From Catillopecten margaritatus gill symbiont (GTDB lineage Bacteria > Pseudomonadota > Gammaproteobacteria > PS1 > Pseudothioglobaceae), in contig CP138327.1 of NCBI GenBank assembly GCA_037956075.1, positions 372,001 through 436,000 of the forward strand: DNA of 64,000 nt. Direction: 5' to 3'. A program made the translations under genes and the position numbers. The notes under the pieces were generated by a model that was not told the DNA's origin, made no database searches, and saw nothing but the letters and a program-made list of their open reading frames with translations. Of this stretch, positions 1-64,000 are shown in pieces. Within the stretch, counting starts at the first letter, position 1. The number at the start of each line of letters is the position of its first letter.

Positions 1-1716
1 ATTGATATTTTCAAAATAAGTTTTGACCGCATCCAATGTAGCCAACTTGTTTTCAATGGATAGGCGGATATTAATATACTCAATGCCGTGGCTATATTCG
101 CTGAGCTTGTCCAATGGAATAACCACATCTTCATTGATTTTAAACGCATTAGTGTGTGCAGCAATCGCTGCGGTATTAGCCCTATCTTTCCAAAAAACTT
201 GGCGTTTTTCCAATGACTTTGCCACAAAACACTCGCCTTTTCTATCGTGTGCGAGTTGGATAACTTTATCGGTTTGTATTGTTAACAAACCCTCAGTTTC
301 TGCACTAATATCAATTAACAATACCATCCTCGGCAATTCTGGGCGATTGGCTTTGGTGGTGTAATTGACGGCCTTAATGTAGCGGGCATCAAGGTGTTCC
401 ATCCCCACTAAATCCACTTCAATATTACCATCGATACTATTTTTAATATCAACAATACTGGATACCGCTAATTTTAAATTATGCCCAAAAAACTCTAAGC
501 ACAGCGTATTGATGCACTTGAGTGGTTGATGCAAAATAAATTCAGCCGAGGTAATAAAGCCATCGCAACCTTCTTTTTGAATCCCCGGCAACCCATCTAA
601 AAACTTATTAGTCACATCCTTACCTAGCCCGCTTTTACGCAGATTTTTGGATTGAATATCCAGTCTTCTCGTATCAACAATGGTTTGTGCATCGTCTTTT
701 AGCGTGTGGATATTAAAACTCACCTCATCCAACAGTTGAATTTTATCTTGGTTATGCTCAATTCGTTCCACTTTCAACCATTTTCCATCTGGCATTACCA
801 TCTTCCAAGACAGTAAATTATCAATCGTTGTCCCCCATCTCAACGCCTTTTTGCCCCCCGCATTCATCGCCACATTGCCACCAATCGTGCATGCATCTTG
901 CGAAGTCGGATCAACCGCAAACACCAAATTATTTGCCGTAGCCACCTCACTCACTCGCTTAGTAACCACCCCCGCACCAACATTCACACTTTTTACACGG
1001 GCCTTGCCCGTGTAAAGTTCGACAATATCATCAATAAAATTGAGTTTTTCGGTATTAATGACAGCCGTTTGTGCATTTAACGGAATTGCACCACCCGTGT
1101 AACCTGTGCCACCACCTCGTGGAATAATGGTTAAGCCTAATTGAACGCAAGTTTTGATAATTGCTGCAATTTCAAACTCAGTATCAGGGGTAATCACCAC
1201 CGCAGGATATTCTACACGCCAGTCAGTCGCATCAGTTGAATGCGACGCACGAGACAAAGCGTCAAAACGAATATTGTTATTGTGCGTCACTTTTAAAAGT
1301 GCCTTTTTAATCTGGTTTTGATTATTCTTAAATTTACTCAAACACGATTTAAACTCATCCACCGCTTTATCAGCACTACCCAGTAAAGTAAGCACCTTTT
1401 GATTATCTTCGGAGCGTGTACGAATTTGATTTAAACGAGAATAAAGCGCATCAGTGAGCGATTTCCAACGACGCTTATTTTTGATTAAATCCTCTTGCAA
1501 ATAAGGGTTGCGATTCACAGCCCACATATCACCCAGCACCTCAAACAACATCTTAGCACTACGCCCCGTATTACGATTTTCACGCAATTGATTGAGCAAT
1601 TCCCACGACTCCTCACCAAGAAAACGACACACCACTTCCTTGTCTGAAAATGAGGTATAGTTATAAGGAATTTCTCTATATTGTTGCAAAGGTAGCGGAA
1701 GTTGGTAAAAGTTCAC
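1..1716 (-). CDS. FAD-linked oxidase (DUF3683/GlcD-like), N-terminal part
   Basis: This gene runs off the left window edge; 572 codons are visible. The first ~150 residues resemble the DUF3683 helical region. A PCMH-type FAD-binding domain follows, with the PRGGGTGYTGGAIPLN segment that cradles FAD, then a CTIGGNVAMNAGGKKALRWG segment. Full-length relatives (over 1,000 residues) also carry a cysteine-rich Fe-S domain, here outside the window; they are thought to oxidise 2-hydroxyacids. The GTG start is the first possible one because a TAA lies directly before it in frame. One REP palindrome is read in frame at positions 992-1016, adding residues LYTGKARVK to the FAD domain. Substrate unknown. 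Confidence 0.85.
   Translation of the reverse strand, partial: MNFYQLPLPLQQYREIPYNYTSFSDKEVVCRFLGEESWELLNQLRENRNTGRSAKMLFEVLGDMWAVNRNPYLQEDLIKNKRRWKSLTDALYSRLNQIRTRSEDNQKVLTLLGSADKAVDEFKSCLSKFKNNQNQIKKALLKVTHNNNIRFDALSRASHSTDATDWRVEYPAVVITPDTEFEIAAIIKTCVQLGLTIIPRGGGTGYTGGAIPLNAQTAVINTEKLNFIDDIVELYTGKARVKSVNVGAGVVTKRVSEVATANNLVFAVDPTSQDACTIGGNVAMNAGGKKALRWGTTIDNLLSWKMVMPDGKWLKVERIEHNQDKIQLLDEVSFNIHTLKDDAQTIVDTRRLDIQSKNLRKSGLGKDVTNKFLDGLPGIQKEGCDGFITSAEFILHQPLKCINTLCLEFFGHNLKLAVSSIVDIKNSIDGNIEVDLVGMEHLDARYIKAVNYTTKANRPELPRMVLLIDISAETEGLLTIQTDKVIQLAHDRKGECFVAKSLEKRQVFWKDRANTAAIAAHTNAFKINEDVVIPLDKLSEYSHGIEYINIRLSIENKLATLDAVKTYFENIN
992..1016. repeat. REP palindrome copy 1, inside a coding region
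   Basis: Perfect 11-bp stem TTTACACGGGC with a CTT loop. It lies wholly inside the FAD-linked oxidase gene, is read in frame on the minus strand as YTGKARV, and leaves the reading frame open. The same palindrome recurs around the RAYT gene at 2.2-2.9 kb. Confidence 0.9.
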
Positions 1717-1762
1717 TTATTTTACTATAATAGCGTCATTCATTGTTTTATTCGGAGTTGTT

Positions 1763-2185
1763 ATGTTGTGGGTCAAAGCGTTTCATATTATCAGTATTAT
1801 CACTTGGTTTGCCGCCTTGTTTTACCTGCCTCGTTTGTTTGTTTATCACGCAATGAGCGATGATCAAGCCAGTATCGAGCGTTTTAAAATAATGGAACGC
1901 AAACTGTATCGTGGCATTATGATGCCAAGTTTTATCTTAGCAACTGCGTTAGGCACTTGGATGATTGCCGATAATTGGGCGTATTATTCCACCCAATATT
2001 GGATGCACGCTAAATTAGCATTGGTTGCACCACTGGTTGCTTATCATTTTTATTGTGGACATTTATTGGCCATTTTCAAAGCAGATAAAAATACCCGTTC
2101 TCATATTTTCTATCGTTGGTTTAATGAATTTCCTGTATTAATTTTGATAGCAATCGTCATTTTAGTCGTCGTCAAACCATTTTAA
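1763..2185 (+). CDS. hemJ: Protoporphyrinogen oxidase HemJ
   Basis: A 140-residue, four-helix inner-membrane protein of the HemJ (UPF0093) family, which oxidises protoporphyrinogen IX to protoporphyrin IX late in haem synthesis in bacteria lacking HemG/HemY. It shows the family N-terminus KAFHIISIITWFAALFYLPR with conserved His8, the W-x-HAKL segment in helix 3, and the C-terminal RWFNEFPVLIL signature. Length is normal. A GGAG ribosome site sits 5 bases before the ATG. It is divergent from the FAD oxidase, and its 3' end abuts a one-and-a-half-copy REP cluster that may also act as transcript end. Confidence 0.93.
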   Translation: MLWVKAFHIISIITWFAALFYLPRLFVYHAMSDDQASIERFKIMERKLYRGIMMPSFILATALGTWMIADNWAYYSTQYWMHAKLALVAPLVAYHFYCGHLLAIFKADKNTRSHIFYRWFNEFPVLILIAIVILVVVKPF

Positions 2186-2187
2186 TT

Positions 2188-2226
2188 TTTTACACGGGCC
2201 TTTTACACGGGCCTTGCCCGTGTAAA
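2188..2226. repeat. REP palindrome cluster: half copy plus full copy
   Basis: A truncated unit (TTTACACGGGCC) is followed two bases later by a complete perfect palindrome at 2202-2226. It lies just after the hemJ stop and 16 bases before the RAYT start, as REP units often flank their transposase. It could serve as a hairpin terminator for hemJ. Confidence 0.9.
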
Positions 2227-2242
2227 GTGGTAAAATGCAAAT

Positions 2243-2911
2243 ATGTCCAGCAGAAAAATACCTTTTGAAAATGAAGAATATTACCATGTGTTTAATCGTG
2301 GTGTTGATAAGCGTATTGTTTTTACAGATAAACAAGAATTGGACTTCTTTTTTAGTCGCCTAAGTGCTTTAAATAACACTGTTGCTGATATGACAGGCAG
2401 AAACCATCGTCGTAGTAATTACACGGGCAAGGCCCGTGTAGAGGAAAGTGAGGGTTTGGTTAGTGTTGTGGCGTATTGTTTGTTGCCTAATCATTTTCAT
2501 TTGTTGTTAAAGCAAAATGTTGATCAAGGTATTTCTAAGTTTATGCAAAGGCTTGGTACCTCATACACTGTTTTTTTCAATCAAAAACACCAAAGAAATG
2601 GATCATTGTTCCAAGGTAAATTTAAAGCCAAACATTTGACAGGGGAGTATGGCTTATCTACGGTGGCAACTTATGTTAATTTGAATTATCAGCACCACAA
2701 AATAAATCCAAAAGAAAATTTGGTTAAATCAAGTATTTTTGAATATTTACAAACAGAACAGGGTAAGTTTATTTGTGACGAAACTGAGGTGAAAAATGTG
2801 ATGAGTGAAATTGGCACAATCAAAGCGTATAAAAAATACGCTAAAAACTTATCTATTGTATTTGCCAGGAATAAAGGAATAGAGTTGAGTGACAAAGATT
2901 TTGAAATGTAG
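2243..2911 (+). CDS. REP-associated tyrosine transposase (RAYT, Y1_Tnp family)
   Basis: A 222-residue IS200-like HUH enzyme. The core shows the HUH motif in LPNHFHLLL (His84, His86) and a YVNLN segment (Tyr144) that aligns with the YIxxNP of the family and probably carries the nucleophile. RAYTs are domesticated or semi-mobile enzymes that process REP palindromes. The gene is bordered by the palindrome on both sides (2202-2226 and 2921-2945) and carries a third copy in its own coding sequence (residues 60-66, YTGKARV), in the loop before the HUH strand. The frame is intact. No left/right IS ends or target duplication were seen, so it is more likely a resident RAYT than a complete IS. Confidence 0.88.
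   Translation: MSSRKIPFENEEYYHVFNRGVDKRIVFTDKQELDFFFSRLSALNNTVADMTGRNHRRSNYTGKARVEESEGLVSVVAYCLLPNHFHLLLKQNVDQGISKFMQRLGTSYTVFFNQKHQRNGSLFQGKFKAKHLTGEYGLSTVATYVNLNYQHHKINPKENLVKSSIFEYLQTEQGKFICDETEVKNVMSEIGTIKAYKKYAKNLSIVFARNKGIELSDKDFEM
2419..2441. repeat. REP palindrome inside the RAYT gene
   Basis: TTACACGGGC-AAG-GCCCGTGTA in inverted orientation relative to the flanking copies (loop AAG rather than CTT). Read in frame as YTGKARV inside the transposase that presumably acts on this repeat. Confidence 0.88.
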
Positions 2912-2920
2912 TTTTTACAT

Positions 2921-2945
2921 TTTACACGGGCCTTGCCTGTGTAAA
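2921..2945. repeat. REP palindrome at the clcA 3' end
   Basis: The 11-bp stem and CTT loop are present with one mismatch (GCCTGTGTAAA in the right arm). It supplies the last seven codons and the TAA stop of the minus-strand ClC gene, and lies 10 bases after the RAYT stop, so it may also terminate both convergent genes. Confidence 0.88.
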
Positions 2946-4193
2946 TTTTTCGGCTAGGGCCTCGTAAATGGGTTGGGGGTGGATTTGTTTGGAGATGAAG
3001 TTGGCGATGAAGGCGATGGCTAATCCTGGGATGAGTAGGTGTAAGCTTAAGGTCATTTCAAGAATAACGAAAGTGGCGGTTAGGGGTGCGCGAATGACGG
3101 CGGTTAGGTAGCCAATCATTGCCATTAGTATTACCACCTGTGTGTCGATTTGGGTGTAAAAATTTGCGGCTTCTGCGCCGATGCCTGCGCCGATTGCGAT
3201 GCTGGGCATAAATACACCGCCTGGAATGGTAGAGATGAAGGAAGATAGGACGGCGAAGAATTTCATTGCGACGAAGTCCAAGCCCAAGGATTGACTGTTG
3301 AGCATTAGTAGAACCTCAGTGTGTCCAGAACCTGCGATTTGTCCTTTTGAGAGATAGTTAAAAATTGCGACAATTATCCCAATGCTTAACGCCATAATCA
3401 GCACTTTGGTTTTATTGTCAATAATGAGTTTGTTGATAAGATATAGGGTTGCACGAGAAAATAATCCGCCCAAAATACCGACGATGATTGCCAAAGGTAA
3501 CAGTTGCCAAATCAAACTTAAATCAAATGATATTGAAGATAAATCACCTAAATAAGGGGTATTGCCACGATAGGAAATTGCCATAAAATAAACAAGGCTA
3601 CTAACAATGGCAATTAAAATAAAAGCTTGATTTTTTAACTTTCTACCGATTTCTTCGTAGGCAAATAACACGCCAGCAATGGGTGCGTTAAATGCAACAA
3701 TCAATCCTGCACTGCCGCCAATCGCAATCAAAGCATGGATTAAAAATTTACGATTCAGTTTGATAAAATGATTAAAACCATAAAAAATAGAGCCGCCAAT
3801 ATGAATACTTGGACCTTCAATACCAATCGGGGCACCGCCTAGCATCGCTAAGAAAATAAGCCCAATCTTGTCAAGTGCAATACGAAATGAAAGTAATTTT
3901 TCACGAATAATTTGATTGTGAGATTCTGTGGCAGCGATGAGTTGTGGGATGCCGCTGCCTTGTACAAAATGGCAATAATGTTTGGCAAAATAAATAATGC
4001 TAACAAAAGTAATTGGTGTGATAACAAAACTCAGAATAGGGTGTTTTGCAATCAGTGATTTAAAAATGTGTTGAGAAAACTCACTAATTTCTAAGAAAAA
4101 AGTAACAGCGACCACCGTTAAAATACTCGCTAATATTAGCGATACATAGGTTTTTAACTCATGAGGGAATTGAGATTCTATATATTTCTTCAT
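2922..4193 (-). CDS. clcA: ClC-family chloride channel/antiporter
   Basis: A 423-residue polytopic ClC protein. All anion-pathway motifs are visible: GSGIP at 79-83, G-I-EGP at 124-128 with the external gating Glu126, FNAPIAG at 168-174 followed by the inner proton-path glutamate (FAYEE, 180/181), and GGVFMPSIAIGA near residue 327. The two glutamates suggest a Cl-/H+ exchanger rather than a channel. No CBS domain follows, as in E. coli ClcA. It overlaps the upstream DMT transporter gene by four bases (ATGA), implying translational coupling. Its last residues (FTQARPV) and stop codon come from an inserted REP repeat. Confidence 0.9.
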   Translation of the reverse strand: MKKYIESQFPHELKTYVSLILASILTVVAVTFFLEISEFSQHIFKSLIAKHPILSFVITPITFVSIIYFAKHYCHFVQGSGIPQLIAATESHNQIIREKLLSFRIALDKIGLIFLAMLGGAPIGIEGPSIHIGGSIFYGFNHFIKLNRKFLIHALIAIGGSAGLIVAFNAPIAGVLFAYEEIGRKLKNQAFILIAIVSSLVYFMAISYRGNTPYLGDLSSISFDLSLIWQLLPLAIIVGILGGLFSRATLYLINKLIIDNKTKVLIMALSIGIIVAIFNYLSKGQIAGSGHTEVLLMLNSQSLGLDFVAMKFFAVLSSFISTIPGGVFMPSIAIGAGIGAEAANFYTQIDTQVVILMAMIGYLTAVIRAPLTATFVILEMTLSLHLLIPGLAIAFIANFISKQIHPQPIYEALAEKFTQARPV

Positions 4194-5092
4194 GATTTTT
4201 TGACGGTGAGTAGGGCGACACCTGTGATTATAAATATAATGCCGACGCCGTAATATAGATTGAAAAATTCATCTAAAATCCACACACCCAAACCAATGGT
4301 GATGATTGGCCCCAAAGTACCAATAATGCCTGTTTGTGCCGAACCAATTTTGACAATCGCTTCACTGATCATAAAACTGGGTATCACCGTGCTAACTACT
4401 GCCAGCATCGCAATCCAGAACCATGCCATATTGCTTACATCAAGCACATTAAAATCAAATATTAGGAAGTAATAGCCCAATACAAGCACGCTGGACACGC
4501 TCATTGCCAACGCAGTGAACCATAAACTGCCTAATAAATGAATGATTTTCTTGCTGAGCAAAACATAGCAAGCATAACTCAACGCTGAAGATAGTACAAG
4601 CAACACCCCTGTGGTGGTATCGCCTATATGGGTATTTAATTCTTGACTGAATACAATCCACAACCCTAAGTAACTTAACAACAAACTGCCGATAATTTTT
4701 TTGGTGAGGGGTGTATTAAAAAATAGTGCACCTAAAATTACCACAAAAATAGGGTAAGTGAATAAAGTTAAACGCTCTAAGCTGGCTGAGATATGCTCAA
4801 GTCCTTTTAAATCCAACCATGATGCTAAGGCATAGCCGATGAATCCCAATAATAAAATCATTAAAAAGTTATTTTTAATCTCAGTTTTCGGACTATTTTT
4901 TCGGCTTAAAAATCCGATAATCAACAAATAAATCGGCAAAGAAATTGCCATTCTCAACATTAAAACCGTGTCAGCATCTAACCCTTGTTGATAGGCTAAT
5001 TTGATAAATATAGATTTTAAGGCAAATAAAGTCGTGCCTAAAAACGCAAAGAAAAAGCCCAGTAGGATTTCTTTTTGTTCAAATTTAAACAT
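4190..5092 (-). CDS. EamA/DMT-family transporter
   Basis: A 300-residue inner-membrane protein with ten predicted helices in two EamA repeats (about residues 10-145 and 160-297), the usual size for drug/metabolite exporters. The second repeat shows the family pattern SEAIVKIGSAQTGIIGTLGPI. It starts directly after the cysM stop and overlaps clcA by ATGA, so it is part of the threonine/cysteine gene run. Some family members export amino acids such as cysteine or threonine, which would fit the context, but sequence alone does not show the substrate. Confidence 0.85.
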   Translation of the reverse strand: MFKFEQKEILLGFFFAFLGTTLFALKSIFIKLAYQQGLDADTVLMLRMAISLPIYLLIIGFLSRKNSPKTEIKNNFLMILLLGFIGYALASWLDLKGLEHISASLERLTLFTYPIFVVILGALFFNTPLTKKIIGSLLLSYLGLWIVFSQELNTHIGDTTTGVLLVLSSALSYACYVLLSKKIIHLLGSLWFTALAMSVSSVLVLGYYFLIFDFNVLDVSNMAWFWIAMLAVVSTVIPSFMISEAIVKIGSAQTGIIGTLGPIITIGLGVWILDEFFNLYYGVGIIFIITGVALLTVKKS

Positions 5093-5995
5093 TTAACTTT
5101 GGGTGAATAAACCAGTAGAAAGGTAACGGTCGCCACGGTCGCAAACAATAGTAACAATTGTGGCGTTATTGACTTGTTTGGAAAGTTCAATCGCCGAGGC
5201 AACAGCGCCACCTGATGAAACGCCTGCAAAAATACCTTCTTTGGTGGCTAAATCTCGGGTTGTTTGCTCGGCGGCTATTTGTGAAACATCCATCATTGAA
5301 TCGACTTTGGAGGCGTCAAATATTTTTGGTAAATATTCCACAGGCCAACGACGGATACCTGCGATTTTTGCCCCATCTTCGGGTTGCACACCGATGATTT
5401 GAATATTAGAATTTTTAGATTTTAAAGTATTAGATACCCCCATAATCGTCCCCGTTGTCCCCATTGCGGAGACAAAGTGAGTGATTTCACCCTTGGTATC
5501 TTGCCAGATTTCTTCAGCAGTGGTATTAATATGCGCACCCGAATTATCGGTATTAGAAAACTGATCCAATTGCTTGCCTTTGCCATTTTTTTCCATGGAA
5601 TCGGCTAAATCTCTTGCACCTTCCATCCCCAATGCTTCACTCACCAAAATCAACTCAGCCCCATACGCAGCCATCGCATCACGGCGTTCTTGCGACAGAT
5701 TTTCAGGCATAATCAAAATCATCGTATACCCTTTAATCGCTGCCACCATTGCCAAAGCAATACCCGTGTTGCCACTAGTCGCTTCAATCAGCGTATCACC
5801 CGCACTAATCTCACCTCGTTTTTCCGCCTGAGTAATCATATTAAACGCCGCACGGTCTTTGACCGAACCTGCAGGGTTATTACCCTCAAGTTTAAGCAAA
5901 ATGGTGTTAGATGGATTTGGGTTTAGGCGTTGTAATTTAACTAAGGGTGTGTTGCCGATGGTTTGTTCGATGGTTTTGTAGTCTAAGAATCGCAT
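5093..5995 (-). CDS. cysM: Cysteine synthase B
   Basis: A PLP-dependent O-acetylserine sulfhydrylase (300 residues) making cysteine from O-acetylserine and sulfide or thiosulfate. The PLP lysine is Lys46 in PAGSVKDRAA; the substrate loop is EATSGNTGIALA; the phosphate-binding loop is SAMGTTGTIMG. The RRWPVEYLP region is characteristic of CysM rather than CysK. The 3' part of the upstream TOPRIM-like gene overlaps its first 13 bases, so it is read in the same transcript. In a sulfur oxidiser, CysM would use internal sulfide or thiosulfate (inference). Confidence 0.93.
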   Translation of the reverse strand: MRFLDYKTIEQTIGNTPLVKLQRLNPNPSNTILLKLEGNNPAGSVKDRAAFNMITQAEKRGEISAGDTLIEATSGNTGIALAMVAAIKGYTMILIMPENLSQERRDAMAAYGAELILVSEALGMEGARDLADSMEKNGKGKQLDQFSNTDNSGAHINTTAEEIWQDTKGEITHFVSAMGTTGTIMGVSNTLKSKNSNIQIIGVQPEDGAKIAGIRRWPVEYLPKIFDASKVDSMMDVSQIAAEQTTRDLATKEGIFAGVSSGGAVASAIELSKQVNNATIVTIVCDRGDRYLSTGLFTQS

Positions 5996-6540
5996 AGTTT
6001 TTGTATGCCTGAAATTAAAAAATTAAAACTTATTGATTTATTACTACCATCTAATTTTAGATGAGGTGCTATTAATTTAGATCCAGAAACTGGCTGATAT
6101 AGCTTACCAGTATTTTGTATTAATTCTTGCTTAGCATTTGATAAATTATCAGGATTTCTGTATTTTTTCCCTGTTTGACTTGGAACACTATTTAGATTTA
6201 AACCTTTTTTTACAGCCTGCAAATCACCCAAATAGAAACTTTCCAATTCATGGCAAGCAATTCTAATGAGGGATAACTCTTCTTTTCCACTTGCTCTTAT
6301 TTTTGTCAATAAATTTTCTTTAATTTCTTTACAATCCCCAGAATCTTTATCACGAATAATTAAAAATTTAGTATTTGGCGTATTGTAGTGCTGTAATTTT
6401 TGTTTAATGTTGTTTTCTAAATCTGTTTTACCCTGAAAATCAATAATCTGATGAGTTATGTCGGGCACTATTTTTGGCAAAATAGTGGCTAACATTTTTG
6501 CTGCTGATAACTCTTCAGTAAAACAAACTAAATTCAACAT
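5983..6540 (-). CDS. TOPRIM-like DUF4276-type protein, partner of the ATPase
   Basis: A 185-residue soluble protein. The N-terminus has Glu9/Glu10 after a hydrophobic strand (LNLVCFTEE), and a DxD motif follows another strand (LIIRDKDSG, Asp64 and Asp66). This Glu...DxD layout is that of TOPRIM metal sites, as in DUF4276 and the nuclease domains of OLD-like proteins. It starts one base after the stop of the AAA/ABC ATPase and overlaps cysM by 13 bases. ATPase/TOPRIM pairs of this kind are often anti-phage or maintenance modules (OLD, PARIS, AbiL are precedents of architecture, not proven relatives). Activity and exact family need a profile search. Confidence 0.7.
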   Translation of the reverse strand: MLNLVCFTEELSAAKMLATILPKIVPDITHQIIDFQGKTDLENNIKQKLQHYNTPNTKFLIIRDKDSGDCKEIKENLLTKIRASGKEELSLIRIACHELESFYLGDLQAVKKGLNLNSVPSQTGKKYRNPDNLSNAKQELIQNTGKLYQPVSGSKLIAPHLKLDGSNKSISFNFLISGIQKLCDS

Positions 6541-6541
6541 G

Positions 6542-7723
6542 TTAAATATTGTTTAAAAAACCTTGTTTCCACAAGTAACCCATTTTATCACCAGCATTCA
6601 TATATGCTTCAACTTGTTTATTTTCTGAGGCTCGTTTAATCGTTGTATAGCCTCTCTCCTTAGCTAATATAAACACTTCATCAACTTGTGCGGCATTCAA
6701 AAAATCAGGCGAGTGGGTAGAGACAAAAACTTGCTCTCCACGATTGGCATAAGCCCTAAATTCTTCTGCTAACTCTTCCAATAAATGTGGATACAGTTGA
6801 TTTTCAGGTTCTTCAACACACAGTAGCGGATAAGGTTTTGGATCGTAAAGCAACACCAAGTAAGCAAGCATTTTTATTGTTCCATCAGAGATGTAACGCA
6901 CCAAAAATGGCTTATCAAAAGATTCGTCTTGAATTTTTAACAACACTTGCCCTGTTTCTATGGTTTTTGCCTCCACATTTGAAATACCTGGAATGCGTTG
7001 TTTTAAAACCCCAATAATTTTATCTAATGTTTGTTTATGGTTATTATGTAAATATTCTATAACTAAAGACAAGTTTTCACCTAAAGTGGATAAGTGCTCT
7101 GCATAGCCTGCTTGTTGGGTGTTTCGAGCCTCATTAACATGAATATCAGAAACATGCCAATTATCAATGAGTTCACTTAGTGCGATAACTGCTGGAAACT
7201 TTTCAAATTGTGCCAAACCTTTAATGGCTAAAATATCTGAAGATTTTAAAGTTTGCTCTTCTCTCTTTAAATCTTTTTCTTCTGTTGAATCAAGCATTTG
7301 TTCGTTAATAACAGCAACACCTTTGCCCTTACTGAAGTTTAAAAATTCCCAAGGTTGTCCTTTTGTACCACGACGATATTTTAAAATTTCTTTATCAATA
7401 AATGCTTTATTGTTTTCTTGTGAAATACTTAAAAAATAAGTAATAATTGGGTTGTTCTTACGAGTGTTTTTAGCTCTAAATTTTATTTCAAATTCAATAT
7501 TACCATCGCAACCACGACTAATAACCTCATTAAAGCCACCTCGTTTATTAAAGGCAGTGTTAACATCAGTAGAAAGTGCGTCTTTTAAAAAACCAAAAAC
7601 ATTAAAAAGTGTGGTTTTTCCAGAACCATTGGCACCAACAATCACACAAAACCTAGGAATATCTCCCATTTCAGCATTTTTAAATGCTTTGAAATTTTTA
7701 ATTTTTATGGATTCAATTTTCAT
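6542..7723 (-). CDS. OLD/RecF-like AAA ATPase (AAA_21 type)
   Basis: A 393-residue SMC-like ABC ATPase. The Walker A motif GANGSGKT is at 30-37 after the typical MKIESIKIKNFKAFK N-terminus. The signature-like ISDGTIKML is near 278-286, Walker B LLCVEEPENQLYPHL near 300-313, and the H-loop VFVSTHSP near 332-339. The middle (about 85-260) is poorly conserved and lacks a long coiled coil. It ends one base before the TOPRIM-like partner and begins 11 bases after the thrC stop. Together the two genes form a two-gene cassette wedged into a housekeeping operon. Probable role: a nucleotide-driven sensor controlling the partner nuclease (inference). Confidence 0.82.
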   Translation of the reverse strand: MKIESIKIKNFKAFKNAEMGDIPRFCVIVGANGSGKTTLFNVFGFLKDALSTDVNTAFNKRGGFNEVISRGCDGNIEFEIKFRAKNTRKNNPIITYFLSISQENNKAFIDKEILKYRRGTKGQPWEFLNFSKGKGVAVINEQMLDSTEEKDLKREEQTLKSSDILAIKGLAQFEKFPAVIALSELIDNWHVSDIHVNEARNTQQAGYAEHLSTLGENLSLVIEYLHNNHKQTLDKIIGVLKQRIPGISNVEAKTIETGQVLLKIQDESFDKPFLVRYISDGTIKMLAYLVLLYDPKPYPLLCVEEPENQLYPHLLEELAEEFRAYANRGEQVFVSTHSPDFLNAAQVDEVFILAKERGYTTIKRASENKQVEAYMNAGDKMGYLWKQGFLNNI

Positions 7724-7733
7724 AATTTTATTT

Positions 7734-8801
7734 TTACATATTATCTAAAATCGCCCTTTTAACCTCATCCATCACTGGCTCAATTAAAATCATATCATCG
7801 CTATTGCATTGACCAATCGCTGTATCAGGGTCTTTTAAACCGTGACCAGTTAAGGTGCAAACAACGGTAGAACCTTCGGGGATTTTGCCGTTGTTGATGT
7901 CAATCATCGCACCAGCTAACGAAGTGGCGGAGGCGGGCTCGCAGAAAATACCTTCTTGCTCGGTTAATAATTTTTGTGCGGCTAAGATGGCTTCATCGGT
8001 GATGGCGTCGAACCAGCCATTAGATTCTTTTTCGACTGTATGCGCTAAATCCCAACTTTGTGGGTGACCGATGCGAATGGCAGTGGCAATCGTTTCAGGA
8101 TTATCAACCATTGCCCCTTTGGTAAATGGCGCCGCACCTGCTGCTTGATAACCAACCATTGCAGGTTTTTTTTTGGCAATTCCGTCTTCATGGTATTCTT
8201 TATAACCCATCCAATGAGCAGAAATATTGCCAGCATTGCCCACAGGTAAGCAGTGGTAATCGGGTGCATCGCCTAATTCTTCAACAATCTCAAAGGCGGC
8301 GGTTTTTTGACCTTGTAAACGGAAAGGGTTGATTGAATTTACAATAGAAACAGGGGCGTGGTCTGCCACTTGCTTAACTAATTCCATCGCATGGTCAAAA
8401 TTCCCCTTGATTTGAATAATCACCGCACCGTGAATCATCGCCTGTGCCAATTTACCGAGTGCAATTTTGCCTTCTGGAATAAGCACAAATGCTTTGATAC
8501 CTGCACGCGCCGCATAAGCAGCAGCAGCAGCGGAGGTGTTACCTGTGGAGGCGCAAATAATTGCCTTTGCGCCCGCTTCTACGGCTTTGGTTACAGCCAT
8601 CGTCATCCCACGGTCTTTGAACGAACCCGTTGGATTTAAGCCCTCGTATTTCATATAAATATCCACCTCTTTGCCTAATAAGGCAGGGATATTCTCTAAG
8701 CGAATTAGGGGCGTGTTGCCCTCACCTAAACTGATGAATTTTGTATTTTCATCAACGGGTAATCTGTCTTTATAGTGGTTAATTAAGCCTGTGTATCTCA
8801 T
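7734..8801 (-). CDS. thrC: Threonine synthase
   Basis: A 355-residue fold-type II PLP enzyme that converts O-phosphohomoserine to threonine. Lys62 in TGSFKDRGM is the PLP lysine; [19 protein letters not shown] binds substrate and [12 protein letters not shown] binds PLP phosphate. The size is that of the short thermophile/plant-like ThrC class, not the 430-residue enterobacterial form. It lies 11 bases downstream of hom, giving consecutive steps of the aspartate-to-threonine pathway. No homoserine kinase gene is nearby. Confidence 0.94.
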
Positions 8802-8812
8802 ATTTTTATCCT

Positions 8813-10090
8813 TTAATTGAGTGTTTCTACATGAATGATTTTAACCGCTTCTTGAATAAAATCTTTGTTTTGAATTTCTGCGACAGCCGTCGTCATATCA
8901 CCTGTCTTAACTGAGTTGGTAATAATCGCAATGTGTGCATTATTTTGTGCATCAATTTGTTTTTGCACCACTGATTCTACGCTGATACTATGATTTGCAA
9001 GAATTGAGGTGATATCCGCCAATACTCCAGTTGTATCAGTCGCTAGCAAGCGTAAATAAAACACGCTTTCAACCTCATCAGTATTTTCAATTGGCAACGC
9101 TTCAAGCGATTTCCAACCAAACACATCGCCACTCACTGTGCCTTTAATCACATCAATCAAATCCGCAATCACCGCACTCGCCGTGGCCTCATCACCTGCA
9201 CCTGCGCCATAATAAAGTGTTGGACCAACCGCATTGCCCTTAACTAAAACTGCATTCATCACCCCATCAACATTTGCCAATAATTGTGTTTTTGGAATTA
9301 AAGTAGGGTGGACGCGCATCTGCACTTTGCCTTCAATTTTTTTAGCGATGCCAAGGTGTTTGATAGAATAACCCAACTCAGTTGCAAAGGCGACATCTTC
9401 GCCACTCACTTTACTAATACCTTCGGTAGAAACTTTATCAAAATTCAGTTCACAACCAAATGCAATCGAAGCCAAAATAGCCAATTTATGCGCCGCATCA
9501 ATGCCTTCAACATCAAAAGTCGGATCTGCTTCGGCATAGCCTAAGGCTTGCGCTTCTTGCAAAACATCGGCAAAATCTCTGCCCTTATCACGCATTTCGC
9601 TCAGGATAAAATTGCCTGTGCCATTGATAATCCCTGCCACCATTTCAATCTGATTGGCACTCAGGCCCTGTTCCAAAGATTTAAGAATTGGAATGCCACC
9701 AGCCACTGCCGCTTCAAACAACAAATGCACATTGTTTGCTTTTGCCAACGCCAGTAATTCATTGCCATGCGTGGCAATTAACGCCTTATTTGCGCTAATC
9801 ACATGCTTACCATTATTAAGGGCAATCTCAACCAAATCTTTTGCTAAACCTGTGCCACCCATTAATTCCAACACCACATCAATCGATGTATCGTTGACAA
9901 TTTCAGCAGGGTTTTGTGTGAGCTGAATGCCCTCTGTTGGGCAAATGCGAGATTGATTAATGTTTCTCACGGCAGCGTGCGTTACTTGAATTTCCACGCC
10001 TGTGCGACGCATCATTTCAGTTTGATTTTTGGCTAAAACATTGACCACGCCACCAGCAACGGTGCCGAGCCCTAAAATTCCGATATTCAT
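8813..10090 (-). CDS. hom: Homoserine dehydrogenase
   Basis: A 425-residue monofunctional enzyme reducing aspartate semialdehyde to homoserine. The NAD(P) site [13 protein letters not shown] opens the protein, the catalytic domain holds [14 protein letters not shown] and [14 protein letters not shown] (about 140-190), and a C-terminal ACT domain (about 350-425) is expected to sense threonine. It lacks a fused aspartokinase. It heads the hom-thrC transcript; a short 34-base leader separates it from rppH, with no attenuator-like leader peptide visible. Confidence 0.94.
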
Positions 10091-10124
10091 ATACTTATAT
10101 ACAAGGTCTTAAAAAAAAGGTAAA

Positions 10125-10658
10125 TTATACCGATTTAGCCAAGGTAATTGCCACGCACTTTAGCGGACGAGAATATTGTGCAGGCACCTTGTGCTGATTT
10201 TCAAACAAAACAGGGGCTAAAGATTTGAGCATATCTTCATAAATCGGTTTTTTGAAATCAATAATCGCCTCAATTGGGTGCCAATAATCCACCCATTTCC
10301 AATCTTCAAATTCAATTTTTGTATGCGTGTCGAGCTTGATGTTGCTTTCTGCAGCAGTCAGTTTCAACAAAAACCAAACTTGCTTTTGCCCTACGCAATA
10401 TTTACTTTTTTTGTTGTCAGGCAAATCATAGCGTAGCCATTTTGGTGTTTTGGCTACTACTTCTACATGCTCACAAGTCAAACCAACTTCCTCTTCTAAC
10501 TCACGATACAAAGCCTCAAGTTCATTTTCACCTTTGTCAATCCCACCTTGCGGCAATTGCCAGCCTTCTTTTCGAAAGCGTTTAGCTAACAGGACTTGAT
10601 TCTTATCGTTAGTAATTAAAATTCCAACATTGGCGCGATACCCCTCTCTATCAATCAT
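10125..10658 (-). CDS. rppH: RNA 5'-pyrophosphohydrolase RppH
   Basis: A Nudix hydrolase (177 residues) that removes pyrophosphate from mRNA 5' ends and so triggers RNase E decay. The start MIDREGYRANVGI is exactly the family N-terminus; a slightly longer reading from 10673 would add five odd residues. The Nudix box runs from GGIDKGEN to REELEEEVGL, with the family pattern WQLPQGGI before it. The gene overlaps the upstream membrane-protein gene by 8 bases. Confidence 0.93.
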   Translation of the reverse strand: MIDREGYRANVGILITNDKNQVLLAKRFRKEGWQLPQGGIDKGENELEALYRELEEEVGLTCEHVEVVAKTPKWLRYDLPDNKKSKYCVGQKQVWFLLKLTAAESNIKLDTHTKIEFEDWKWVDYWHPIEAIIDFKKPIYEDMLKSLAPVLFENQHKVPAQYSRPLKCVAITLAKSV

Positions 10659-11319
10659 CGCCGCTGAAAGCACCTAAAATGTGTAGTAAACTGGCAAACA
10701 TATTGTGTAATGACAAATACAAGCCAACCGTTGCAGAAATGTAATTACGCTCACCACCATTAATGATAGACGACATTTGCATCAGCATAAATGCACCCAT
10801 TAACAACACAACAGCAAATGAAATCGCTAAACTCACAAATGAAGATTCAATAAAAAATACATTAATTAGTGATAAAACAATGACACCAACCATCGCAAAG
10901 AAAATCATTCCACCCATAAAAGAAAAGTCCTTTTTGGTGTTTTGCGCATAAAAACTAATCGCAAAAAATGATACACCTGTGCCTGTCAATGCTTGCATTA
11001 CCAAACTTGCCCCATTCGGCATGGCTAAATAATGTGTCAGCATTGGACCTAATGAATATCCTAATAAGCCTGCCACTGCAAATGCGGTAATAATACCTTT
11101 GTTGCTGTTCTGTGTTTTTGGTAAAACAAACCAAATCACCGCAATCGCAGCAATAGTAGCTACCATTGCCGAGCCAAAACCTGCACCAGATGCTACTGCA
11201 AACCAAGATGAGAGGCCGCCAAATACCAAGGTATATGACAATAATCTCATTGTATCCGATAAAACTTTATTCTTAACTTGAATGCCACCCATTGTAGCCG
11301 TTGTTGTAAATGTACTCAT
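10651..11319 (-). CDS. Bax inhibitor-1/YccA-family membrane protein
   Basis: A 222-residue inner-membrane protein with seven predicted helices and the BI-1 family closing pattern (ATVGLYLSLHNMFASLLHILG, then an acidic GDD tail). E. coli relatives YccA/YbhL interact with FtsH or are calcium-leak proteins; the role here is unknown. The stop codon overlaps the rppH start by 8 bases, giving a coupled two-gene unit. The upstream region is a 59-base divergent gap shared with murD. Confidence 0.85.
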   Translation of the reverse strand: MSTFTTTATMGGIQVKNKVLSDTMRLLSYTLVFGGLSSWFAVASGAGFGSAMVATIAAIAVIWFVLPKTQNSNKGIITAFAVAGLLGYSLGPMLTHYLAMPNGASLVMQALTGTGVSFFAISFYAQNTKKDFSFMGGMIFFAMVGVIVLSLINVFFIESSFVSLAISFAVVLLMGAFMLMQMSSIINGGERNYISATVGLYLSLHNMFASLLHILGAFSGDD

Positions 11320-11378
11320 TTTTTCCTCTTTTATTTATAAGTGTAAAATAGTTATTTTATTCTGAAAACAACATACAG

Positions 11379-12614
11379 ATGAAGTTAATTTTAGGCGCTG
11401 GCAAAACGGCACAATCTATTGCATGCTTTTTAGATAAACAAAGTATTGAATTTACTCTTATCAAAGACACTAGAGTTGTCAAAGATGAGTCTGCTTTGCA
11501 AAGTATCGACGAGATTTTTATTAGCCCTGGCATCGCCCAAACTGAGTTAATTGTTATTTGGGCAAAAGCAAAAAAAATCCCTATTACCAGCGACATCGAA
11601 CTGTTTTCTCGCTACTCCAAAGCCCCAATTATCGGCATCACAGGCTCCAACGGCAAATCCACCGTTACCCAATTACTCGGTGAAATGATTGCCAACGATG
11701 GCAAAAAAGTTGCCATCGGTGGCAACATCGGCACGCCAGCCCTCGACTGCCTTAATGATGAAATTGAATATTATGTCCTAGAACTCTCCAGTTACCAACT
11801 TGATTACACTCAAAATTTAACCCTATTAACAGGCGTCGTCCTCAACATCACTCCCGACCATTTAGACCGCTACCCAAGTTTCAACGATTACGCACAATCC
11901 AAACTCAGCCTCTACAAATATTGTAAACACCCCATCGTCAACATCGACGAACCCCTAATCCCAACACAACCCTCCGCCAAATATTTCGGCATCAATATGC
12001 CCAAAACCTCCGCTGATTTCGGCACAGTTACCTGTCACGAAAGTTGTTATATTTTAAAAGGCGACGACTCATTAATTTACATTGGCGACATGCCACTCAT
12101 CGGTGAACACAACCTCAAAAACGCCCTAGCTGCCCTTACTCTCGGTGACCAAATCGGATTGAGTATAGATGCCATGACCCATACCCTAAAAACCTTCAAA
12201 GGCCTAGAACACCGCCTAGAGTGGGTTACAAAAAAAGACAACATCACCTACTACAACGATTCAAAAGCCACCAACAGCACCTCCACCATCACCGCCATCC
12301 AAGCCTTAATCCCCACCAATCAAAACATCATCCTCATCATGGGCGGCATCAAAAAACAAGAAGACTATCACCCCTTATTCACCCTCATCAACCAACACAT
12401 AAAAAGCACCATCCTAATAGGACAAGACACTCAACAATTTGAAAAAGAACTTACAAACACCACTCAAGCCAAAACCCTGCCAGACGCCATTCACATTGCA
12501 CAATCTATGATTATGAATGGCATAATTCTCCTTTCTCCAGCCTGTGCGAGTTTTGATATGTTTGAGGATTTTGAGCAGCGAGGGCGAGTGTTTAAAGACA
12601 CCGTAAGATTGTAG
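11379..12614 (+). CDS. murD: UDP-N-acetylmuramoylalanine-D-glutamate ligase
   Basis: A Mur ligase (411 residues, slightly short against ~438 in E. coli) that adds D-glutamate to UDP-MurNAc-L-Ala in the cytoplasm. The ATP loop GITGSNGKSTV spans about 86-96, then the GGNIGTPAL and ELSSYQLD segments, NITPDHLDRY, and the C-terminal domain with YNDSKATNS. The N-terminal Rossmann domain is trimmed (MKLILGAGKTAQSI), accounting for the short length. Codons are strikingly C-rich on the coding strand compared with the neighbouring hom and ferredoxin-reductase genes. Confidence 0.93.
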   Translation: MKLILGAGKTAQSIACFLDKQSIEFTLIKDTRVVKDESALQSIDEIFISPGIAQTELIVIWAKAKKIPITSDIELFSRYSKAPIIGITGSNGKSTVTQLLGEMIANDGKKVAIGGNIGTPALDCLNDEIEYYVLELSSYQLDYTQNLTLLTGVVLNITPDHLDRYPSFNDYAQSKLSLYKYCKHPIVNIDEPLIPTQPSAKYFGINMPKTSADFGTVTCHESCYILKGDDSLIYIGDMPLIGEHNLKNALAALTLGDQIGLSIDAMTHTLKTFKGLEHRLEWVTKKDNITYYNDSKATNSTSTITAIQALIPTNQNIILIMGGIKKQEDYHPLFTLINQHIKSTILIGQDTQQFEKELTNTTQAKTLPDAIHIAQSMIMNGIILLSPACASFDMFEDFEQRGRVFKDTVRL

Positions 12615-12655
12615 AAATAAACAGTTATTGTTGTCCGCACCCATTGGCATTCTTT

Positions 12656-13567
12656 TTAATTAATAAACTTAATCACCTTACTAATATCTGGAACCTCTAA
12701 AACCAAAGCATTTGTTTCACTTTTAAGCCAAGTACTTTGGCGTTTACAGAGTTGGCGGGTGGCAATGATGGCTTTTTCTATCATTGTTTCTTGGTTTATT
12801 TTGCCGTCTAAATATTGCCAGGCTTGGCGGTAGCCGACGCAGCGGATTGAGGGCAGGTCCTCGTGGAGGTTTGGGTTTTGTTTTAGGGTTTTGACTTCTG
12901 TTAAAAAATCGTTGTTCATCATTGAGAGGAAGCGTTGTTCGATTCTGGCGTGGAGTTCGGGGCGGGGTGGCATTAGGATGATTTTCTTTATTGGGTGGTT
13001 TAATCCAGGTTGTTTATTGCCTTGGAGTTCACTGAGGGTTTTTCCGCTGATGTCAAAGACTTCTAGGGCGCGAGTGATGCGTTGGGCATCGTTTGGATGG
13101 ATGCGTTGGGCAGCGGTTGGGTCGATTTTTGCTAATGTTTTGTGTAGGCTGGTACTGCCTTTTTCTTGTAAGAGTTGGTTGAATTTTTCTTTGGATTTTG
13201 TGGTGGAGACTGGTAAATCAGAGAGTCCGTGTTCTAGGGCGTTGAAATAAAAACTGGTGCCGCCGATTAGAATTGGGATTTCGTTGTTGTCAAAGGCGAG
13301 TTGAATTTGGATTTTGGCATCTTTGGAAAAATCAAAGGCTGAGTAAGATTCTTCAGGGGTGCAAATGTTGATTAAATGGTGGGGGTATTTTTTTAAGGTT
13401 GCTGCATCAGGTTTAGCGGTGCCGATGTCCATGCCTTTGTAAATCAGAGCAGAGTCAACGCTGATGAGGCGAGCGGGGAAATGTTTTGATAACTCGATGG
13501 CTAAGTCGGTTTTACCTGAGGCGGTGGGGCCCATCAAAAATATCACGGCGTTGGTTTGCATTGGCAT
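12656..13567 (-). CDS. miaA: tRNA dimethylallyltransferase
   Basis: A 303-residue enzyme transferring the dimethylallyl group to A37 of tRNAs reading UNN codons, the substrate step for MiaB, which is also in this window (31.0-32.3 kb). It shows the P-loop GPTASGKTD at 13-21, DSALIYKGMDIGTAKP, GGTSFYFNAL, and the RQ..WLK C-terminal region. It converges on murD with a 41-base gap. Like murD, its coding strand is unusually C-rich. Confidence 0.94.
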   Translation of the reverse strand: MPMQTNAVIFLMGPTASGKTDLAIELSKHFPARLISVDSALIYKGMDIGTAKPDAATLKKYPHHLINICTPEESYSAFDFSKDAKIQIQLAFDNNEIPILIGGTSFYFNALEHGLSDLPVSTTKSKEKFNQLLQEKGSTSLHKTLAKIDPTAAQRIHPNDAQRITRALEVFDISGKTLSELQGNKQPGLNHPIKKIILMPPRPELHARIEQRFLSMMNNDFLTEVKTLKQNPNLHEDLPSIRCVGYRQAWQYLDGKINQETMIEKAIIATRQLCKRQSTWLKSETNALVLEVPDISKVIKFIN

Positions 13568-13635
13568 TTAATTACTAGGTTTTATTAGGTGTAACCTACA
13601 TTATAATATCAACACAAAACTAGTTAAGGTAAATA

Positions 13636-14646
13636 ATGTTTACAATTGAAAATCAAGCGACAGGTAAAATTTTTAGAACACAAGGCGATGGTCCGATTTT
13701 GGATGATGCGTTGATTCATGGGGTGAATTTCCCGTATGGATGTCAGAAGGGTTTTTGTGGCAAGTGCAAGGCGACGATTGTTGAGGGTGAAGTGGCGTAT
13801 GAGGGTGATATTCCGAATGGGATTACCCCTGAGGAAGTTGCAGAGGGGATGGCGTTATTGTGTCAGTGTTATGCGAAGTCAGATGTGTCGTTGGTGGTGA
13901 ATGAGCTGGACAGTTTGGCGGATATTGAAGTTAAGACATTGCCTTGCAAGGTGGAAAGTATTAAACATCTGAATCACGATGTGGCACAGGTGTTTTTGAA
14001 AATTCCTGGGGCGGAGTCGTTGCAGTATTTTGCAGGGCAGTATTTAGATTTGATTCATCCCGATTTTGAGCCTCGTGCGTTTTCTATTGCGAATGCACCG
14101 ACAAATTCGAGTTTGATTGAGTTGCATGTGCGTTTGGTCGATGGGGGTAAATTCACCCATTTTGTTTTTAATGAAATGGAAGAGAAATCTTTGTTGAAAT
14201 TAGAAGGTCCAAAAGGCGATTTCTTTTTTAGAGAAGAAAGTAAAAAACCCGTAATTTTAGTGGCAGGTGGCACGGGTTTTGGTCCAATAAAATCGATTGT
14301 TGAGCATGCAGTAGCGACAAAATTAGAGCGTAAAATTTATATTTATTGGGGTGTGCGTAGTGAACGCGATTTGTATATGGACTTGCCACAGCAGTGGGCA
14401 GATACATACGATAACATCCAATTCGTACCAGTTTTGTCGGAGCCTGATGAAGAGTGGCAAGGGAAAATGGGCTATGTGCATGACAGTGTGTTAGCTGATT
14501 TTGAAGATTTAACGGGCTATGAAGTGTATGCTTGTGGTCCGCCAGCGATGGTGAAATCGGCTGCTAATACTTTTGTGGCACAGGGAATGATTAAAGACAA
14601 TTTCTTTTCCGATGCATTTGTGTTTGCTTATACTAAGGAAAAATAA
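13636..14646 (+). CDS. Ferredoxin-domain flavin reductase (AscD/CDP-glucoseen reductase-like)
   Basis: A 336-residue electron-transfer protein. The N-terminal plant-type [2Fe-2S] ferredoxin domain has the Cys ligands in YGCQKGFCGKCKA and LLCQC. The ferredoxin-NADP reductase module binds FAD (RAFSIANAP) and NAD(P)H (GGTGFGPIKS, then YACGPPAMV). The family includes AscD-like and oxygenase reductases; many gammaproteobacteria keep one of unknown partner. Its stop overlaps the bolA start (TAATG). BolA proteins work with glutaredoxins in Fe-S handling, so a role in supplying electrons for Fe-S or flavin chemistry is possible but unproven. Confidence 0.85.
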   Translation: MFTIENQATGKIFRTQGDGPILDDALIHGVNFPYGCQKGFCGKCKATIVEGEVAYEGDIPNGITPEEVAEGMALLCQCYAKSDVSLVVNELDSLADIEVKTLPCKVESIKHLNHDVAQVFLKIPGAESLQYFAGQYLDLIHPDFEPRAFSIANAPTNSSLIELHVRLVDGGKFTHFVFNEMEEKSLLKLEGPKGDFFFREESKKPVILVAGGTGFGPIKSIVEHAVATKLERKIYIYWGVRSERDLYMDLPQQWADTYDNIQFVPVLSEPDEEWQGKMGYVHDSVLADFEDLTGYEVYACGPPAMVKSAANTFVAQGMIKDNFFSDAFVFAYTKEK

Positions 14647-14954
14647 TGGCGAATATGCAGCAACATTTAACTGAGCAACTTACTACCGCATTGAATCCTG
14701 TGCATTTAGAAGTGTTGAACGAATCGGCTAATCATTCGGGACCTGCAACAGAATCGCATTTTAAATTAATTGTCGTGAGTGATGAATTTAGCGATAAGAA
14801 ATTGATTGACAGGCATCGTTTTATCAATCAATTATTCAAGGAAGAATTGAATCATATTCACGCTTTGGCAATGCACACTTATACGCCCAGCGAGTGGGAA
14901 ATGAAAAATTCTGCACCGGCTTCGCCGCAATGTGCAGGGGGGTCAAAATCTTAA
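14646..14954 (+). CDS. bolA: BolA family protein
   Basis: A 102-residue BolA-fold protein with the family core SHFKLIVVSDEFSDKKLIDRHR, conserved His in the DRHR region, and the C-terminal HALAMHTYTPSEW followed by SPQCAGG. BolA proteins bind Fe-S clusters with monothiol glutaredoxins and affect cell shape. Start overlaps the preceding reductase stop by one base (TAATG), so the two are translationally coupled. Its tail overlaps the likely mltD start. Confidence 0.92.
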   Translation: MANMQQHLTEQLTTALNPVHLEVLNESANHSGPATESHFKLIVVSDEFSDKKLIDRHRFINQLFKEELNHIHALAMHTYTPSEWEMKNSAPASPQCAGGSKS

Positions 14955-16537
14955 AAGCGACGACTCTTTTATTTTTTTTATTGTTGAGCGGATGTTCAAC
15001 AGGGATGCTTGGGCAAAATGCAGACATTGTAGAATGGAAAAAACCAACAACCAAGATAACATATAAAAAACCTAAGGAACTAAAAATCGTCCGTCCGACA
15101 GTGCCTTTGTATTTACAAGTGAGTGAGAAAGATTTATGGCAGCATATTTCAAAAGGCAATACACTCAAAGCGCGCAATCACAGGGACTTGTTTTGGCATA
15201 TCAAGTGGTTTAAAGAAAACCCCAAGCATTTAACGCGAGTAACCAAACGTGCAGCGCCCTATTTGTATCTTGTCGCCCAAGAAGTGGAAAAAGCAGGTTT
15301 GCCGATTGAGTTGGCATTGTTGCCAATTGTTGAGTCGGCCTATTATCCATTTTCTTATTCGCACGGCACAGCATCGGGTTTGTGGCAGTTTATTCCGAGC
15401 ACAGGAAAATTGTATGGGCTTAAGCAAAACTATTGGGTGGATGAACGCCGTAGCGTAGTTCGTTCAACTCGTGCTGCCGTTTCTTATTTGAAAAGTTTAC
15501 ACACCTTGTTTGAGGGTGATTGGTTGTTGGCAATTGCCAGTTATAACTCTGGACCAGGCAGGGTGAAAAAGGCAATTCAAAAGAATAAGGCGTTGGGTAA
15601 AAAAGCAGATTTTTGGAATATTTCTCTCCCTGCGGAAACACGGGGCTATGTGCCGAGATTGTTGGCAGTGGCAGAGTTGATTAAAAATCCGCAGAAATAT
15701 GGGCAAACGATTACTCCCGTTGCTAGTAAGCCACAACTTAAATCGGTGTTTGTTTATTCGCAGTTAGATTTATCCTTGATTTCTGAATGGACGGGGCTGA
15801 GTTTGGATGAAATTTATATGCTCAATCCTGATTTAAATCGTTGGGCAACGCCAGACACGCCACGCTATGAGTTGTTGTTGCCGATTGAAAAAGTGGCAGG
15901 ATTTAAAAAAGCGCGTGCCAATTACCCGAAACAAAAACAGTTGCGTTATAAGCATTACACGGTGAAATCGGGTGACAGTTTGAACAAATTAGCAAAGAAA
16001 TTTAAGTCATCGGTTGCTTATATTAAGAGCATTAATAACATCAAGGACAGCCACATTAAACTCGGACAAAAAATCATTATTCCAATTCCGAAAAAAGCCA
16101 AAAATTATTATTCTCTGTCTAAAGAACAACGCAAAGAACAACGATTTAACAGCCAAAAACACGGTAAAAAAATTACCCATATTGTTACCAAAGGGGAAAG
16201 TTTATGGGTAATTTCTAATCGTTATGATGTGCCTATTGATAGCATTATTAAATGGAATCATTTGTCAAATGCGACCAAAGGACTGCAAATTGGTAAAAAA
16301 TTGGTAATTTGGCAAGTGCAGAAAACCAAAGCTTCAAAATTGAAACACCTTACTAAAACGGGCGTGAATGTTAAAAGAACGCTTTATTATCGTGTTAGAA
16401 GTGGCGATAATTTGTCGGTGATTGCACATAAGTTTGGGGTGCGGGTGTCGCAGTTACGAAAATGGAACAAACTGCCAAAAAATAAACCGTTGAAAATCGG
16501 CAGAAAACTAAAAATCATTAAACCGATTGTTAAATAG
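14930..16537 (+). CDS. mltD: Membrane-bound lytic murein transglycosylase D
   Basis: A lipoprotein (about 535 residues) cleaving peptidoglycan to anhydromuropeptides. Start at 14930 gives a short signal peptide ending in the lipobox LLSGC; an upstream ATG at 14894 overlaps bolA more. The SLT domain (about 85-230) has the catalytic Glu in IVESAYYPFSYS and motifs ASGLWQF and AIASYNSG. Three LysM repeats follow, starting near YTVKSGDSLNKLA, IVTKGESLWVIS and YRVRSGDNLSVIA. Domain order and length fit MltD. Confidence 0.92.
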   Translation: MCRGVKILKATTLLFFLLLSGCSTGMLGQNADIVEWKKPTTKITYKKPKELKIVRPTVPLYLQVSEKDLWQHISKGNTLKARNHRDLFWHIKWFKENPKHLTRVTKRAAPYLYLVAQEVEKAGLPIELALLPIVESAYYPFSYSHGTASGLWQFIPSTGKLYGLKQNYWVDERRSVVRSTRAAVSYLKSLHTLFEGDWLLAIASYNSGPGRVKKAIQKNKALGKKADFWNISLPAETRGYVPRLLAVAELIKNPQKYGQTITPVASKPQLKSVFVYSQLDLSLISEWTGLSLDEIYMLNPDLNRWATPDTPRYELLLPIEKVAGFKKARANYPKQKQLRYKHYTVKSGDSLNKLAKKFKSSVAYIKSINNIKDSHIKLGQKIIIPIPKKAKNYYSLSKEQRKEQRFNSQKHGKKITHIVTKGESLWVISNRYDVPIDSIIKWNHLSNATKGLQIGKKLVIWQVQKTKASKLKHLTKTGVNVKRTLYYRVRSGDNLSVIAHKFGVRVSQLRKWNKLPKNKPLKIGRKLKIIKPIVK

Positions 16538-16545
16538 GAAGGAAT

Positions 16546-17241
16546 ATGAACCAATTACCGATTAATAAAATTCTCATTGCGGGCTTTGCTTTTGCAATGA
16601 CACATTGGAAGAAAATCTTGGAAATTTCTATTATTCCAGTGATGCTTTCTTTGCCACTTTTTAGCATATTGTCAGAATTATTTGCTTTAATGGAACAGGT
16701 GTTTTCCGCAAAAAAAGTGATACCATCAGAGTTGATTGTGCCAGATAATACCCATCTTTATTTGGTATTATTTTTGTATGCGAATGTTTCTTTGTCTGTT
16801 GGTATGTATCGACTGGTTGCTTTGGGTGAGCAATCTGTAGGTATCACCCCAATTTTAGACTGGAAAGTGATTGCTCGATTTATTGGTATGACACTCTTAG
16901 TGGGTATCGTAACGATGACACCACTGATTTTAACTAATCTATTGATATTACAATTTGTTATGTCATTCTTGATGGTGCCAATCACACTGAATTTTGTCAA
17001 TATTGCGGTTGGCAAGCCTTCTAAATACCGCTGGGGTTTGTCATTTCCTACACATATGAATTTGTTCTTTTTACAAGTAATTGTGCCATTATTGGTAGTA
17101 TTATTGTTTACGAGCTTGTCTAATCTTATTGGATTAGGTGCAGGGGCAGAGTGGGTAGCAAGGGCATTAATGTTCTATTGGAGTGCAATTACTTTAGTGC
17201 TTTGTCATCAATTGATTACCACTTCAAAACAAACCCCTTAG
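16546..17241 (+). CDS. Multi-helix membrane protein of unknown function
   Basis: A 231-residue, very hydrophobic protein with about six predicted transmembrane helices, starting 8 bases after mltD with an AGGAAGGA ribosome site, so it is probably cotranscribed with mltD. No catalytic motif was recognised. Pro and Thr in the helix near PLILTNLL and a GKPSKYRW loop may help classification. Its 3' end overlaps the convergent ftsQ gene by 26 bases. Confidence 0.75.
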   Translation: MNQLPINKILIAGFAFAMTHWKKILEISIIPVMLSLPLFSILSELFALMEQVFSAKKVIPSELIVPDNTHLYLVLFLYANVSLSVGMYRLVALGEQSVGITPILDWKVIARFIGMTLLVGIVTMTPLILTNLLILQFVMSFLMVPITLNFVNIAVGKPSKYRWGLSFPTHMNLFFLQVIVPLLVVLLFTSLSNLIGLGAGAEWVARALMFYWSAITLVLCHQLITTSKQTP

Positions 17242-17971
17242 GGTAGCGCATATCAAACGAGGCTTGGTTAAGTTTAGCTTTTGCGATTGTTTTTCTGAGT
17301 TTTTTATAGGTCTTTAAAAATCGCTTTAAGCGTTTTTGTTTTTGTTGATAACCCAATATTACCGTCGTATTTGGGTAGAAAATAAGTTGGTCAATATGTG
17401 TTTTTGAAAAGGCTTTAATTTTCTTATCACCCACTATTGTTTGATAGGTTTGATAGTCTTTATAAAGCTCAGTAACCACCTTTTGATTGGCTTTTGAATG
17501 TGCTAATAGTGCAGTAGAACCCACCATTTTGCTAGGAATAAACAGCACACCTTTGGTAGAAATATAGCCCAAACACTCAGGTGCATCTTTGACTTTGCAT
17601 GCGACATCTTGCCAACGCATCGCAATTTTTTGAGCGACAATGTTGATTTGAATAGTATGGAAAAATGAGCGTTTAATTTCTGCTGTTGCCACCCAAGGTT
17701 CCGCCTCTAAAGCGTGCTTAATTTCAGTTAAATCTAATAGGTATTTGCCTTCGGTTAACGGGAGGACGATGGCTTTGAGTATGGAGTGATTAATTGGTAG
17801 ATTTTTGTCAATCTGCCACTCAACTTTTGTTTTTAAAATGTCAGATGCCTTAATTTTTTCTATGCCCCACACGGTAAGACCTGTGACAGCAAAAACAGCA
17901 AGAAGCTTGACGATGAGTATTAACCGTTGAATTGTTGTTTTTGGGCGTGTATTGTAGCGTTTTTTAATCAT
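17216..17971 (-). CDS. ftsQ: Cell division protein FtsQ
   Basis: A bitopic division protein (251 residues) with a short cytoplasmic N-terminus, one helix (LILIVKLLAVFAVTGLTVWG), a POTRA-like region including EPWVATAEIKRSFFHTIQINI, and the beta domain. It links FtsB/FtsL to the septal synthase. The start at 17971 (MIKKRYNTR) is chosen because a longer reading would include 21 residues inside ddl; it overlaps the ddl stop by 8 bases. Order murC-murB-ddl-ftsQ follows the usual dcw cluster, although ftsA and ftsZ do not follow. Confidence 0.88.
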   Translation of the reverse strand: MIKKRYNTRPKTTIQRLILIVKLLAVFAVTGLTVWGIEKIKASDILKTKVEWQIDKNLPINHSILKAIVLPLTEGKYLLDLTEIKHALEAEPWVATAEIKRSFFHTIQINIVAQKIAMRWQDVACKVKDAPECLGYISTKGVLFIPSKMVGSTALLAHSKANQKVVTELYKDYQTYQTIVGDKKIKAFSKTHIDQLIFYPNTTVILGYQQKQKRLKRFLKTYKKLRKTIAKAKLNQASFDMRYPKGFVLKW

Positions 17972-19448
17972 TGAGAATTGCCAGAACCAGTTTATTAAAA
18001 TCCAATCCATTGGCTTTTGCCGCCATCGGCACAAGAGAATGAGAAGTCATACCAGGTACAGTATTTATTTCTAATAAATAAGGCATATTATCTTTATCCA
18101 AAATGAAATCCACTCGCCCCCAAGTCTTAGCACCGAGCACTGTAAATGCCCGCATGGCGATTTTTTGCACTTGTTTTTCATCGGCATCTAAGAGCCCACA
18201 AGGGCATAAATACTGCGTATCATCAGATAAATATTTGGATTCATAATCGTAAAAGCCTTGATTGATTTTAATTTGAATGACAGGCAAAGTTTTTCCATTA
18301 AGGATAGAAACCGTATATTCACCCCCTTCAATCCATTGTTCAATCAAGGCAACTTCATCATATTGCCAAGCCAGTTTTAATGCTTTGTCTAAATCCGAAG
18401 CATTTTCTACCTTGCTAATTCCTACACTTGAGCCTTCCAAAATAGGTTTAACCGCCCAAGGTAATGGGAAATCTATGTTAGGTATTTGACACCCGACTTC
18501 TGCCAAAACAGACGGGGAGAGTGGTAAATTATGTTGCTGCCAAATATTCTTAGTTGTGGCTTTGTTCATACAGTGTTCAGAAACAATTGCATCCGAGCCT
18601 GTGTAGGCAATGCCACGATTTTCTAATTGTTGCTGAATGTAGCCATCTTCCCCACCACGCCCGTGTAAAACGATAAAAGCCTTGTCAAATTTCTGCACCC
18701 AAAGCTCATCAAGATTATCCCCGTGCCAATCAAATTTAAAGCAATCAACACCTTGATTTTGTAAAGCCTCATAAACTGCATTTCCACTGTTTAGAGAAAC
18801 CTCTCTTTCGGCAGAATTACCCCCCATTAATACGGCAATTTTTTGCCATTTTAAAGGTTTGGTTATAAAGCCACGCACAGTTTTAATATAATTGGGTAGT
18901 TGATTATCCTCAAGGTAATTGCCAGTAATTTCAAATGAACCGTGTGCTATTTCGTTTAGTTTTTTACTTTTTCTGTGTGTTGGTGAGGCAATAATAATGT
19001 GTTTCCCGAGTCGTTTAATTTCTTCAATAGGATAAAGTAAGTCACTATCGCCACTCACTAAATAGGCAATATCAAAGTTATCAAGGTAGGCATCTTTAAT
19101 CATTTCACAAGCAATATTCACATCTGTTTGTTTTTCTACAAAGTTTTTGTGATTACAAAACTTGCATTTTCGTGCTTTAGAAAAGTAACCGTAAATAATG
19201 TTTGTGTTTTTACAATGCTTGGTTAATGCACTAAGGTAAGTTTTTTGATTGTTAACTGCTTTGTTATTGCCATTTAATTTGGCGGTAAAAAACTTTGTTT
19301 TTTCAAGTGCTACACCTTCTTCAACAAAACTTTGAGACAAAGATTCAATGTCTAACCATTTGTATTTTTGTCCAAATTGTCGAATGCCGTTATAAAGATT
19401 AAATCCATCGATATAAACAATAGCACGCTGTTTTATTTTATTTTGCAT
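17964..19448 (-). CDS. ddl: NYN-domain ribonuclease fused to D-alanine-D-alanine ligase
   Basis: One 494-residue reading frame holds two complete proteins. Residues ~8-180 are a NYN/LabA-type PIN-like domain with its acidic site intact: Asp14 in YIDGFNLY, Asp109 in QTDVNIACEM, Asp134/Asp136 in SGDSDL, plus a C-x2-C pair (95, 98). From ~200 a normal Ddl begins (KIAVLMGGNSAEREVSLNSG), with LHGRGGEDGYIQ, EGSSVGISKV and the C-terminal LLEINTVPGMT, making D-Ala-D-Ala for cell-wall precursors. There is no stop, frameshift or convincing internal start at the join (~18,850). It sits between murB and ftsQ. The NYN domain is expected to cut or bind RNA; why it is joined to Ddl is unknown. Confidence 0.88.
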   Translation of the reverse strand: MQNKIKQRAIVYIDGFNLYNGIRQFGQKYKWLDIESLSQSFVEEGVALEKTKFFTAKLNGNNKAVNNQKTYLSALTKHCKNTNIIYGYFSKARKCKFCNHKNFVEKQTDVNIACEMIKDAYLDNFDIAYLVSGDSDLLYPIEEIKRLGKHIIIASPTHRKSKKLNEIAHGSFEITGNYLEDNQLPNYIKTVRGFITKPLKWQKIAVLMGGNSAEREVSLNSGNAVYEALQNQGVDCFKFDWHGDNLDELWVQKFDKAFIVLHGRGGEDGYIQQQLENRGIAYTGSDAIVSEHCMNKATTKNIWQQHNLPLSPSVLAEVGCQIPNIDFPLPWAVKPILEGSSVGISKVENASDLDKALKLAWQYDEVALIEQWIEGGEYTVSILNGKTLPVIQIKINQGFYDYESKYLSDDTQYLCPCGLLDADEKQVQKIAMRAFTVLGAKTWGRVDFILDKDNMPYLLEINTVPGMTSHSLVPMAAKANGLDFNKLVLAILND

Positions 19449-19558
19449 TATTGTAGTTTAATTATAATATTTTATGTGTGTATAGTGGTTTATTATATTT
19501 TATATATGTATAATATGACTTACCATGCTATCTGGGCAAAGTAATACATTTAGCAAAT

Positions 19559-19588
19559 ACGCCTGCACTTGTTGCGGGCGTTTTCTTG
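19559..19588 (+). terminator. Orphan plus-strand hairpin terminator
   Basis: A 9-bp stem ACGCCTGCA/TGCGGGCGT (one G-T pair) with loop CTTGT is followed by TTTTCTTG on the plus strand. No plus-strand gene precedes it: ddl and murB here run on the minus strand. A TATAAT lies at 19509-19514 on the plus strand, so a transcript of about 70 nt ending here is conceivable. Confidence 0.5.
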
Positions 19589-19596
19589 TCTGGACA

Positions 19597-20430
19597 TTAT
19601 ATAACCACCACCTCAGTTTCTAAATCTACATTAAACTTAGAGTGAACAGTTTGCTGAATGTGTTGAATGAGGTTTTCGATGTCATTTGTGCTGGCGTTAT
19701 TTTGGTTGATGATGAAGTTGGCGTGTTTTTTAGAAATGCAAGCACCCCCGATGCAAAAACCTTTTAAGCCACTGTCTTCAATGAGTTTTGCGGCATAATG
19801 ACCAATTGGGTTTTTGAACACTGAGCCGCAATTTGGCTGTCCGATGGGTTGAGAATCGTTGCGTTTTTTGAGTAGAGTTTTAATGTTATCTTGTTTTTCG
19901 GTTTGTGAAAAATTCAAATTTACACTGATAAAAATCTCGTTTTTATGATGGGATATTGCTTGTCTATAGGCAATATCAAATTCAAATTTATCACGGGTAA
20001 AAACCTTGCCTGACTTATTAATAGTCGTTACAGATTCAACAAAAGACCAAATTTCAGAACCAAATGCCCCTGCATTCATTGCCAAAGCACCACCAACACC
20101 CCCTGGGATGGCACTTAAAAATTCAGCCCCAAATAAAGCTTGAGCTTCACAAAAACGCGAAAGTTTTGCCAATGTTACCCCTGCATCTGCGTGGATAATG
20201 CCGTTTTTAAATTCTAACTGATTAAGATGCGTGAGTTTGATAGCAACACCAGAAAACCCCGTATCACGCACCAATAAATTACTGCCCAATCCCACCATTA
20301 AAATCGGTTGCTGGTTGTGTTTTAGAAAATCAGACAGTTCACCCAAGGTGTCAGGGATGAAAAAATCTTGCACCACGCCACCTGCTCGGAGCGAGCAATG
20401 TTTGTGCATTGACTCGTTATGCAAAATCAT
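19597..20430 (-). CDS. murB: UDP-N-acetylenolpyruvoylglucosamine reductase
   Basis: A 277-residue FAD enzyme making UDP-MurNAc. It shows LRAGG near the start, the FAD segment GLGSNLLVRD, IPGGVGGALAMNAGAFG, and the catalytic-serine stretch PNCGSVFKNP, followed by the conserved final glutamate region ETEVVVI. The length fits the short (type II) MurB. Start overlaps the murC stop by four bases. A ~150-base gap follows before ddl. Confidence 0.94.
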   Translation of the reverse strand: MILHNESMHKHCSLRAGGVVQDFFIPDTLGELSDFLKHNQQPILMVGLGSNLLVRDTGFSGVAIKLTHLNQLEFKNGIIHADAGVTLAKLSRFCEAQALFGAEFLSAIPGGVGGALAMNAGAFGSEIWSFVESVTTINKSGKVFTRDKFEFDIAYRQAISHHKNEIFISVNLNFSQTEKQDNIKTLLKKRNDSQPIGQPNCGSVFKNPIGHYAAKLIEDSGLKGFCIGGACISKKHANFIINQNNASTNDIENLIQHIQQTVHSKFNVDLETEVVVI

Positions 20431-21833
20431 TTTTTAACAAGGCAATTAACCAAAGTGTGAATATCGCCAGCACCGAGTGTTAGCACCACATCATCGTTTT
20501 GCACCACATTTGGCAATACTTTGAGCACTTCTTTTGTGTTTTTAACCACAATCGGGTCAAGTGCTGAGCGTTGGCGAATACTGTTTGCCAAGGTGCCAGA
20601 GTTAATATTGGCAATTGGGTGCTCGTTTGCAGGGTAAACATCCAGCAAAATCAGCGCATCTACCTTGGAGAGGGCGTGGGCAAAATCGTCAAACAAATCA
20701 CGGGTTCGCGTGTAACGATGGGGTTGAAAAATCACCACCAAGCGTTTGTCTTTGTAAGTGTCTTTTAGGCTTTCAAATACCGCTTTAATTTCATTTGGAT
20801 GGTGTCCATAATCATCAAATAACAGCGCTTGTTTATCGCCGATAGCCAGTGTGCCATGGAAATCAAGACGACGGGCAACCCCTGCAAAACTCTTGAGTGC
20901 ATCTTGAATAATCTCAATGTTAATGCCGAGTTCACATGCCACACCAATTGATGCCAAAGTGTTGAGAATATTGTGCTTGCCAATGCCATTCAATTCCACC
21001 TTAAAAGGTTTGACGGTGCGCTCATGGCACCGAACTTCAAAATACATTTTGCGTCCAGTTTGACTAATGTTGAGTGCTTGAATATCCACCCCATCAGAAA
21101 AACCGTAAGTAATCGTAGGGCGGGTGATTTTTTTGAGTATATCTTGCACCCCAGTATCTTCTGCACACAAAATGCAAGCGCCATAAAAAGGCAGATTGGA
21201 AGTGAAATTTATAAACGCATCGGTGAGTTTGTTGTAGTCGTTATCATAGGTGCTCATATGGTCTTGGTCAATGTTGGTAATGACGCTCAACATTGGTTGT
21301 AGCAACAAAAATGACGCATCTGACTCATCCGCCTCGGCGACCAAATAATCACTTTCACCCAGTCTTGCGTTGATGCCACTAGAGTTTAAAATACCACCAA
21401 TAATATAAGTCGGGTCTAAGTTAGCCGTGTTTAAAATATGGGTGATTAAACTGGTCGTTGTGGTTTTGCCGTGCGTGCCTGCAACCGCAATACCAAAACG
21501 AAAACGCATAATTTCTGCCAACATTTCTGCCCGTGGAACGATAGGGATATGTCGTTTTCTTGCTTCAACGACTTCTGGATTTTTACTGCTAATCGCACTA
21601 GAAATAACGACAGCATCAATCGCTTTTATATTATCTTGATGATGTCCGTAAAAAAGGTCGCAGCCTAATTTCTGCAAGCGTTCAGTCACAGAACTTTGGG
21701 CAATATCCGAACCCGACACTTGGTAACCCAGGTTGTGCAACACCTCAGCAATGCCGCTCATACCCGAACCACCAATACCAATAAAATGGATTTTCTTAAT
21801 TCGAGAACTAAATGCAGGCAATAAATTATTCAT
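20427..21833 (-). CDS. murC: UDP-N-acetylmuramate-L-alanine ligase
   Basis: A 468-residue Mur ligase attaching L-Ala to UDP-MurNAc. N-terminal GIGGSGMSGIAEVL binds the nucleotide sugar, GTHGKTTTTS (119-128) is the ATP loop, and DDYGHHPNEIKA and FQPHRYTRTR mark the C-terminal domain. Length is typical. It overlaps ispF by 8 bases and murB by 4, so translation is coupled along the run ftsB-ispD-ispF-murC-murB. Confidence 0.95.
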   Translation of the reverse strand: MNNLLPAFSSRIKKIHFIGIGGSGMSGIAEVLHNLGYQVSGSDIAQSSVTERLQKLGCDLFYGHHQDNIKAIDAVVISSAISSKNPEVVEARKRHIPIVPRAEMLAEIMRFRFGIAVAGTHGKTTTTSLITHILNTANLDPTYIIGGILNSSGINARLGESDYLVAEADESDASFLLLQPMLSVITNIDQDHMSTYDNDYNKLTDAFINFTSNLPFYGACILCAEDTGVQDILKKITRPTITYGFSDGVDIQALNISQTGRKMYFEVRCHERTVKPFKVELNGIGKHNILNTLASIGVACELGINIEIIQDALKSFAGVARRLDFHGTLAIGDKQALLFDDYGHHPNEIKAVFESLKDTYKDKRLVVIFQPHRYTRTRDLFDDFAHALSKVDALILLDVYPANEHPIANINSGTLANSIRQRSALDPIVVKNTKEVLKVLPNVVQNDDVVLTLGAGDIHTLVNCLVKK

Positions 21834-22293
21834 ACGAAACGGTAATAATAGTCAATACTTGAATACCTTCACCCCTGCCAAAAGCGGTTAAGCCTTCGCC
21901 TGTGGTGGCTGTGATGCCGACATCACTAGTTTCAATATTGGTCAAGCGTGCAATATTAGATTTGAGCGCATCAATTTGTGGCGAAATTTTTGGCACCAAG
22001 CATTCAATACTAATGGCGATGTGTTCGATTGTCCAAGCGCCTAAATCTGCCAAGGCAAGTTTTAAATATTCAGCACTGTCGGTAACGCCTTGTTGGCAAA
22101 GCTTATCGGCTTTAGCGCCGAGGATATTTTTACCCGTTACCGAAGAAATGGCGTTAGTAATCGAGTGCAAAATTACATCGGCATCGCTGTTGCCTTTTAA
22201 ACCTTGATGATGGTCAAAAGTTACCCCACCCAAAATGAGAGGTTTGCCATCAATAAATGCGTGAGAATCTTGCCCAATACCTGTTTTTATCAT
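21826..22293 (-). CDS. ispF: 2-C-methyl-D-erythritol 2,4-cyclodiphosphate synthase
   Basis: A 155-residue trimeric zinc enzyme of the non-mevalonate isoprenoid pathway. It has the metal-ligand start GIGQDSHAF, the GGVTFDH segment, KGNSDADVILHSITNA, and the C-terminal ATTGEGLTAFGRGEGI. It overlaps ispD by four bases, the common ispDF order, so consecutive pathway steps are coupled. Confidence 0.95.
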   Translation of the reverse strand: MIKTGIGQDSHAFIDGKPLILGGVTFDHHQGLKGNSDADVILHSITNAISSVTGKNILGAKADKLCQQGVTDSAEYLKLALADLGAWTIEHIAISIECLVPKISPQIDALKSNIARLTNIETSDVGITATTGEGLTAFGRGEGIQVLTIITVSYE

Positions 22294-22982
22294 ATTTTTA
22301 AATAGAAGTTTGCCAAATCTAAATCTTCTGGCGTGGTTATTTTAAAGTTACTTTTACTCGCTGAAACCAACACAGATTCCAAGCCTAAATATTCAATACT
22401 ACTGGCTTCATCGGTAATGGTTAGATCATTTTGTATTACATTTTCTAAGGCCTTTAATAATACACCAAAACGATACATTTGTGGTGTTTGTGCTTGCCAA
22501 AGTAGCGATCTATCGACGGTTTTTTCAACAATAGTGCCATGCGATTTTTTAAGGGTATCCACCACTCGTGTTGCCAGCAAACCACCGACAGAATGGTTCT
22601 TTAGCGTTTCAATCAAATTATCAACTTCACTCGCTTTCACGCAAGGTCTGGCAGCATCGTGTACCAACACCCAATCATTATCTTTGGCAAAAGGGCGTAG
22701 CGTATTGAGTGCTGACATTACCGAATGAAAACGCTCTTTGCCGCCGATAGCAGTGGCAAGCAGTTTGTCATGATTGGCAAATGAAGATTTTTTAAACTCG
22801 GTGTCATTCTCGGCAATGGCAATCACACAACCCTTAATTTTTTCCATTTCCAGTAAAGTTTTTAGCGTTTGATTCAGCACTGTCAAACCATTGGCTAATT
22901 TAAGATATTGCTTCGGCACTTCGGCATTCATCCGTGTGCCAATGCCACTGGCAGGAATAATAAGGAAATGCTGATTACTCAT
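22290..22982 (-). CDS. ispD: 2-C-methyl-D-erythritol 4-phosphate cytidylyltransferase
   Basis: A 230-residue cytidylyltransferase. The CTP-binding start IPASGIGTRMNAEVPKQYL, VHDAARPCV, and the closing KITTPEDLDLA are the family signatures. Upstream ftsB overlaps by 8 bases, the same ftsB-ispD-ispF order seen in E. coli. Confidence 0.95.
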   Translation of the reverse strand: MSNQHFLIIPASGIGTRMNAEVPKQYLKLANGLTVLNQTLKTLLEMEKIKGCVIAIAENDTEFKKSSFANHDKLLATAIGGKERFHSVMSALNTLRPFAKDNDWVLVHDAARPCVKASEVDNLIETLKNHSVGGLLATRVVDTLKKSHGTIVEKTVDRSLLWQAQTPQMYRFGVLLKALENVIQNDLTITDEASSIEYLGLESVLVSASKSNFKITTPEDLDLANFYLKI

Positions 22983-23289
22983 TGTCTATACGCTCACTGA
23001 TTTGATAATAGCGTTCGCCTTTTTTAACCAAGCCAAGACGATAGCGTGCTTGCGATTCTAAAACCTCACCATCACTTGCCAAATAGGCTTGTAATTCAAG
23101 GGATTTTATGTCATTTTGCTGTTGTAATAATGTGTTTTCTTCAATGTGTTTATCAATAATCGCTTGTTTTTCATACAGAGAAAACGGAAATTCATTGATG
23201 TAAAAACTCTGACGAATAAGTGTCAATAAAATAATAATAAGGGTGGCAGTTATCCAATAATGACGAAAAAAATTCAGCAAAGTATTCAT
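22975..23289 (-). CDS. ftsB: Cell division protein FtsB
   Basis: A 104-residue bitopic protein with one N-terminal helix (WITATLIIILLTLI), a periplasmic coiled coil (about 40-75, IIDKHIEENTLLQQQNDIKSL), and the conserved ARYRLGLVKKGERYYQ end that pairs with FtsL and FtsQ. Start overlaps the RDD-family gene by four bases. The ftsB-ispD neighbourhood supports the assignment. Confidence 0.92.
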   Translation of the reverse strand: MNTLLNFFRHYWITATLIIILLTLIRQSFYINEFPFSLYEKQAIIDKHIEENTLLQQQNDIKSLELQAYLASDGEVLESQARYRLGLVKKGERYYQISERIDNE

Positions 23290-23693
23290 TGGTTTTGCCT
23301 TAATTGTGTGTTTGAAAATTTATCATGTAAGGCAAGATTGTCCTTATCAAATAATTGATAAATAAAGCCAAGTCCTGCGGCAGAAAATGACACGATTGAT
23401 AAAACAAAGCGGATGAAGGCGTGTTTATGGGTGATTGCTTCGCCATTATTTTGAATGATGTGGAATTTCCACGCTTTCATTCCCAAAGTTTGCCCGCCAT
23501 TTACCCACGACCAAGCAAAGTAGAAATAAGTGGCAATTAACGACACGAAAAACATCCAAGAACCTGTTTGTGCTTGTTTTTCATAAAAAGCAATTAAAAT
23601 AACGCCGACAATAAAAAAGGTCAATGAAAATGCCAAAAATACATCGTAAGTGGCAGCACCCAAGCGCCGCAACAAAGAAACATCTGATTTCAT
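23286..23693 (-). CDS. RDD-family membrane protein
   Basis: A 135-residue protein with three predicted helices and RDD-domain marks: an Arg near the first helix (LLRRLGAATYDVFLAF; the Asp of RDD aligns with Tyr-Asp), NGGQTLGMKAWKFHI in the middle, and a C-terminal helix. Function of the family is mostly unknown. It overlaps its neighbours by four bases on each side, so it is embedded in the M23-RDD-ftsB operon. Confidence 0.85.
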   Translation of the reverse strand: MKSDVSLLRRLGAATYDVFLAFSLTFFIVGVILIAFYEKQAQTGSWMFFVSLIATYFYFAWSWVNGGQTLGMKAWKFHIIQNNGEAITHKHAFIRFVLSIVSFSAAGLGFIYQLFDKDNLALHDKFSNTQLRQNQ

Positions 23694-24520
23694 CGTGTTT
23701 CCCCCAGTAACAAATTCGGATTAACAACGGTACGATTGAGGTAAACCCCCCAATGCAAGTGTGGACCCGTTGCCCGCCCAGTTTGCCCGATGGTGCCGAT
23801 GGTTTCACCTTTTTTTACCCTTTGCCCTTGCTTAGCAATGCGTTTGTCCATATGAATATAAACGCTAATTAACCCCTGTCCATGGTCTAAAAAAATTGCA
23901 TTACCATTAAAGAAATAGTTACCTGCTAAAATCACTGTGCCATCAGCAGGGGCTTTAATGGGTGTGCCAGTATCGCCTGCATAATCAATGCCCGTATGTG
24001 GTCGGCGAGGTTGCCCATTGTAAAGTCGTCTAATGCCGAAAGGGCTTGTGGTAACGCCAGAAACAGGGCGGCTAAATGACATATTAGATAATATTTTGTC
24101 AGAATAAAACACTCTAGCTTTGCCTAAAATATCTCGTTCTTTTATAATTCTGTCCATATGAGCAGCGTTTGGATTGACATATTTTTTATTCTTGCCTTTG
24201 AGTTTGATATTTTGCTTGGCAGGTTTTTTGACTTGCGGCACTTTGATTTCAACGCTTAAAGTGCGGGTAGAAAAATCTTGAATGGTAATAGATTTCGTGC
24301 CCGATTTTTCCATCAATGGAATACCAAGTAATGCCTGCCAATGTCTGCCTTCAATGCGTTGTGTATAAAGAGGAATGGAGCGATAAAACGCTTTTGGATT
24401 GCTGCGATTACTTTCAAAATTAAACACTGCAATGCCACCAGGGTAGGGCGTATGTTGAATGGGAATACTCGCCAATACAAGATTGGACAACAAAAGCAAT
24501 AAGAGACTAATTTTTTTCAA
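23690..24520 (-). CDS. Periplasmic M23 peptidase (LytM domain), probably active
   Basis: A 276-residue exported protein with a signal peptide (ISLLLLLLSNLVLA). The C-terminal LytM domain keeps the zinc ligands: RRPHTGIDYAG (His and Asp) and GPHLHWGVYLN (HxH). It is therefore likely a peptidoglycan endopeptidase, in contrast to the degenerate LytM protein at 33.4 kb. It overlaps xseA by 14 bases. Confidence 0.88.
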   Translation of the reverse strand: MKKISLLLLLLSNLVLASIPIQHTPYPGGIAVFNFESNRSNPKAFYRSIPLYTQRIEGRHWQALLGIPLMEKSGTKSITIQDFSTRTLSVEIKVPQVKKPAKQNIKLKGKNKKYVNPNAAHMDRIIKERDILGKARVFYSDKILSNMSFSRPVSGVTTSPFGIRRLYNGQPRRPHTGIDYAGDTGTPIKAPADGTVILAGNYFFNGNAIFLDHGQGLISVYIHMDKRIAKQGQRVKKGETIGTIGQTGRATGPHLHWGVYLNRTVVNPNLLLGETR

Positions 24521-25937
24521 TTTTATCTACCTGAGAATAAATTTTTCCATCACTTAATCGAGTGATGATTGAGTTACCTATTTTAACCTTAGTCGTGGAT
24601 TGTAGCACCTGATTATCAGCCGACATTGAAATGCTATAACCGCGTGATAGTGTGGCTAATGGTGAGAGATGTTCAAGCCCTGAAATATGTTTAGACAGCC
24701 CATATTTTTGCTGTTCAATAACGGCATTAATGGATTTTTTAAGTTGTTGATTGAGCATTGATAAACTTAGCCGTTGTTGAGTAATATGGCGCTGCATTGC
24801 ATTACTTAACTGTGTTTTTGCCAATTGATTGAGGTGTTGCTTATGTCGAATACTGGCACTTGGCGAATGTTGTTTGAGTTGCTCCGAGAGCGTATTTAAT
24901 CGCCCTTGTTTAATGCTTAATGTAGTCTTTAATTGATGACTCAAGCGTTTATTAAGTTCATCCAATCGCTGTGAAAATACATTAAGTTGACGACTGAAAC
25001 CCAATGTATTTAAGCCCAGTTGGTTGAGTTGTTGTTGGTAATTACCCAAAGTTTGCTGTGCAGATTGGTGTAAATTTGTTTGTAATTTACTGAGTTTATT
25101 AAGTAATTCCAACCTGTCAGGTGTCGCCATCATCGCCGCCGCACTCGGTGTTGGTGCCCGCACATCAGCAACAAAATCAGCAATCGTGGTATCAGTTTCA
25201 TGCCCAACGGCACTGATAATCGGAGTTTTTGTGGCAAACACAGCTCGAGCCAAAACTTCCTCATTGAATGCCCACAAATCCTCTAGCGAACCCCCACCTC
25301 GTGCCAAAATCAACACATCGCAACGCTTAGATTTATCGGCAGCATAAATTGCTTGTGACAGTTTTTCTGCCGAACCTTCTCCTTGCACCACGCAATCAAA
25401 TAACAAAATGTCGGCGAATGGATAGCGCTTATTTAACACCTTAATAATATCTTTAATCACCGCACCATTTGACGAAGAAATCACCCCAATGATATTTACT
25501 TCCACGGGTAAAGATTTTTTATACTGCACATCAAACAAACCTTCGCCATGCAATTTTGCTTTTAACTGCTCAAAAGCAGCCTGCAAATTACCCACACCTA
25601 CAGGCTCAATATGGCGAACAATCAACTGAAAATCCCCTCGCTGCTCGTATAAAGTCGGCGCTGCGTGGACTAAAATCTCCATCCCATTTTCAGGTTCAAA
25701 TTTAATATTGCGCTGACTCAAGCGGAATAGGGCGCAACGAATTTGCCCTCGCTCATCCTTTAAGGAAAAATACCAATGCCCAGAAGCAGGGCGAGAAAGG
25801 TTTGAAATTTCACCTTTGAGCCAACAAGTCGGAATGCTGTTTTCAAGGGTAGCTTTGGTCAGCGATAAAAAATCAGAAACCGAATAAATTTCATCCACAT
25901 TAAAATCAATTTGAGAAACAGCTAATGAACTTTTCAT
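24507..25937 (-). CDS. xseA: Exodeoxyribonuclease VII large subunit
   Basis: A 476-residue protein: N-terminal OB fold (SVSDFLSLTKATLEN, then CWLKGEISNLSRPASGHWYFSLKD), catalytic region with GVISSSNGAVIKDI, LARGGGSLEDLWAFNEE and SAVGHETDTTIADFVADVRAPTPSAAA, and a long coiled coil (about 285-420). It degrades single-stranded DNA with XseB, which is not in this window. It starts 11 bases after smr. Confidence 0.93.
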   Translation of the reverse strand: MKSSLAVSQIDFNVDEIYSVSDFLSLTKATLENSIPTCWLKGEISNLSRPASGHWYFSLKDERGQIRCALFRLSQRNIKFEPENGMEILVHAAPTLYEQRGDFQLIVRHIEPVGVGNLQAAFEQLKAKLHGEGLFDVQYKKSLPVEVNIIGVISSSNGAVIKDIIKVLNKRYPFADILLFDCVVQGEGSAEKLSQAIYAADKSKRCDVLILARGGGSLEDLWAFNEEVLARAVFATKTPIISAVGHETDTTIADFVADVRAPTPSAAAMMATPDRLELLNKLSKLQTNLHQSAQQTLGNYQQQLNQLGLNTLGFSRQLNVFSQRLDELNKRLSHQLKTTLSIKQGRLNTLSEQLKQHSPSASIRHKQHLNQLAKTQLSNAMQRHITQQRLSLSMLNQQLKKSINAVIEQQKYGLSKHISGLEHLSPLATLSRGYSISMSADNQVLQSTTKVKIGNSIITRLSDGKIYSQVDKIEKN

Positions 25938-25948
25938 AATAGTGACCT

Positions 25949-26434
25949 TTATTTTTTAAGCAACGCAAAAGTTGCGCCCGTGCCACCATCGTTAGGCGGG
26001 CAAGAGTGGAATGCCAACACCTGCGGATGCGCTCTGAGAAAATTAACCACCTGTGTTTTCAAAATACTTTTGCCATTCGGCGAGCGATACCCCTTGCCGT
26101 GAATAACACGAACATAACGCTCAAATTGATGATGATAAATAAATTCTGGCAACACCTCACACGCTTCTTCCACCGTATATCCGTGCAAATCAATTTCTGT
26201 CACACTATCAATATGCCCGTGTTTCATAATCTGCATTTGCTTTTCTGAAATACCACTTTTGGCATAAGACACCACTTCTTCACCATCAATCGTGCCATCA
26301 ATCACATGGCTAAATGCCACAAAAGGTGGACTCCTTTCAGTGTTAGTAGAGACACGAACACCCCCGTCTTTATCCATTGGTGCAATGGCATCAATCGTAT
26401 CCCTAAATAATTGTTTATCTTTTTCGTCAATCAT
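25949..26434 (-). CDS. smrA: Smr-domain DNA/RNA endonuclease-like protein
   Basis: A 161-residue protein of the SmrA/YdaL type. The Smr domain (about 80-161) begins with EIDLHGYTVEEA and has the VRVIHGKGYRSPNGKSILK core, then the PNDGGTGATFALLKK end. The ATG at 26434 is chosen; a TTG five codons earlier lies inside a hairpin terminator. Its GAGGG ribosome site is the 3' arm of that terminator, so RNA folding should limit translation of readthrough transcripts from rpsT. Confidence 0.87.
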   Translation of the reverse strand: MIDEKDKQLFRDTIDAIAPMDKDGGVRVSTNTERSPPFVAFSHVIDGTIDGEEVVSYAKSGISEKQMQIMKHGHIDSVTEIDLHGYTVEEACEVLPEFIYHHQFERYVRVIHGKGYRSPNGKSILKTQVVNFLRAHPQVLAFHSCPPNDGGTGATFALLKK

Positions 26435-26460
26435 AAAAAAAGCCCTCAATCGAGGGCTTT
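26432..26460 (-). terminator. rpsT terminator overlapping the smr ribosome site
   Basis: A perfect 9-bp stem AAAGCCCTC/GAGGGCTTT with a 4-base loop (26439-26460) is followed on the minus strand by a run of T that ends in the ATG of smr at 26434. It lies 21 bases after the rpsT stop. The 3' arm GAGGG is also the only plausible Shine-Dalgarno for smr. Confidence 0.85.
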
Positions 26461-26480
26461 ATTATATAAGCAAAGTAAAA

Positions 26481-26741
26481 TTACAATGCTTTAATCTGTG
26501 CATTTAAACGAGATTTTTTTCTCGCCGCTTGATTTTTATTCATCAAACCCTTGTTAACTGCTTGGTCAATCTCTTTCTGCATCTTGGCAAAGCCAGCTTG
26601 CGCTACTTCTTTATTGCTATCATCCAAAGCATAAGCCACTTTCTTAATAAAAGTACGCACCCTTGCACGGATTTGAGAATTATGTTTGTTGCGTTTAACT
26701 GCCTGTCTTGCGCGTTTTTTTGAACCTGCTGAATTAGCCAT
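26481..26741 (-). CDS. rpsT: 30S ribosomal protein S20
   Basis: An 86-residue basic helical protein with the classic start MANSAGSKKRARQAVKRNKHN and the end KGLMNKNQAARKKSRLNAQIK. It binds 16S rRNA early in 30S assembly. Standalone gene with its own downstream intrinsic terminator. Confidence 0.96.
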   Translation of the reverse strand: MANSAGSKKRARQAVKRNKHNSQIRARVRTFIKKVAYALDDSNKEVAQAGFAKMQKEIDQAVNKGLMNKNQAARKKSRLNAQIKAL

Positions 26742-26792
26742 CGTGTAATAAAGTATAAAATTATAAAAGGCGTAATTATAGAGTGATACAGA

Positions 26793-27398
26793 TTAAAAGT
26801 CCATAGTATTTACTAATTTAAGTGTCTTTTTCTTGTTCAGCACCAATTGCCAAGTTTTCCCACCCTGAGATTTCCATAAAGAAACGGCGCGAATGCCTGC
26901 TAATAGCAGTGCTCTGATGTGATTAGCGATGCGTTGGTTGGATAAATACATTTCTTCGCCGTTTACCATAATGGTTGGATTGAGGTTACCTAAGGTGGTT
27001 TTGTACAACTCGGCAAGGCGGGCTAATGAGTTTGAATGAGAGATTTCGAAGAATTCTTGTTTTTTGATTTGTTCAATTTCGCCTGATATTTTTGATAACA
27101 GTGTCGGGTCTTTCATTAATTTTTTTTCGAGGCTAATGAGCGCTAAAGAGTAAAAAACCACATTTTGAATGTTTTTGGTTTTCTTGCCAAAGGCAATTTT
27201 GAGTGATTTTAAGCCTGTTGTTAAGTCTTTTGGCGAGTTATAGACTTGTGCAATATCTGTGCTATTTTTGACAATGCTGTTTAAACTTGCTGTGCTGTTT
27301 TCGCTGTCGCAAGTGCCTGTGGATGCTAGTTGGTCCACTAGGGTTGCGGTTTGTAGCAAAGAAGCCAGTGCTAAGGTGCGTTGTTCGTCCTTATTCAT
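26793..27398 (-). CDS. hflD: High-frequency lysogenization protein HflD homologue
   Basis: A 201-residue, mostly helical protein of the HflD/YcfC family, peripheral to the inner membrane. It has [17 protein letters not shown] at the start and [29 protein letters not shown] near the end, both typical. It follows mnmA with an 8-base overlap, the same pairing as in E. coli. Cellular role in most bacteria is unclear. Confidence 0.88.
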
Positions 27399-28461
27399 AT
27401 CTATTCTCTATAATAGCGCCACCTAGGCAAATATCATCATCATAAAAAACAATGGATTGACCAGGGGTAATGGCGCGTTGTGGTTGGTCAAAATCGACTT
27501 TAATCTCATTGCCCTCAAGATAAATCGTGCATTCTTGCGAGGCTTGTCGATAGCGTATCTTAGCAGTGCATTTTAATGGAAAATCGGGCGTGTTGTCAAT
27601 CCAATGTGGGGCGGATGCATTGAGTGATGAATGATAGAGTAGAGGGTGGTCACCTTGTACCACCAATAATTCGTTGCCATCTATGCGCTTATCTGCCACG
27701 AACCACGGCTCACCTGAGTCGCCGAAACCGCCACCAATTTCCAAGCCTTTGCGTTGTCCGATGGTATAAAAAGCCAAACCTTGATGGTGTTTGATGAATT
27801 GTCCGTTTTCATTAACAATATCACCTTGTTGCTTGGGTAAATACCTTTCTAAAAATTCAGAAAAATTGCGTTCGCCGATAAAACAAATACCAGTTGAATC
27901 TTTTTTATCTGCCGTTACAAATCCATTTTCCGTGGCAATTTTTCGCACTTCATCTTTGTTGATTTCCCCAAGTGGAAATAGACTTCTTGAGAGTTGATGT
28001 TGATTTAAAAGATGTAAAAAATAACTTTGGTCTTTGCCATTATCTAAACCCGTTTTAAGTTGAAAAGCCCCATCTTTTTCTGCAATTCTTGCATAATGCC
28101 CCGTGGCAATTTTATCCGCCCCCAAGTCCAAAGCATAATCTAAAAACGCCTTAAACTTAATTTTTTGATTACACAAAACATCAGGATTAGGCGTACGGCC
28201 TTTTTTGTGTTCTTTGAGAAAATGCTCAAACACATCCTCCCAATAATCGGCTGAAAAATTAACCGTATGTAATTTAATGCCGAGTTTATCCGCCACTTTT
28301 TGCGCATCAGACAAGTCCTGTTCTGCCGTACAATGCTCATCACTGTCGTCTTCTTCCCAGTTTTTCATAAACAAGGCTTCAACCTCAAAACCTTGCTCTA
28401 TCAACATCAACGCAGCAACAGAAGAATCAACCCCACCCGAAAGTCCGACGATTATTTTCAT
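27391..28461 (-). CDS. mnmA: tRNA-specific 2-thiouridylase
   Basis: A 356-residue enzyme thiolating U34 of Lys/Glu/Gln tRNAs. N-terminal PP-loop [15 protein letters not shown] binds ATP. The two catalytic cysteines are in [14 protein letters not shown] and [11 protein letters not shown]. The [12 protein letters not shown] segment and the C-terminal beta domain are complete. Coupled to the upstream PhoH-like gene (ATGA-type overlap) and to hflD downstream. Confidence 0.95.
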
Positions 28462-29375
28462 TCAAATTTATCGTATGCCGATACAATGCGTTGCACCAGG
28501 TTATGACGCACCACATCTTTGGTTTCAAAGTTGCAAAAAGAGATTTTCTTTTCATCTTTTAACACTTTGGCAGCGTGGATTAATCCTGATTGTTTTGGGT
28601 TGGCTAAATCAATTTGGGTGATGTCACCTGTGATGACCATCTTTGAGCCGAAGCCTAGGCGGGTTAAAAACATTTTCATTTGTGGGATTGTGGTGTTTTG
28701 CGCTTCGTCTAAAATGATAAAGGCTTCGTTCAGTGTGCGACCGCGCATAAAGGCGAGGGGTGCGACTTCAATGATATTTTTTTCTAGCAGTTTTTCGACT
28801 TTATCGAAGCCAAGCATTTCGTACAAAGCATCGTAAATTGGGCGTAAATAAGGATCTACTTTTTCGGTCATATCGCCAGGTAAAAAGCCTAATTTTTCCC
28901 CTGCTTCTACCGCGGGGCGAACCAGCACAATGCGACGCACTTCGGAACTTTCTAGGGCTTCAACAGCACGAGCTACCGCAAGATAAGTTTTGCCTGTGCC
29001 TGCAGGACCGATGCCGAAGGTGCAATCTTTTTTCTTAATATCTAAGACATATTGTTGTTGATTTTTACTGCGAATGTGGATAAATTTGCGTTTGGTTTTG
29101 ATGTTCACCACTTTGTCGGGTAAATCTTGATGGGAGTAGACTTTAATCGCCATTTCAACATCGTGAATTTCGATGTTTTGTGTTCTGCTCATTGCCACCA
29201 AATCCTGTAAGACACGGGCGGCAGTGTGTTTGCTATCGCCTTGAATGGTAAATTCCTCACCTTTGTTGTTGATGGTTACATCTAGGCTTTTGCTAATTGT
29301 TTCCAAGTGTCTGTCAAATGATCCGCAGACGCTAGCAAGTTCTTCAGCATTTTCTAATTCGAGTGTTAAATTCAT
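28458..29375 (-). CDS. ybeZ: PhoH-like ATPase YbeZ
   Basis: A 305-residue PhoH-family ATPase. Walker A GPAGTGKT at 123-130 and Walker [12 protein letters not shown] are intact; the [17 protein letters not shown] stretch is the family signature. YbeZ works with the YbeY endoribonuclease in rRNA processing; ybeY is not downstream here, where mnmA follows instead. Confidence 0.92.
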
Positions 29376-29432
29376 TGTTTTTAAGCGTAAAATATTTGTA
29401 AAATTTTACCAATATAATTCAGGAGAAAAACA

Positions 29433-29903
29433 ATGAATAAAATAATATCAAGTTTAACGCTATTTTTACTCTTTGCCACTCAAGCAAGCGCGATGAATCA
29501 CGGCGTTACTGGCATCAGCATTCACAACCCATGGGTTCGTTCAGCCCCAGCCAACGCACCTGTTTTAGGGGTGTTTATGCAAATCAATAATAAAACCAAC
29601 AACGCCGTTAAATTACTGAGCGCTGATGCTGATGGCTACAAGCGTGTTGAAATTCATAGAACGCTTAATGACAATGGATTGATGAAGATGGTTAAACAAC
29701 CGTTTGCCCCTATCTCAGCAGGAGGGAAATTACAACTCAAACCAGGGAGCTGGCATATTATGTTGATAAAACCCGATAAAGTACCGAGCAAAGGTAGCAT
29801 GGTGGCAATTAAATTAGAATTTGACAATGGCACGATGCAAACTGTGCATGCCGAGGTTAAGAGCGGTCAGAAAATGCCTATGAATGACAATCATGGACAC
29901 TAA
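29433..29903 (+). CDS. Periplasmic copper chaperone PCu(A)C
   Basis: A 156-residue exported protein with signal peptide (SSLTLFLLFATQASA). The DUF461 fold has the copper ligands as a Met in GVFMQINN, the His in VEIHRTLND, and the Met pair in GLMKMV; the tail (MNDNHGH) is also His/Met rich. It delivers Cu(I) to cytochrome oxidase CuA together with Sco, encoded next with a 20-base overlap. A TATAAT at 29413-29418 and an AGGAG ribosome site precede it. Confidence 0.9.
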   Translation: MNKIISSLTLFLLFATQASAMNHGVTGISIHNPWVRSAPANAPVLGVFMQINNKTNNAVKLLSADADGYKRVEIHRTLNDNGLMKMVKQPFAPISAGGKLQLKPGSWHIMLIKPDKVPSKGSMVAIKLEFDNGTMQTVHAEVKSGQKMPMNDNHGH

Positions 29904-30573
29904 AAAATCAATTTTAATTGTTGTTCTTGTTGGGCTGCTTGCCACTTCTTTTTATTTAGCGAATTTTAGCAAAGACTATAAATCTCTAGGAAAACAACTT
30001 AAGGTATCGCATCTTATTTATAACCCCGACAAGCCTTTGCCGCCTTTTTCTTTGGTCGATCATAATAATAACCAGTTTGACAATAGCAGTCTCAAAGGTC
30101 AGTGGAATTTGGTGCTCTTTATTTATACCCATTGCCCAGATGTGTGTCCCACAGAGCTTTTTGATATGTCTAGATTGAAGCAGCTGATTATTAAAGATAA
30201 AAAAATCACTGCACCTAGGGTGGTTGCCATTACTTTTGACCCATTAAGGGATACACCAGAAGTGATGAAAAAATACATCACCAATTTTGACAAAGAGTTT
30301 ATCGGTGTTTCTGGTGAGCAGGCACAAATTGATAAACTGATTAAACCTTTTGGCACTTATTATGAACGGGTTATTTACGATGAAGACGGTAAGCCAGTTA
30401 TTTTGAAAGCATCGGATAAATTGCCTGAAAGTGCACTTAAAAATGGCTATGTTATCAATCACACAGCGTGGGTCTATTTGCTCAATCCCGAAGGTCAAAT
30501 TTTTGCAGGATTTCCCTCTCCACACAAACCCAGTGCGATGGCAAAAGACATTGAACGGATAGTGAACTTTTGA
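29884..30573 (+). CDS. SCO1/SenC-family cytochrome oxidase assembly protein
   Basis: A 229-residue membrane-anchored thioredoxin-fold protein. The N-terminal helix (SILIVVLVGLLATSFYLA) is followed by the copper motif C-x3-C in THCPDVCPTEL, and the third ligand His is in INHTAWVYLLNPEG. It inserts copper into cytochrome c oxidase. It overlaps the copper chaperone gene; ATG 29893 is an alternative start. Forms one operon with its neighbours. Confidence 0.92.
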   Translation: MTIMDTKKSILIVVLVGLLATSFYLANFSKDYKSLGKQLKVSHLIYNPDKPLPPFSLVDHNNNQFDNSSLKGQWNLVLFIYTHCPDVCPTELFDMSRLKQLIIKDKKITAPRVVAITFDPLRDTPEVMKKYITNFDKEFIGVSGEQAQIDKLIKPFGTYYERVIYDEDGKPVILKASDKLPESALKNGYVINHTAWVYLLNPEGQIFAGFPSPHKPSAMAKDIERIVNF

Positions 30574-31028
30574 AACATAAGCCCATCATTGTTATTGGAC
30601 TGATTTTAATATCGCTTGTTGTTTTATTAGGTTACCTAGTAACCAGAGATAGGAATAATGTCAATCATTATGTACAAGTTGACGACTGCCAGATAGATAA
30701 AGGCAGTTGTCAGATTGCACTTGACCAAAACAGCACGATTAACATTGATATTTTGCCAAGAGGCATTCCCAGCACCGAACAATTAACCATTTCTGTCAAT
30801 GTGGAAGGTGACAAATTAGATGAAACAAGTGCTTCGTTTGAGGCGATTGAAATTAACACCACCACGCCACAATATCGCTTGTATGAACAAACAGAAAATA
30901 ATTTTTCTGGCAGTGGTTTTTTAGCATTTTGCTCGTTATCAAAACAGAGTTGGATTACACATCTTATCGTTAAAAAAGGGGATGAAACTTGGAAAGTTTC
31001 CCTGCCTTTTGAGAAGCAATTAAATTAA
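30570..31028 (+). CDS. Membrane-anchored protein in the Sco/PCu(A)C operon
   Basis: A 152-residue protein with an N-terminal anchor ([20 protein letters not shown]) and a periplasmic domain holding Cys in [12 protein letters not shown] and another in LAFCSLS. It starts with TTG overlapping the sco stop (TTGA), so it is translated with Sco. No family was recognised; the Cys pair and context suggest a small periplasmic partner in copper or oxidase assembly (inference). Confidence 0.7.
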
Positions 31029-32339
31029 TTCACCCATTAAAGAATTGCCCCGTGCACCTGTAATTTTTACATTCACAATTTTCCCTACTAAGGATTCATC
31101 GCCTTTGAAATGCGTATTACGCATATTTTCCGTGCGTCCAAACATATTGCCAACTTCTTTTTTCGCCTTGTTTTCGACTAAGACTTTTTGCACGCTGCCA
31201 ACCATTGATTTAGAAATCACTTCGGTAGATTCATCAATGGTTTTTTGCAAACTGGCAAGACGCTGTTTTTTCACAGACATAGCCACATCATCGGGATAAC
31301 TTGATGCAGGTGTGCCAGGGCGAGCAGAGTAAATAAAACTAAATGATTTGTCAAAACCTAGGTCGTTAACGAGTTTCATTGTGTTTTCAAAATCTTGTTC
31401 ATTTTCCCCTGGAAAACCGATAATAAAATCCGATGAAATAGAAATATTTGGGCGAATTTCACGCAGTTTTCTAATCTTAGATTTGTATTCAAGTGCCGTG
31501 TGCCCACGCTTCATTAGGGTTAGAATTTTATCCGAACCACTTTGAACGGGCAGGTGTAAATGCGATACCAACTCAGGCACATCAGCATAGACTTGGATTA
31601 GGCTGTCGCTAAATTCAACAGGGTGTGAAGTGGTAAAACGAATTCTATCAATGCCCTCAATTTGTGCCACGATATTAATCAGTAATGCCAAATCTGCCAT
31701 CTCGCCATCGTCCATTTTTCCTTGATAAGCATTGACATTTTGCCCCAACAAATTCACCTCTCGCACCCCTTGGTTTGCTAAAACTTGCACCTCATCAATC
31801 ACATCGTTAAATGGGCGCGATACCTCTTCGCCACGGGTATAAGGCACCACGCAGAAAGTGCAATATTTGGAGCAGCCCTCCATAATGGAAACAAAAGCAA
31901 TGGCTTTATTAGTTTCAGGCTCAGGCAAATGGTCAAATTTTTCAATTTCAGGGAAAGAAATATCGATACTCACCGCTTTATCATCCAACACATCGTTTAG
32001 CATTGTTGGCAAACGGTGTAAAGTTTGTGGACCAAAAATCATATCCACATAAGGCGCACGTTTCAAAATCAACTCGCCTTCTTGTGATGCCACGCAACCG
32101 CCAACGCCAATAATCAAGTTTGGATTTTTCTCTTTGAATTTGCGCCAACGACCCAGTTGGTCAAACAATTTTTCCTGCGCTTTTTCACGGATAGAACAAG
32201 TATTGAGCAACAACACATCCGCCTCAAGTGCATCCTCTGTCAATTCTAAATGATGTGAATGCTTAAGAACATCGACCATTTTTTCAGAGTCATATTCGTT
32301 CATTTGACAGCCAAAGGTCCTAATAAAAAGTTTTTTCAT
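31020..32339 (-). CDS. miaB: tRNA-2-methylthio-N6-dimethylallyladenosine synthase
   Basis: A 439-residue radical-SAM methylthiotransferase. The UPF0004 domain carries the auxiliary-cluster cysteines in [12 protein letters not shown] (Cys11), LLNTCSIR and GGCVASQEG. The radical-SAM motif is [17 protein letters not shown], and a C-terminal TRAM domain follows. It acts after MiaA on tRNA A37. It overlaps the mscS-type gene by four bases. Confidence 0.96.
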
Positions 32340-33361
32340 TGTTGAATATTCAGCGTTTGAGTTGGGTAAGCGATTTCAGCCTTGTGTTTGGCAATAATTT
32401 CTGCAATGTCCAATAATATTTCCTGCTTCACACGCTGATATTCATTTTTCCCCGTAGTTTTGGTAAAAGCATATACATTGAAATCTAACGATGATGCGTT
32501 AAAGTAATTGAAATACACACGCAATGGTTCTTTTTGGTCAATTTCTTTATGTGCTTTGAGCATTGCTTCTACTTCGGCAACAATCACAGGCACCTGTGCA
32601 ATATCATCATAACGAATGCCAATCACCTCTTTGAGGCGACGATTGCTCATGCGTGATGGGGTTTCAATTGGAATGGAGGTAAAAATAGAATTGGGAATGT
32701 AAATTGGATTTTTACTGAAAGTACGAATGCGTGTCATTCGCCAGCCGATTTTTTCCACCGTCCCCTCAAACTGACTAGAGCGAATCCAATCTCCTGTCGA
32801 AAAAGGCCTATCCATCTGTAACATTAAACCGCCAAAGATATTTGACAACATATCTTTGGCTGCAAAACCCATCACAATACCACCCACGCCACTAAAAGTC
32901 AGTAGACCAGATATCGAAAATCCAAATGCTTGTGCAATACCAAGTGCAATGGCAATAATAACCAATAATTTGGCTAAACGCGCAACCAGTCTAACCGAAT
33001 CATTGTTAATTTTAGATTCCTTCTTAATTAAATAAGCCTCAACTCCCGACATCATTCGAATTACAGCCCAAGTTATAATAAAAATTGGTGCAATATCAAT
33101 GTAACTAATGACACTTGCTAAAAATTTAAATTCGCCCTTAAACAGTGCAATCAAAAAGAACAATAACCCAAACCAGATTAACGATTTTAACGGCAATGAT
33201 ACGGCTTTGATTAAGTGGTCATCCAATTGATTTTTAGTTTTACTCGCTTGTTTGGTAAGCCCCCTCAAAACCACACCTAACACAATATGTGCCACTAACG
33301 CCAATACCAACAAACCACCTGCAGATTGGTAAAGGGTTATATTTTGCAAAAAATCATTCAT
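32336..33361 (-). CDS. MscS-family mechanosensitive ion channel
   Basis: A 341-residue membrane protein with four to five N-terminal helices, the pore helix and glycine-rich segment [36 protein letters not shown], and a beta domain continuing [16 protein letters not shown]. This is the MscS signature, slightly longer than E. coli MscS. Likely released under hypo-osmotic shock. Coupled to miaB downstream. Confidence 0.92.
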
Positions 33362-33375
33362 TGGGTTATTATCCG

Positions 33376-33951
33376 TTATTTCAAATATTTAAGTGGGTCA
33401 ACTGGGGTTTCAAATTTTTTCATTTCAAAATAAAAATTATCTTTGCTCGTGAGTGCGATGATTTGTCCTTTTTTGATTTTGTCACCACTGTGTACTTTTA
33501 GGGTTTGATTACGAGTGTATGAACTGTAAAAACCGAGTGAGTGTTTGATGATAATCATTTTGCCATGGCTTTTCATTTTGTCACCACTATAAACAACAAC
33601 ACCTTTACGGATAGCACGAACTGCTTGATTTGGGTGGGTACTAATGACGATGCCTGGGTGTTTTTTGGAAAAATGTTGAATGATTTTTCCAGTAACAGGG
33701 AGGGATTTATTTTTTCTGACCACGGTTTTTTTAACCGTTTTTTTAACCATTTTTTTAATTGCTCTTTTAATAGGTTTCTTAGCAACATTTTTTTTGATTT
33801 GACTATTTTCGGAGGAGTGTACAGGGTCAATATTCTCCCATCCTGTTGACTTATCGATAATAACCACCTGTTTTTTGGGTGAATTAGAAAAACAACCGAT
33901 AAGCGTTGTGGAAATAAAAATAACAACAAAAAACCTAATGGGTTTTAACAT
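33376..33951 (-). CDS. NlpD-like lipoprotein with degenerate LytM domain
   Basis: A 191-residue lipoprotein (lipobox LIGC at ~20) with a Lys-rich linker (about 53-83) and a C-terminal LytM/M23 fold (PVTGKIIQHFSKKHPGIVIS to DNFYFEMKKFETPVDPLKYL). The zinc ligands are missing: the usual HLHFE reads FYFEM and the HxxxD site is replaced. Proteins of this kind (NlpD, EnvC) activate amidases rather than cleave. No LysM repeat is present, so it is shorter than E. coli NlpD. It overlaps yqaA by 17 bases. Confidence 0.82.
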   Translation of the reverse strand: MLKPIRFFVVIFISTTLIGCFSNSPKKQVVIIDKSTGWENIDPVHSSENSQIKKNVAKKPIKRAIKKMVKKTVKKTVVRKNKSLPVTGKIIQHFSKKHPGIVISTHPNQAVRAIRKGVVVYSGDKMKSHGKMIIIKHSLGFYSSYTRNQTLKVHSGDKIKKGQIIALTSKDNFYFEMKKFETPVDPLKYLK

Positions 33952-34519
33952 ACCAAATTCCTAATCCAATAACAACAATTAAAAGATAGCCTAGGCGGTC
34001 AATGTATTTTTTCAGCCAAATATCACAGGCATCGCCAAATTTTTTAACCAAGAAGGCGACTAAGAAAAATCGAGCACCTCGGGCTAATAGTGAGATAAAC
34101 ACAAAGGGTAAAAAAGCCATCCCTGCGATACCTGCACCGATGGTAAATACTTTGTAAGGCATCGGTGAAAACCCTGCAATGACAATAATCCAAATGCCAT
34201 ATTCTGCAAACCAGCCTTTAATAACGATGATTTTGTCGGTATAGTGCAGTCGCTCAAGTAGTGGGGTGATAACCTCTAATAAAACGGCACCGAGATAATA
34301 ACCAACAATGCCACCCAAGACGGAAAAAATGGTGCAAATTGCTGCAAATTGATAAGCTTTGTTTGGTTTTTTGAGTGCCATCGGTGCGAGTAAAACATCG
34401 GGTGGCGGGTAGGGCAGAACGAAAGACTCAGCAAAACTTATTAAAGAAAGCCAGTAAATAGCATATTGACTTTGCGCCCAGTCTAAGGTTTTTTGGTAAA
34501 TTTTAGAAAATAATTGCAT
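33935..34519 (-). CDS. yqaA: DedA/YqaA-type membrane protein
   Basis: A 194-residue SNARE-associated/DedA-type protein. It has FAESFVLPYPPPDVLLAPMAL, the GGIVGYYLGA motif and GFSPMPYKVFTIGAGIAGM, all YqaA hallmarks. Related proteins act as undecaprenyl-phosphate or lipid flippases. It starts directly at the glyQ stop (one-base overlap) and continues into the NlpD-like gene, the latter being another envelope function. Confidence 0.88.
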   Translation of the reverse strand: MQLFSKIYQKTLDWAQSQYAIYWLSLISFAESFVLPYPPPDVLLAPMALKKPNKAYQFAAICTIFSVLGGIVGYYLGAVLLEVITPLLERLHYTDKIIVIKGWFAEYGIWIIVIAGFSPMPYKVFTIGAGIAGMAFLPFVFISLLARGARFFLVAFLVKKFGDACDIWLKKYIDRLGYLLIVVIGLGIWYVKTH

Positions 34520-35421
34520 TATTTCGCCATTGGAAACCCAAGTGCTTTGCGCGAATCGTAATAAGTTTTAGCTACTTTTTGACTCATCGCTCGCACACGG
34601 CGGATAAAACGCGCCCTGTCGGTAACGCTAATGGCGTGGCGTGCGTCAAGCAAATTGAATAAGTGTGATGCTTTCATTACTTGCTCGTACGCTGGATAAG
34701 GTAGGGCTTCATCAATGAGTTTTTCATTCATCGCTTCGGCTTCGTCAAATTGTTTGAACAGTACATCAGTATCAGCAATTTCAAAATTATATTTGGATTG
34801 TTCAACTTCATTTTGATGAAACACATCACCATAAGTAACTTGGTTTTCACCCTCAACCCACACCAAGTCATACACCGAATCCACGCCCTGTAAATACATT
34901 GCCAAGCGCTCCAGTCCGTAAGTCAATTCGCCCGAAACAGGTTTGCAAGGTAATCCACCCACTTGTTGAAAATAAGTAAATTGCGACACCTCCATCCCAT
35001 TCAGCCAAATTTCCCAACCCAAGCCCCATGCGCCAAGCGTTGGCGATTCCCAATTATCCTCAACAAAACGTACATCGTGCTTAGTCAAATCAATCCCAAT
35101 TTCACTCAAAGATTCCAAGTATAAATTTTGAATATCCTTTGGTGATGGCTTTAATAAAACTTGAAATTGATAATAATGTTGCAAACGGTTTGGATTTTCC
35201 CCATATCGCCCATCAGTCGGACGACGAGACGGCTGTACATACGCTGCCTTCCAAGGTTCAGGCCCAATCGCCCGTAAAAAAGTCGCTGGATGAAAAGTCC
35301 CTGCCCCCATTTCTATGTCAAACGGTTGCAGCAATGTGCATCCTTTTGATGCCCAAAATGATTGTAGTTTTAGGATTAAGTTTTGAAACGATGCCGTTGC
35401 ATCTAAATCTGAAATTGACAT
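34519..35421 (-). CDS. glyQ: Glycyl-tRNA synthetase alpha subunit
   Basis: A 300-residue class II synthetase subunit. Motif-bearing stretches [46 protein letters not shown] and [20 protein letters not shown] are all present. The beta subunit glyS is 15 kb away (50.8 kb) rather than adjacent, so the tetramer subunits are expressed from separate loci. Confidence 0.96.
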
Positions 35422-35478
35422 AGTTAAACCGGTAAAAAATAATAAAAAATTTTACCAAAAATTACTATAAAAAAGTTA

Positions 35479-36369
35479 TCAATTTATATGGCTTAAACCT
35501 TGGATTGACTCCTCACGAAGTCTTAAAGTGTTTGTTTCTTTTACTTTATTTAGCCAAAATTTGGCAGCATTAATGTTACTTGCATTGCCTGCTCCTTGTG
35601 CATAAATAAGCCCCAATATGTACTGAGCATAATTATAGTGGTTATTCGCAGGCTGCTCATACCAATCGAAAACAGATTGACAATCTTTTTTAACTGAAGA
35701 ACTGCTAAAACACGATTCTGTCAAATGGAATTGTCTAATTACACCTTTTTCTTTTAGATTTTTTAATGCCCAAAGTTGTAGATTTGTTAATCCAGGTCCA
35801 GTTCTTTTTTGTGCTGGAGTCTTAACCTCTCTTCCGGTTCTTGTTTGCGCTAGTCTTTCATTCCTCATTTCCCTTATAGCTTGCATTTGTGCCAATCTTT
35901 CAGTTTCCACTTGTGCTAATTTTCTAACTTCTAATTGCGCTAATTTTTCAGCTTCTCTTTCAACTCCTATTTTTGCCAATCTTTCAGTTTCTATTTCAAC
36001 TTCTAATTGCGCCAACTCTTGAGATTTTATTTTTACCAACCTTTCAATTTCTGGCTTTCTGGTTTTTAGACGTGCAAAAAGCTCAGGTTGCAGTAACTCC
36101 ATCTCTTTCTCTGCAGAAGTCACACCGTTTTTTAATGCCTTTTGAAACCATTTGAACGCTTCTAGATTATCTTTTCTAACGCCTTTTCCATGCTTGTATA
36201 ATTTTGCAATGTTGTATTGAGCAGCACCATCTTTTGCTTCAGCTAAAGGCAACCATGTTAAAAATGCAGTTTTGTAGTCTGCTGCTTTATAGCTAGCCAT
36301 ACCCTCTGAAAAACTTGAGTATACAAAGGTGGAGAAGCTTAAATATAGTAAAAATATAATTTTTTTCAT
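35479..36369 (-). CDS. Sel1-repeat protein with a repetitive coiled coil
   Basis: An exported 296-residue protein with signal peptide (KKIIFLLYLSFSTFVYS). One Sel1 repeat is at about 55-85 (AAQYNIAKLYKHGKGVRKDNLEAFKWF) and another near the C-terminus (AQYILGLIYAQGAGNASNINAAKFWL). Between them, about 105-185, is a charged coiled coil made of near-repeats of the type ERLAQ-x-E. Start at 36369 (MKKII) gives a clean signal peptide. A textbook sigma-70 promoter lies just upstream. Function unknown; Sel1 proteins are adaptors. Confidence 0.8.
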   Translation of the reverse strand: MKKIIFLLYLSFSTFVYSSFSEGMASYKAADYKTAFLTWLPLAEAKDGAAQYNIAKLYKHGKGVRKDNLEAFKWFQKALKNGVTSAEKEMELLQPELFARLKTRKPEIERLVKIKSQELAQLEVEIETERLAKIGVEREAEKLAQLEVRKLAQVETERLAQMQAIREMRNERLAQTRTGREVKTPAQKRTGPGLTNLQLWALKNLKEKGVIRQFHLTESCFSSSSVKKDCQSVFDWYEQPANNHYNYAQYILGLIYAQGAGNASNINAAKFWLNKVKETNTLRLREESIQGLSHIN

Positions 36370-36407
36370 GAGGTTTGCGCCTTTAGTTAAAATAATAAGA
36401 AGCAAGA

Positions 36408-36437
36408 ATTATACGATATATTTGTTATGCTTGTCAA
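36408..36437 (-). promoter_or_regulatory. Sigma-70 promoter for the Sel1 protein gene
   Basis: On the minus strand a perfect TTGACA (36437-36432) is followed after 18 bases by a perfect TATAAT (36413-36408). Expected transcription start near 36402, about 33 bases before the ATG. Confidence 0.85.
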
Positions 36438-36439
36438 GG

Positions 36440-36620
36440 TTAATATTTATAACTCTCAAGTTTAAACGGACCTGGGTTTGGTACATTTTAGTATAATCAG
36501 CTTGTTCATCGGTTAATTTCGTTATCACACTACCAGAGCCAGCAACCATATTAGCAGCGACTTCTTAATCAAGTTTTTTCGGCAGAACTTCGACATAGAT
36601 GTCGCTACCATCTGAAATTG
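36440..36620 (-). pseudogene. Decayed duplicate of the ahcY 3' end
   Basis: About 170 bases match the last ~57 codons of the intact ahcY gene 400 bases away. Minus-strand reading gives SDIYVEVLPKKLD, then an in-frame TAA where ahcY has GAA, then EVAANMVAGS and [10 protein letters not shown] two-base insertion shifts the frame near 36,490, and the remnant ends with the same TAA. Homology stops around 36,610, next to the edge of a large palindrome at 36,624. It is a relic of a second ahcY, from tandem duplication or import. Confidence 0.85.
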
Positions 36621-36623
36621 TTT

Positions 36624-36786
36624 GAGACTCCTGCATTGGGCATGGATACCGGATAAAAGTTAAATTTTATTCAGTTGGTAATTTTTATAAAGCCAGTCCT
36701 AGCAGGGTTAATACAGGTTTTGTAAAAGTTATCAAATGGATGAAAGTTGGCTTTTAGGTGGTATTCATACCCAATGCGGGGGTCTC
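36624..36786. repeat. 163-bp imperfect palindrome (element B) downstream of ahcY
   Basis: Positions i and 73410-i pair almost throughout, from GAGAC at 36624 to GTCTC at 36786, with the centre at 36705. In the arms (36624-36694) I count 12 T-G/G-T pairs, one C-A pair and four other mismatches as read on the plus strand. An RNA from the plus strand would thus fold into a nearly unbroken ~70-bp hairpin. It separates the ahcY terminator from the ahcY relic. No coding potential was seen. Confidence 0.85.
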
Positions 36787-36817
36787 TGTTTGGGTATTGT
36801 AATTAATCATACTAAAA

Positions 36818-36841
36818 AAAACCGCACAAAAGTACGGTTTT
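36818..36841 (-). terminator. ahcY intrinsic terminator
   Basis: Stem AAAACCG(CAC)/(GTA)CGGTTTT with one internal mismatch and an AAAA loop, followed on the minus strand by a run of T. It starts 23 bases after the ahcY stop. A T-rich stretch on the plus side could make it bidirectional. Confidence 0.85.
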
Positions 36842-36863
36842 TTATTTTTCTTACAACCTGTGT

Positions 36864-38222
36864 TTAATACTTATAACTCTCAGGCTTAAACGGGCCTTGG
36901 TTTGGTACATTAATATAATCAGCTTGTTCATCGGTGAGTTTTGTTAGCATACCGCCGAAACCTGCAACCATATCGGCGGCGACTTCTTCGTCTAATTTTT
37001 TAGGTAAAACCTTAACATAAATATCTCCACCAGTTTTAGCAAATGCTTTTTCGTAAAGATACATTTGTGCTAATACTTGGTTGGCGAATGAGCCGTCCAT
37101 GATGCGGCTTGGATGACCTGTGGCGTTGCCTAAGTTGACTAAGCGACCTTCGGATAATAATACGATGTAGTCGTCTTTGTCGGCACTGCGATTGATGCGG
37201 TGGACTTGGGGTTTGACCTCGTCCCATGACCAGTTGTCGCGCATAAATTGGGTGTCGATTTCATTGTCAAAATGACCAATATTACAAACAACTGAGCCTT
37301 GTTTAATCATTTTCAACATTGCAGAATCACACACATTGTAGTTGCCTGTTGTTGTTACGATTAAATCGGTGGTGGCTAATAATCGTTTGTTGATGTCGTC
37401 GGTTTTGCCCGTGTTGTTGCCTTGTTTGTAAGGGGAGACGATTTCGAAGCCGTCCATACAGGCTTGCATCGCACAGATTGGGTCAATTTCACTGACTTTA
37501 ACAATCATACCTTCTTGACGCAGGGATTGTGCTGAGCCTTTGCCGACATCGCCATAGCCGATGACGAGGGCTTTTTTGCCTGCCATGAGCATATCGGTGC
37601 CGCGTTTGATGGCGTCGTTAAGTGAGTGGCGACAGCCGTATTTGTTGTCGTTTTTTGACTTGGTAACTGAGTCATTGACATTGATGGCAGGGACTTTGAG
37701 TTCGTTATTTTCCATCATTTCGATTAAACGATGCACACCTGTGGTGGTTTCTTCGCTGATGCCGTGGATGTCTTTTAGCATTTCAGGGTATTTGTTGTGT
37801 AACATTTCGGTCAAATCGCCGCCGTCGTCTAGCACCATATTTGCGTTCCAAGGTTTGCCGTCGGATAAAATGGTTTGCTCAATACACCACAAAAATTCTT
37901 CTTCGGTTTCACCTTTCCAGGCAAAAGTTGGGATATCAGCGGCAACCATTGCGGCGGCGGCGTGGTCTTGGGTTGAAAAGATATTGCACGATGACCAACG
38001 AACTTCTGCACCTAAATCAACGAGTGTTTCCATTAAAACTGCGGTTTGAATGGTCATATGAATACAGCCTAAAATTCTTGCGTTTTTTAAAGGTTGTGTT
38101 GTTTTATATTTGCTTCTCAATGCCATTAGTGCTGGCATTTCCTTTTCTGCTAACTCAATTTCTTTACGACCAAAATCAGCCAGATCCATATCGGCTACTT
38201 TATAATTGTTTATTTCTAACAT
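36864..38222 (-). CDS. ahcY: Adenosylhomocysteinase
   Basis: A 452-residue NAD-dependent enzyme hydrolysing S-adenosylhomocysteine, thereby recycling SAM-cycle by-product. Motifs seen: [49 protein letters not shown], the NAD site [13 protein letters not shown], and the C-terminal KPESYKY. The ATG at 38222 has a GGAG site 5-8 bases upstream; a longer reading into the leader would translate the palindromic element and is rejected. It lies in the same region as metK, so SAM synthesis and SAH removal are neighbours. Confidence 0.95.
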
Positions 38223-38238
38223 TTTTATCTCCAATTGA

Positions 38239-38398
38239 GGGACTGTTGAATATTGAAAGTACAACTTATGAAATACATAAAACAGCACCTTTTTTACCCA
38301 AAAATTCGTCAAATAGCTGGCTATTCTCCTCATTTTTGGGTAAAAAATGCACTATTTTCTGCATTCCCTAAGTCGCACTCTCAACATTCAATAGTCCC
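38239..38398. repeat. 160-bp imperfect palindrome (element C) in the ahcY leader
   Basis: Positions i and 76637-i pair from GGGACT at 38239 to AGTCCC at 38398, with a 16-bp perfect core stem (TTTTTTACCCAAAAAT) and a small ATAGC/GCTAT tip. I count nine A-C/C-A pairs and one G-T pair on the plus strand plus three other arm mismatches. On the minus strand, the sense strand of ahcY, the nine become G-U wobbles. The hairpin ends just before the ahcY ribosome site (38228-38231). Sequence is unrelated to element B. Confidence 0.88.
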
Positions 38399-38416
38399 AT
38401 TAAAAAATAAGTGTCG

Positions 38417-38466
38417 TTAAAAAAACCAAGCCTACTTAAGAAAACTTAAGGCAACACTTCTTGGTT
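38417..38466 (-). terminator. Terminator of the metK transcript
   Basis: Minus-strand hairpin with outer stem AACCAAG/CTTGGTT and inner CTTAAG-TTTT-CTTAAG helix, followed by seven T (38425-38419). It starts 8 bases after the small-protein stop and so ends the metK-small protein unit before the ahcY leader. Confidence 0.75.
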
Positions 38467-38473
38467 GTTACTT

Positions 38474-38689
38474 TTATTTTAAAATCCCATATCTCGGTTT
38501 AGAATAATCTATTGTGTGATCGCAACTGCCATCATTTTCACAGTCGTTAATGCCATCTTCATCCATATCCCAAGTGCTGTGTATTCCTATTTTATTACCA
38601 TCAACATCATAACCTTCAAGATTTGCTAAATAATTAAATTTATACATTCCCGCAGCAATAACCATTAAAAAAATACTTGCTAATAGCAT
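38474..38689 (-). CDS. Small membrane-anchored Asp-rich protein
   Basis: A ~71-residue protein with one N-terminal helix (MLLASIFLMVIAAGMYKF) and a short outside domain containing DMDEDGINDCENDGSCDH, an Asp/Asn-rich loop reminiscent of calcium-binding dockerin/EF-hand or thrombospondin type 3 loops, with two Cys. The ATG at 38689 lies 9 bases after the metK stop; a TTG at 38716 would overlap metK. No family recognised. It is transcribed with metK under the riboswitch. Confidence 0.6.
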   Translation of the reverse strand: MLLASIFLMVIAAGMYKFNYLANLEGYDVDGNKIGIHSTWDMDEDGINDCENDGSCDHTIDYSKPRYGILK

Positions 38690-38697
38690 TATTATTT

Positions 38698-39813
38698 TCA
38701 GATTAATTTCTCCCAACTAATCTCATCTTCAGTGCGACCAAAATGTCCATAAGCTGCCGTTTGTTGATAAATTGGACGCTTTAAATCCAGCATTGCAATC
38801 AAGCCTTTAGGACGCAAATCAAATTTTTCACGCACACAATCTTCAATTTCAGCAATCGCTACTTTTTCCGTGCCAAAAGTTTCGATGCTAATACTCGTTG
38901 GCTCAGCCACACCGATTGCATAAGAAACTTGAATTTCACATTTGTCTGCTAATCCAGATGCAACGATATTTTTAGCAACATAACGAGTCGCATATGCCGC
39001 ACTTCTATCTACTTTTGAAGGGTCTTTGCCTGAAAATGCACCGCCGCCGTGTCGTGCCATACCGCCATAAGTGTCAACGATAATTTTACGCCCGGTTAAG
39101 CCTGCATCACCGACAGGACCACCGATTTCAAAAGCCCCTGTTGGGTTAATATGATAGTGCGTTTTGTCGCTCAACCAATCGGCAGGTAAAGTCGGTTTAA
39201 TAATTTCTTCCATTACCGCTTCTTTGAGTTCAGATTGGGTAATATCACCATCGTGTTGCGTTGACAAAACGACGGCATCTACGCCAACGACTTGACCATC
39301 TTTATAAACGCAAGAAACCTGTGATTTTGCATCAGGACGCAACCAAGGTAATTTGCCACTTAACATTAAATCGGCTTGTTTTTTAACTAATAAATGTGCG
39401 TAAGTAATCGGTGCTGGCATCAAAACATCGGTTTCGCTACAGGCGTAACCAAACATTAAGCCTTGATCACCTGCCCCTTGTTCGTGGCTGTCAAATTCAT
39501 CGACACCTTGGGCAATTTCTGGCGATTGTTCGCCTAATAAATTCATAAATGTGCAGCCATCACCTGTAAAGCCGTATTCTTCTTTGGTGTAACCAATAGC
39601 GTTAATGGTGTTGCGTACGATTTGCTCGTAATCAATATTGGCACTGGTAGTAATTTCACCTGCTAATATTACATGGTTGTCTTTAACCAAAGTCTCACAT
39701 GCAACGCGTGCGTTTTTGTCTTGTGTTAAAGCGGCATCCAGTATTGCGTCAGAAACTTGGTCGCAAACTTTATCGGGGTGTCCGGCAGAAACGGACTCGG
39801 AAGTAAAAACCAT
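38698..39813 (-). CDS. metK: S-adenosylmethionine synthase
   Basis: A 371-residue enzyme making SAM from methionine and ATP. Signatures: [48 protein letters not shown] (adenosine loop), and the [19 protein letters not shown] stretch. An AGGAGA ribosome site precedes the ATG. A SAM-II-type riboswitch and an intrinsic terminator occupy its ~140-base leader, giving feedback control by its own product. Confidence 0.96.
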
Positions 39814-39830
39814 TTTTATTTCTCCTAAAA

Positions 39831-39858
39831 TATAAAAAAACCCACAAAACGTGGGTTT
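39831..39858 (-). terminator. Attenuator hairpin between SAM aptamer and metK
   Basis: A perfect 8-bp stem AAACCCAC/GTGGGTTT (39838-39858) is followed on the minus strand by TTTTTTTATA. It sits 12 bases after the aptamer and 18 bases before the metK ATG-proximal ribosome site. Position fits the expression platform of a transcription-terminating riboswitch. Confidence 0.8.
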
Positions 39859-39870
39859 CTTTAGAAGAAA

Positions 39871-39947
39871 TCCTGCTTTAGCTTGTTTTAGTCACTTCAA
39901 AAAAAATGTTGAAGTGACAACGCTAGCAATCGGGACAAATCAGCGTG
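39871..39947 (-). ncRNA. SAM-II-type riboswitch (metK leader)
   Basis: Minus-strand order: P1 5' strand CACGCT (39947-39942), the conserved loop GATTTG-TCCC-GATTGCT, P1 3' strand AGCGT, then after an inserted hairpin the conserved CTAAAACAAGCTAAAG and GGA, which pairs with TCC of the loop to make the pseudoknot. This matches my recollection of the SAM-II (SAM-alpha) consensus. The related SAM-V class shares the core and is common in marine bacteria. The 9-bp hairpin GTCACTTCA/TGAAGTGAC (39891-39918) inside the linker is extra. Confidence 0.82.
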
Positions 39948-39955
39948 ATAAAAGT

Positions 39956-39961
39956 ATTATA
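39956..39961 (-). promoter_or_regulatory. -10 element of the metK promoter
   Basis: A perfect TATAAT on the minus strand, placing transcription start near 39949, two bases before the aptamer begins. No convincing -35 at 16-18 bases; it lies right after the ccmB stop. Confidence 0.6.
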
Positions 39962-39970
39962 TCAGAATTT

Positions 39971-40636
39971 TTATTCCAAACTAATTTTTATTGATAGGGC
40001 GCTAATAAAAGGTGCAACCATTAAGCTCATTACTAAAATCGCCCCCAAAAAATACAGTTGCGCACTAATCTCTAAACCCGCTTGCGCCTGTGAAACGGCA
40101 GAGGAGGCAAAAATTAAAATAGGGATATATAAAGGTAAGATTAACAATGATAACAACATCCCAGAATTTTTAATACTGACGATGAGCGAAGCACCAATTG
40201 CTCCAATCAAGCTTAAGCTTGGTGTAGCAAGTAACAGGGTTAGCATCATTACTTTAATGCTTTCACTATCAAGGAATAACAGTGTGCCGAGTAGAGGGGA
40301 AAGTAAAATAATTGGCACCCCCGTCAGGAGCCAATGTGCAATGATTTTGGATAAAATTAGCAAGGGCAGTGAGTGGTGGGAAATGATCATTTGCTCTAAC
40401 ACGCCATTGTCAAAATCGTTATGGAATAAAGTATTCAGCGACAACAACACCGACAACATACTTACCACCCAAATAATACCGGCGGCAATTTGTGAAAGTG
40501 TGGTGGATTCTGGACTGATTGCCAAGGGAAATAATGAAATGGAAATAATGAAAAACAATAACGGATTCATTACACTTGATAAGTTGCGAAGAGCGGATCG
40601 TAAATCTCGGGTGAGGGCTTGTAGATAGATATTCAT
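39971..40636 (-). CDS. ccmB: Haem exporter protein CcmB
   Basis: A 221-residue, six-helix ABC permease for cytochrome c maturation. Typical features are LTRDLRSALRNLSSVMNPLLFF at the start, FHNDFDNGVLEQMIIS, and LPLYIPILIFASSAV. Start 40636 (MNIYLQ) overlaps the ccmA stop by four bases. ccmC and later ccm genes do not follow; metK does, so the rest of the system must be elsewhere. Confidence 0.92.
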   Translation of the reverse strand: MNIYLQALTRDLRSALRNLSSVMNPLLFFIISISLFPLAISPESTTLSQIAAGIIWVVSMLSVLLSLNTLFHNDFDNGVLEQMIISHHSLPLLILSKIIAHWLLTGVPIILLSPLLGTLLFLDSESIKVMMLTLLLATPSLSLIGAIGASLIVSIKNSGMLLSLLILPLYIPILIFASSAVSQAQAGLEISAQLYFLGAILVMSLMVAPFISALSIKISLE

Positions 40637-41238
40637 AACGCAAACATCCTTTGATTTTTCAAAGCAGAATCTTGGTGTGTTGTGAATAAACACATACCTC
40701 CTTGCTGGCAATGTTGCTCAATATGTGCTTCCACCATTCTAACTCCTTGTGGGTCAAGCGCGGTAAAAGGCTCATCCAACAGCCAAACTTTTGCTTGAGA
40801 AAGTGCTAGCCCTGCTAAAGCCACGCGGCGCTTTTGCCCTGCTGAAAGCTTGGTGCAGATTTCGTTTTCATAACCTGACAAACCCACCTTTTCAAGGGCA
40901 CTGATGAGTGCTTTTTCTGTAACACTCTGCTGATTGAGCGCAGTTAAAAAGTTAAGGTTTTCAAGGCAAGTCAGCTCGTTACTTAATGCAGGTAAGTGCC
41001 CCAAATAAAAAACTGCACAACGGTAGGCTTCTGATTTAATCGCATTATCATCTAAAAAAATCGTGCCTTGCTCCTGTACATTCAACCCAGCAAGGATTTT
41101 TAAAAGGGAAGTTTTACCGCTGCCATTCGTGCCAGTGATACGCAAAATATCACCCGAATTAATGGTTAAGGATACATCGCTAAATAAAAGGTTGTATCCT
41201 CTTTGGCAACTTAAATTGGTAAGTTTGAGCGATGACAC
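40633..41238 (-). CDS. ccmA: Cytochrome c biogenesis ATP-binding protein CcmA
   Basis: A 201-residue ABC ATPase: Walker A TGTNGSGKTSLL (about 34-45), signature LSAGQKRRVALAGLAL, Walker B KVWLLDEPFTALD. With CcmB it drives release of holo-CcmE in haem delivery. Coupled to ccmB (ATGA overlap). Needed here for the c-type di-haem proteins encoded at 58-62 kb. Confidence 0.94.
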   Translation of the reverse strand: MSSLKLTNLSCQRGYNLLFSDVSLTINSGDILRITGTNGSGKTSLLKILAGLNVQEQGTIFLDDNAIKSEAYRCAVFYLGHLPALSNELTCLENLNFLTALNQQSVTEKALISALEKVGLSGYENEICTKLSAGQKRRVALAGLALSQAKVWLLDEPFTALDPQGVRMVEAHIEQHCQQGGMCLFTTHQDSALKNQRMFAL

Positions 41239-41253
41239 GATTTAGTATGGGGT

Positions 41254-41724
41254 TTATCCCCCCGTTTTTTCCTGAATGAGAACCGCATCTTTCGGTGCTT
41301 TTTCTTGGGCAATGCGTGCTTTTTGTTTTGCCTTTTCCTTATCAGTCATTTCTGGCAAAGATTTAATATTATCGGTATTAATATTGCTTAACCCCTCCTT
41401 TGAAAAGGTAAGAATCAAACGATAGTGAATAATCTCGCCTGAACCCAATGTTGTATAATGAATATAATCCCATTGATTATTATGGAATGGATCGATAATG
41501 CTTGGCTGTCCAATCGTATCCTGCACTTGCTGCTTCGACATACCTATTTTTAACTGATTAATGGTGAAGCGCTTTAGTACCGAGCCTTGGTGAACATCAG
41601 CTTTATAAGGTTTGAACGATGGAATGCTTGGTAACGACCAATCGGGCATATCTGGGACATACTTTGAGATACCACAACCTGTCAAAAAGAAAGATAAAAG
41701 GACAATTGAGAATAGTTTGTTCAT
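41254..41724 (-). CDS. bamE: Outer membrane assembly lipoprotein BamE
   Basis: A 156-residue lipoprotein with lipobox FLTGC and the SmpA/OmlA core: GSVLKRFTINQLKIGMSKQQVQDTIGQPSIIDPF, and IIHYRLILTFSKEGL. BamE is part of the BAM complex for outer-membrane protein insertion. The C-terminal ~35 residues are a Lys/Glu-rich extension. Divergent from fur, the common gammaproteobacterial arrangement. Confidence 0.93.
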   Translation of the reverse strand: MNKLFSIVLLSFFLTGCGISKYVPDMPDWSLPSIPSFKPYKADVHQGSVLKRFTINQLKIGMSKQQVQDTIGQPSIIDPFHNNQWDYIHYTTLGSGEIIHYRLILTFSKEGLSNINTDNIKSLPEMTDKEKAKQKARIAQEKAPKDAVLIQEKTGG

Positions 41725-41777
41725 TTTTTTGGTTAAAATAATAAATTAATGACTAATTTTACATTAAGGAAACCACA

Positions 41778-42185
41778 ATGGACGCACAAGATTTAAAAAG
41801 TGCAGGGCTTAAAGTTACCCTGCCAAGATTAAAAATCTTAGAAATCTTAGAAACTAATGATAACCACCATATGAGTGCAGAGGATATTTATCGTTCGTTG
41901 ATTATGCAAGGCGAAGAAGTTGGTGTCGCCACCGTCTATCGTGTTTTAACACAGTTTGAAGAGTCGGGTATGATCAACAAACTCAATTTTGACAACGGTC
42001 AAAGCGTGTTTGAATTATCAAACGCAGAACATCATGACCACTTAGTTTGCGTGAAATGCGGCAAAATTGATGAGTTTTCCGATGAAGTCATTGAGCAACA
42101 TCAACACGATGTTGCCGAAAAATATGGCTACCAACTCACCGACCATTGCCTGTATTTATACGGACTTTGTAAAGATTGCCAGTAA
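41778..42185 (+). CDS. fur: Ferric uptake regulator Fur
   Basis: A 135-residue metalloregulator: winged-helix domain with RLKILEILETNDNHHMSAEDIYR and GVATVYRVLTQFEESG, then HHDHLVCVKCGKIDEF (structural metal site) and CKDC at the C-terminus. It should control the Fur boxes at 56.1, 62.5 and 63.2 kb in this window. The last base of its stop overlaps the znuB start (TAATG). Confidence 0.92.
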   Translation: MDAQDLKSAGLKVTLPRLKILEILETNDNHHMSAEDIYRSLIMQGEEVGVATVYRVLTQFEESGMINKLNFDNGQSVFELSNAEHHDHLVCVKCGKIDEFSDEVIEQHQHDVAEKYGYQLTDHCLYLYGLCKDCQ

Positions 42186-42976
42186 TGGAAGATTTTATTC
42201 TCAGAGCAATACTCGCCGCCGTCGGCATCTCAATCATCGCAGGCTCACTCGGTTGTTTTGTGATTTGGAAACGCATGAGTTATTTTTCAGAATCCATCTC
42301 CCACTCTGCCTTACTCGGCGTGGCTTTGGGTCTAGCAAGTGGCTTAGGAATGCACTTTGGTTTAATCATTGTTGGCACAATATTTGCCACACTCATCGTC
42401 ATTTTACAACAAAGACAATTCCTCTCTAACGACGCCATTCTCGGCATTTTTTCCCACATCTCCCTATCACTCGGCGTTGTCATTTTGGCGTTAGTCGGCG
42501 GTGCAAATACCGATTATTTTTCTCTGCTATTTGGCGACATCCTCTCCATCACTAATCAAGATATCATCTGGATTTACGCTATCCTCGCCTTAGTCGGCAC
42601 ATTACTCATCATCTTTTGGCAGCGCTTATTATTACTCACCTTAAACGAAGATTTAGGCGTCGCCAGCGGACTCAACAAATTAATGTACCAACTCTTATTT
42701 ATGCTCATGATTGCCCTTACCGTATCCGTCTCTGTGCAAATTGTCGGCGTTTTACTCATTACCTCCTTGCTCATTATTCCACCCGCCATCGCCCGAGTTT
42801 TTTCTACTAATCCCGCACAAATGGCACTGTTTTCAATTCTCGCTTCAATCATCGCCGTCATCATCGGACTCAGCGGTTCAATGCACTACGACATCGCCAC
42901 CGGACCAACCATCGTCATCGCCCTCGGTGCGTTGTTCATACTCTCGCAAATATTACCCAATAAAAACAGCATTTAA
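42185..42976 (+). CDS. znuB: Zinc ABC transporter permease ZnuB
   Basis: A 263-residue ABC-3 family permease with eight or more helices, e.g. RAILAAVGISIIAGSLGCFVIWKRMSYFSESISHSALLGVALGL and VQIVGVLLITSLLIIPPAIAR. The family serves Zn or Mn uptake. No znuC ATPase or znuA binding protein is adjacent, unlike most znu operons; it is instead coupled to fur. Codons are C-rich like murD. Confidence 0.88.
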   Translation: MEDFILRAILAAVGISIIAGSLGCFVIWKRMSYFSESISHSALLGVALGLASGLGMHFGLIIVGTIFATLIVILQQRQFLSNDAILGIFSHISLSLGVVILALVGGANTDYFSLLFGDILSITNQDIIWIYAILALVGTLLIIFWQRLLLLTLNEDLGVASGLNKLMYQLLFMLMIALTVSVSVQIVGVLLITSLLIIPPAIARVFSTNPAQMALFSILASIIAVIIGLSGSMHYDIATGPTIVIALGALFILSQILPNKNSI

Positions 42977-43097
42977 CCCTTGAACGCACGGCATTTTAAC
43001 GCCAGGTTAATTAAGATGGTATCTAATGTAGTAGTCTCAAATGAGGTGTAATACCTCCAAAAAACCAAGCAATTTAGTTAATGAAAGTATATTATTT

Positions 43098-43193
43098 TGT
43101 CATTTTGGTGTTGCTTTTTATCATCCTGCTCTGTCACCCTGGTGTTACCTTTTTATTATCCCACTCTGTCATCCTGAGCGTAGCCGAAGGATC
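43098..43193. repeat. Tandem ~34-bp repeat running into a dispersed-type motif
   Basis: Two adjacent units of 34 and 35 bases (43098-43131 and 43132-43166) share TGTCA..TGGTGTT.C.TTTTTAT.ATCC..CTC. A third unit begins TGTCATCCTGAGCGTAGCC (43167 on), running to GAAGGATC at 43193. I recall that CCTGAGCG..GAAGGATC motif as dispersed in many bacterial genomes. Together with flanking AT-rich sequence it fills much of the 391-base gap between znuB and prfA. Confidence 0.7.
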
Positions 43194-43245
43194 TTTTGTT
43201 TGGGATACTGTAAAAAAACCAACCACACCTAATCACCAAAAATAA

Positions 43246-43341
43246 CAATTTTTAGATATTTACCAAGCTATGGGCAGAATCAGAGACAAAATAACCAGCC
43301 AACAAGTGCCGTCCAATTTTGACAAATACCCTAAAAAATAA
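43246..43341 (+). other. Short open frame, possible gene remnant
   Basis: A 31-codon frame with an ATG at 43270 reads MGRIRDKITSQQVPSNFDKYP and ends at TAA. The composition looks protein-like, as the C-terminus of a small antitoxin-like or DNA-binding protein might, but no family can be named. No ribosome site. Probably a stub left in the znuB-prfA gap. Confidence 0.3.
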
Positions 43342-43367
43342 AACAACACTCAATGGTTAAAATTTGA

Positions 43368-44459
43368 TTAACCCAAAGCATCATTTAATTCACTTAACTG
43401 ACTGGTTTGTTGTTCGACAATTAATGGCTCAATAATAGACTCCAAATCACCTTCCATAATCTCAGCGAGTTTGTAGAGGGTTAGATTGATGCGGTGGTCG
43501 GTAATGCGGCCTTGGGGGTAGTTGTAGGTTCGGATGCGTTGGGAGCGGTCGCCGCTGCCGACTAATTCTTTGCGGGTTGAGGCTTGGGTTTTTTGTTGTT
43601 CTTGTTGTTGGGCATCTAAGATGCGGGAGGCGAGGACGGACATTGCTTGGGCTTTGTTTTTGTGTTGCGAGCGACCGTCTTGGCATTCGACGACGGTGCC
43701 TGTGGGGAGGTGAGTAACACGCACGGCAGAGTCAGTTTTGTTGACATGTTGACCACCTGCACCGCTGGCACGGAAGGTGTCAACACGGACATCGCTCATA
43801 TTAATGTCTATATCGTCGATGTTTTCAACTTCGGGCATAATCGCCACGGTGCAGGCGGAGGTGTGGACACGGCCTTGTGATTCGGTTTCTGGGACGCGTT
43901 GGACACGATGGGCACCAGATTCAAATTTGAGTTTTGAATACACATCAGTGCCACCGATGCGGGCGATGATTTCTTTGTAACCGCCGTGTTCACCGTTGTT
44001 GGCACTCATTATTTCGAGTTGCCATTTTTGTTTTTCGACATAACGAGCATACATTTTGAATAAGTCACCTGAGAAGATGGAAGCTTCGTCACCACCTGTG
44101 CCTGCGCGAATTTCGATAATGATATTGCGAGAGTCATTCGGGTCTTTTGGTAGCAAAGATTTTTTTAAATCTAAATCTAATTTTTCCAAAGTTATTTTAC
44201 CTTCGGCAATTTCTTCTTTTGCCATTGCACGCATTTCTTCATCGTCTTCTTGCAACATTAATTTAGCGGCTTCAATATCTGCTTCTGTGCTTATGTATTG
44301 TTCAAATTGCTCGTTGACAGGGGTGAGTTGTGCGTGTTCAATTGATAATTCACGAAACTTATTTTGGTCGGCACAAACGGCAGGGTCGCTTAACATTGCG
44401 CCGATTTCTTCAAGGCGCATAGAAAGTTGTTCAAGTTTGGTTTTAATGGAATCGTTCAT
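43368..44459 (-). CDS. prfA: Peptide chain release factor 1
   Basis: A 363-residue class-I release factor for UAG and UAA. The GGQ motif ([18 protein letters not shown]) is present, with [19 protein letters not shown] before it and [16 protein letters not shown] after. It starts two bases after the hemA stop, the conserved hemA-prfA order; no prmC follows. Confidence 0.96.
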
Positions 44460-44461
44460 AA

Positions 44462-45709
44462 TTATTTCTTTTTTGGTATGCAGCCTTTACACTGTCTAAG
44501 TTGCTGAGCATTTGCCTGTTTAATATTATTAAACGGTGCGTGTAGCAGTTTGTTAGTTAATTGGTCGGCTAATTGTTGAATAACGACAGTAATATCATCG
44601 CCTTTTTTAAGTTGTTTGAGTGCGGATTGAACTGCATCGTCTTTGGTTTGATAAGCGTTTTGGCGATAGGTTTGCACCACTTGTTCGTTAGGTAATTTTT
44701 CTAACCAATCTTCAAATTTTTTGTTTTGTCCATCAATGATTTTTTCTGCCATTTGCTTTGCATTTTGGCGGTTGTCAATGTTGTCATTAACGACTTGCTG
44801 CAAGTCATCAATGGTATATAAAAATACATCCTCAAGTTGTGCAACTTCAGGCTCAATATCTCTTGGAATGGCAATATCAAGCATAAATATAGGTTTGTGT
44901 TTACGCAGCTTTAAGGCACTTTCAATCAAGCCTTTACCAATAATTGGCACACTTGCGGCGGTGGAAGAAATGATAATATCGGCTTCGTGAACAACGGATG
45001 AAAATTGTTTTAAACTGATGGATTTTGCGCCGTATAAATCAGCAATTTTCTTGGCATTTTCAACCGTTCGATTGGCAACAATCATATTTTTAACACCTTG
45101 TTGACTTAAGTGTTGAGCACAAAGTTCAATCATTTCCCCTGCACCGATTAGCATTACGGTTTGCTCGGACAAATCGGAAAAAATCTTTTCGCTGAGTTTG
45201 ACAGCACAGTAGGCGACAGATACAGGGGATGATCCGATTTCGGTATCAGTTCTGACTTTTTTAGCAGTAGAAAAAGCGTGTTGAAAAAGCTTCTCTAAAA
45301 GTTTATTTAATGTTCCCGTCTCTTTTGCGGTGTGATAGGCGTCTTTAAGTTGCCCTAAAATTTGCGGCTCACCCAACACTAAAGAATCTAAACCTGTTGC
45401 GACATGGCAGATATGCTGTAAGGCATCATCGCCTTCAAAATAGACCAAGTAAGAGTCAAGTTCCATTCTATTAATATTGTGCGTATCAGCAAGATAAGTG
45501 CTTAATATTTCTTGTGCGTCATCATTATCGACAACTGCATAAACCTCGGAACGATTGCAAGTAGAAAGAATCGCACAAGCCTCAACACCCTTGATGGCGT
45601 TTAATTTTATCAAGGCATCGGGCAATGTATTGGGTGCAAATGCCACTTTCTCACGCACAGCAACAGGCGCAAGTTGGTGATTAACACTTAAAATGGAGAT
45701 GCGAGACAT
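44462..45709 (-). CDS. hemA: Glutamyl-tRNA reductase
   Basis: A 415-residue enzyme that opens haem synthesis by reducing Glu-tRNA to glutamate semialdehyde. Catalytic Cys is in [12 protein letters not shown], then [15 protein letters not shown], the NADPH site VMLIGAGEM, and [12 protein letters not shown]. The start at 45709 ([11 protein letters not shown]) is the family start. It is divergent from lolB, as in E. coli, and directly precedes prfA. Confidence 0.95.
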
Positions 45710-45781
45710 GAGCAATGAAACTAAAAAAGTAAATGCGTAATTATACCCTAAGTGCGTGATTTGCCATTACAATACACCGCC

Positions 45782-46294
45782 ATGAAACGATTGACATTAT
45801 TATTACTATTTAGTCTTTTATCTGCTTGTTCAACCTTGACAGAGCGATTCGAGATACCAATCTATTCTAGTAGTATCCCAGATGCGTGGGCAATGGAAGG
45901 GCGGCTTAATGCTACCGTTGACAGCAAAACCGAATCAGCAAGTTTTGAATTAAGCCGCCAAGGTAAATACCATCAATTAACTTTAAATAATTCATTTGGA
46001 TTTGGGCAAATACAAGTCAAACAAACCGCACAAGGCTTGTTAGTGGATGGGAAATTAACAGGGCTATCTTTGCAAGAATGGATGCTGATTGAGTTAGGTT
46101 GGAAATTTCCTATAGCAAAATTAGAGCGTCTTGTATTTAAACACGACCTAAAAGATGCGGAGGGTTGGTGGATGAAAGTGAGTAAATATCAATCTATTAA
46201 TGGGATTACTTATCCAAAAATTGTGCATTTTAAAAGTGAGTATCGAGCGATTAAAATCAAACTACTGTTGAAAGAAATTAATCGGTTAAAATAA
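45782..46294 (+). CDS. lolB: Outer-membrane lipoprotein LolB
   Basis: A 170-residue lipoprotein (lipobox LSAC) with the LolB pattern WAMEGRLNATVD...ASFELSRQGKYHQLTLNNSFGFGQIQV and a C-terminal YPKIVHFKSEYRAIKIKL strand pair. It accepts lipoproteins from LolA at the outer membrane. ATG 45782 gives a normal signal peptide. Adjacent to hemA, which supports the call. Confidence 0.88.
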   Translation: MKRLTLLLLFSLLSACSTLTERFEIPIYSSSIPDAWAMEGRLNATVDSKTESASFELSRQGKYHQLTLNNSFGFGQIQVKQTAQGLLVDGKLTGLSLQEWMLIELGWKFPIAKLERLVFKHDLKDAEGWWMKVSKYQSINGITYPKIVHFKSEYRAIKIKLLLKEINRLK

Positions 46295-46300
46295 ACAACT

Positions 46301-47332
46301 ATGATAGAAGAAGATTCCTTAGTAAGCGGAGAAAGCCAAGAGCATGAAGAAATCGTGATGACTTCAGTGCGTCCAGATTCTTTGACAGAATATATTGGGC
46401 AGCAGGATGTCAAATCGCAGATGGCGTTATTTATTGAGGCAGCAAAAAAGCGTGAAGATGTGTTGGATCATTGTTTGATTTATGGTCCGCCGGGGTTGGG
46501 AAAGACGACTTTGGCAAATGTCATTGCTAACCATATGGGAGCAGGGTTTAAGCAAAGTTCTGGACCTGTGTTGGAGCGTTCGGGAGATTTGGCAGCAATG
46601 TTGACGAAACTTGAACCGTATGATGTGTTGTTTATTGACGAGATTCATCGGCTTAACCCTGTGGTGGAAGAGATTTTGTATCCTGCATTGGAAGATTTTA
46701 AACTTGATATTATGGTAGGTGAGGGCGTGGCAGCACATTCTGTGCAGTTGGATTTACCGCCATTTACTCTGATTGGTGCGACCACCCGAGCAGGGATGTT
46801 GACCTCGCCGTTGCGTGATAGATTTGGCATTGTGCAGCGATTGCAGTTTTATAATGAGCATGATTTACAGAAAATTGTGATGCGTTCTGCCGATATTTTA
46901 GGGATTGAAATGCAGGACAATGGCGCATTAGAAATTGCCAAGCGTTCTCGTGGCACGCCACGAATTGCCAACCGTTTATTGCGTCGAGTGCGTGATTTTG
47001 CGGATGTTAAAACAGAAGGTGTGGTTCACCAACAAATTGCACACGAAGCGTTGATGGAATTAAAAGTTGATGAGTTGGGATTGGAGCAGTTGGATAGAGA
47101 ATATTTATCAACGATAACACAAAAATTTAGTGGCGGGCCAGTTGGATTAGATACGATTGCCACAGCGATTGGCGAAGAACGAGGCACTTTGGAAGATATG
47201 GTAGAGCCGTATTTGATTCAGCAGGGATTCATTATGCGCACTCCCCGAGGACGAAGTGCAACAAATTTGGCGTACGCACATTTAGGATTAACAAACCCAA
47301 ATCCACCCAAACCTGATTTGTTCAATGAGTGA
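46301..47332 (+). CDS. ruvB: Holliday junction helicase RuvB
   Basis: A 343-residue AAA+ motor: [18 protein letters not shown], Walker [12 protein letters not shown] (62-72), [32 protein letters not shown], and a winged-helix end with [16 protein letters not shown]. It works with RuvA and RuvC; ruvC is in this window at 54.4 kb, ruvA is not. The last 8 bases overlap ybgC. Confidence 0.96.
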
Positions 47333-47723
47333 GTTGAGCGTTCGGGTTTATTACGAAGATACGGACAGTGGTGGCGTGGTTTATTGCGCTAATTATTTAA
47401 AATTTATCGAACGAGGACGCAGTGAATATTTGCGAGAATTGGGTTTTGAACAAGATGAATTAATCGCTAATCACAACACCATTTTCGCCGTTCGCTCGCT
47501 GAATGCACAGTATCGTGCACCTGCAAGATTCAACGATTTATTAACCGTGCAAACTGAGATTGAAAAAATCGGTAGAGCCAGTCTAATTTTTTTGCAAAAA
47601 ATAACGCATTCAGGCGAAAATACGGTATTATTTGAAGCACAAATAACAGTGGCATGCTTACATGCAGACAGCTTTAAGCCCTGTGCCATTCCGAGTATTA
47701 TTTTGGAGAAAGCAAATGGATAA
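47325..47723 (+). CDS. ybgC: Tol-Pal-associated acyl-CoA thioesterase YbgC
   Basis: A 132-residue hot-dog thioesterase with the catalytic pattern [33 protein letters not shown]. It heads the tol cluster as in most gammaproteobacteria and overlaps ruvB and tolQ by 8 bases each. Confidence 0.94.
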
Positions 47724-48363
47724 TAATATCAGTATTTTTGGATTGATTATAGAGGCTGACTTTGTCGTGCAGCTGGTTATGTTAATTTTGATAGCAATGA
47801 GCGTTTATTCTTGGACAATTATTTTATCTAAAAAGAAAGTTTTGATTGATACTAAAAGCGATATTAAACTTTTTTCTCAATATTTTTCAACCAATAAAAC
47901 CCTAAACGAATTGCAATCACAAGCCCCAGCTAATGGCGCAATGGCACGCATTTTTACTTCGGGTTACGATGAATTCATACACCCAGAATCTCATGCCAAC
48001 CAAGCGAATGCCGAACGAGCTTATCGCCTAATGAATACTGCTGCGAATGATGAAATTGACCGTTTAGACAAGGGTTTGAGCGTCTTGGCAATGATTGCTT
48101 CTTCCAGTCCATATATCGGTTTATTTGGCACTGTATGGGGGATTATGCACTCATTTATTGGCTTGGCATCGGTCAAACAAGCGAGTATTGCCGTCGTTGC
48201 CCCTGGCATTGCTGAGGCGTTAATTGCAACCGCTTTTGGTTTGTTTGCTGCCATTCCTGCCACCATCGCTTACAACCGTTTAGCCTCTCAAGTTGGGGAA
48301 ATTGGCAACCAATATAGCACCTTGATTGAAAAAGTATTTGTTGTATTCCAAAGGCAACAATAG
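47716..48363 (+). CDS. tolQ: Tol-Pal system protein TolQ
   Basis: A 215-residue, three-helix MotA/ExbB-type protein of the Tol stator. The helix 2-3 region ASSSPYIGLFGTVWGIMHSFIGLA and GIAEALIATAFGLFAAIPATIAYN is complete. ATG 47716 (MDNNISIF) has a GGAG site 8 bases upstream. Forms the proton-driven complex with TolR and TolA that tightens the envelope at division. Confidence 0.94.
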   Translation: MDNNISIFGLIIEADFVVQLVMLILIAMSVYSWTIILSKKKVLIDTKSDIKLFSQYFSTNKTLNELQSQAPANGAMARIFTSGYDEFIHPESHANQANAERAYRLMNTAANDEIDRLDKGLSVLAMIASSSPYIGLFGTVWGIMHSFIGLASVKQASIAVVAPGIAEALIATAFGLFAAIPATIAYNRLASQVGEIGNQYSTLIEKVFVVFQRQQ

Positions 48364-48377
48364 GCGAGATAGACGAT

Positions 48378-48806
48378 ATGATTGCCTTACCAAAACGCCA
48401 CAAACCTACCATAGATGCGCAAATTAATATTGTGCCCTATATCGATGTGATGTTGGTATTGTTGGTCATTTTTATGATGACCACGCCGATTATTGAGCAG
48501 GGTATTGAAGTGGATTTGCCAAATGGAAATGCAAAGGCAGTGGATTTAGGGAATCAAGAGCCGACGATTGTTACCATTGATCGTAATGGCGAGTATTTTA
48601 TTAATTCTATGAGTGACGATACACCTGAGCGCTTGTCAGCAAGCAAAATTGCTGCACGAGTGCAAGCGAGAATACAAACCTTTCCAACGATGAAAGTATT
48701 TGTCAAAGGCGATCGTGAAGTGGCGTATGGTGCGGTAATTGCATTAATGTCATTCTTGCAAAAGCAGGGTGTTGGGAAAATTGGTATTATTACGGAGTCA
48801 GAATAA
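48378..48806 (+). CDS. tolR: Tol-Pal system protein TolR
   Basis: A 142-residue bitopic protein. The single helix starts after the essential Asp23 in NIVPYIDVMLVLLVIFM, and the periplasmic domain has FVKGDREVAYGAVIALMSFLQ. Pairs with TolQ to form the proton channel. 14 bases after tolQ. Confidence 0.94.
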   Translation: MIALPKRHKPTIDAQINIVPYIDVMLVLLVIFMMTTPIIEQGIEVDLPNGNAKAVDLGNQEPTIVTIDRNGEYFINSMSDDTPERLSASKIAARVQARIQTFPTMKVFVKGDREVAYGAVIALMSFLQKQGVGKIGIITESE

Positions 48807-48810
48807 TAAT

Positions 48811-49698
48811 ATGCGTTTTACCAAGAAAATTCGACTTCCTAAAATTGCGCAGCACCATCCTGTGGCGTTTTCTGTGGCAGTTATTCTGCATATTTTTGTG
48901 TTGATTGGTTTGTTATTTTCTGATGTTCAGCGCTTAGAGAAAGTGGAAAAATCAACGATAAAAAAATCGATACCTAGGTTTATACCTAAGGCGGTAACGA
49001 TTGATTTGAGTGAAATCAAAAAAGAGAAAAGGCGTTTGGAGAATATACAGAAAAAGAAGAATGCAAAGATAAAGCGTGAAGAAAAACGGCTGAGAATATT
49101 AGAAGATGAGCGCTATAAAAAACAAAAAAAGATTAACCAACTAAAGAACAAAGAAAAGAAAGAAAAGCAGGCGAAAAAAATAGCAGAGAGAAAGCGTAAA
49201 GTAGCTGAGAGAGAAGCCAAACTTGCTGAAAACAAAAGAAGGAAAGCGGAGGAGAAGGCTAAAATTGCCGAGAAAAAGAATAAAGAAATAGAAAAACGAC
49301 GCAAAGCAGAGGCTGAAAAATTTAAAGCAGAGCAGGAAGAGCGCAAACTTGCTAAACAAATCCAGTTAAAAGAAGATCGGGAGCGCAAGACTGCCCAAGA
49401 GGGTGTTATGAAGGAACTTAGGGCAAATTATATTAAACAAATTGCCTCAAAAGTGCGTGGGCAATGGCGTTATCAAGGTGCTAAGGATAATTGGGGCTGT
49501 GAGGTGTATATTACTCAGAATACAGGGGGTAATGTTCAGCAAGTTGATTTAAAATCTTGCAACATTGACGATAAGAGCAAGGTAAAATCCTTTAAAAATT
49601 CGATTAAACGAGCAGTGAATAAAGCATCTCCATTGCCTGCTGCACCTGATAAAAGTGTATTTGATCATAAAATAATATTTCATTTTAGAGTGAATTAA
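48811..49698 (+). CDS. tolA: TolA
   Basis: A 295-residue protein with N-terminal membrane helix (VAVILHIFVLIGLLFS), a Lys/Glu/Arg-rich long helix (about 60-215, the domain II rod) and a C-terminal domain III (YIKQIASKVRGQWRYQ...GCEVYITQNTGGNVQQVDLKSC). Two Cys probably form the domain III disulfide. ATG 48811 is four bases after tolR. tolB and pal do not follow; a DUF2384 gene does. Confidence 0.9.
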   Translation: MRFTKKIRLPKIAQHHPVAFSVAVILHIFVLIGLLFSDVQRLEKVEKSTIKKSIPRFIPKAVTIDLSEIKKEKRRLENIQKKKNAKIKREEKRLRILEDERYKKQKKINQLKNKEKKEKQAKKIAERKRKVAEREAKLAENKRRKAEEKAKIAEKKNKEIEKRRKAEAEKFKAEQEERKLAKQIQLKEDRERKTAQEGVMKELRANYIKQIASKVRGQWRYQGAKDNWGCEVYITQNTGGNVQQVDLKSCNIDDKSKVKSFKNSIKRAVNKASPLPAAPDKSVFDHKIIFHFRVN

Positions 49699-50093
49699 TG
49701 ATAGATATAACTCAAATTACCGAGCAACAAAAGAACCAACTTACCCTTAATCTTATGCAGGTAATGGAGAATTGGAAATTGGCAGACCAAGACCAAGTTA
49801 CTTTGTTGGGGATGTCGAATTCTTTAAAACCTCGGCATTTGTACCTGTACAGAAGAGGTGATAAATCGTTTGATTTTGACCAAGTATCAATCGACCGCAG
49901 TGAAATGATTATGGGGATTCACGAGGCATTGGGCACGACTTACCCAACTAATCGTGAGTATGCAAGTATTTGGTTGAAGCGTTCAGTGAAAAAATTTAAG
50001 CAAAAAGCACCCTTGGAATTAATGTTGAGTGGTGAAACAGGAATGAGGCGTGTTTGGCACTTTTTGGATTGCACACAAGGCTGGAGAGACTGA
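49698..50093 (+). CDS. Xre/MbcA/ParS (DUF2384) domain protein
   Basis: A 131-residue protein: an N-terminal degenerate HTH (about 12-65, LMQVMENWKLADQDQVTLLGMS) then the MbcA/ParS/Xre domain (about 66-131) with the family end KAPLELMLSGETGMRRVWHFLD. Such proteins are usually antitoxins to RES/Xre-type toxins, but no toxin gene adjoins it. The start overlaps the tolA stop by one base and its stop overlaps minC (TGATG), so it is coupled to division genes. Confidence 0.83.
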   Translation: MIDITQITEQQKNQLTLNLMQVMENWKLADQDQVTLLGMSNSLKPRHLYLYRRGDKSFDFDQVSIDRSEMIMGIHEALGTTYPTNREYASIWLKRSVKKFKQKAPLELMLSGETGMRRVWHFLDCTQGWRD

Positions 50094-50797
50094 TGGAAAA
50101 TGATAATTTAGTTGAAATAAAAACTCAAGATGAGACGATTTGTACGCTGAAAATATTAAGCAAAAATACCAGTCAATTATTTGATGAAATTGCTAATTTG
50201 GTTGAGGGTGACAAAGATAAGTATAAATATATGCCTGTTATTTTGGAGATTGAAAACAAACATTTTCAAGCAAATGAATTAGCGATTCTGATAGAAATAT
50301 TAACACAAAACCAAATGGCGGCAATTGGTATTCGTTCAGACATTCAAGAGTTGATTGATTTTGCTAGATTTTCAGGTTTGGCAGTGTTTAACAAGTTTGC
50401 TAAAATTATCAAAGAAGAGAAAAAACCAAGCGCAACCCCACAATTTAAGCCAGAGATTAAGCCAAAACATCGTTTGCCCAAAATTATTGTTGGCGAAGTT
50501 GCCCAATCAGAGCAAGTGCTATCCAAGGACAGTGATTTGGTGTTATTGGCCCCAGTCAGAGCCGATGCAGATGTCATTGCACACGGATCCGTTTCTGCTT
50601 ACAGAGAGATGCAGGGCAATGTGTTTGCAGGCGTTGATGGCGATGAAAAGGCCACAATTTTCCTCCATTCCTTTAACGCACAATTGGTTTCTATCGCAGG
50701 TGTTTACAAGCAATTTGAGACAGTACCCGCCAAATTACACTCGCGTTCAGTGATAGTTACCTTAGAAGAAGGCAAGTTAAAATTTCAAATAATTTAA
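50093..50797 (+). CDS. minC: Septum-site-determining protein MinC
   Basis: A 234-residue FtsZ inhibitor. The N-terminal domain (1-100) is divergent; the C-terminal beta-helix (about 130-225) is clear: [58 protein letters not shown]. MinD and MinE are not adjacent, unlike the common minCDE operon; glyS follows 10 bases after. The ATG 50093 overlaps the DUF2384 stop. Confidence 0.88.
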
Positions 50798-50807
50798 GAG
50801 TACAAAT

Positions 50808-52835
50808 ATGACGACAAACGATTTTTTATTGGAGTTAGGTACCGAAGAGTTGCCACCCAAATTATTAAAGCAACTTTCAAATGCACTCACCAATAATTTA
50901 ACCGCTCAACTCAAGGAACTTAAGTTAACTTATTCCAAAGTTGACTCTTTTGCCACACCAAGGCGTTTAGCAGTTTTAGTTAGCGATTTACAACTCCAGC
51001 AAGCAGACCAAACGATTGAACGCAAAGGCCCGTCCATTAACGCACCTGAGCAAGCCGTTAATGGTTTTGCCAAATCTTGTGGCGTGAATAAAGAAGATTT
51101 AGCGCAAAAAGATTTCGGTGGTTCGGATTACTACTTTTTTAACAAAGAACAAAAAGGACTGAACACGCAAGATTTATTAGAAAATATTGTTGATACAGCC
51201 ATTAAAAAAATCCCAATTACCCGTGCAATGCGCTGGGGGAATTTGGACTTTACTTTTGTGCGTCCAACACACTGGTTGGTGATGATGTTAGGTACTGATG
51301 TCGTTCCAGCAATAATCATGGGCTTGACTTCGGGCAACACAACACACGGAATGCGTTTCACAGGTGAACAAAAATTTAACATTGCCAACGCCAAAGACTA
51401 TCAACAAACTTTGATGGACAAGGCGCAAATTGAAGTCAATTTTGACACCCGTAAAACCACCATTCGCAAGCAAGTAGAACAAGTTGCCAAGGAAAATAAT
51501 GCAACCGCTGTGATTGACGAAGCATTATTAGACGAAGTTTGTGCTTTAGTGGAGTATCCAAAAGCCTTTTCAGGTGGCTTTGATGAAAGATTTTTGCAAG
51601 TGCCAGAAGAGGCGTTAATTTCTGCGATGAAATCACATCAAAAATATTTCCATATGCTGGACAATGATGGCAAGTTATTACCCGCTTTTATCTCAGTTGC
51701 AAACATTGAATCCAGCGATTTATCCGTTATTATTGACGGCAACGAGCGTGTCATTCGCCCAAGATTAACCGACTCAGAATTTTTCTGGGAACAAGATAAA
51801 TCAGCGACTTTGGAGTCCCGACTGTCAAAATTAGACAGTGTTTTATTTATGAAATCACTCGGCTCAATGGGTGACAAAGCCAAACGCATTGAATCTCTTG
51901 CTTCTTATATTGCCAAGGTAATTGGCGCTAACCAAGAAAACAGTGCTCGTGCAGGATTGCTCGCAAAAACTGATTTAGTCACCGACATGGTTGGTGAATT
52001 TGCCGACCTACAAGGAGTGATGGGTGGTTATTACGCCAAAAATGATGGCGAAGATTCCGCCGTTGCCACAGCGATTAGCGAACACTATCACCCAAGATTT
52101 GCAGGTGATTTATTGCCTTCCACTAAAGAAGGCTTGTGCGTTGCGATTGCCGATAAGGTGGACACAATTACTGGTATTTACGGTATCGGACAAGGTCCAA
52201 CAGGTTCAAAAGACCCCTATGCTTTACGCAGAATGGCATTGGGACTGTTGAGAATGATGGTGGAAGGTGAGTTAAAACTTGATTTAAAAGCCTTGATTGC
52301 CCACTCGCTTGAATTGCATTCTGAGGTGGATAGCAGCAGTGCAAATGATATTTATAAATTTATGATGGATAGATTGCGTGCTTACTATAAAGATAAAAAA
52401 GTCAGCAGTAAAGCCTTTGAATCGGTATTAGCCGTCAGTCCAGAGTCGCCTTATGATTTCCATTTGCGTGTTGAAGCACTGAATGATTTTTCACAGAATG
52501 CAGCATCTGAGAGTTTGATTGAGGCGAACAAGCGCATCGCTAACATCCTGAAAGACAACACTATTTCACTTGAAATTAATGAGTCTGTTTTGGTTGAAGA
52601 TGCTGAAAAAGCCCTGTACAAAGCAACCAAAAAAGTAGCACAACACAACGCCACATCTATTGACTACATGGCTAATATGCACGAATTAATATCTCTTAAA
52701 GATGTAATCGATACCTTTTTTGATAAAGTAATGGTTAATGCCGATGATGTTGATTTAAAGCAAGCCCGCTTAAGTCTTATTAATTGGGTGCATTCGCTGT
52801 TTTTGTCAGTCGCCGATGTTTCATATTTGAGTTAA
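50808..52835 (+). CDS. glyS: Glycyl-tRNA synthetase beta subunit
   Basis: A 675-residue subunit opening [12 protein letters not shown], with [34 protein letters not shown], the HD-like [28 protein letters not shown], and a C-terminal anticodon-binding domain (DALRR-like). It partners GlyQ, encoded 15 kb upstream on the other strand. Confidence 0.95.
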
Positions 52836-52838
52836 ATA

Positions 52839-53276
52839 ATGAAAGTCTTGATTCAGCGTGTTTCTCATGCAAAAGTTGAAATCAATGGTAAAGCAACGGG
52901 TGAAATCAGCCAAGGAATTTTAGTTTTTCTTGGCTTTGAAAAAGCCGATGAAAAGCCTCAAGTTGATAAAATCATCAAAAAATTATTAGCCTACCGAGTC
53001 TTCTACGACGACCAAGAAAAAATGAATTTATCGGTTAAAGATATTAATGGCGAAGTGCTTGTGGTCTCACAGTTTACTTTAGCCGCCGACACCAAATCAG
53101 GTACCCGCGCAGGTTTCTCAACCGCAAAACCACCCGCACTCGCCAAAGAACTTTACGACTATTTTCTAGTCCAAATCAAACAAGCCCACTCACCGATTGA
53201 AAGCGGTATTTTCGGTGCCGATATGCAAGTATCACTCACTAACGACGGACCCATCACCTTTTTATTAGAATGCTAG
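52839..53276 (+). CDS. dtd: D-aminoacyl-tRNA deacylase
   Basis: A 145-residue editing enzyme that clears D-amino acids from tRNA. Signatures: MKVLIQRVSHAKVEI, LVVSQFTLAADTKSGTRAGFSTA and LTNDGPITFLLE (the Gly-cisPro pair is G-P in NDGPIT). Three bases after glyS. Confidence 0.95.
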   Translation: MKVLIQRVSHAKVEINGKATGEISQGILVFLGFEKADEKPQVDKIIKKLLAYRVFYDDQEKMNLSVKDINGEVLVVSQFTLAADTKSGTRAGFSTAKPPALAKELYDYFLVQIKQAHSPIESGIFGADMQVSLTNDGPITFLLEC

Positions 53277-53662
53277 ATTTTATTAACAATCTATTAATCG
53301 AATACCAAGATATATTAGTTACTATGGGCATTGTTTCAGCAGTAATTTTTATCATTAGTCTTTTATTAACACCATGGCTACTAGGTAAAATCCCCGCAGA
53401 TTATTTCGTCAAATGTGAAACATGTAAATCTAATATCATTATCACCACTCTTAAAAATATCATTGGTTTGATATTGTTATTAGCGGGCATTATTATGCTT
53501 GTTACCCCAGGGCAGGGTATCATTTCAATCCTATTAGGTTTATTTCTGATGGAATTCCCCGGCAAACGCAAATTAGAATTAAAACTGATTAACAGTAAAA
53601 CAACTTTTAAAACCCTTAACTGGTTACGGAGCAAGGTAGGGAAACCACCTTTTGAACAATGA
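53270..53662 (+). CDS. PGPGW-type small membrane protein
   Basis: A 130-residue protein with three predicted helices. The MLVTPGQGIISILLGLFLMEFPGKRKLELKLI stretch matches the PGPGW family, whose function is unknown. A GETCKSN-like loop holds a Cys pair (CETC) between helices 1 and 2. It overlaps dtd by 7 bases and the next gene by 4. Confidence 0.78.
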   Translation: MLDFINNLLIEYQDILVTMGIVSAVIFIISLLLTPWLLGKIPADYFVKCETCKSNIIITTLKNIIGLILLLAGIIMLVTPGQGIISILLGLFLMEFPGKRKLELKLINSKTTFKTLNWLRSKVGKPPFEQ

Positions 53663-53988
53663 TGAAAATGTACGGCATAAAAAACTGTGACACGATTAAA
53701 AAAGCGCAGAAATTCCTAACAACAAACGGTGTGGATTTTGAATTTATTGATTTCCGTCAAGCCCCAATTGACGATAAAACCCTGCAAAGTTTTATCAATT
53801 TAGTCGGTTGGGATAAGATTATCAATAAACGCTCAACCACTTATCGTAATTTTACCGATAGTGAAAAGCAAAATATTACTTTAGAACTGACATTAAAAAA
53901 CCCAACCCTTATCAAGCGTCCCGTTTTAGTAACGGAGGATGATATTGAGGTTGGGTTTAGCGAAAAGCTATACCAGCGATTTCTATAA
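53659..53988 (+). CDS. ArsC/Spx-family reductase-like protein (YffB)
   Basis: A 109-residue protein with one active-site Cys in YGIKNCDTIKKAQ and the Arg in LIKRPVLV; KRSTTYRNF lies between. It is the YffB/ArsC-like family, possibly a glutathione-linked reductase. Translationally coupled to the upstream membrane protein. Convergent with trxA. Confidence 0.9.
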   Translation: MMKMYGIKNCDTIKKAQKFLTTNGVDFEFIDFRQAPIDDKTLQSFINLVGWDKIINKRSTTYRNFTDSEKQNITLELTLKNPTLIKRPVLVTEDDIEVGFSEKLYQRFL

Positions 53989-53995
53989 AAGGGTA

Positions 53996-54358
53996 TTAAT
54001 TTGCTTCTTTAGCCACTTCCTCACGCACTTTATCCATATCGAGTTCTTGTGCTTTTTTCACAACGGCTTCTAAATCAGCACCTGCCATGGCACCTGGCTG
54101 AGAGAAAATAGCAATTTGCTCTCTAAAAATCATCAAAGTTGGAATCGAACGAATTTGATAATTACCCGCTAATTCTTGTTCATCTTCAGTATTAATTTTT
54201 GCAAAAACTACATCCGAAAACTTCTCAGAAACCGCATCATAAGTCGGTGCAAACTGTTTACAAGGGCCACACCATGGCGCCCAAAAATCTAAAATAACAA
54301 TCTCATTGTTTTGGATTGTTTCGTCAAAATTGTCTTTGTTCAGTTCTAATACTGCCAT
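53996..54358 (-). CDS. trxA: Thioredoxin
   Basis: A 120-residue thioredoxin with active site WAPWCGPCKQFAP (Cys30, Cys33) and cis-Pro segment IRSIPTLMIF. The C-terminal ~15 residues (DMDKVREEVAKEAN) are a charged extension. ATG 54358 is preferred over 54364 by a GAGA site. Confidence 0.92.
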   Translation of the reverse strand: MAVLELNKDNFDETIQNNEIVILDFWAPWCGPCKQFAPTYDAVSEKFSDVVFAKINTEDEQELAGNYQIRSIPTLMIFREQIAIFSQPGAMAGADLEAVVKKAQELDMDKVREEVAKEAN

Positions 54359-54410
54359 GATCATTCTCGGTAAAATAAAAGAAGACTATTATATCTGATA
54401 AAATCATTTT

Positions 54411-54881
54411 ATGAAAATTTTAGGCGTTGACCCAGGTTCAAGAATTACAGGTTTTGGTATCATTGAAGCCGAAAAACTTAAATTTACTTATGTTGGTAGT
54501 GGTTGTATCCGTACCAAAGGTGAGTTAACCGACAAAATAACAATGATTTTTGAAGGTGTTAGTCAAGTCATTGAAAAATACCAACCGGATATTGTCGTCA
54601 TTGAACGCGCCTTTATGCGCCCCGACCGCCCAAATCCAGATGCTGCCATCAAGCTCGGTCATGCCCGTGGCGCCATCATCTCAGCAGCTGGTTCTCGTGG
54701 TATAAAAATGGTAGAATACAGCCCCAATCAAATCAAAAAAGCCGTCGTTGGCAAAGGGCACGCCAACAAAGAGCAAGTTGGTTATATGGTTTGTGAAGCT
54801 TTAAAACTCAATAAATCCCCGCAAGAAGATGCGGCTGATGCATTGGCTGGGGCTATTTGCCATGCTTATCATTGTCTTTAA
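54411..54881 (+). CDS. ruvC: Holliday junction resolvase RuvC
   Basis: A 156-residue endonuclease. The acidic residues are present: Asp7 in GVDPGSR, Glu in VIERAFM, and the C-terminal EDAADALAGAICHA pair. It is apart from ruvB (46.3 kb), and ruvA is not seen. Ends one base before the CDF transporter stop on the other strand. Confidence 0.95.
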   Translation: MKILGVDPGSRITGFGIIEAEKLKFTYVGSGCIRTKGELTDKITMIFEGVSQVIEKYQPDIVVIERAFMRPDRPNPDAAIKLGHARGAIISAAGSRGIKMVEYSPNQIKKAVVGKGHANKEQVGYMVCEALKLNKSPQEDAADALAGAICHAYHCL

Positions 54882-56015
54882 TCAGCCAAAATAAACTCTA
54901 ATATCGCCAAAATCAGGCAACGCACCTACTACCTCCGTGAGTTTGGTTAAAATTTCATCGTAACTTGTATCCGAAGATAAGCAACTGAGTGGCAAGAAGA
55001 AATCTACATGGATTTTCCCATCAAGGTAGTGAAGTTGAATGCGCTCAATCTCGCCATCGCATTCGTTATTAAATAAGGCTTTATTCAAAATTCCTAATGC
55101 CACTGCACGCTCAGGCAAGTGTTTGCAGGGGGCGGCGGTTTCATCGTCTTCGGGGTCGATGTGGACGGTAACATCGTGTAAATCTTCCAAGCACTCTTTA
55201 GCAACACGCTCAACACTGACAGTGATGATATGCCCCTCGCTGACGCTTAAAAACGGATCAACCTGCACATGCACATCGGCTGAAATTGCATGCCCAATTT
55301 TGCGAGTGCGGAGTGAATGCACATTATTCACTCCACTAATCATACCGATAACTTCCCTAAGTTTTTCAACTTGTTCAATATCAATCGAAGTATCAACCAA
55401 TTCTTTAGTGGCATTTAAACCCAAATCCCAAGCAATCATGACGACCATTACCCCAACGACAATCGCAGCAATGCTGTCAAGATAAGGATAGCCATTCAAA
55501 CTGCCAAAAATACCCGCCAACACCACAACAGATGACAACGCATCCGAACGATGATGCCAAGCATTAGCTTTAAGCATATCGGATTTATAGGTTTTAGCAA
55601 CTTTGAGAGTAACCCAAAACAGCACTTCTTTAAAAAAGATGGAGAGGGCGGCAACACTTAAAAGCAAAGTACTATGGGATAAAACACTCGGATTGTCCAG
55701 TCGCCCAACCGCATCATAAATAATCCCAACCCCCACAATCGCCAAAATAATTGCCAAACCCAAAGTAGCAACCGTCTCAAAACGCTTATGTCCATAAGGA
55801 TGGTCTTCATCCGCTTCTTCATCCGCATGTTTAGCTGCATACAAAACCACACCATCCGAAAGCAAATCCGAAAACGAATGAATCCCATCCGCAATCAACG
55901 CACCTGAATTACCAAGCACACCAGCAATGACTTTTAAAATAGCAAGCAAGAAATCTACCATTGCTCCAATAAGGGTGATTTTTTGACTGGCTTTAGTGCG
56001 TTCGTTGTTTTTCAT
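54882..56015 (-). CDS. Cation diffusion facilitator (CDF) family exporter
   Basis: A 377-residue CDF transporter with six helices. Metal-site motifs are HSFSDLLSD in helix 2 and HHRSDALSS in helix 5, a HxxxD type usual for Zn/Fe/Cd exporters. A C-terminal cytoplasmic domain (~210-300) is followed by a ~75-residue extra domain with IHVDFFLPLSCLS, possibly a second ferredoxin-like fold. Divergent from the porin gene with a Fur box between them, so iron regulation of this exporter is possible. Confidence 0.88.
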   Translation of the reverse strand: MKNNERTKASQKITLIGAMVDFLLAILKVIAGVLGNSGALIADGIHSFSDLLSDGVVLYAAKHADEEADEDHPYGHKRFETVATLGLAIILAIVGVGIIYDAVGRLDNPSVLSHSTLLLSVAALSIFFKEVLFWVTLKVAKTYKSDMLKANAWHHRSDALSSVVVLAGIFGSLNGYPYLDSIAAIVVGVMVVMIAWDLGLNATKELVDTSIDIEQVEKLREVIGMISGVNNVHSLRTRKIGHAISADVHVQVDPFLSVSEGHIITVSVERVAKECLEDLHDVTVHIDPEDDETAAPCKHLPERAVALGILNKALFNNECDGEIERIQLHYLDGKIHVDFFLPLSCLSSDTSYDEILTKLTEVVGALPDFGDIRVYFG

Positions 56016-56057
56016 AGTGCTATTTTAGGTGATTTAAAAAATAATTGGTATTAATTG

Positions 56058-56088
56058 TTGCAAATGTAAATGATAACGAGTATCATTT
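56058..56088 (+). promoter_or_regulatory. Promoter with overlapping Fur box upstream of the porin
   Basis: TTGCAA (56058-56063), 17 bases, TATCAT (56081-56086). Over it lies a perfect inverted repeat AAATGATA-ACGAG-TATCATTT (56068-56088) that matches the Fur box layout and covers the -10. Fur with iron should block this promoter and could also affect the divergent CDF gene. Confidence 0.82.
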
Positions 56089-56173
56089 GCATTTGAATGT
56101 TGAAAACTTACAGTTTTTAATAAAGTGTAAGATTGTGGCACCTTTAAACGCAATATAAAAAAAGGAGTACATT

Positions 56174-57121
56174 ATGAAAATAAATAACATTATGGCATTA
56201 ACTGCCTTAACAATGGGAATGACGCAAGTTATTGCTGGAACAGAGGTAGATGCGTTGAAAGACCGTGTAACAACACTTGAAAACACTAAGCCAAAGGTTG
56301 AGATTGGCGGTGCAATTGAAATGGTTTACGGGAAAAATGAGAATGATACCGCTGAACCAAACACCAAGAAATTTTTTGTTGATTCGGTGGAATTAATGAT
56401 TACTGGCAATATTAACGAAGACTTTAATGCAGTAGTTACCATTTTATCAGAGCAAGATGGTGCTACCGGTAATAGCGATTTAGCCAATCCCGTTATAGAT
56501 GCAGTAGAGTTAAATGGTAAACTTGCTGGTATTGATTTTACGATTGGTAAGTTTGGTGCTGATTTCGGTAATGATGATTTAGGTGATACCTCGGTTCGTG
56601 CAGTCAAGATTTCAACCGAAATTAAGGGTACAACACTCTCCATGTTTTCTGGCAACCATGGTAATAATGGGTTTACTGCTGAATATGCAACGAATGCGTT
56701 TACCATTGGTGCGAAAACAATTAAAGATGCTGCTCTTGGCGAGGCTGACAATAGTGACGATAATAATGGCGACACATTGAATGGCGATTCGTTTGACAAT
56801 AAAGGCACGATGCTTTATGCGGAAGTGCCATTTGGTGATATTACTGCAAGTTTTGAGCAAATCAAGGTTAAAGGGAGTGCAGGTTCTGCACAAAATGCTA
56901 AATGGGCTAATTTTGGTTTAGAATACGGATTTAATGATGACCTTTCAGTTTCAATTGGTAAAACTAGATCGCAAGAGGCAGGCGTTATTACCGATACAAC
57001 TAAATCCACAACTCTTGGTGTAGCATATACACTTGCCGAGGGTGTGAATTTTGAAATTGAGCGTGAAAAAGAGACGGGTGGTGACGCAGAAGTAACCGCA
57101 AAATTGATTTACGAATTTTAA
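56174..57121 (+). CDS. Outer-membrane porin (LbtU/siderophore-porin-like)
   Basis: A 315-residue exported beta-barrel protein: signal peptide, short coiled coil (VDALKDRVTTLEN) near the mature N-terminus, alternating strands, and a C-terminal Phe (KLIYEF) for BAM recognition. The closest family I recognise is LbtU-type siderophore porins, mainly from the N-terminal coil plus single barrel; the match is loose. It follows a Fur-covered promoter and an AAGGAG ribosome site, so it should be made under iron limitation. No TonB-dependent receptor features. Confidence 0.72.
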   Translation: MKINNIMALTALTMGMTQVIAGTEVDALKDRVTTLENTKPKVEIGGAIEMVYGKNENDTAEPNTKKFFVDSVELMITGNINEDFNAVVTILSEQDGATGNSDLANPVIDAVELNGKLAGIDFTIGKFGADFGNDDLGDTSVRAVKISTEIKGTTLSMFSGNHGNNGFTAEYATNAFTIGAKTIKDAALGEADNSDDNNGDTLNGDSFDNKGTMLYAEVPFGDITASFEQIKVKGSAGSAQNAKWANFGLEYGFNDDLSVSIGKTRSQEAGVITDTTKSTTLGVAYTLAEGVNFEIEREKETGGDAEVTAKLIYEF

Positions 57122-57146
57122 TAATTAATAAAATAGGAGAAAAATA

Positions 57147-58445
57147 ATGAGGACACAAAGAAGAGTAATTATACCAGTAGTGCTAACAACAGTGATGGCG
57201 TTGTCAACCGCCCAAGCGTTTTGGGGCGGCAAGAGTGAAGTTTTGGCAACTTATGCAGATATTGCAATTGCGACTTATGCGGATACATTGACAGATGCAA
57301 AAAATTTACAGGCAGTTATTAAAGATTTTACCAATAATCCTACTGTAATGACGATGGGCAACGCTAAAGCGGCGTGGCTAAATGCACGAGAATCTTATGG
57401 GCAAACGGAGATATTTAGATTGTCAAATGGTCCAATTGATGCCGAAAAGGGATGGCAGACTGTTTATGGCGCACCAGAGGGGCAGTTGAACGCGTGGCCA
57501 CTTGATGAGAATATGATTGACTATACGACGGATGCGAAAGGCAAAAAAACTTCTGGTAATATCATTGATACAACGGGTATGTTTATCCCGACTGGTAATA
57601 AATCTGAGGCGGTGAATGTCAGCGCGATTACGACAGTTGCATTGGCAGCTTTGAACGAAAATGGGGGTGATGCAAATGTAGCAACGGGTTATCATGCGAT
57701 TGAGTTTTTGTTGTGGGGGCAGGACCAAGATTACTCAAGCTTTATGAAAGATGGCGTTACTAAAGGTGCATTGACCGCAGGACAAAGAGCGGTTACGGAT
57801 TACACCACGGCGGATAATGCAAATCGTCGTAAGCAGTATTTGAATGCGGCGGCGGCATTAATTGTGTCTGATATTGAATCGATGGTTGCCGCTTGGCAGA
57901 AGGGTGATGATAGTAATTATCGTGCAGCACTTTTGGGTAGCAATAGTAGCGACAAAAACATCAGTGAAAGTGTCGCATTGACGCAAATTTTCTCAGGAAT
58001 GGGTGTGTTTATTAAGTCTGAATTAGCCAATGAGCGTATTGCGGTTGCGGTATTGACACCGAGTGAGGAGGACGAACACAGTTGTTTTTCTGATAATACA
58101 CATCGTGATATTACGCAGAATTACCAAGGATTTAAAAATATTTTATTGGGTACTTATAATGGGGTTGATTACGGTGTGGCACCGATTGATGCGTTAAAAA
58201 ATAAGACTCAGTTGATGGCATTAATTAAATCTGCGGATAGAAAAGTTAATCAAATGAATGCGTTAGCACAAACTTCGCGTCATTTTGATTACCAAATTCG
58301 TCCAAACGATGCACAATCAAAGCAAATCAGAAAGTTGAAAAATGAATTGCGAGCAATTGGCGATCAAATGGTCGGCGTTGCAAAAGCAAATGGCGTTAGT
58401 TTGAGTGTTGGCGATGTGACGGATGGTGAAGAAACTAAACTTTAA
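57147..58445 (+). CDS. Imelysin (M75/IrpA-like) protein, motif intact
   Basis: A 432-residue exported protein (signal peptide ending TAQA). It has the imelysin GxHxxE motif in TGYHAIEFLLWGQDQD, plus AWLNARESYGQTEIFRL and a second helical-bundle repeat after ~260 (HRDITQNYQGFKNILLGTYNGVDYG). Imelysins take part in iron uptake; some bind metal, none proven protease here. 25 bases after the porin, so the same Fur-controlled transcript. Confidence 0.9.
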   Translation: MRTQRRVIIPVVLTTVMALSTAQAFWGGKSEVLATYADIAIATYADTLTDAKNLQAVIKDFTNNPTVMTMGNAKAAWLNARESYGQTEIFRLSNGPIDAEKGWQTVYGAPEGQLNAWPLDENMIDYTTDAKGKKTSGNIIDTTGMFIPTGNKSEAVNVSAITTVALAALNENGGDANVATGYHAIEFLLWGQDQDYSSFMKDGVTKGALTAGQRAVTDYTTADNANRRKQYLNAAAALIVSDIESMVAAWQKGDDSNYRAALLGSNSSDKNISESVALTQIFSGMGVFIKSELANERIAVAVLTPSEEDEHSCFSDNTHRDITQNYQGFKNILLGTYNGVDYGVAPIDALKNKTQLMALIKSADRKVNQMNALAQTSRHFDYQIRPNDAQSKQIRKLKNELRAIGDQMVGVAKANGVSLSVGDVTDGEETKL

Positions 58446-59481
58446 TAGCGTTTTATTGCTTACATTAACCCTTGGCATTTTTTTAATGCCAAGGGTTTTT
58501 GCCGTTAAGGTGATACTGTCGAATGAAGATAAATTAATCTTAGGTAAAAGCTTTTTTGACAAACCTTGGGTAGCTTTTCCTGCATCAACGACAGCACGCG
58601 ATGGATTGGGCCCATTGTTTAACCAAAATGCTTGCCTTGTATGCCATCCGAAAGGCGGTAGAAGCGAGCAAAGGGTGATTAAATTGGGTAATCCTAACAC
58701 CGTTTACGGAACACAGATTAACACCAAATCCACGGGCAGCGTACCTGTCGAAGCGCGAGTAACCATTGAATATCAGACGCAGACCGTGCAGTATGCAAAT
58801 GGTGATAAAGTGAACTTAAAAAAGCCAGTGGTGAAATTGGATAAATTAGGTTATGGTGCAGTAAATAGTGGAGTTTCAGTGCGAATTTCACCGTCTTTAC
58901 ACGGGCTGAGTTTGTTGGAAAAAATTCCTAACAAGCCCAAAAATCGCTTTAATTTGACAGCAGACGAACCTTCTATTTTGTCGCAAGTGGCAAATGCGGC
59001 GCATAATGATATGGGGTTGACAAATCTATTGTATCCCAATGAAAATTGCACGCAACAACAAGTAAAATGTCTGCAAGCGCCGAAGAGCAAAGATTTGGAT
59101 TTGCCCATACAGCGTTTAGAGGCGATCACTTATTTTGTGCAAAGTTTGAATGGTGTGAGTGCGGTTAAACCGATTAAATTGTTTGGTAGTTTGGGTTGTA
59201 GCAGTTGCCATACGCCGAGTTATAAATTGGAAAAACGCATCATTTATCCGTATAGCGATTTGTTGCTGCATAATGTGGGAAATCAAGGCGAGGGTAATTT
59301 CCGCACTGCACCCCTTTGGCGTAGTAAAAAAGCCCCTAATTTTTGGCACGATGGGCGTGCTGAAACGGTTGAAGAGGCGATTTTGTGGCATCAAGGTGAA
59401 GCACAATCAGCAAAGGAAAAATTTGTTAATTTAAGTCAAAATGAGAGAGAAAAATTGATTAAGTTTATTGAGGAAATGTAG
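58423..59481 (+). CDS. Di-haem oxidoreductase (DUF1111/thiol oxidoreductase-like)
   Basis: A 352-residue exported c-type protein (signal FLMPRVFA). Two haem sites: CLVCH near residue 66 and CSSCH near 257. A possible distal feature is NVGNQGEG...RTAPLWRSKKAPNFWHDGRAETVEEAILWHQGEA, the family C-terminal signature. Shorter than many relatives (~450). It overlaps the imelysin stop by 23 bases, and the second imelysin starts directly after, the imelysin-DHOR-imelysin order common in iron loci. May redox-cycle iron or a siderophore (inference). Confidence 0.87.
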   Translation: MVKKLNFNSVLLLTLTLGIFLMPRVFAVKVILSNEDKLILGKSFFDKPWVAFPASTTARDGLGPLFNQNACLVCHPKGGRSEQRVIKLGNPNTVYGTQINTKSTGSVPVEARVTIEYQTQTVQYANGDKVNLKKPVVKLDKLGYGAVNSGVSVRISPSLHGLSLLEKIPNKPKNRFNLTADEPSILSQVANAAHNDMGLTNLLYPNENCTQQQVKCLQAPKSKDLDLPIQRLEAITYFVQSLNGVSAVKPIKLFGSLGCSSCHTPSYKLEKRIIYPYSDLLLHNVGNQGEGNFRTAPLWRSKKAPNFWHDGRAETVEEAILWHQGEAQSAKEKFVNLSQNEREKLIKFIEEM

Positions 59482-60447
59482 ATGAAAAAAATAATTATAA
59501 CGAGTATCGCATTATTTTCTTTGTATGTAAATGCAGTGGATAAAACCTTTTTTGAGCAGGTGATTATTCATAATGTTGAACAATCGATTGCGAGTGCAAA
59601 GCGTATAAGCAACAGTATTGAGCAAGGAAATAGCAAAAAAAGTCAGGCGTTATTCACGCAGTTGGTGATTGATTGGAAAAAAGTGGAAGCCACTTATGTG
59701 TTGGGTGATTTAGATGAAGATTTTTTAGACACACCGCGCTACATTGATATTTTTCACGGCAATAATGAAGACATTAAATCACAACTTAACTTGATTATTG
59801 GTACCACAGATGATTTATCATATGCTCTGTATAAGCACTCGCATAAGACAATTAACGCATTGGAATATTTGCTATTTACACAAGATTTATCGAATAATAG
59901 AGTGCGGGCAATGGCATTAATAATGACAAAATCGATGCAAAAATATTTGACTGAAATCAAGACTGCTTATCAAAAATATCAATTCAAGTTTACAAAAGAT
60001 GAGCAGTTTGCAAGTGCGATTTTGCTTAACAGATTAGTCAGCAATACTTATGCATTAAAGGAATGGCGAATTGGCAATGTGGTTGGTTTGAGTAAAAAGC
60101 ACAAGGGCGATGCTGACGCTCGGCGTGGTGAATATGTGTTGAGTCAGAATAGTGCTACTGCAATTTTGTCTATTTTGCAAGCGCATAAGCAAGCGATTGA
60201 TTCGTCTGAGTACAGAGATTTTGGCGATGTTGCTAGAAAATTTGGTGCTGCCAAAGAAATTGATAAAACCATTGGTTATCTTAATCAAGCTATTGCTCAA
60301 GTGCAGAAAATAGAAGATAAAGATTTGGTGGGTGCGAAAGGCAAGGCGTTGTACCAAGCGAGCAATAATTTAATGAAATCTTATTACCTGTCACTAATGA
60401 ACAAATTGAGTTTTGTTTCCAAGGTGCTTGATGCTGATGGCGATTAA
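59482..60447 (+). CDS. Second imelysin-like protein, motif altered
   Basis: A 321-residue exported protein (signal ALFSLYVNA), helical and imelysin-like. The motif position reads KTINALEYLLFTQDLSN: the Glu is kept but the His of GxHxxE is Asn, and the Gly is lost. It starts right at the di-haem gene stop. Probably a paralogue with another binding role. Its end overlaps the hydroxylase gene. Confidence 0.82.
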   Translation: MKKIIITSIALFSLYVNAVDKTFFEQVIIHNVEQSIASAKRISNSIEQGNSKKSQALFTQLVIDWKKVEATYVLGDLDEDFLDTPRYIDIFHGNNEDIKSQLNLIIGTTDDLSYALYKHSHKTINALEYLLFTQDLSNNRVRAMALIMTKSMQKYLTEIKTAYQKYQFKFTKDEQFASAILLNRLVSNTYALKEWRIGNVVGLSKKHKGDADARRGEYVLSQNSATAILSILQAHKQAIDSSEYRDFGDVARKFGAAKEIDKTIGYLNQAIAQVQKIEDKDLVGAKGKALYQASNNLMKSYYLSLMNKLSFVSKVLDADGD

Positions 60448-61336
60448 TCCACTTGAATATTTGATTGACCCACACAAACGCATCTATTGGGTGTTTTTGC
60501 TCAGTTCGGTATTAATTGCCGCAGTTTTTTTATGGATCAACCCTAAAAAACGCAAAGTTAATCTCTCAAAAAAACTCTGGTTGCACCCCAGTGCTTTGCT
60601 GGATTATGGGTATTTTATTTTCATTTCTATTTTTAAAGTTTTGGTTATTTTTCCTATACTGATTGGCGCAAAAGAAGTGGCGTTATGGGTGAATGAGTTT
60701 TTATTAACGCAATATGGCTTCACTCGAATAACAGGATTTTCCTACCCCCAAGTGATGATACTTTTTACCCTGAGTTTATTTATCCTAAGTGATTTTAGCC
60801 GTTATTGGTTGCACCGTTTGCTACACACCGTGCCTTGGTTGTGGGCGTTTCACAAAACCCATCACAGCGCTAAAGTCCTAACCCCACTAACCTTTTATCG
60901 CGTGCATCCCGTTGAGTCCTTGCTGTTTGGTTTGCGTTATTCACTGATTATCGGGCTGGTGAGTGGCGTGTTTATTTACGGTTTTGGGGCGATGATTGGC
61001 ATAGTTGATATTTTGGGCGTGAATGCTTTGGCGTTCGTTTTTTCATTGGTAGGCTCTAATCTTCGGCATTCTCATATTGACATCAGTTTTGGTGTGTTTG
61101 AACGCTTTTTAATCTCACCAAAACAACATCAAATTCACCATTCAAAGCACCATATTAATGTGAACTTCGGCGGATTTTTAGCCATTTGGGATTGGGCTTT
61201 TCGTTCTTTGGTGCTGTCTAAAAGCGTCAATAAATTAAAATTCGGCATTCAACAAAATGAAATGAAATATTTCAATCGCTTTCACCAGCTTATTTTTTCC
61301 CCTTTTTATTTACTATATAGGAACCGCACAAAATGA
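60437..61336 (+). CDS. Sterol desaturase/fatty acid hydroxylase superfamily protein
   Basis: A ~299-residue membrane di-iron enzyme. Histidine clusters: YWLHRLLHT, FHKTHHSAK, NLRHSHIDI, HQIHHSKHH. Four to five membrane helices. Substrate unknown; relatives hydroxylate or desaturate lipids. ATG 60437 is chosen (MAINPLEYLIDP); an upstream ATG would extend it into the imelysin. It sits where DUF1513 often stands in related loci, so its link to iron uptake is contextual only. Confidence 0.85.
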   Translation: MAINPLEYLIDPHKRIYWVFLLSSVLIAAVFLWINPKKRKVNLSKKLWLHPSALLDYGYFIFISIFKVLVIFPILIGAKEVALWVNEFLLTQYGFTRITGFSYPQVMILFTLSLFILSDFSRYWLHRLLHTVPWLWAFHKTHHSAKVLTPLTFYRVHPVESLLFGLRYSLIIGLVSGVFIYGFGAMIGIVDILGVNALAFVFSLVGSNLRHSHIDISFGVFERFLISPKQHQIHHSKHHINVNFGGFLAIWDWAFRSLVLSKSVNKLKFGIQQNEMKYFNRFHQLIFSPFYLLYRNRTK

Positions 61337-62475
61337 AAACAAAACTTTTATTACTTCCTCTAATCCTACTATTAAACGCCTGTGGCACAGAGCAAGACAT
61401 GAGTGCAGCAAAGCAATTACTTGGGCAACAACTGTTTTTTGACCCAATTTTATCTAACAATCAAACACAGTCGTGTAGCACCTGCCATAATCCCGATTTT
61501 GGCTTTATCGACAATCGTGATAATGGCATTAATGGCATTAATGGCGCAGCCTCACTCGGTGATGACGGAAAAAGTTTGGGTGATAGAAACACCCCAAGTG
61601 CCGCTTACGCTATGTTTAGCCCCGACTTTCATTTTGACAAAAAAAACCAACAATGGGTAGGCGGGCAATTCCTCGATGGGCGTGAACAAGACCTAAAAGG
61701 ACAAGCAGGCGGACCGCCTCTTAACCCCGTTGAAATGAATATGCCAAATAAGCAAGCCTTGCTTGCTCGTTTTCAAAATCACCCCACTTATGGCACACAA
61801 TTTAAAGATATTTATGGCGATGATATTTTTAACGATGCTGACAAAGCGTATGCGGCAATGGCACAAAGTATTGCCGAATTTGAAAAAACCAAAGTCTTCG
61901 CACCTTTTGATTCAAAATACGACCGCTATTTGGCAGGTAAATACGAATTTACAGACTTAGAAGACTTGGGGCACTCTTTGTTTTTCTCAAACAACAACAC
62001 CAATTGCGCCACTTGCCATCAACTAAAAAAATCTGATGACGCTAAAGGCGAAACTTTCAGCAACTATGAATACCACAATATCGGCGTGCCAATCAACACC
62101 GCATTACGCACTAAAAACGGCGTAAAAGCCATAGATAAAGGCTTGCTTAATAACCCCAAAGTAAATAACGCAAAACAAAAAGGAAAATTCAAAACCCCAA
62201 GCCTCAGAAATATTGCCATCACCGCACCGTATATGCACAACGGCGTGTTTAAAAACCTTGAGACTGTGATTGTATTTTATGACAAATATATCAACAAAAA
62301 TCGCACCACCAACCCCGAAACCCATCAACCTTGGGCGACAGCAGAAGTGCCTGAAACGATAAATTTTGACGACCTTAGAAAAGGCAAAAAACTCTCAGAT
62401 AAAAAAGTAAATGCCTTAGTGGCATTCCTAAAAACTTTAACTGATAAGCGTTATGAGCATTTATTGGAAAAATAA
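61333..62475 (+). CDS. Di-haem cytochrome c peroxidase/MauG-type lipoprotein
   Basis: A 380-residue lipoprotein (lipobox LLNAC). Haem sites CSTCHNPDF (about 49-53) and CATCHQ (about 225). Family segments: GQQLFFDPILSNNQTQSC, GDRNTPSAAYA, FLDGREQDLKGQAGGPPLNPVEM, FKTPSLRNIAITAPYMHNGVFKNL. Reduces peroxide or makes high-valent haem oxidations like MauG. A small repeat GINGINGA lies near residue 69. It overlaps the hydroxylase by 4 bases, ending the Fur-led operon. Confidence 0.9.
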   Translation: MKTKLLLLPLILLLNACGTEQDMSAAKQLLGQQLFFDPILSNNQTQSCSTCHNPDFGFIDNRDNGINGINGAASLGDDGKSLGDRNTPSAAYAMFSPDFHFDKKNQQWVGGQFLDGREQDLKGQAGGPPLNPVEMNMPNKQALLARFQNHPTYGTQFKDIYGDDIFNDADKAYAAMAQSIAEFEKTKVFAPFDSKYDRYLAGKYEFTDLEDLGHSLFFSNNNTNCATCHQLKKSDDAKGETFSNYEYHNIGVPINTALRTKNGVKAIDKGLLNNPKVNNAKQKGKFKTPSLRNIAITAPYMHNGVFKNLETVIVFYDKYINKNRTTNPETHQPWATAEVPETINFDDLRKGKKLSDKKVNALVAFLKTLTDKRYEHLLEK

Positions 62476-62535
62476 TTAGCCATTCATTACTTAAGGGCGT
62501 CATTAATTAGATTAGTATTTATTATCGTTTTATTA

Positions 62536-62557
62536 TATAATAATGAGAATCATTCTT
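62536..62557 (+). promoter_or_regulatory. -10 element and Fur box upstream of the ABC ATPase
   Basis: A TATAAT (62536-62541) leads into AATAATGAGAATCATTCTT (62539-62557), which matches the 19-base Fur consensus at 15 positions. It ends 14 bases before the ATG of the ATPase gene. Confidence 0.78.
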
Positions 62558-62571
62558 ATTAAGATTTATCA

Positions 62572-63222
62572 ATGCTAACTATTCGCAATCTTTCCATACA
62601 ATATCGGGATAATCAAGTTTTACAGAGCTTTGACCTTGAATTAGCGCAAGGTGAGATTTTCGCTTTGTTGGGTGAGAGTGGTAGTGGAAAATCTTCGGCG
62701 TTACGCTTTATTGCGGGACTCGATGAGGCGAGTGGTGGCAGTGTTGTATTGGATAATGAAACACTATCGGATAATGGACAACATCAAGTGCCATCTGAGC
62801 GACGAGGTGTGGGTATGGTATTTCAGGATTATGCGTTATTTCCACATATGAATGTTGAGAAAAATATTGCATTTGGCATTAATAATTTACCCAAGAATGA
62901 GCAGAAAATGCGTATTACAGAGTTGTTATCTTTGGTAGATTTACCCGATATTGAGAAAAAGTATCCTCATCAACTTTCAGGAGGCGAGCAGCAGCGTGTT
63001 GCTTTAGCTCGTGCTTTGGCGCCTATGCCGAAGTTGTTGTTGTTGGACGAATCTTTTTCTAGTTTGGATCAAAAACATCGGGAAAGTTTGGCTAAGCAGG
63101 TGCGGGGTATTTTAAAGAAAACCAATACCACCGCTATTCTAGTTACTCATGATAAGAATGAGGCCAGTGTGTTTGCTGATAAAGTAGGGTTGATTAAAGA
63201 AAAAGGCTTGACTTTCAAATGA
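62572..63222 (+). CDS. Ferric-iron-type ABC transporter ATPase (short FbpC-like)
   Basis: A 216-residue ABC ATPase: Walker A LGESGSGKSSAL (about 33-44), FQDYALFPHMNVEKNIAFG (Q-loop region as in FbpC/PotA types), signature LSGGEQQRVALARAL, Walker B LLLLDESFSSLDQ. The C-terminal TOBE domain of FbpC is absent, so it is about 130 residues shorter. It lies between two Fur boxes and before a ferric-binding protein gene, so iron import is likely; no permease is in the window. Confidence 0.85.
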   Translation: MLTIRNLSIQYRDNQVLQSFDLELAQGEIFALLGESGSGKSSALRFIAGLDEASGGSVVLDNETLSDNGQHQVPSERRGVGMVFQDYALFPHMNVEKNIAFGINNLPKNEQKMRITELLSLVDLPDIEKKYPHQLSGGEQQRVALARALAPMPKLLLLDESFSSLDQKHRESLAKQVRGILKKTNTTAILVTHDKNEASVFADKVGLIKEKGLTFK

Positions 63223-63237
63223 TAATGAGTATCATTT
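63208..63237 (+). promoter_or_regulatory. Promoter with Fur box for the ferric-binding protein
   Basis: TTGACT (63208-63213), 16 bases, TATCAT (63230-63235). A perfect Fur palindrome AAATGATA-ATGAG-TATCATTT (63217-63237) covers the -10. It overlaps the ATPase stop codon, so the binding protein has its own iron-regulated promoter. Confidence 0.82.
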
Positions 63238-63242
63238 ACAAC

Positions 63243-63257
63243 TGATAATAATTATCA
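63243..63257 (+). promoter_or_regulatory. Second Fur-like palindrome
   Basis: TGATAAT-A-ATTATCA, a perfect 7-1-7 repeat immediately after the first Fur box. Two tandem sites suggest tight repression of the following gene. Confidence 0.75.
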
Positions 63258-63291
63258 ATTAAAGTAAACTTAAAATTAATCAAGGAGAAAT

Positions 63292-64000
63292 ATGAACATC
63301 AATATAAAATCTTTATTTTCATCGGCTGTAGTAATTTCTACTATCGCTATAACGATTACAACCAATGCGAATACCGAAGGTGCACATAATTGGAATGAGC
63401 CAAGCGTTACTGTTTATAGTTCCAGAAAAGAGCATTTAATCAAGCCTTTGTTTGAAGCTTTTACAAAAGACACGGGCATCAAAGTTAAATATTTAACAGG
63501 CAAGGGTGGTGCATTAATTGAGCGTTTAAAACTTGAAGGTACTGATACTCAAGCAGATATGTTTATGACCGTTGATGCAGGTAATCTTTGGTATGCAGGT
63601 TCGCAAGGTTTGTTTCAAAAAGTGAAAACTACGGCGTTAAGTAAGAACATTCCCGAACATTTAAAAGACCCCGATGGTTTGTGGACGGGCTTATCGGTGC
63701 GTGCTAGAACGATTGTTTATAATACAGAGCGTGTTAAGTCCAGCGATTTATCCACTTATGCAGATTTGGCATCGCCAAAATGGGAAGGGCGTTTATGTCT
63801 GAGAACCAGTAAAAAAATCTATACCAAATCTTTGGTAGCATCTCTTATTTATCATCATGGTGAAGATAAAACGGGTGATATTATTAGTGGCTGGGTTAAT
63901 AATTTAGCAGCAACACCGAACGCCAAAGATTCACATGTAATGAATGCGATTTTGTCGGGGCAATGTGATGTTGGGCTTGTAAATACTTATTATTACGGGC
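63292..64000 (+). CDS. Ferric-iron ABC transporter binding protein (FbpA/FutA-like), N-terminal part
   Basis: Runs off the right edge; 236 codons visible. Signal peptide (AVVISTIAITITTNANT), then VTVYSSRKEHLIKPLFEAFTKDTGIKVKYLTGKGGALIERL, the standard FutA/FbpA start (with YSSRKE), and QADMFMTVDAGNLWYAGSQGLFQ. CDVGLVNTYYYG at the edge is the start of the C-lobe tyrosine motif that binds iron. AAGGAGA ribosome site. Binds Fe(III) in the periplasm. The hinge shows a Cys pair (RLCLRT, GQCDVG) seen in this family. Confidence 0.93.
   Translation, partial: MNINIKSLFSSAVVISTIAITITTNANTEGAHNWNEPSVTVYSSRKEHLIKPLFEAFTKDTGIKVKYLTGKGGALIERLKLEGTDTQADMFMTVDAGNLWYAGSQGLFQKVKTTALSKNIPEHLKDPDGLWTGLSVRARTIVYNTERVKSSDLSTYADLASPKWEGRLCLRTSKKIYTKSLVASLIYHHGEDKTGDIISGWVNNLAATPNAKDSHVMNAILSGQCDVGLVNTYYYG

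Follow-up and report, generated by a model that had tools for sequence, protein, structure and literature searches.

Why does a long palindrome stand in the leader of ahcY in the gill symbiont of Catillopecten margaritatus, and why do nearly all of its mispairs favour the same strand? We analyzed this locus within a window of 64,000 nucleotides (the whole stretch of DNA considered here). The palindrome is placed between a SAH riboswitch aptamer homologue and the GGAG ribosome site of ahcY. A first, sequence-only reading had located a 160-bp palindrome just before this ribosome site, and its coordinates proved exact (Table 1). The two arms (38239-38317 and 38320-38398) are 77% complementary. 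In strict register, the minus strand forms 61 Watson-Crick, 10 G-U, 2 A-C and 7 other pairs, one of the A-C pairs being in the apical loop. Read as minus-strand RNA, the stems thus contain 10 G-U against 1 A-C (p=0.012), close to the 9:1 ratio of transition-type mispairs reported initially. The remaining mispairs (7/7) are purine-purine, all G-A on the minus strand and C-T on the plus strand, so that outside the apical loop the minus strand has the stable form in 17 of the 18 mispairs (p=1.4e-4). The predicted folding energy is -89.9 kcal/mol for the minus strand (z -14.9) and -52.4 kcal/mol for the plus strand (z -8.8).

Table 1. Features of the metK-ahcY region, in positions of the window.
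Feature	Position	Strand	Basis
ahcY (adenosylhomocysteinase), start ATG just 3' of the GGAG ribosome site	36867..38219	-	
Target-duplication candidate TCAAT (minus-strand reading), 1 mismatch to TTAAT opposite	38234..38238	.	Flank comparison
MITE-like palindrome, 160 bp, class A ends GGGACTATTGAATGTTGA / TCAATATTCAACAGTCCC	38239..38398	-	Arm alignment, pairing count, homologous copies
Core, 122 bp, common to all three end classes	38258..38379	-	Comparison of copies
Apical part: near-invariant stem AAUAG-CCAG-CUAUU and internal loop GAGGAG/UGACGA with G-A pairs	38305..38332	-	Fold and family alignment
Target-duplication candidate TTAAT (minus-strand reading)	38399..38403	.	Flank comparison
SAH riboswitch aptamer homologue, upstream of the palindrome	38401..38468	-	45.7 bits, E 1e-11, model built from relatives
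metK (methionine adenosyltransferase), upstream gene, same strand as ahcY	38701..39813	-	

The metK-ahcY spacer lacks the palindrome in nine relatives, most of which retain the riboswitch. Rfam model RF01057 scores above its gathering score in four of the six relatives' metK-ahcY loci searched (45-52 against 37). With Rfam's own model this score is reached nowhere in the window; the aptamer of the window is homologous to those upstream of ahcY in the relatives and keeps their pairing, GAGCG/CGCTC having become AAGTG/CACTT. The ahcY leader thus bears an aptamer homologue as in the relatives, and this aptamer is a neighbour of the hairpin, distinct from it. In the predicted fold of the leader, the pairing of the ribosome site is identical with the palindrome and with its two flanks joined. 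A promoter and terminator scan of the ahcY locus gave sites no commoner than in shuffles, and no promoter-like site within the element.

Several other features were noticed in these spacers. In that of genome G006 (L121), the SAH riboswitch has been lost and ahcY comes almost directly after metK. Two spacers (L126 and L127) contain, between riboswitch and ribosome site, a different stretch, some 100 nt long, whose ends are partly complementary and which was unmatched by the element searches. L120 and L128/L129 carry a different MITE-like repeat (ends GAGACCTTTGCATAA) immediately upstream of the riboswitch; the metK-ahcY spacer has thus been struck by mobile repeats more than once. In the window itself, an 80-amino-acid small ORF (38474-38716, minus strand) is present between metK and the riboswitch and was unseen in those spacers of relatives that we read.

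The ahcY palindrome belongs to a non-autonomous, MITE-like family with inverted ends, target duplications and dispersed copies. The symbiont's own genome (1.54 Mb) contains 25 matches to it at about 17 places, and 24 of 83 genomes in the order carry the element; these belong to four genera of a single family, of sulfur-symbiont type, and none is among the 29 genomes of the genus coded g13. As expected of MITEs, the copies are short and non-coding, carry terminal inverted repeats, are dispersed at unrelated sites and show a target duplication; the ahcY copy also corresponds to an empty site in relatives. The terminal inverted repeats are perfect or near-perfect and define three classes, A (GGGACTGTTGAAT), B (GGGCACCYCCAGAAACCCC) and C (GAGACCACTGCATTAACCC). 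Class B copies are flanked by target duplications of 4 bp, exact in 19/26 cases where permuted controls give 2.7; for classes A and C the maximum is at 5 bp. Whatever the end class, copies usually measure 160 bp, with positions 20-141 as the common core. The unusual trait of the family is a core more constant than the ends, one core being found with three kinds of ends; in the core tree, whose support is weak, the end classes switch at least four times, the minimum possible being two.

In the genomes searched, we found no inverted pair of family ends 0.7-3 kb apart that could represent an autonomous partner. One DDE insertion sequence of the symbiont's own genome differs in its ends and has a repeat of 3 bp, and viral contigs yielded no copy of the element. 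A match in one Alcanivoracaceae MAG (L090) covers the apical loop only, with no palindrome, and was discarded as chance or contamination; matches to plant microRNAs in Rfam, far below gathering scores, were also rejected since they reflect a long AT-rich hairpin. A search of literature mostly outside the subscription journals returned no description of this repeat family. The nearest kind in size, ends, hairpin transcripts and, for ERIC, orientation effect on mRNA is that of the NEMIS/Correia and ERIC elements, membership in either being not claimed. NEMIS/Correia elements of Neisseria are about 100-160 bp long, with inverted ends and a target duplication, and form a long stem-loop in transcripts from intergenic sites (PMC2229807). 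The family described here resembles them in size, inverted ends, target duplication, hairpin and intergenic sites; however, the ends differ, and in our family a single core is combined with three classes of ends. Processing by RNase III has been proposed for NEMIS. ERIC (or RU-1) of enterobacteria, palindromic, non-autonomous and 127 bp long, affects mRNA in an orientation-dependent way (PMC2229807). Our element is likewise palindromic and non-autonomous, but its orientation effect amounts to no more than a skew in the places where copies have survived.

The strand asymmetry noticed at ahcY is a property of this family. The same strand, hereafter the strong or sense strand, folds more stably in 73/73 copies (mean -67.6 against -42.4 kcal/mol). 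The columns in which a mispair is the family majority are 20 sense-stable against 0 (p=2e-6), namely 12 G-U and 8 purine-purine, with neither A-C nor pyrimidine-pyrimidine. Most of these columns are also present in the ahcY copy, whose mispair bias is therefore inherited. The asymmetry was thus already in the family and was not acquired at ahcY, and it says little about ahcY regulation.

The sequence-only reading had offered two causes for the bias, an RNA hairpin kept by selection or a favoured C-to-T change on the non-template strand, and had suggested a search for other copies and for covariation. Once copies had been found, the compensatory signal of the sense strand exceeded shuffled and slid controls: among 30 copies, the covariation score is 0.215, above all 500 shuffles (0.157) and all slid versions (at most 0.09), against 0.084 for the other strand. 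In the same copies 95.5% of the sense-strand cells are paired, against 76.1% for the other strand, and 13 sense-strand pairs have changed on both sides. The direction of mutations was analyzed with path-disjoint sister pairs and by polarisation with the three nearest copies, the copies being related and thus not fully independent. Path-disjoint sister copies show 147 Watson-Crick/G-U differences against 39 Watson-Crick/A-C, and at Watson-Crick-majority columns only, 83 against 35. Near-terminal changes from Watson-Crick pairs gave 41 G-U and 20 A-C (p=0.01; polarisation by three nearest copies). Naming each base direction on the pairing partner that changed, the excess of G-U comes from A-U pairs, with A>G 27 and T>C 9. 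From G-C pairs, C>T (14) hardly exceeds G>A (11), and a C-to-T bias is thus not supported as the cause of the asymmetry. Altogether, the idea of a hairpin kept by selection is supported in part. At the level of the family, pairing is retained on that strand, but the signal at ahcY is inherited and unspecific to the locus: relatives lack the element there, and most copies of the family face the opposite way to transcription.

Single-copy variants show no such preference (22 sense-stable, 28 sense-unstable), in a bin that under-counts recurrent G-U. An earlier count of private variants, 12:13, also looked neutral; it was not retained as the main test because recurrent changes are excluded from this bin. 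This balance points to little or no selection acting at present on single copies. Four copies (L072, L086, L083 and L114) lie within the same flanks in two genera and represent an old shared insertion. Two of them, L072 and L086, have decayed to weak hairpins (-20.5 and -23.9 kcal/mol), which argues with the balanced variants that individual old insertions are not strongly held.

We also considered the orientation of the copies, gene direction being computed from the coding score in 600-bp flanks rather than taken from annotation. In 42 copies both neighbouring genes run against the strong strand, and in 13 they run with it; counting each orthologous site once gives 37 and 13 (p=0.0009). In two complete genomes with a clear GC skew, 14 of the 29 copies have the strong strand as lagging template (14:15). 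As far as these 29 copies tell, the bias tracks transcription and not replication. Since the element is near-palindromic, insertion could hardly choose an orientation, and we infer that selection removes insertions that would put the strong hairpin into mRNA. The ahcY copy has the minority orientation, with the strong strand in the mRNA.

The ahcY palindrome is thus a MITE-like element that landed between the riboswitch and the ribosome site. We propose that its hairpin closes on itself and keeps the riboswitch and ribosome-site segments adjacent, so that the insertion would be nearly neutral. The strand asymmetry would have arisen early in the family and been kept because the weaker transcribed hairpin, with its A-C and C-U mispairs, would be better tolerated between co-transcribed genes. 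Most survivors would thus carry the strong strand, with its G-U and G-A mispairs, opposite to transcription, the ahcY copy being an exception. Taken as a whole, this account of a mobile insertion, near-neutral at ahcY, with an inherited asymmetry kept by mRNA tolerance, is in our opinion probably correct. On the other hand, the target duplication of the ahcY copy is imperfect, with one mismatch, the single-copy variants are without preference and no autonomous partner was found in the genomes searched; all three count against it. The covariation and the conserved G-A apical loop, which tolerance alone would not call for, also suggest that the strong strand itself might matter.

The core could be an RNA-selected module that two or more transposition systems, with 4-bp and 5-bp duplications, have co-opted, the asymmetric mispairs deciding which operon orientation survives; we consider this possible, if doubtful. 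One could also assume that the strong-strand RNA is itself functional, as a small RNA or structured element whose folding is kept by selection. The covariation and pairing values given above would fit such a role, as would the near-invariant apical stem with its G-A internal loop and a core conserved across three kinds of ends. Yet the strong strand usually runs opposite to the flanking genes, no promoter-like signal stands out at the ahcY locus, and two old orthologous copies have decayed, so that the hypothesis appears unlikely. It is hardly more plausible, and perhaps slightly less so, that the asymmetry is mutational, founder copies with one strand exposed having gained C>T and A>G there before being amplified. 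The ancestral state of the asymmetry (20:0) and the unbiased single-copy variants would agree with this, but the 14:11 ratio of near-terminal C>T to G>A does not, the G-A mispairs are unexplained by a deamination bias, and the copies lie mostly opposite to transcription, where such a bias would push the other way.

Two further explanations seem to us very improbable. One would make the hairpin a selected leader element of ahcY (an RNase III site, an attenuator or an extension of the riboswitch), its G-U pairs resulting from selection at the locus. Its high stability on the ahcY sense strand and its location between riboswitch and ribosome site would suit this role; against it stand its absence from nine relatives' leaders, the family origin of its mispairs, the unchanged predicted pairing of the ribosome site and its minority orientation. 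The other would hold that the hairpin that matters is that of single-stranded DNA, formed by one strand during replication or transposition. G-T and G-A are milder mismatches in DNA too, with preferences similar to those of RNA, and the left arm of L108 is an almost perfect match to its right arm, which is not so in the orthologues and looks as though the sequence of one arm had overwritten the other. However, orientation is biased with respect to transcription and not to replication, and duplicated target sites with inverted ends indicate double-strand transposition.

If the insertion account is right, this locus shows how strand-specific mispairs of a DNA palindrome can be read as the history of a mobile element rather than as a role in the gene beside which they came to notice. 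The locus also suggests as a rule that the better-folding strand of a palindromic mobile repeat would decide which orientation survives between co-transcribed genes. One core under three kinds of ends also raises the question of how small elements swap the ends recognised by a transposase. In one pair of copies, L100 and L106, the flanks are alike on both sides and the ends are of class C in one and of class B in the other, which means either two insertions at one site or ends exchanged in place. Finally, inserts of about 20-30 nt (for example CCTCCTAGAGGACTGCTGTGTGGCGC, CCTACAAGGATTGCTGTATAG and CAGTACCCCCTTGAGGGGTATAA), resembling small hairpins, are observed at varied positions within L011, L012, L087, L015-L018 and the G007 copies L073-L082.
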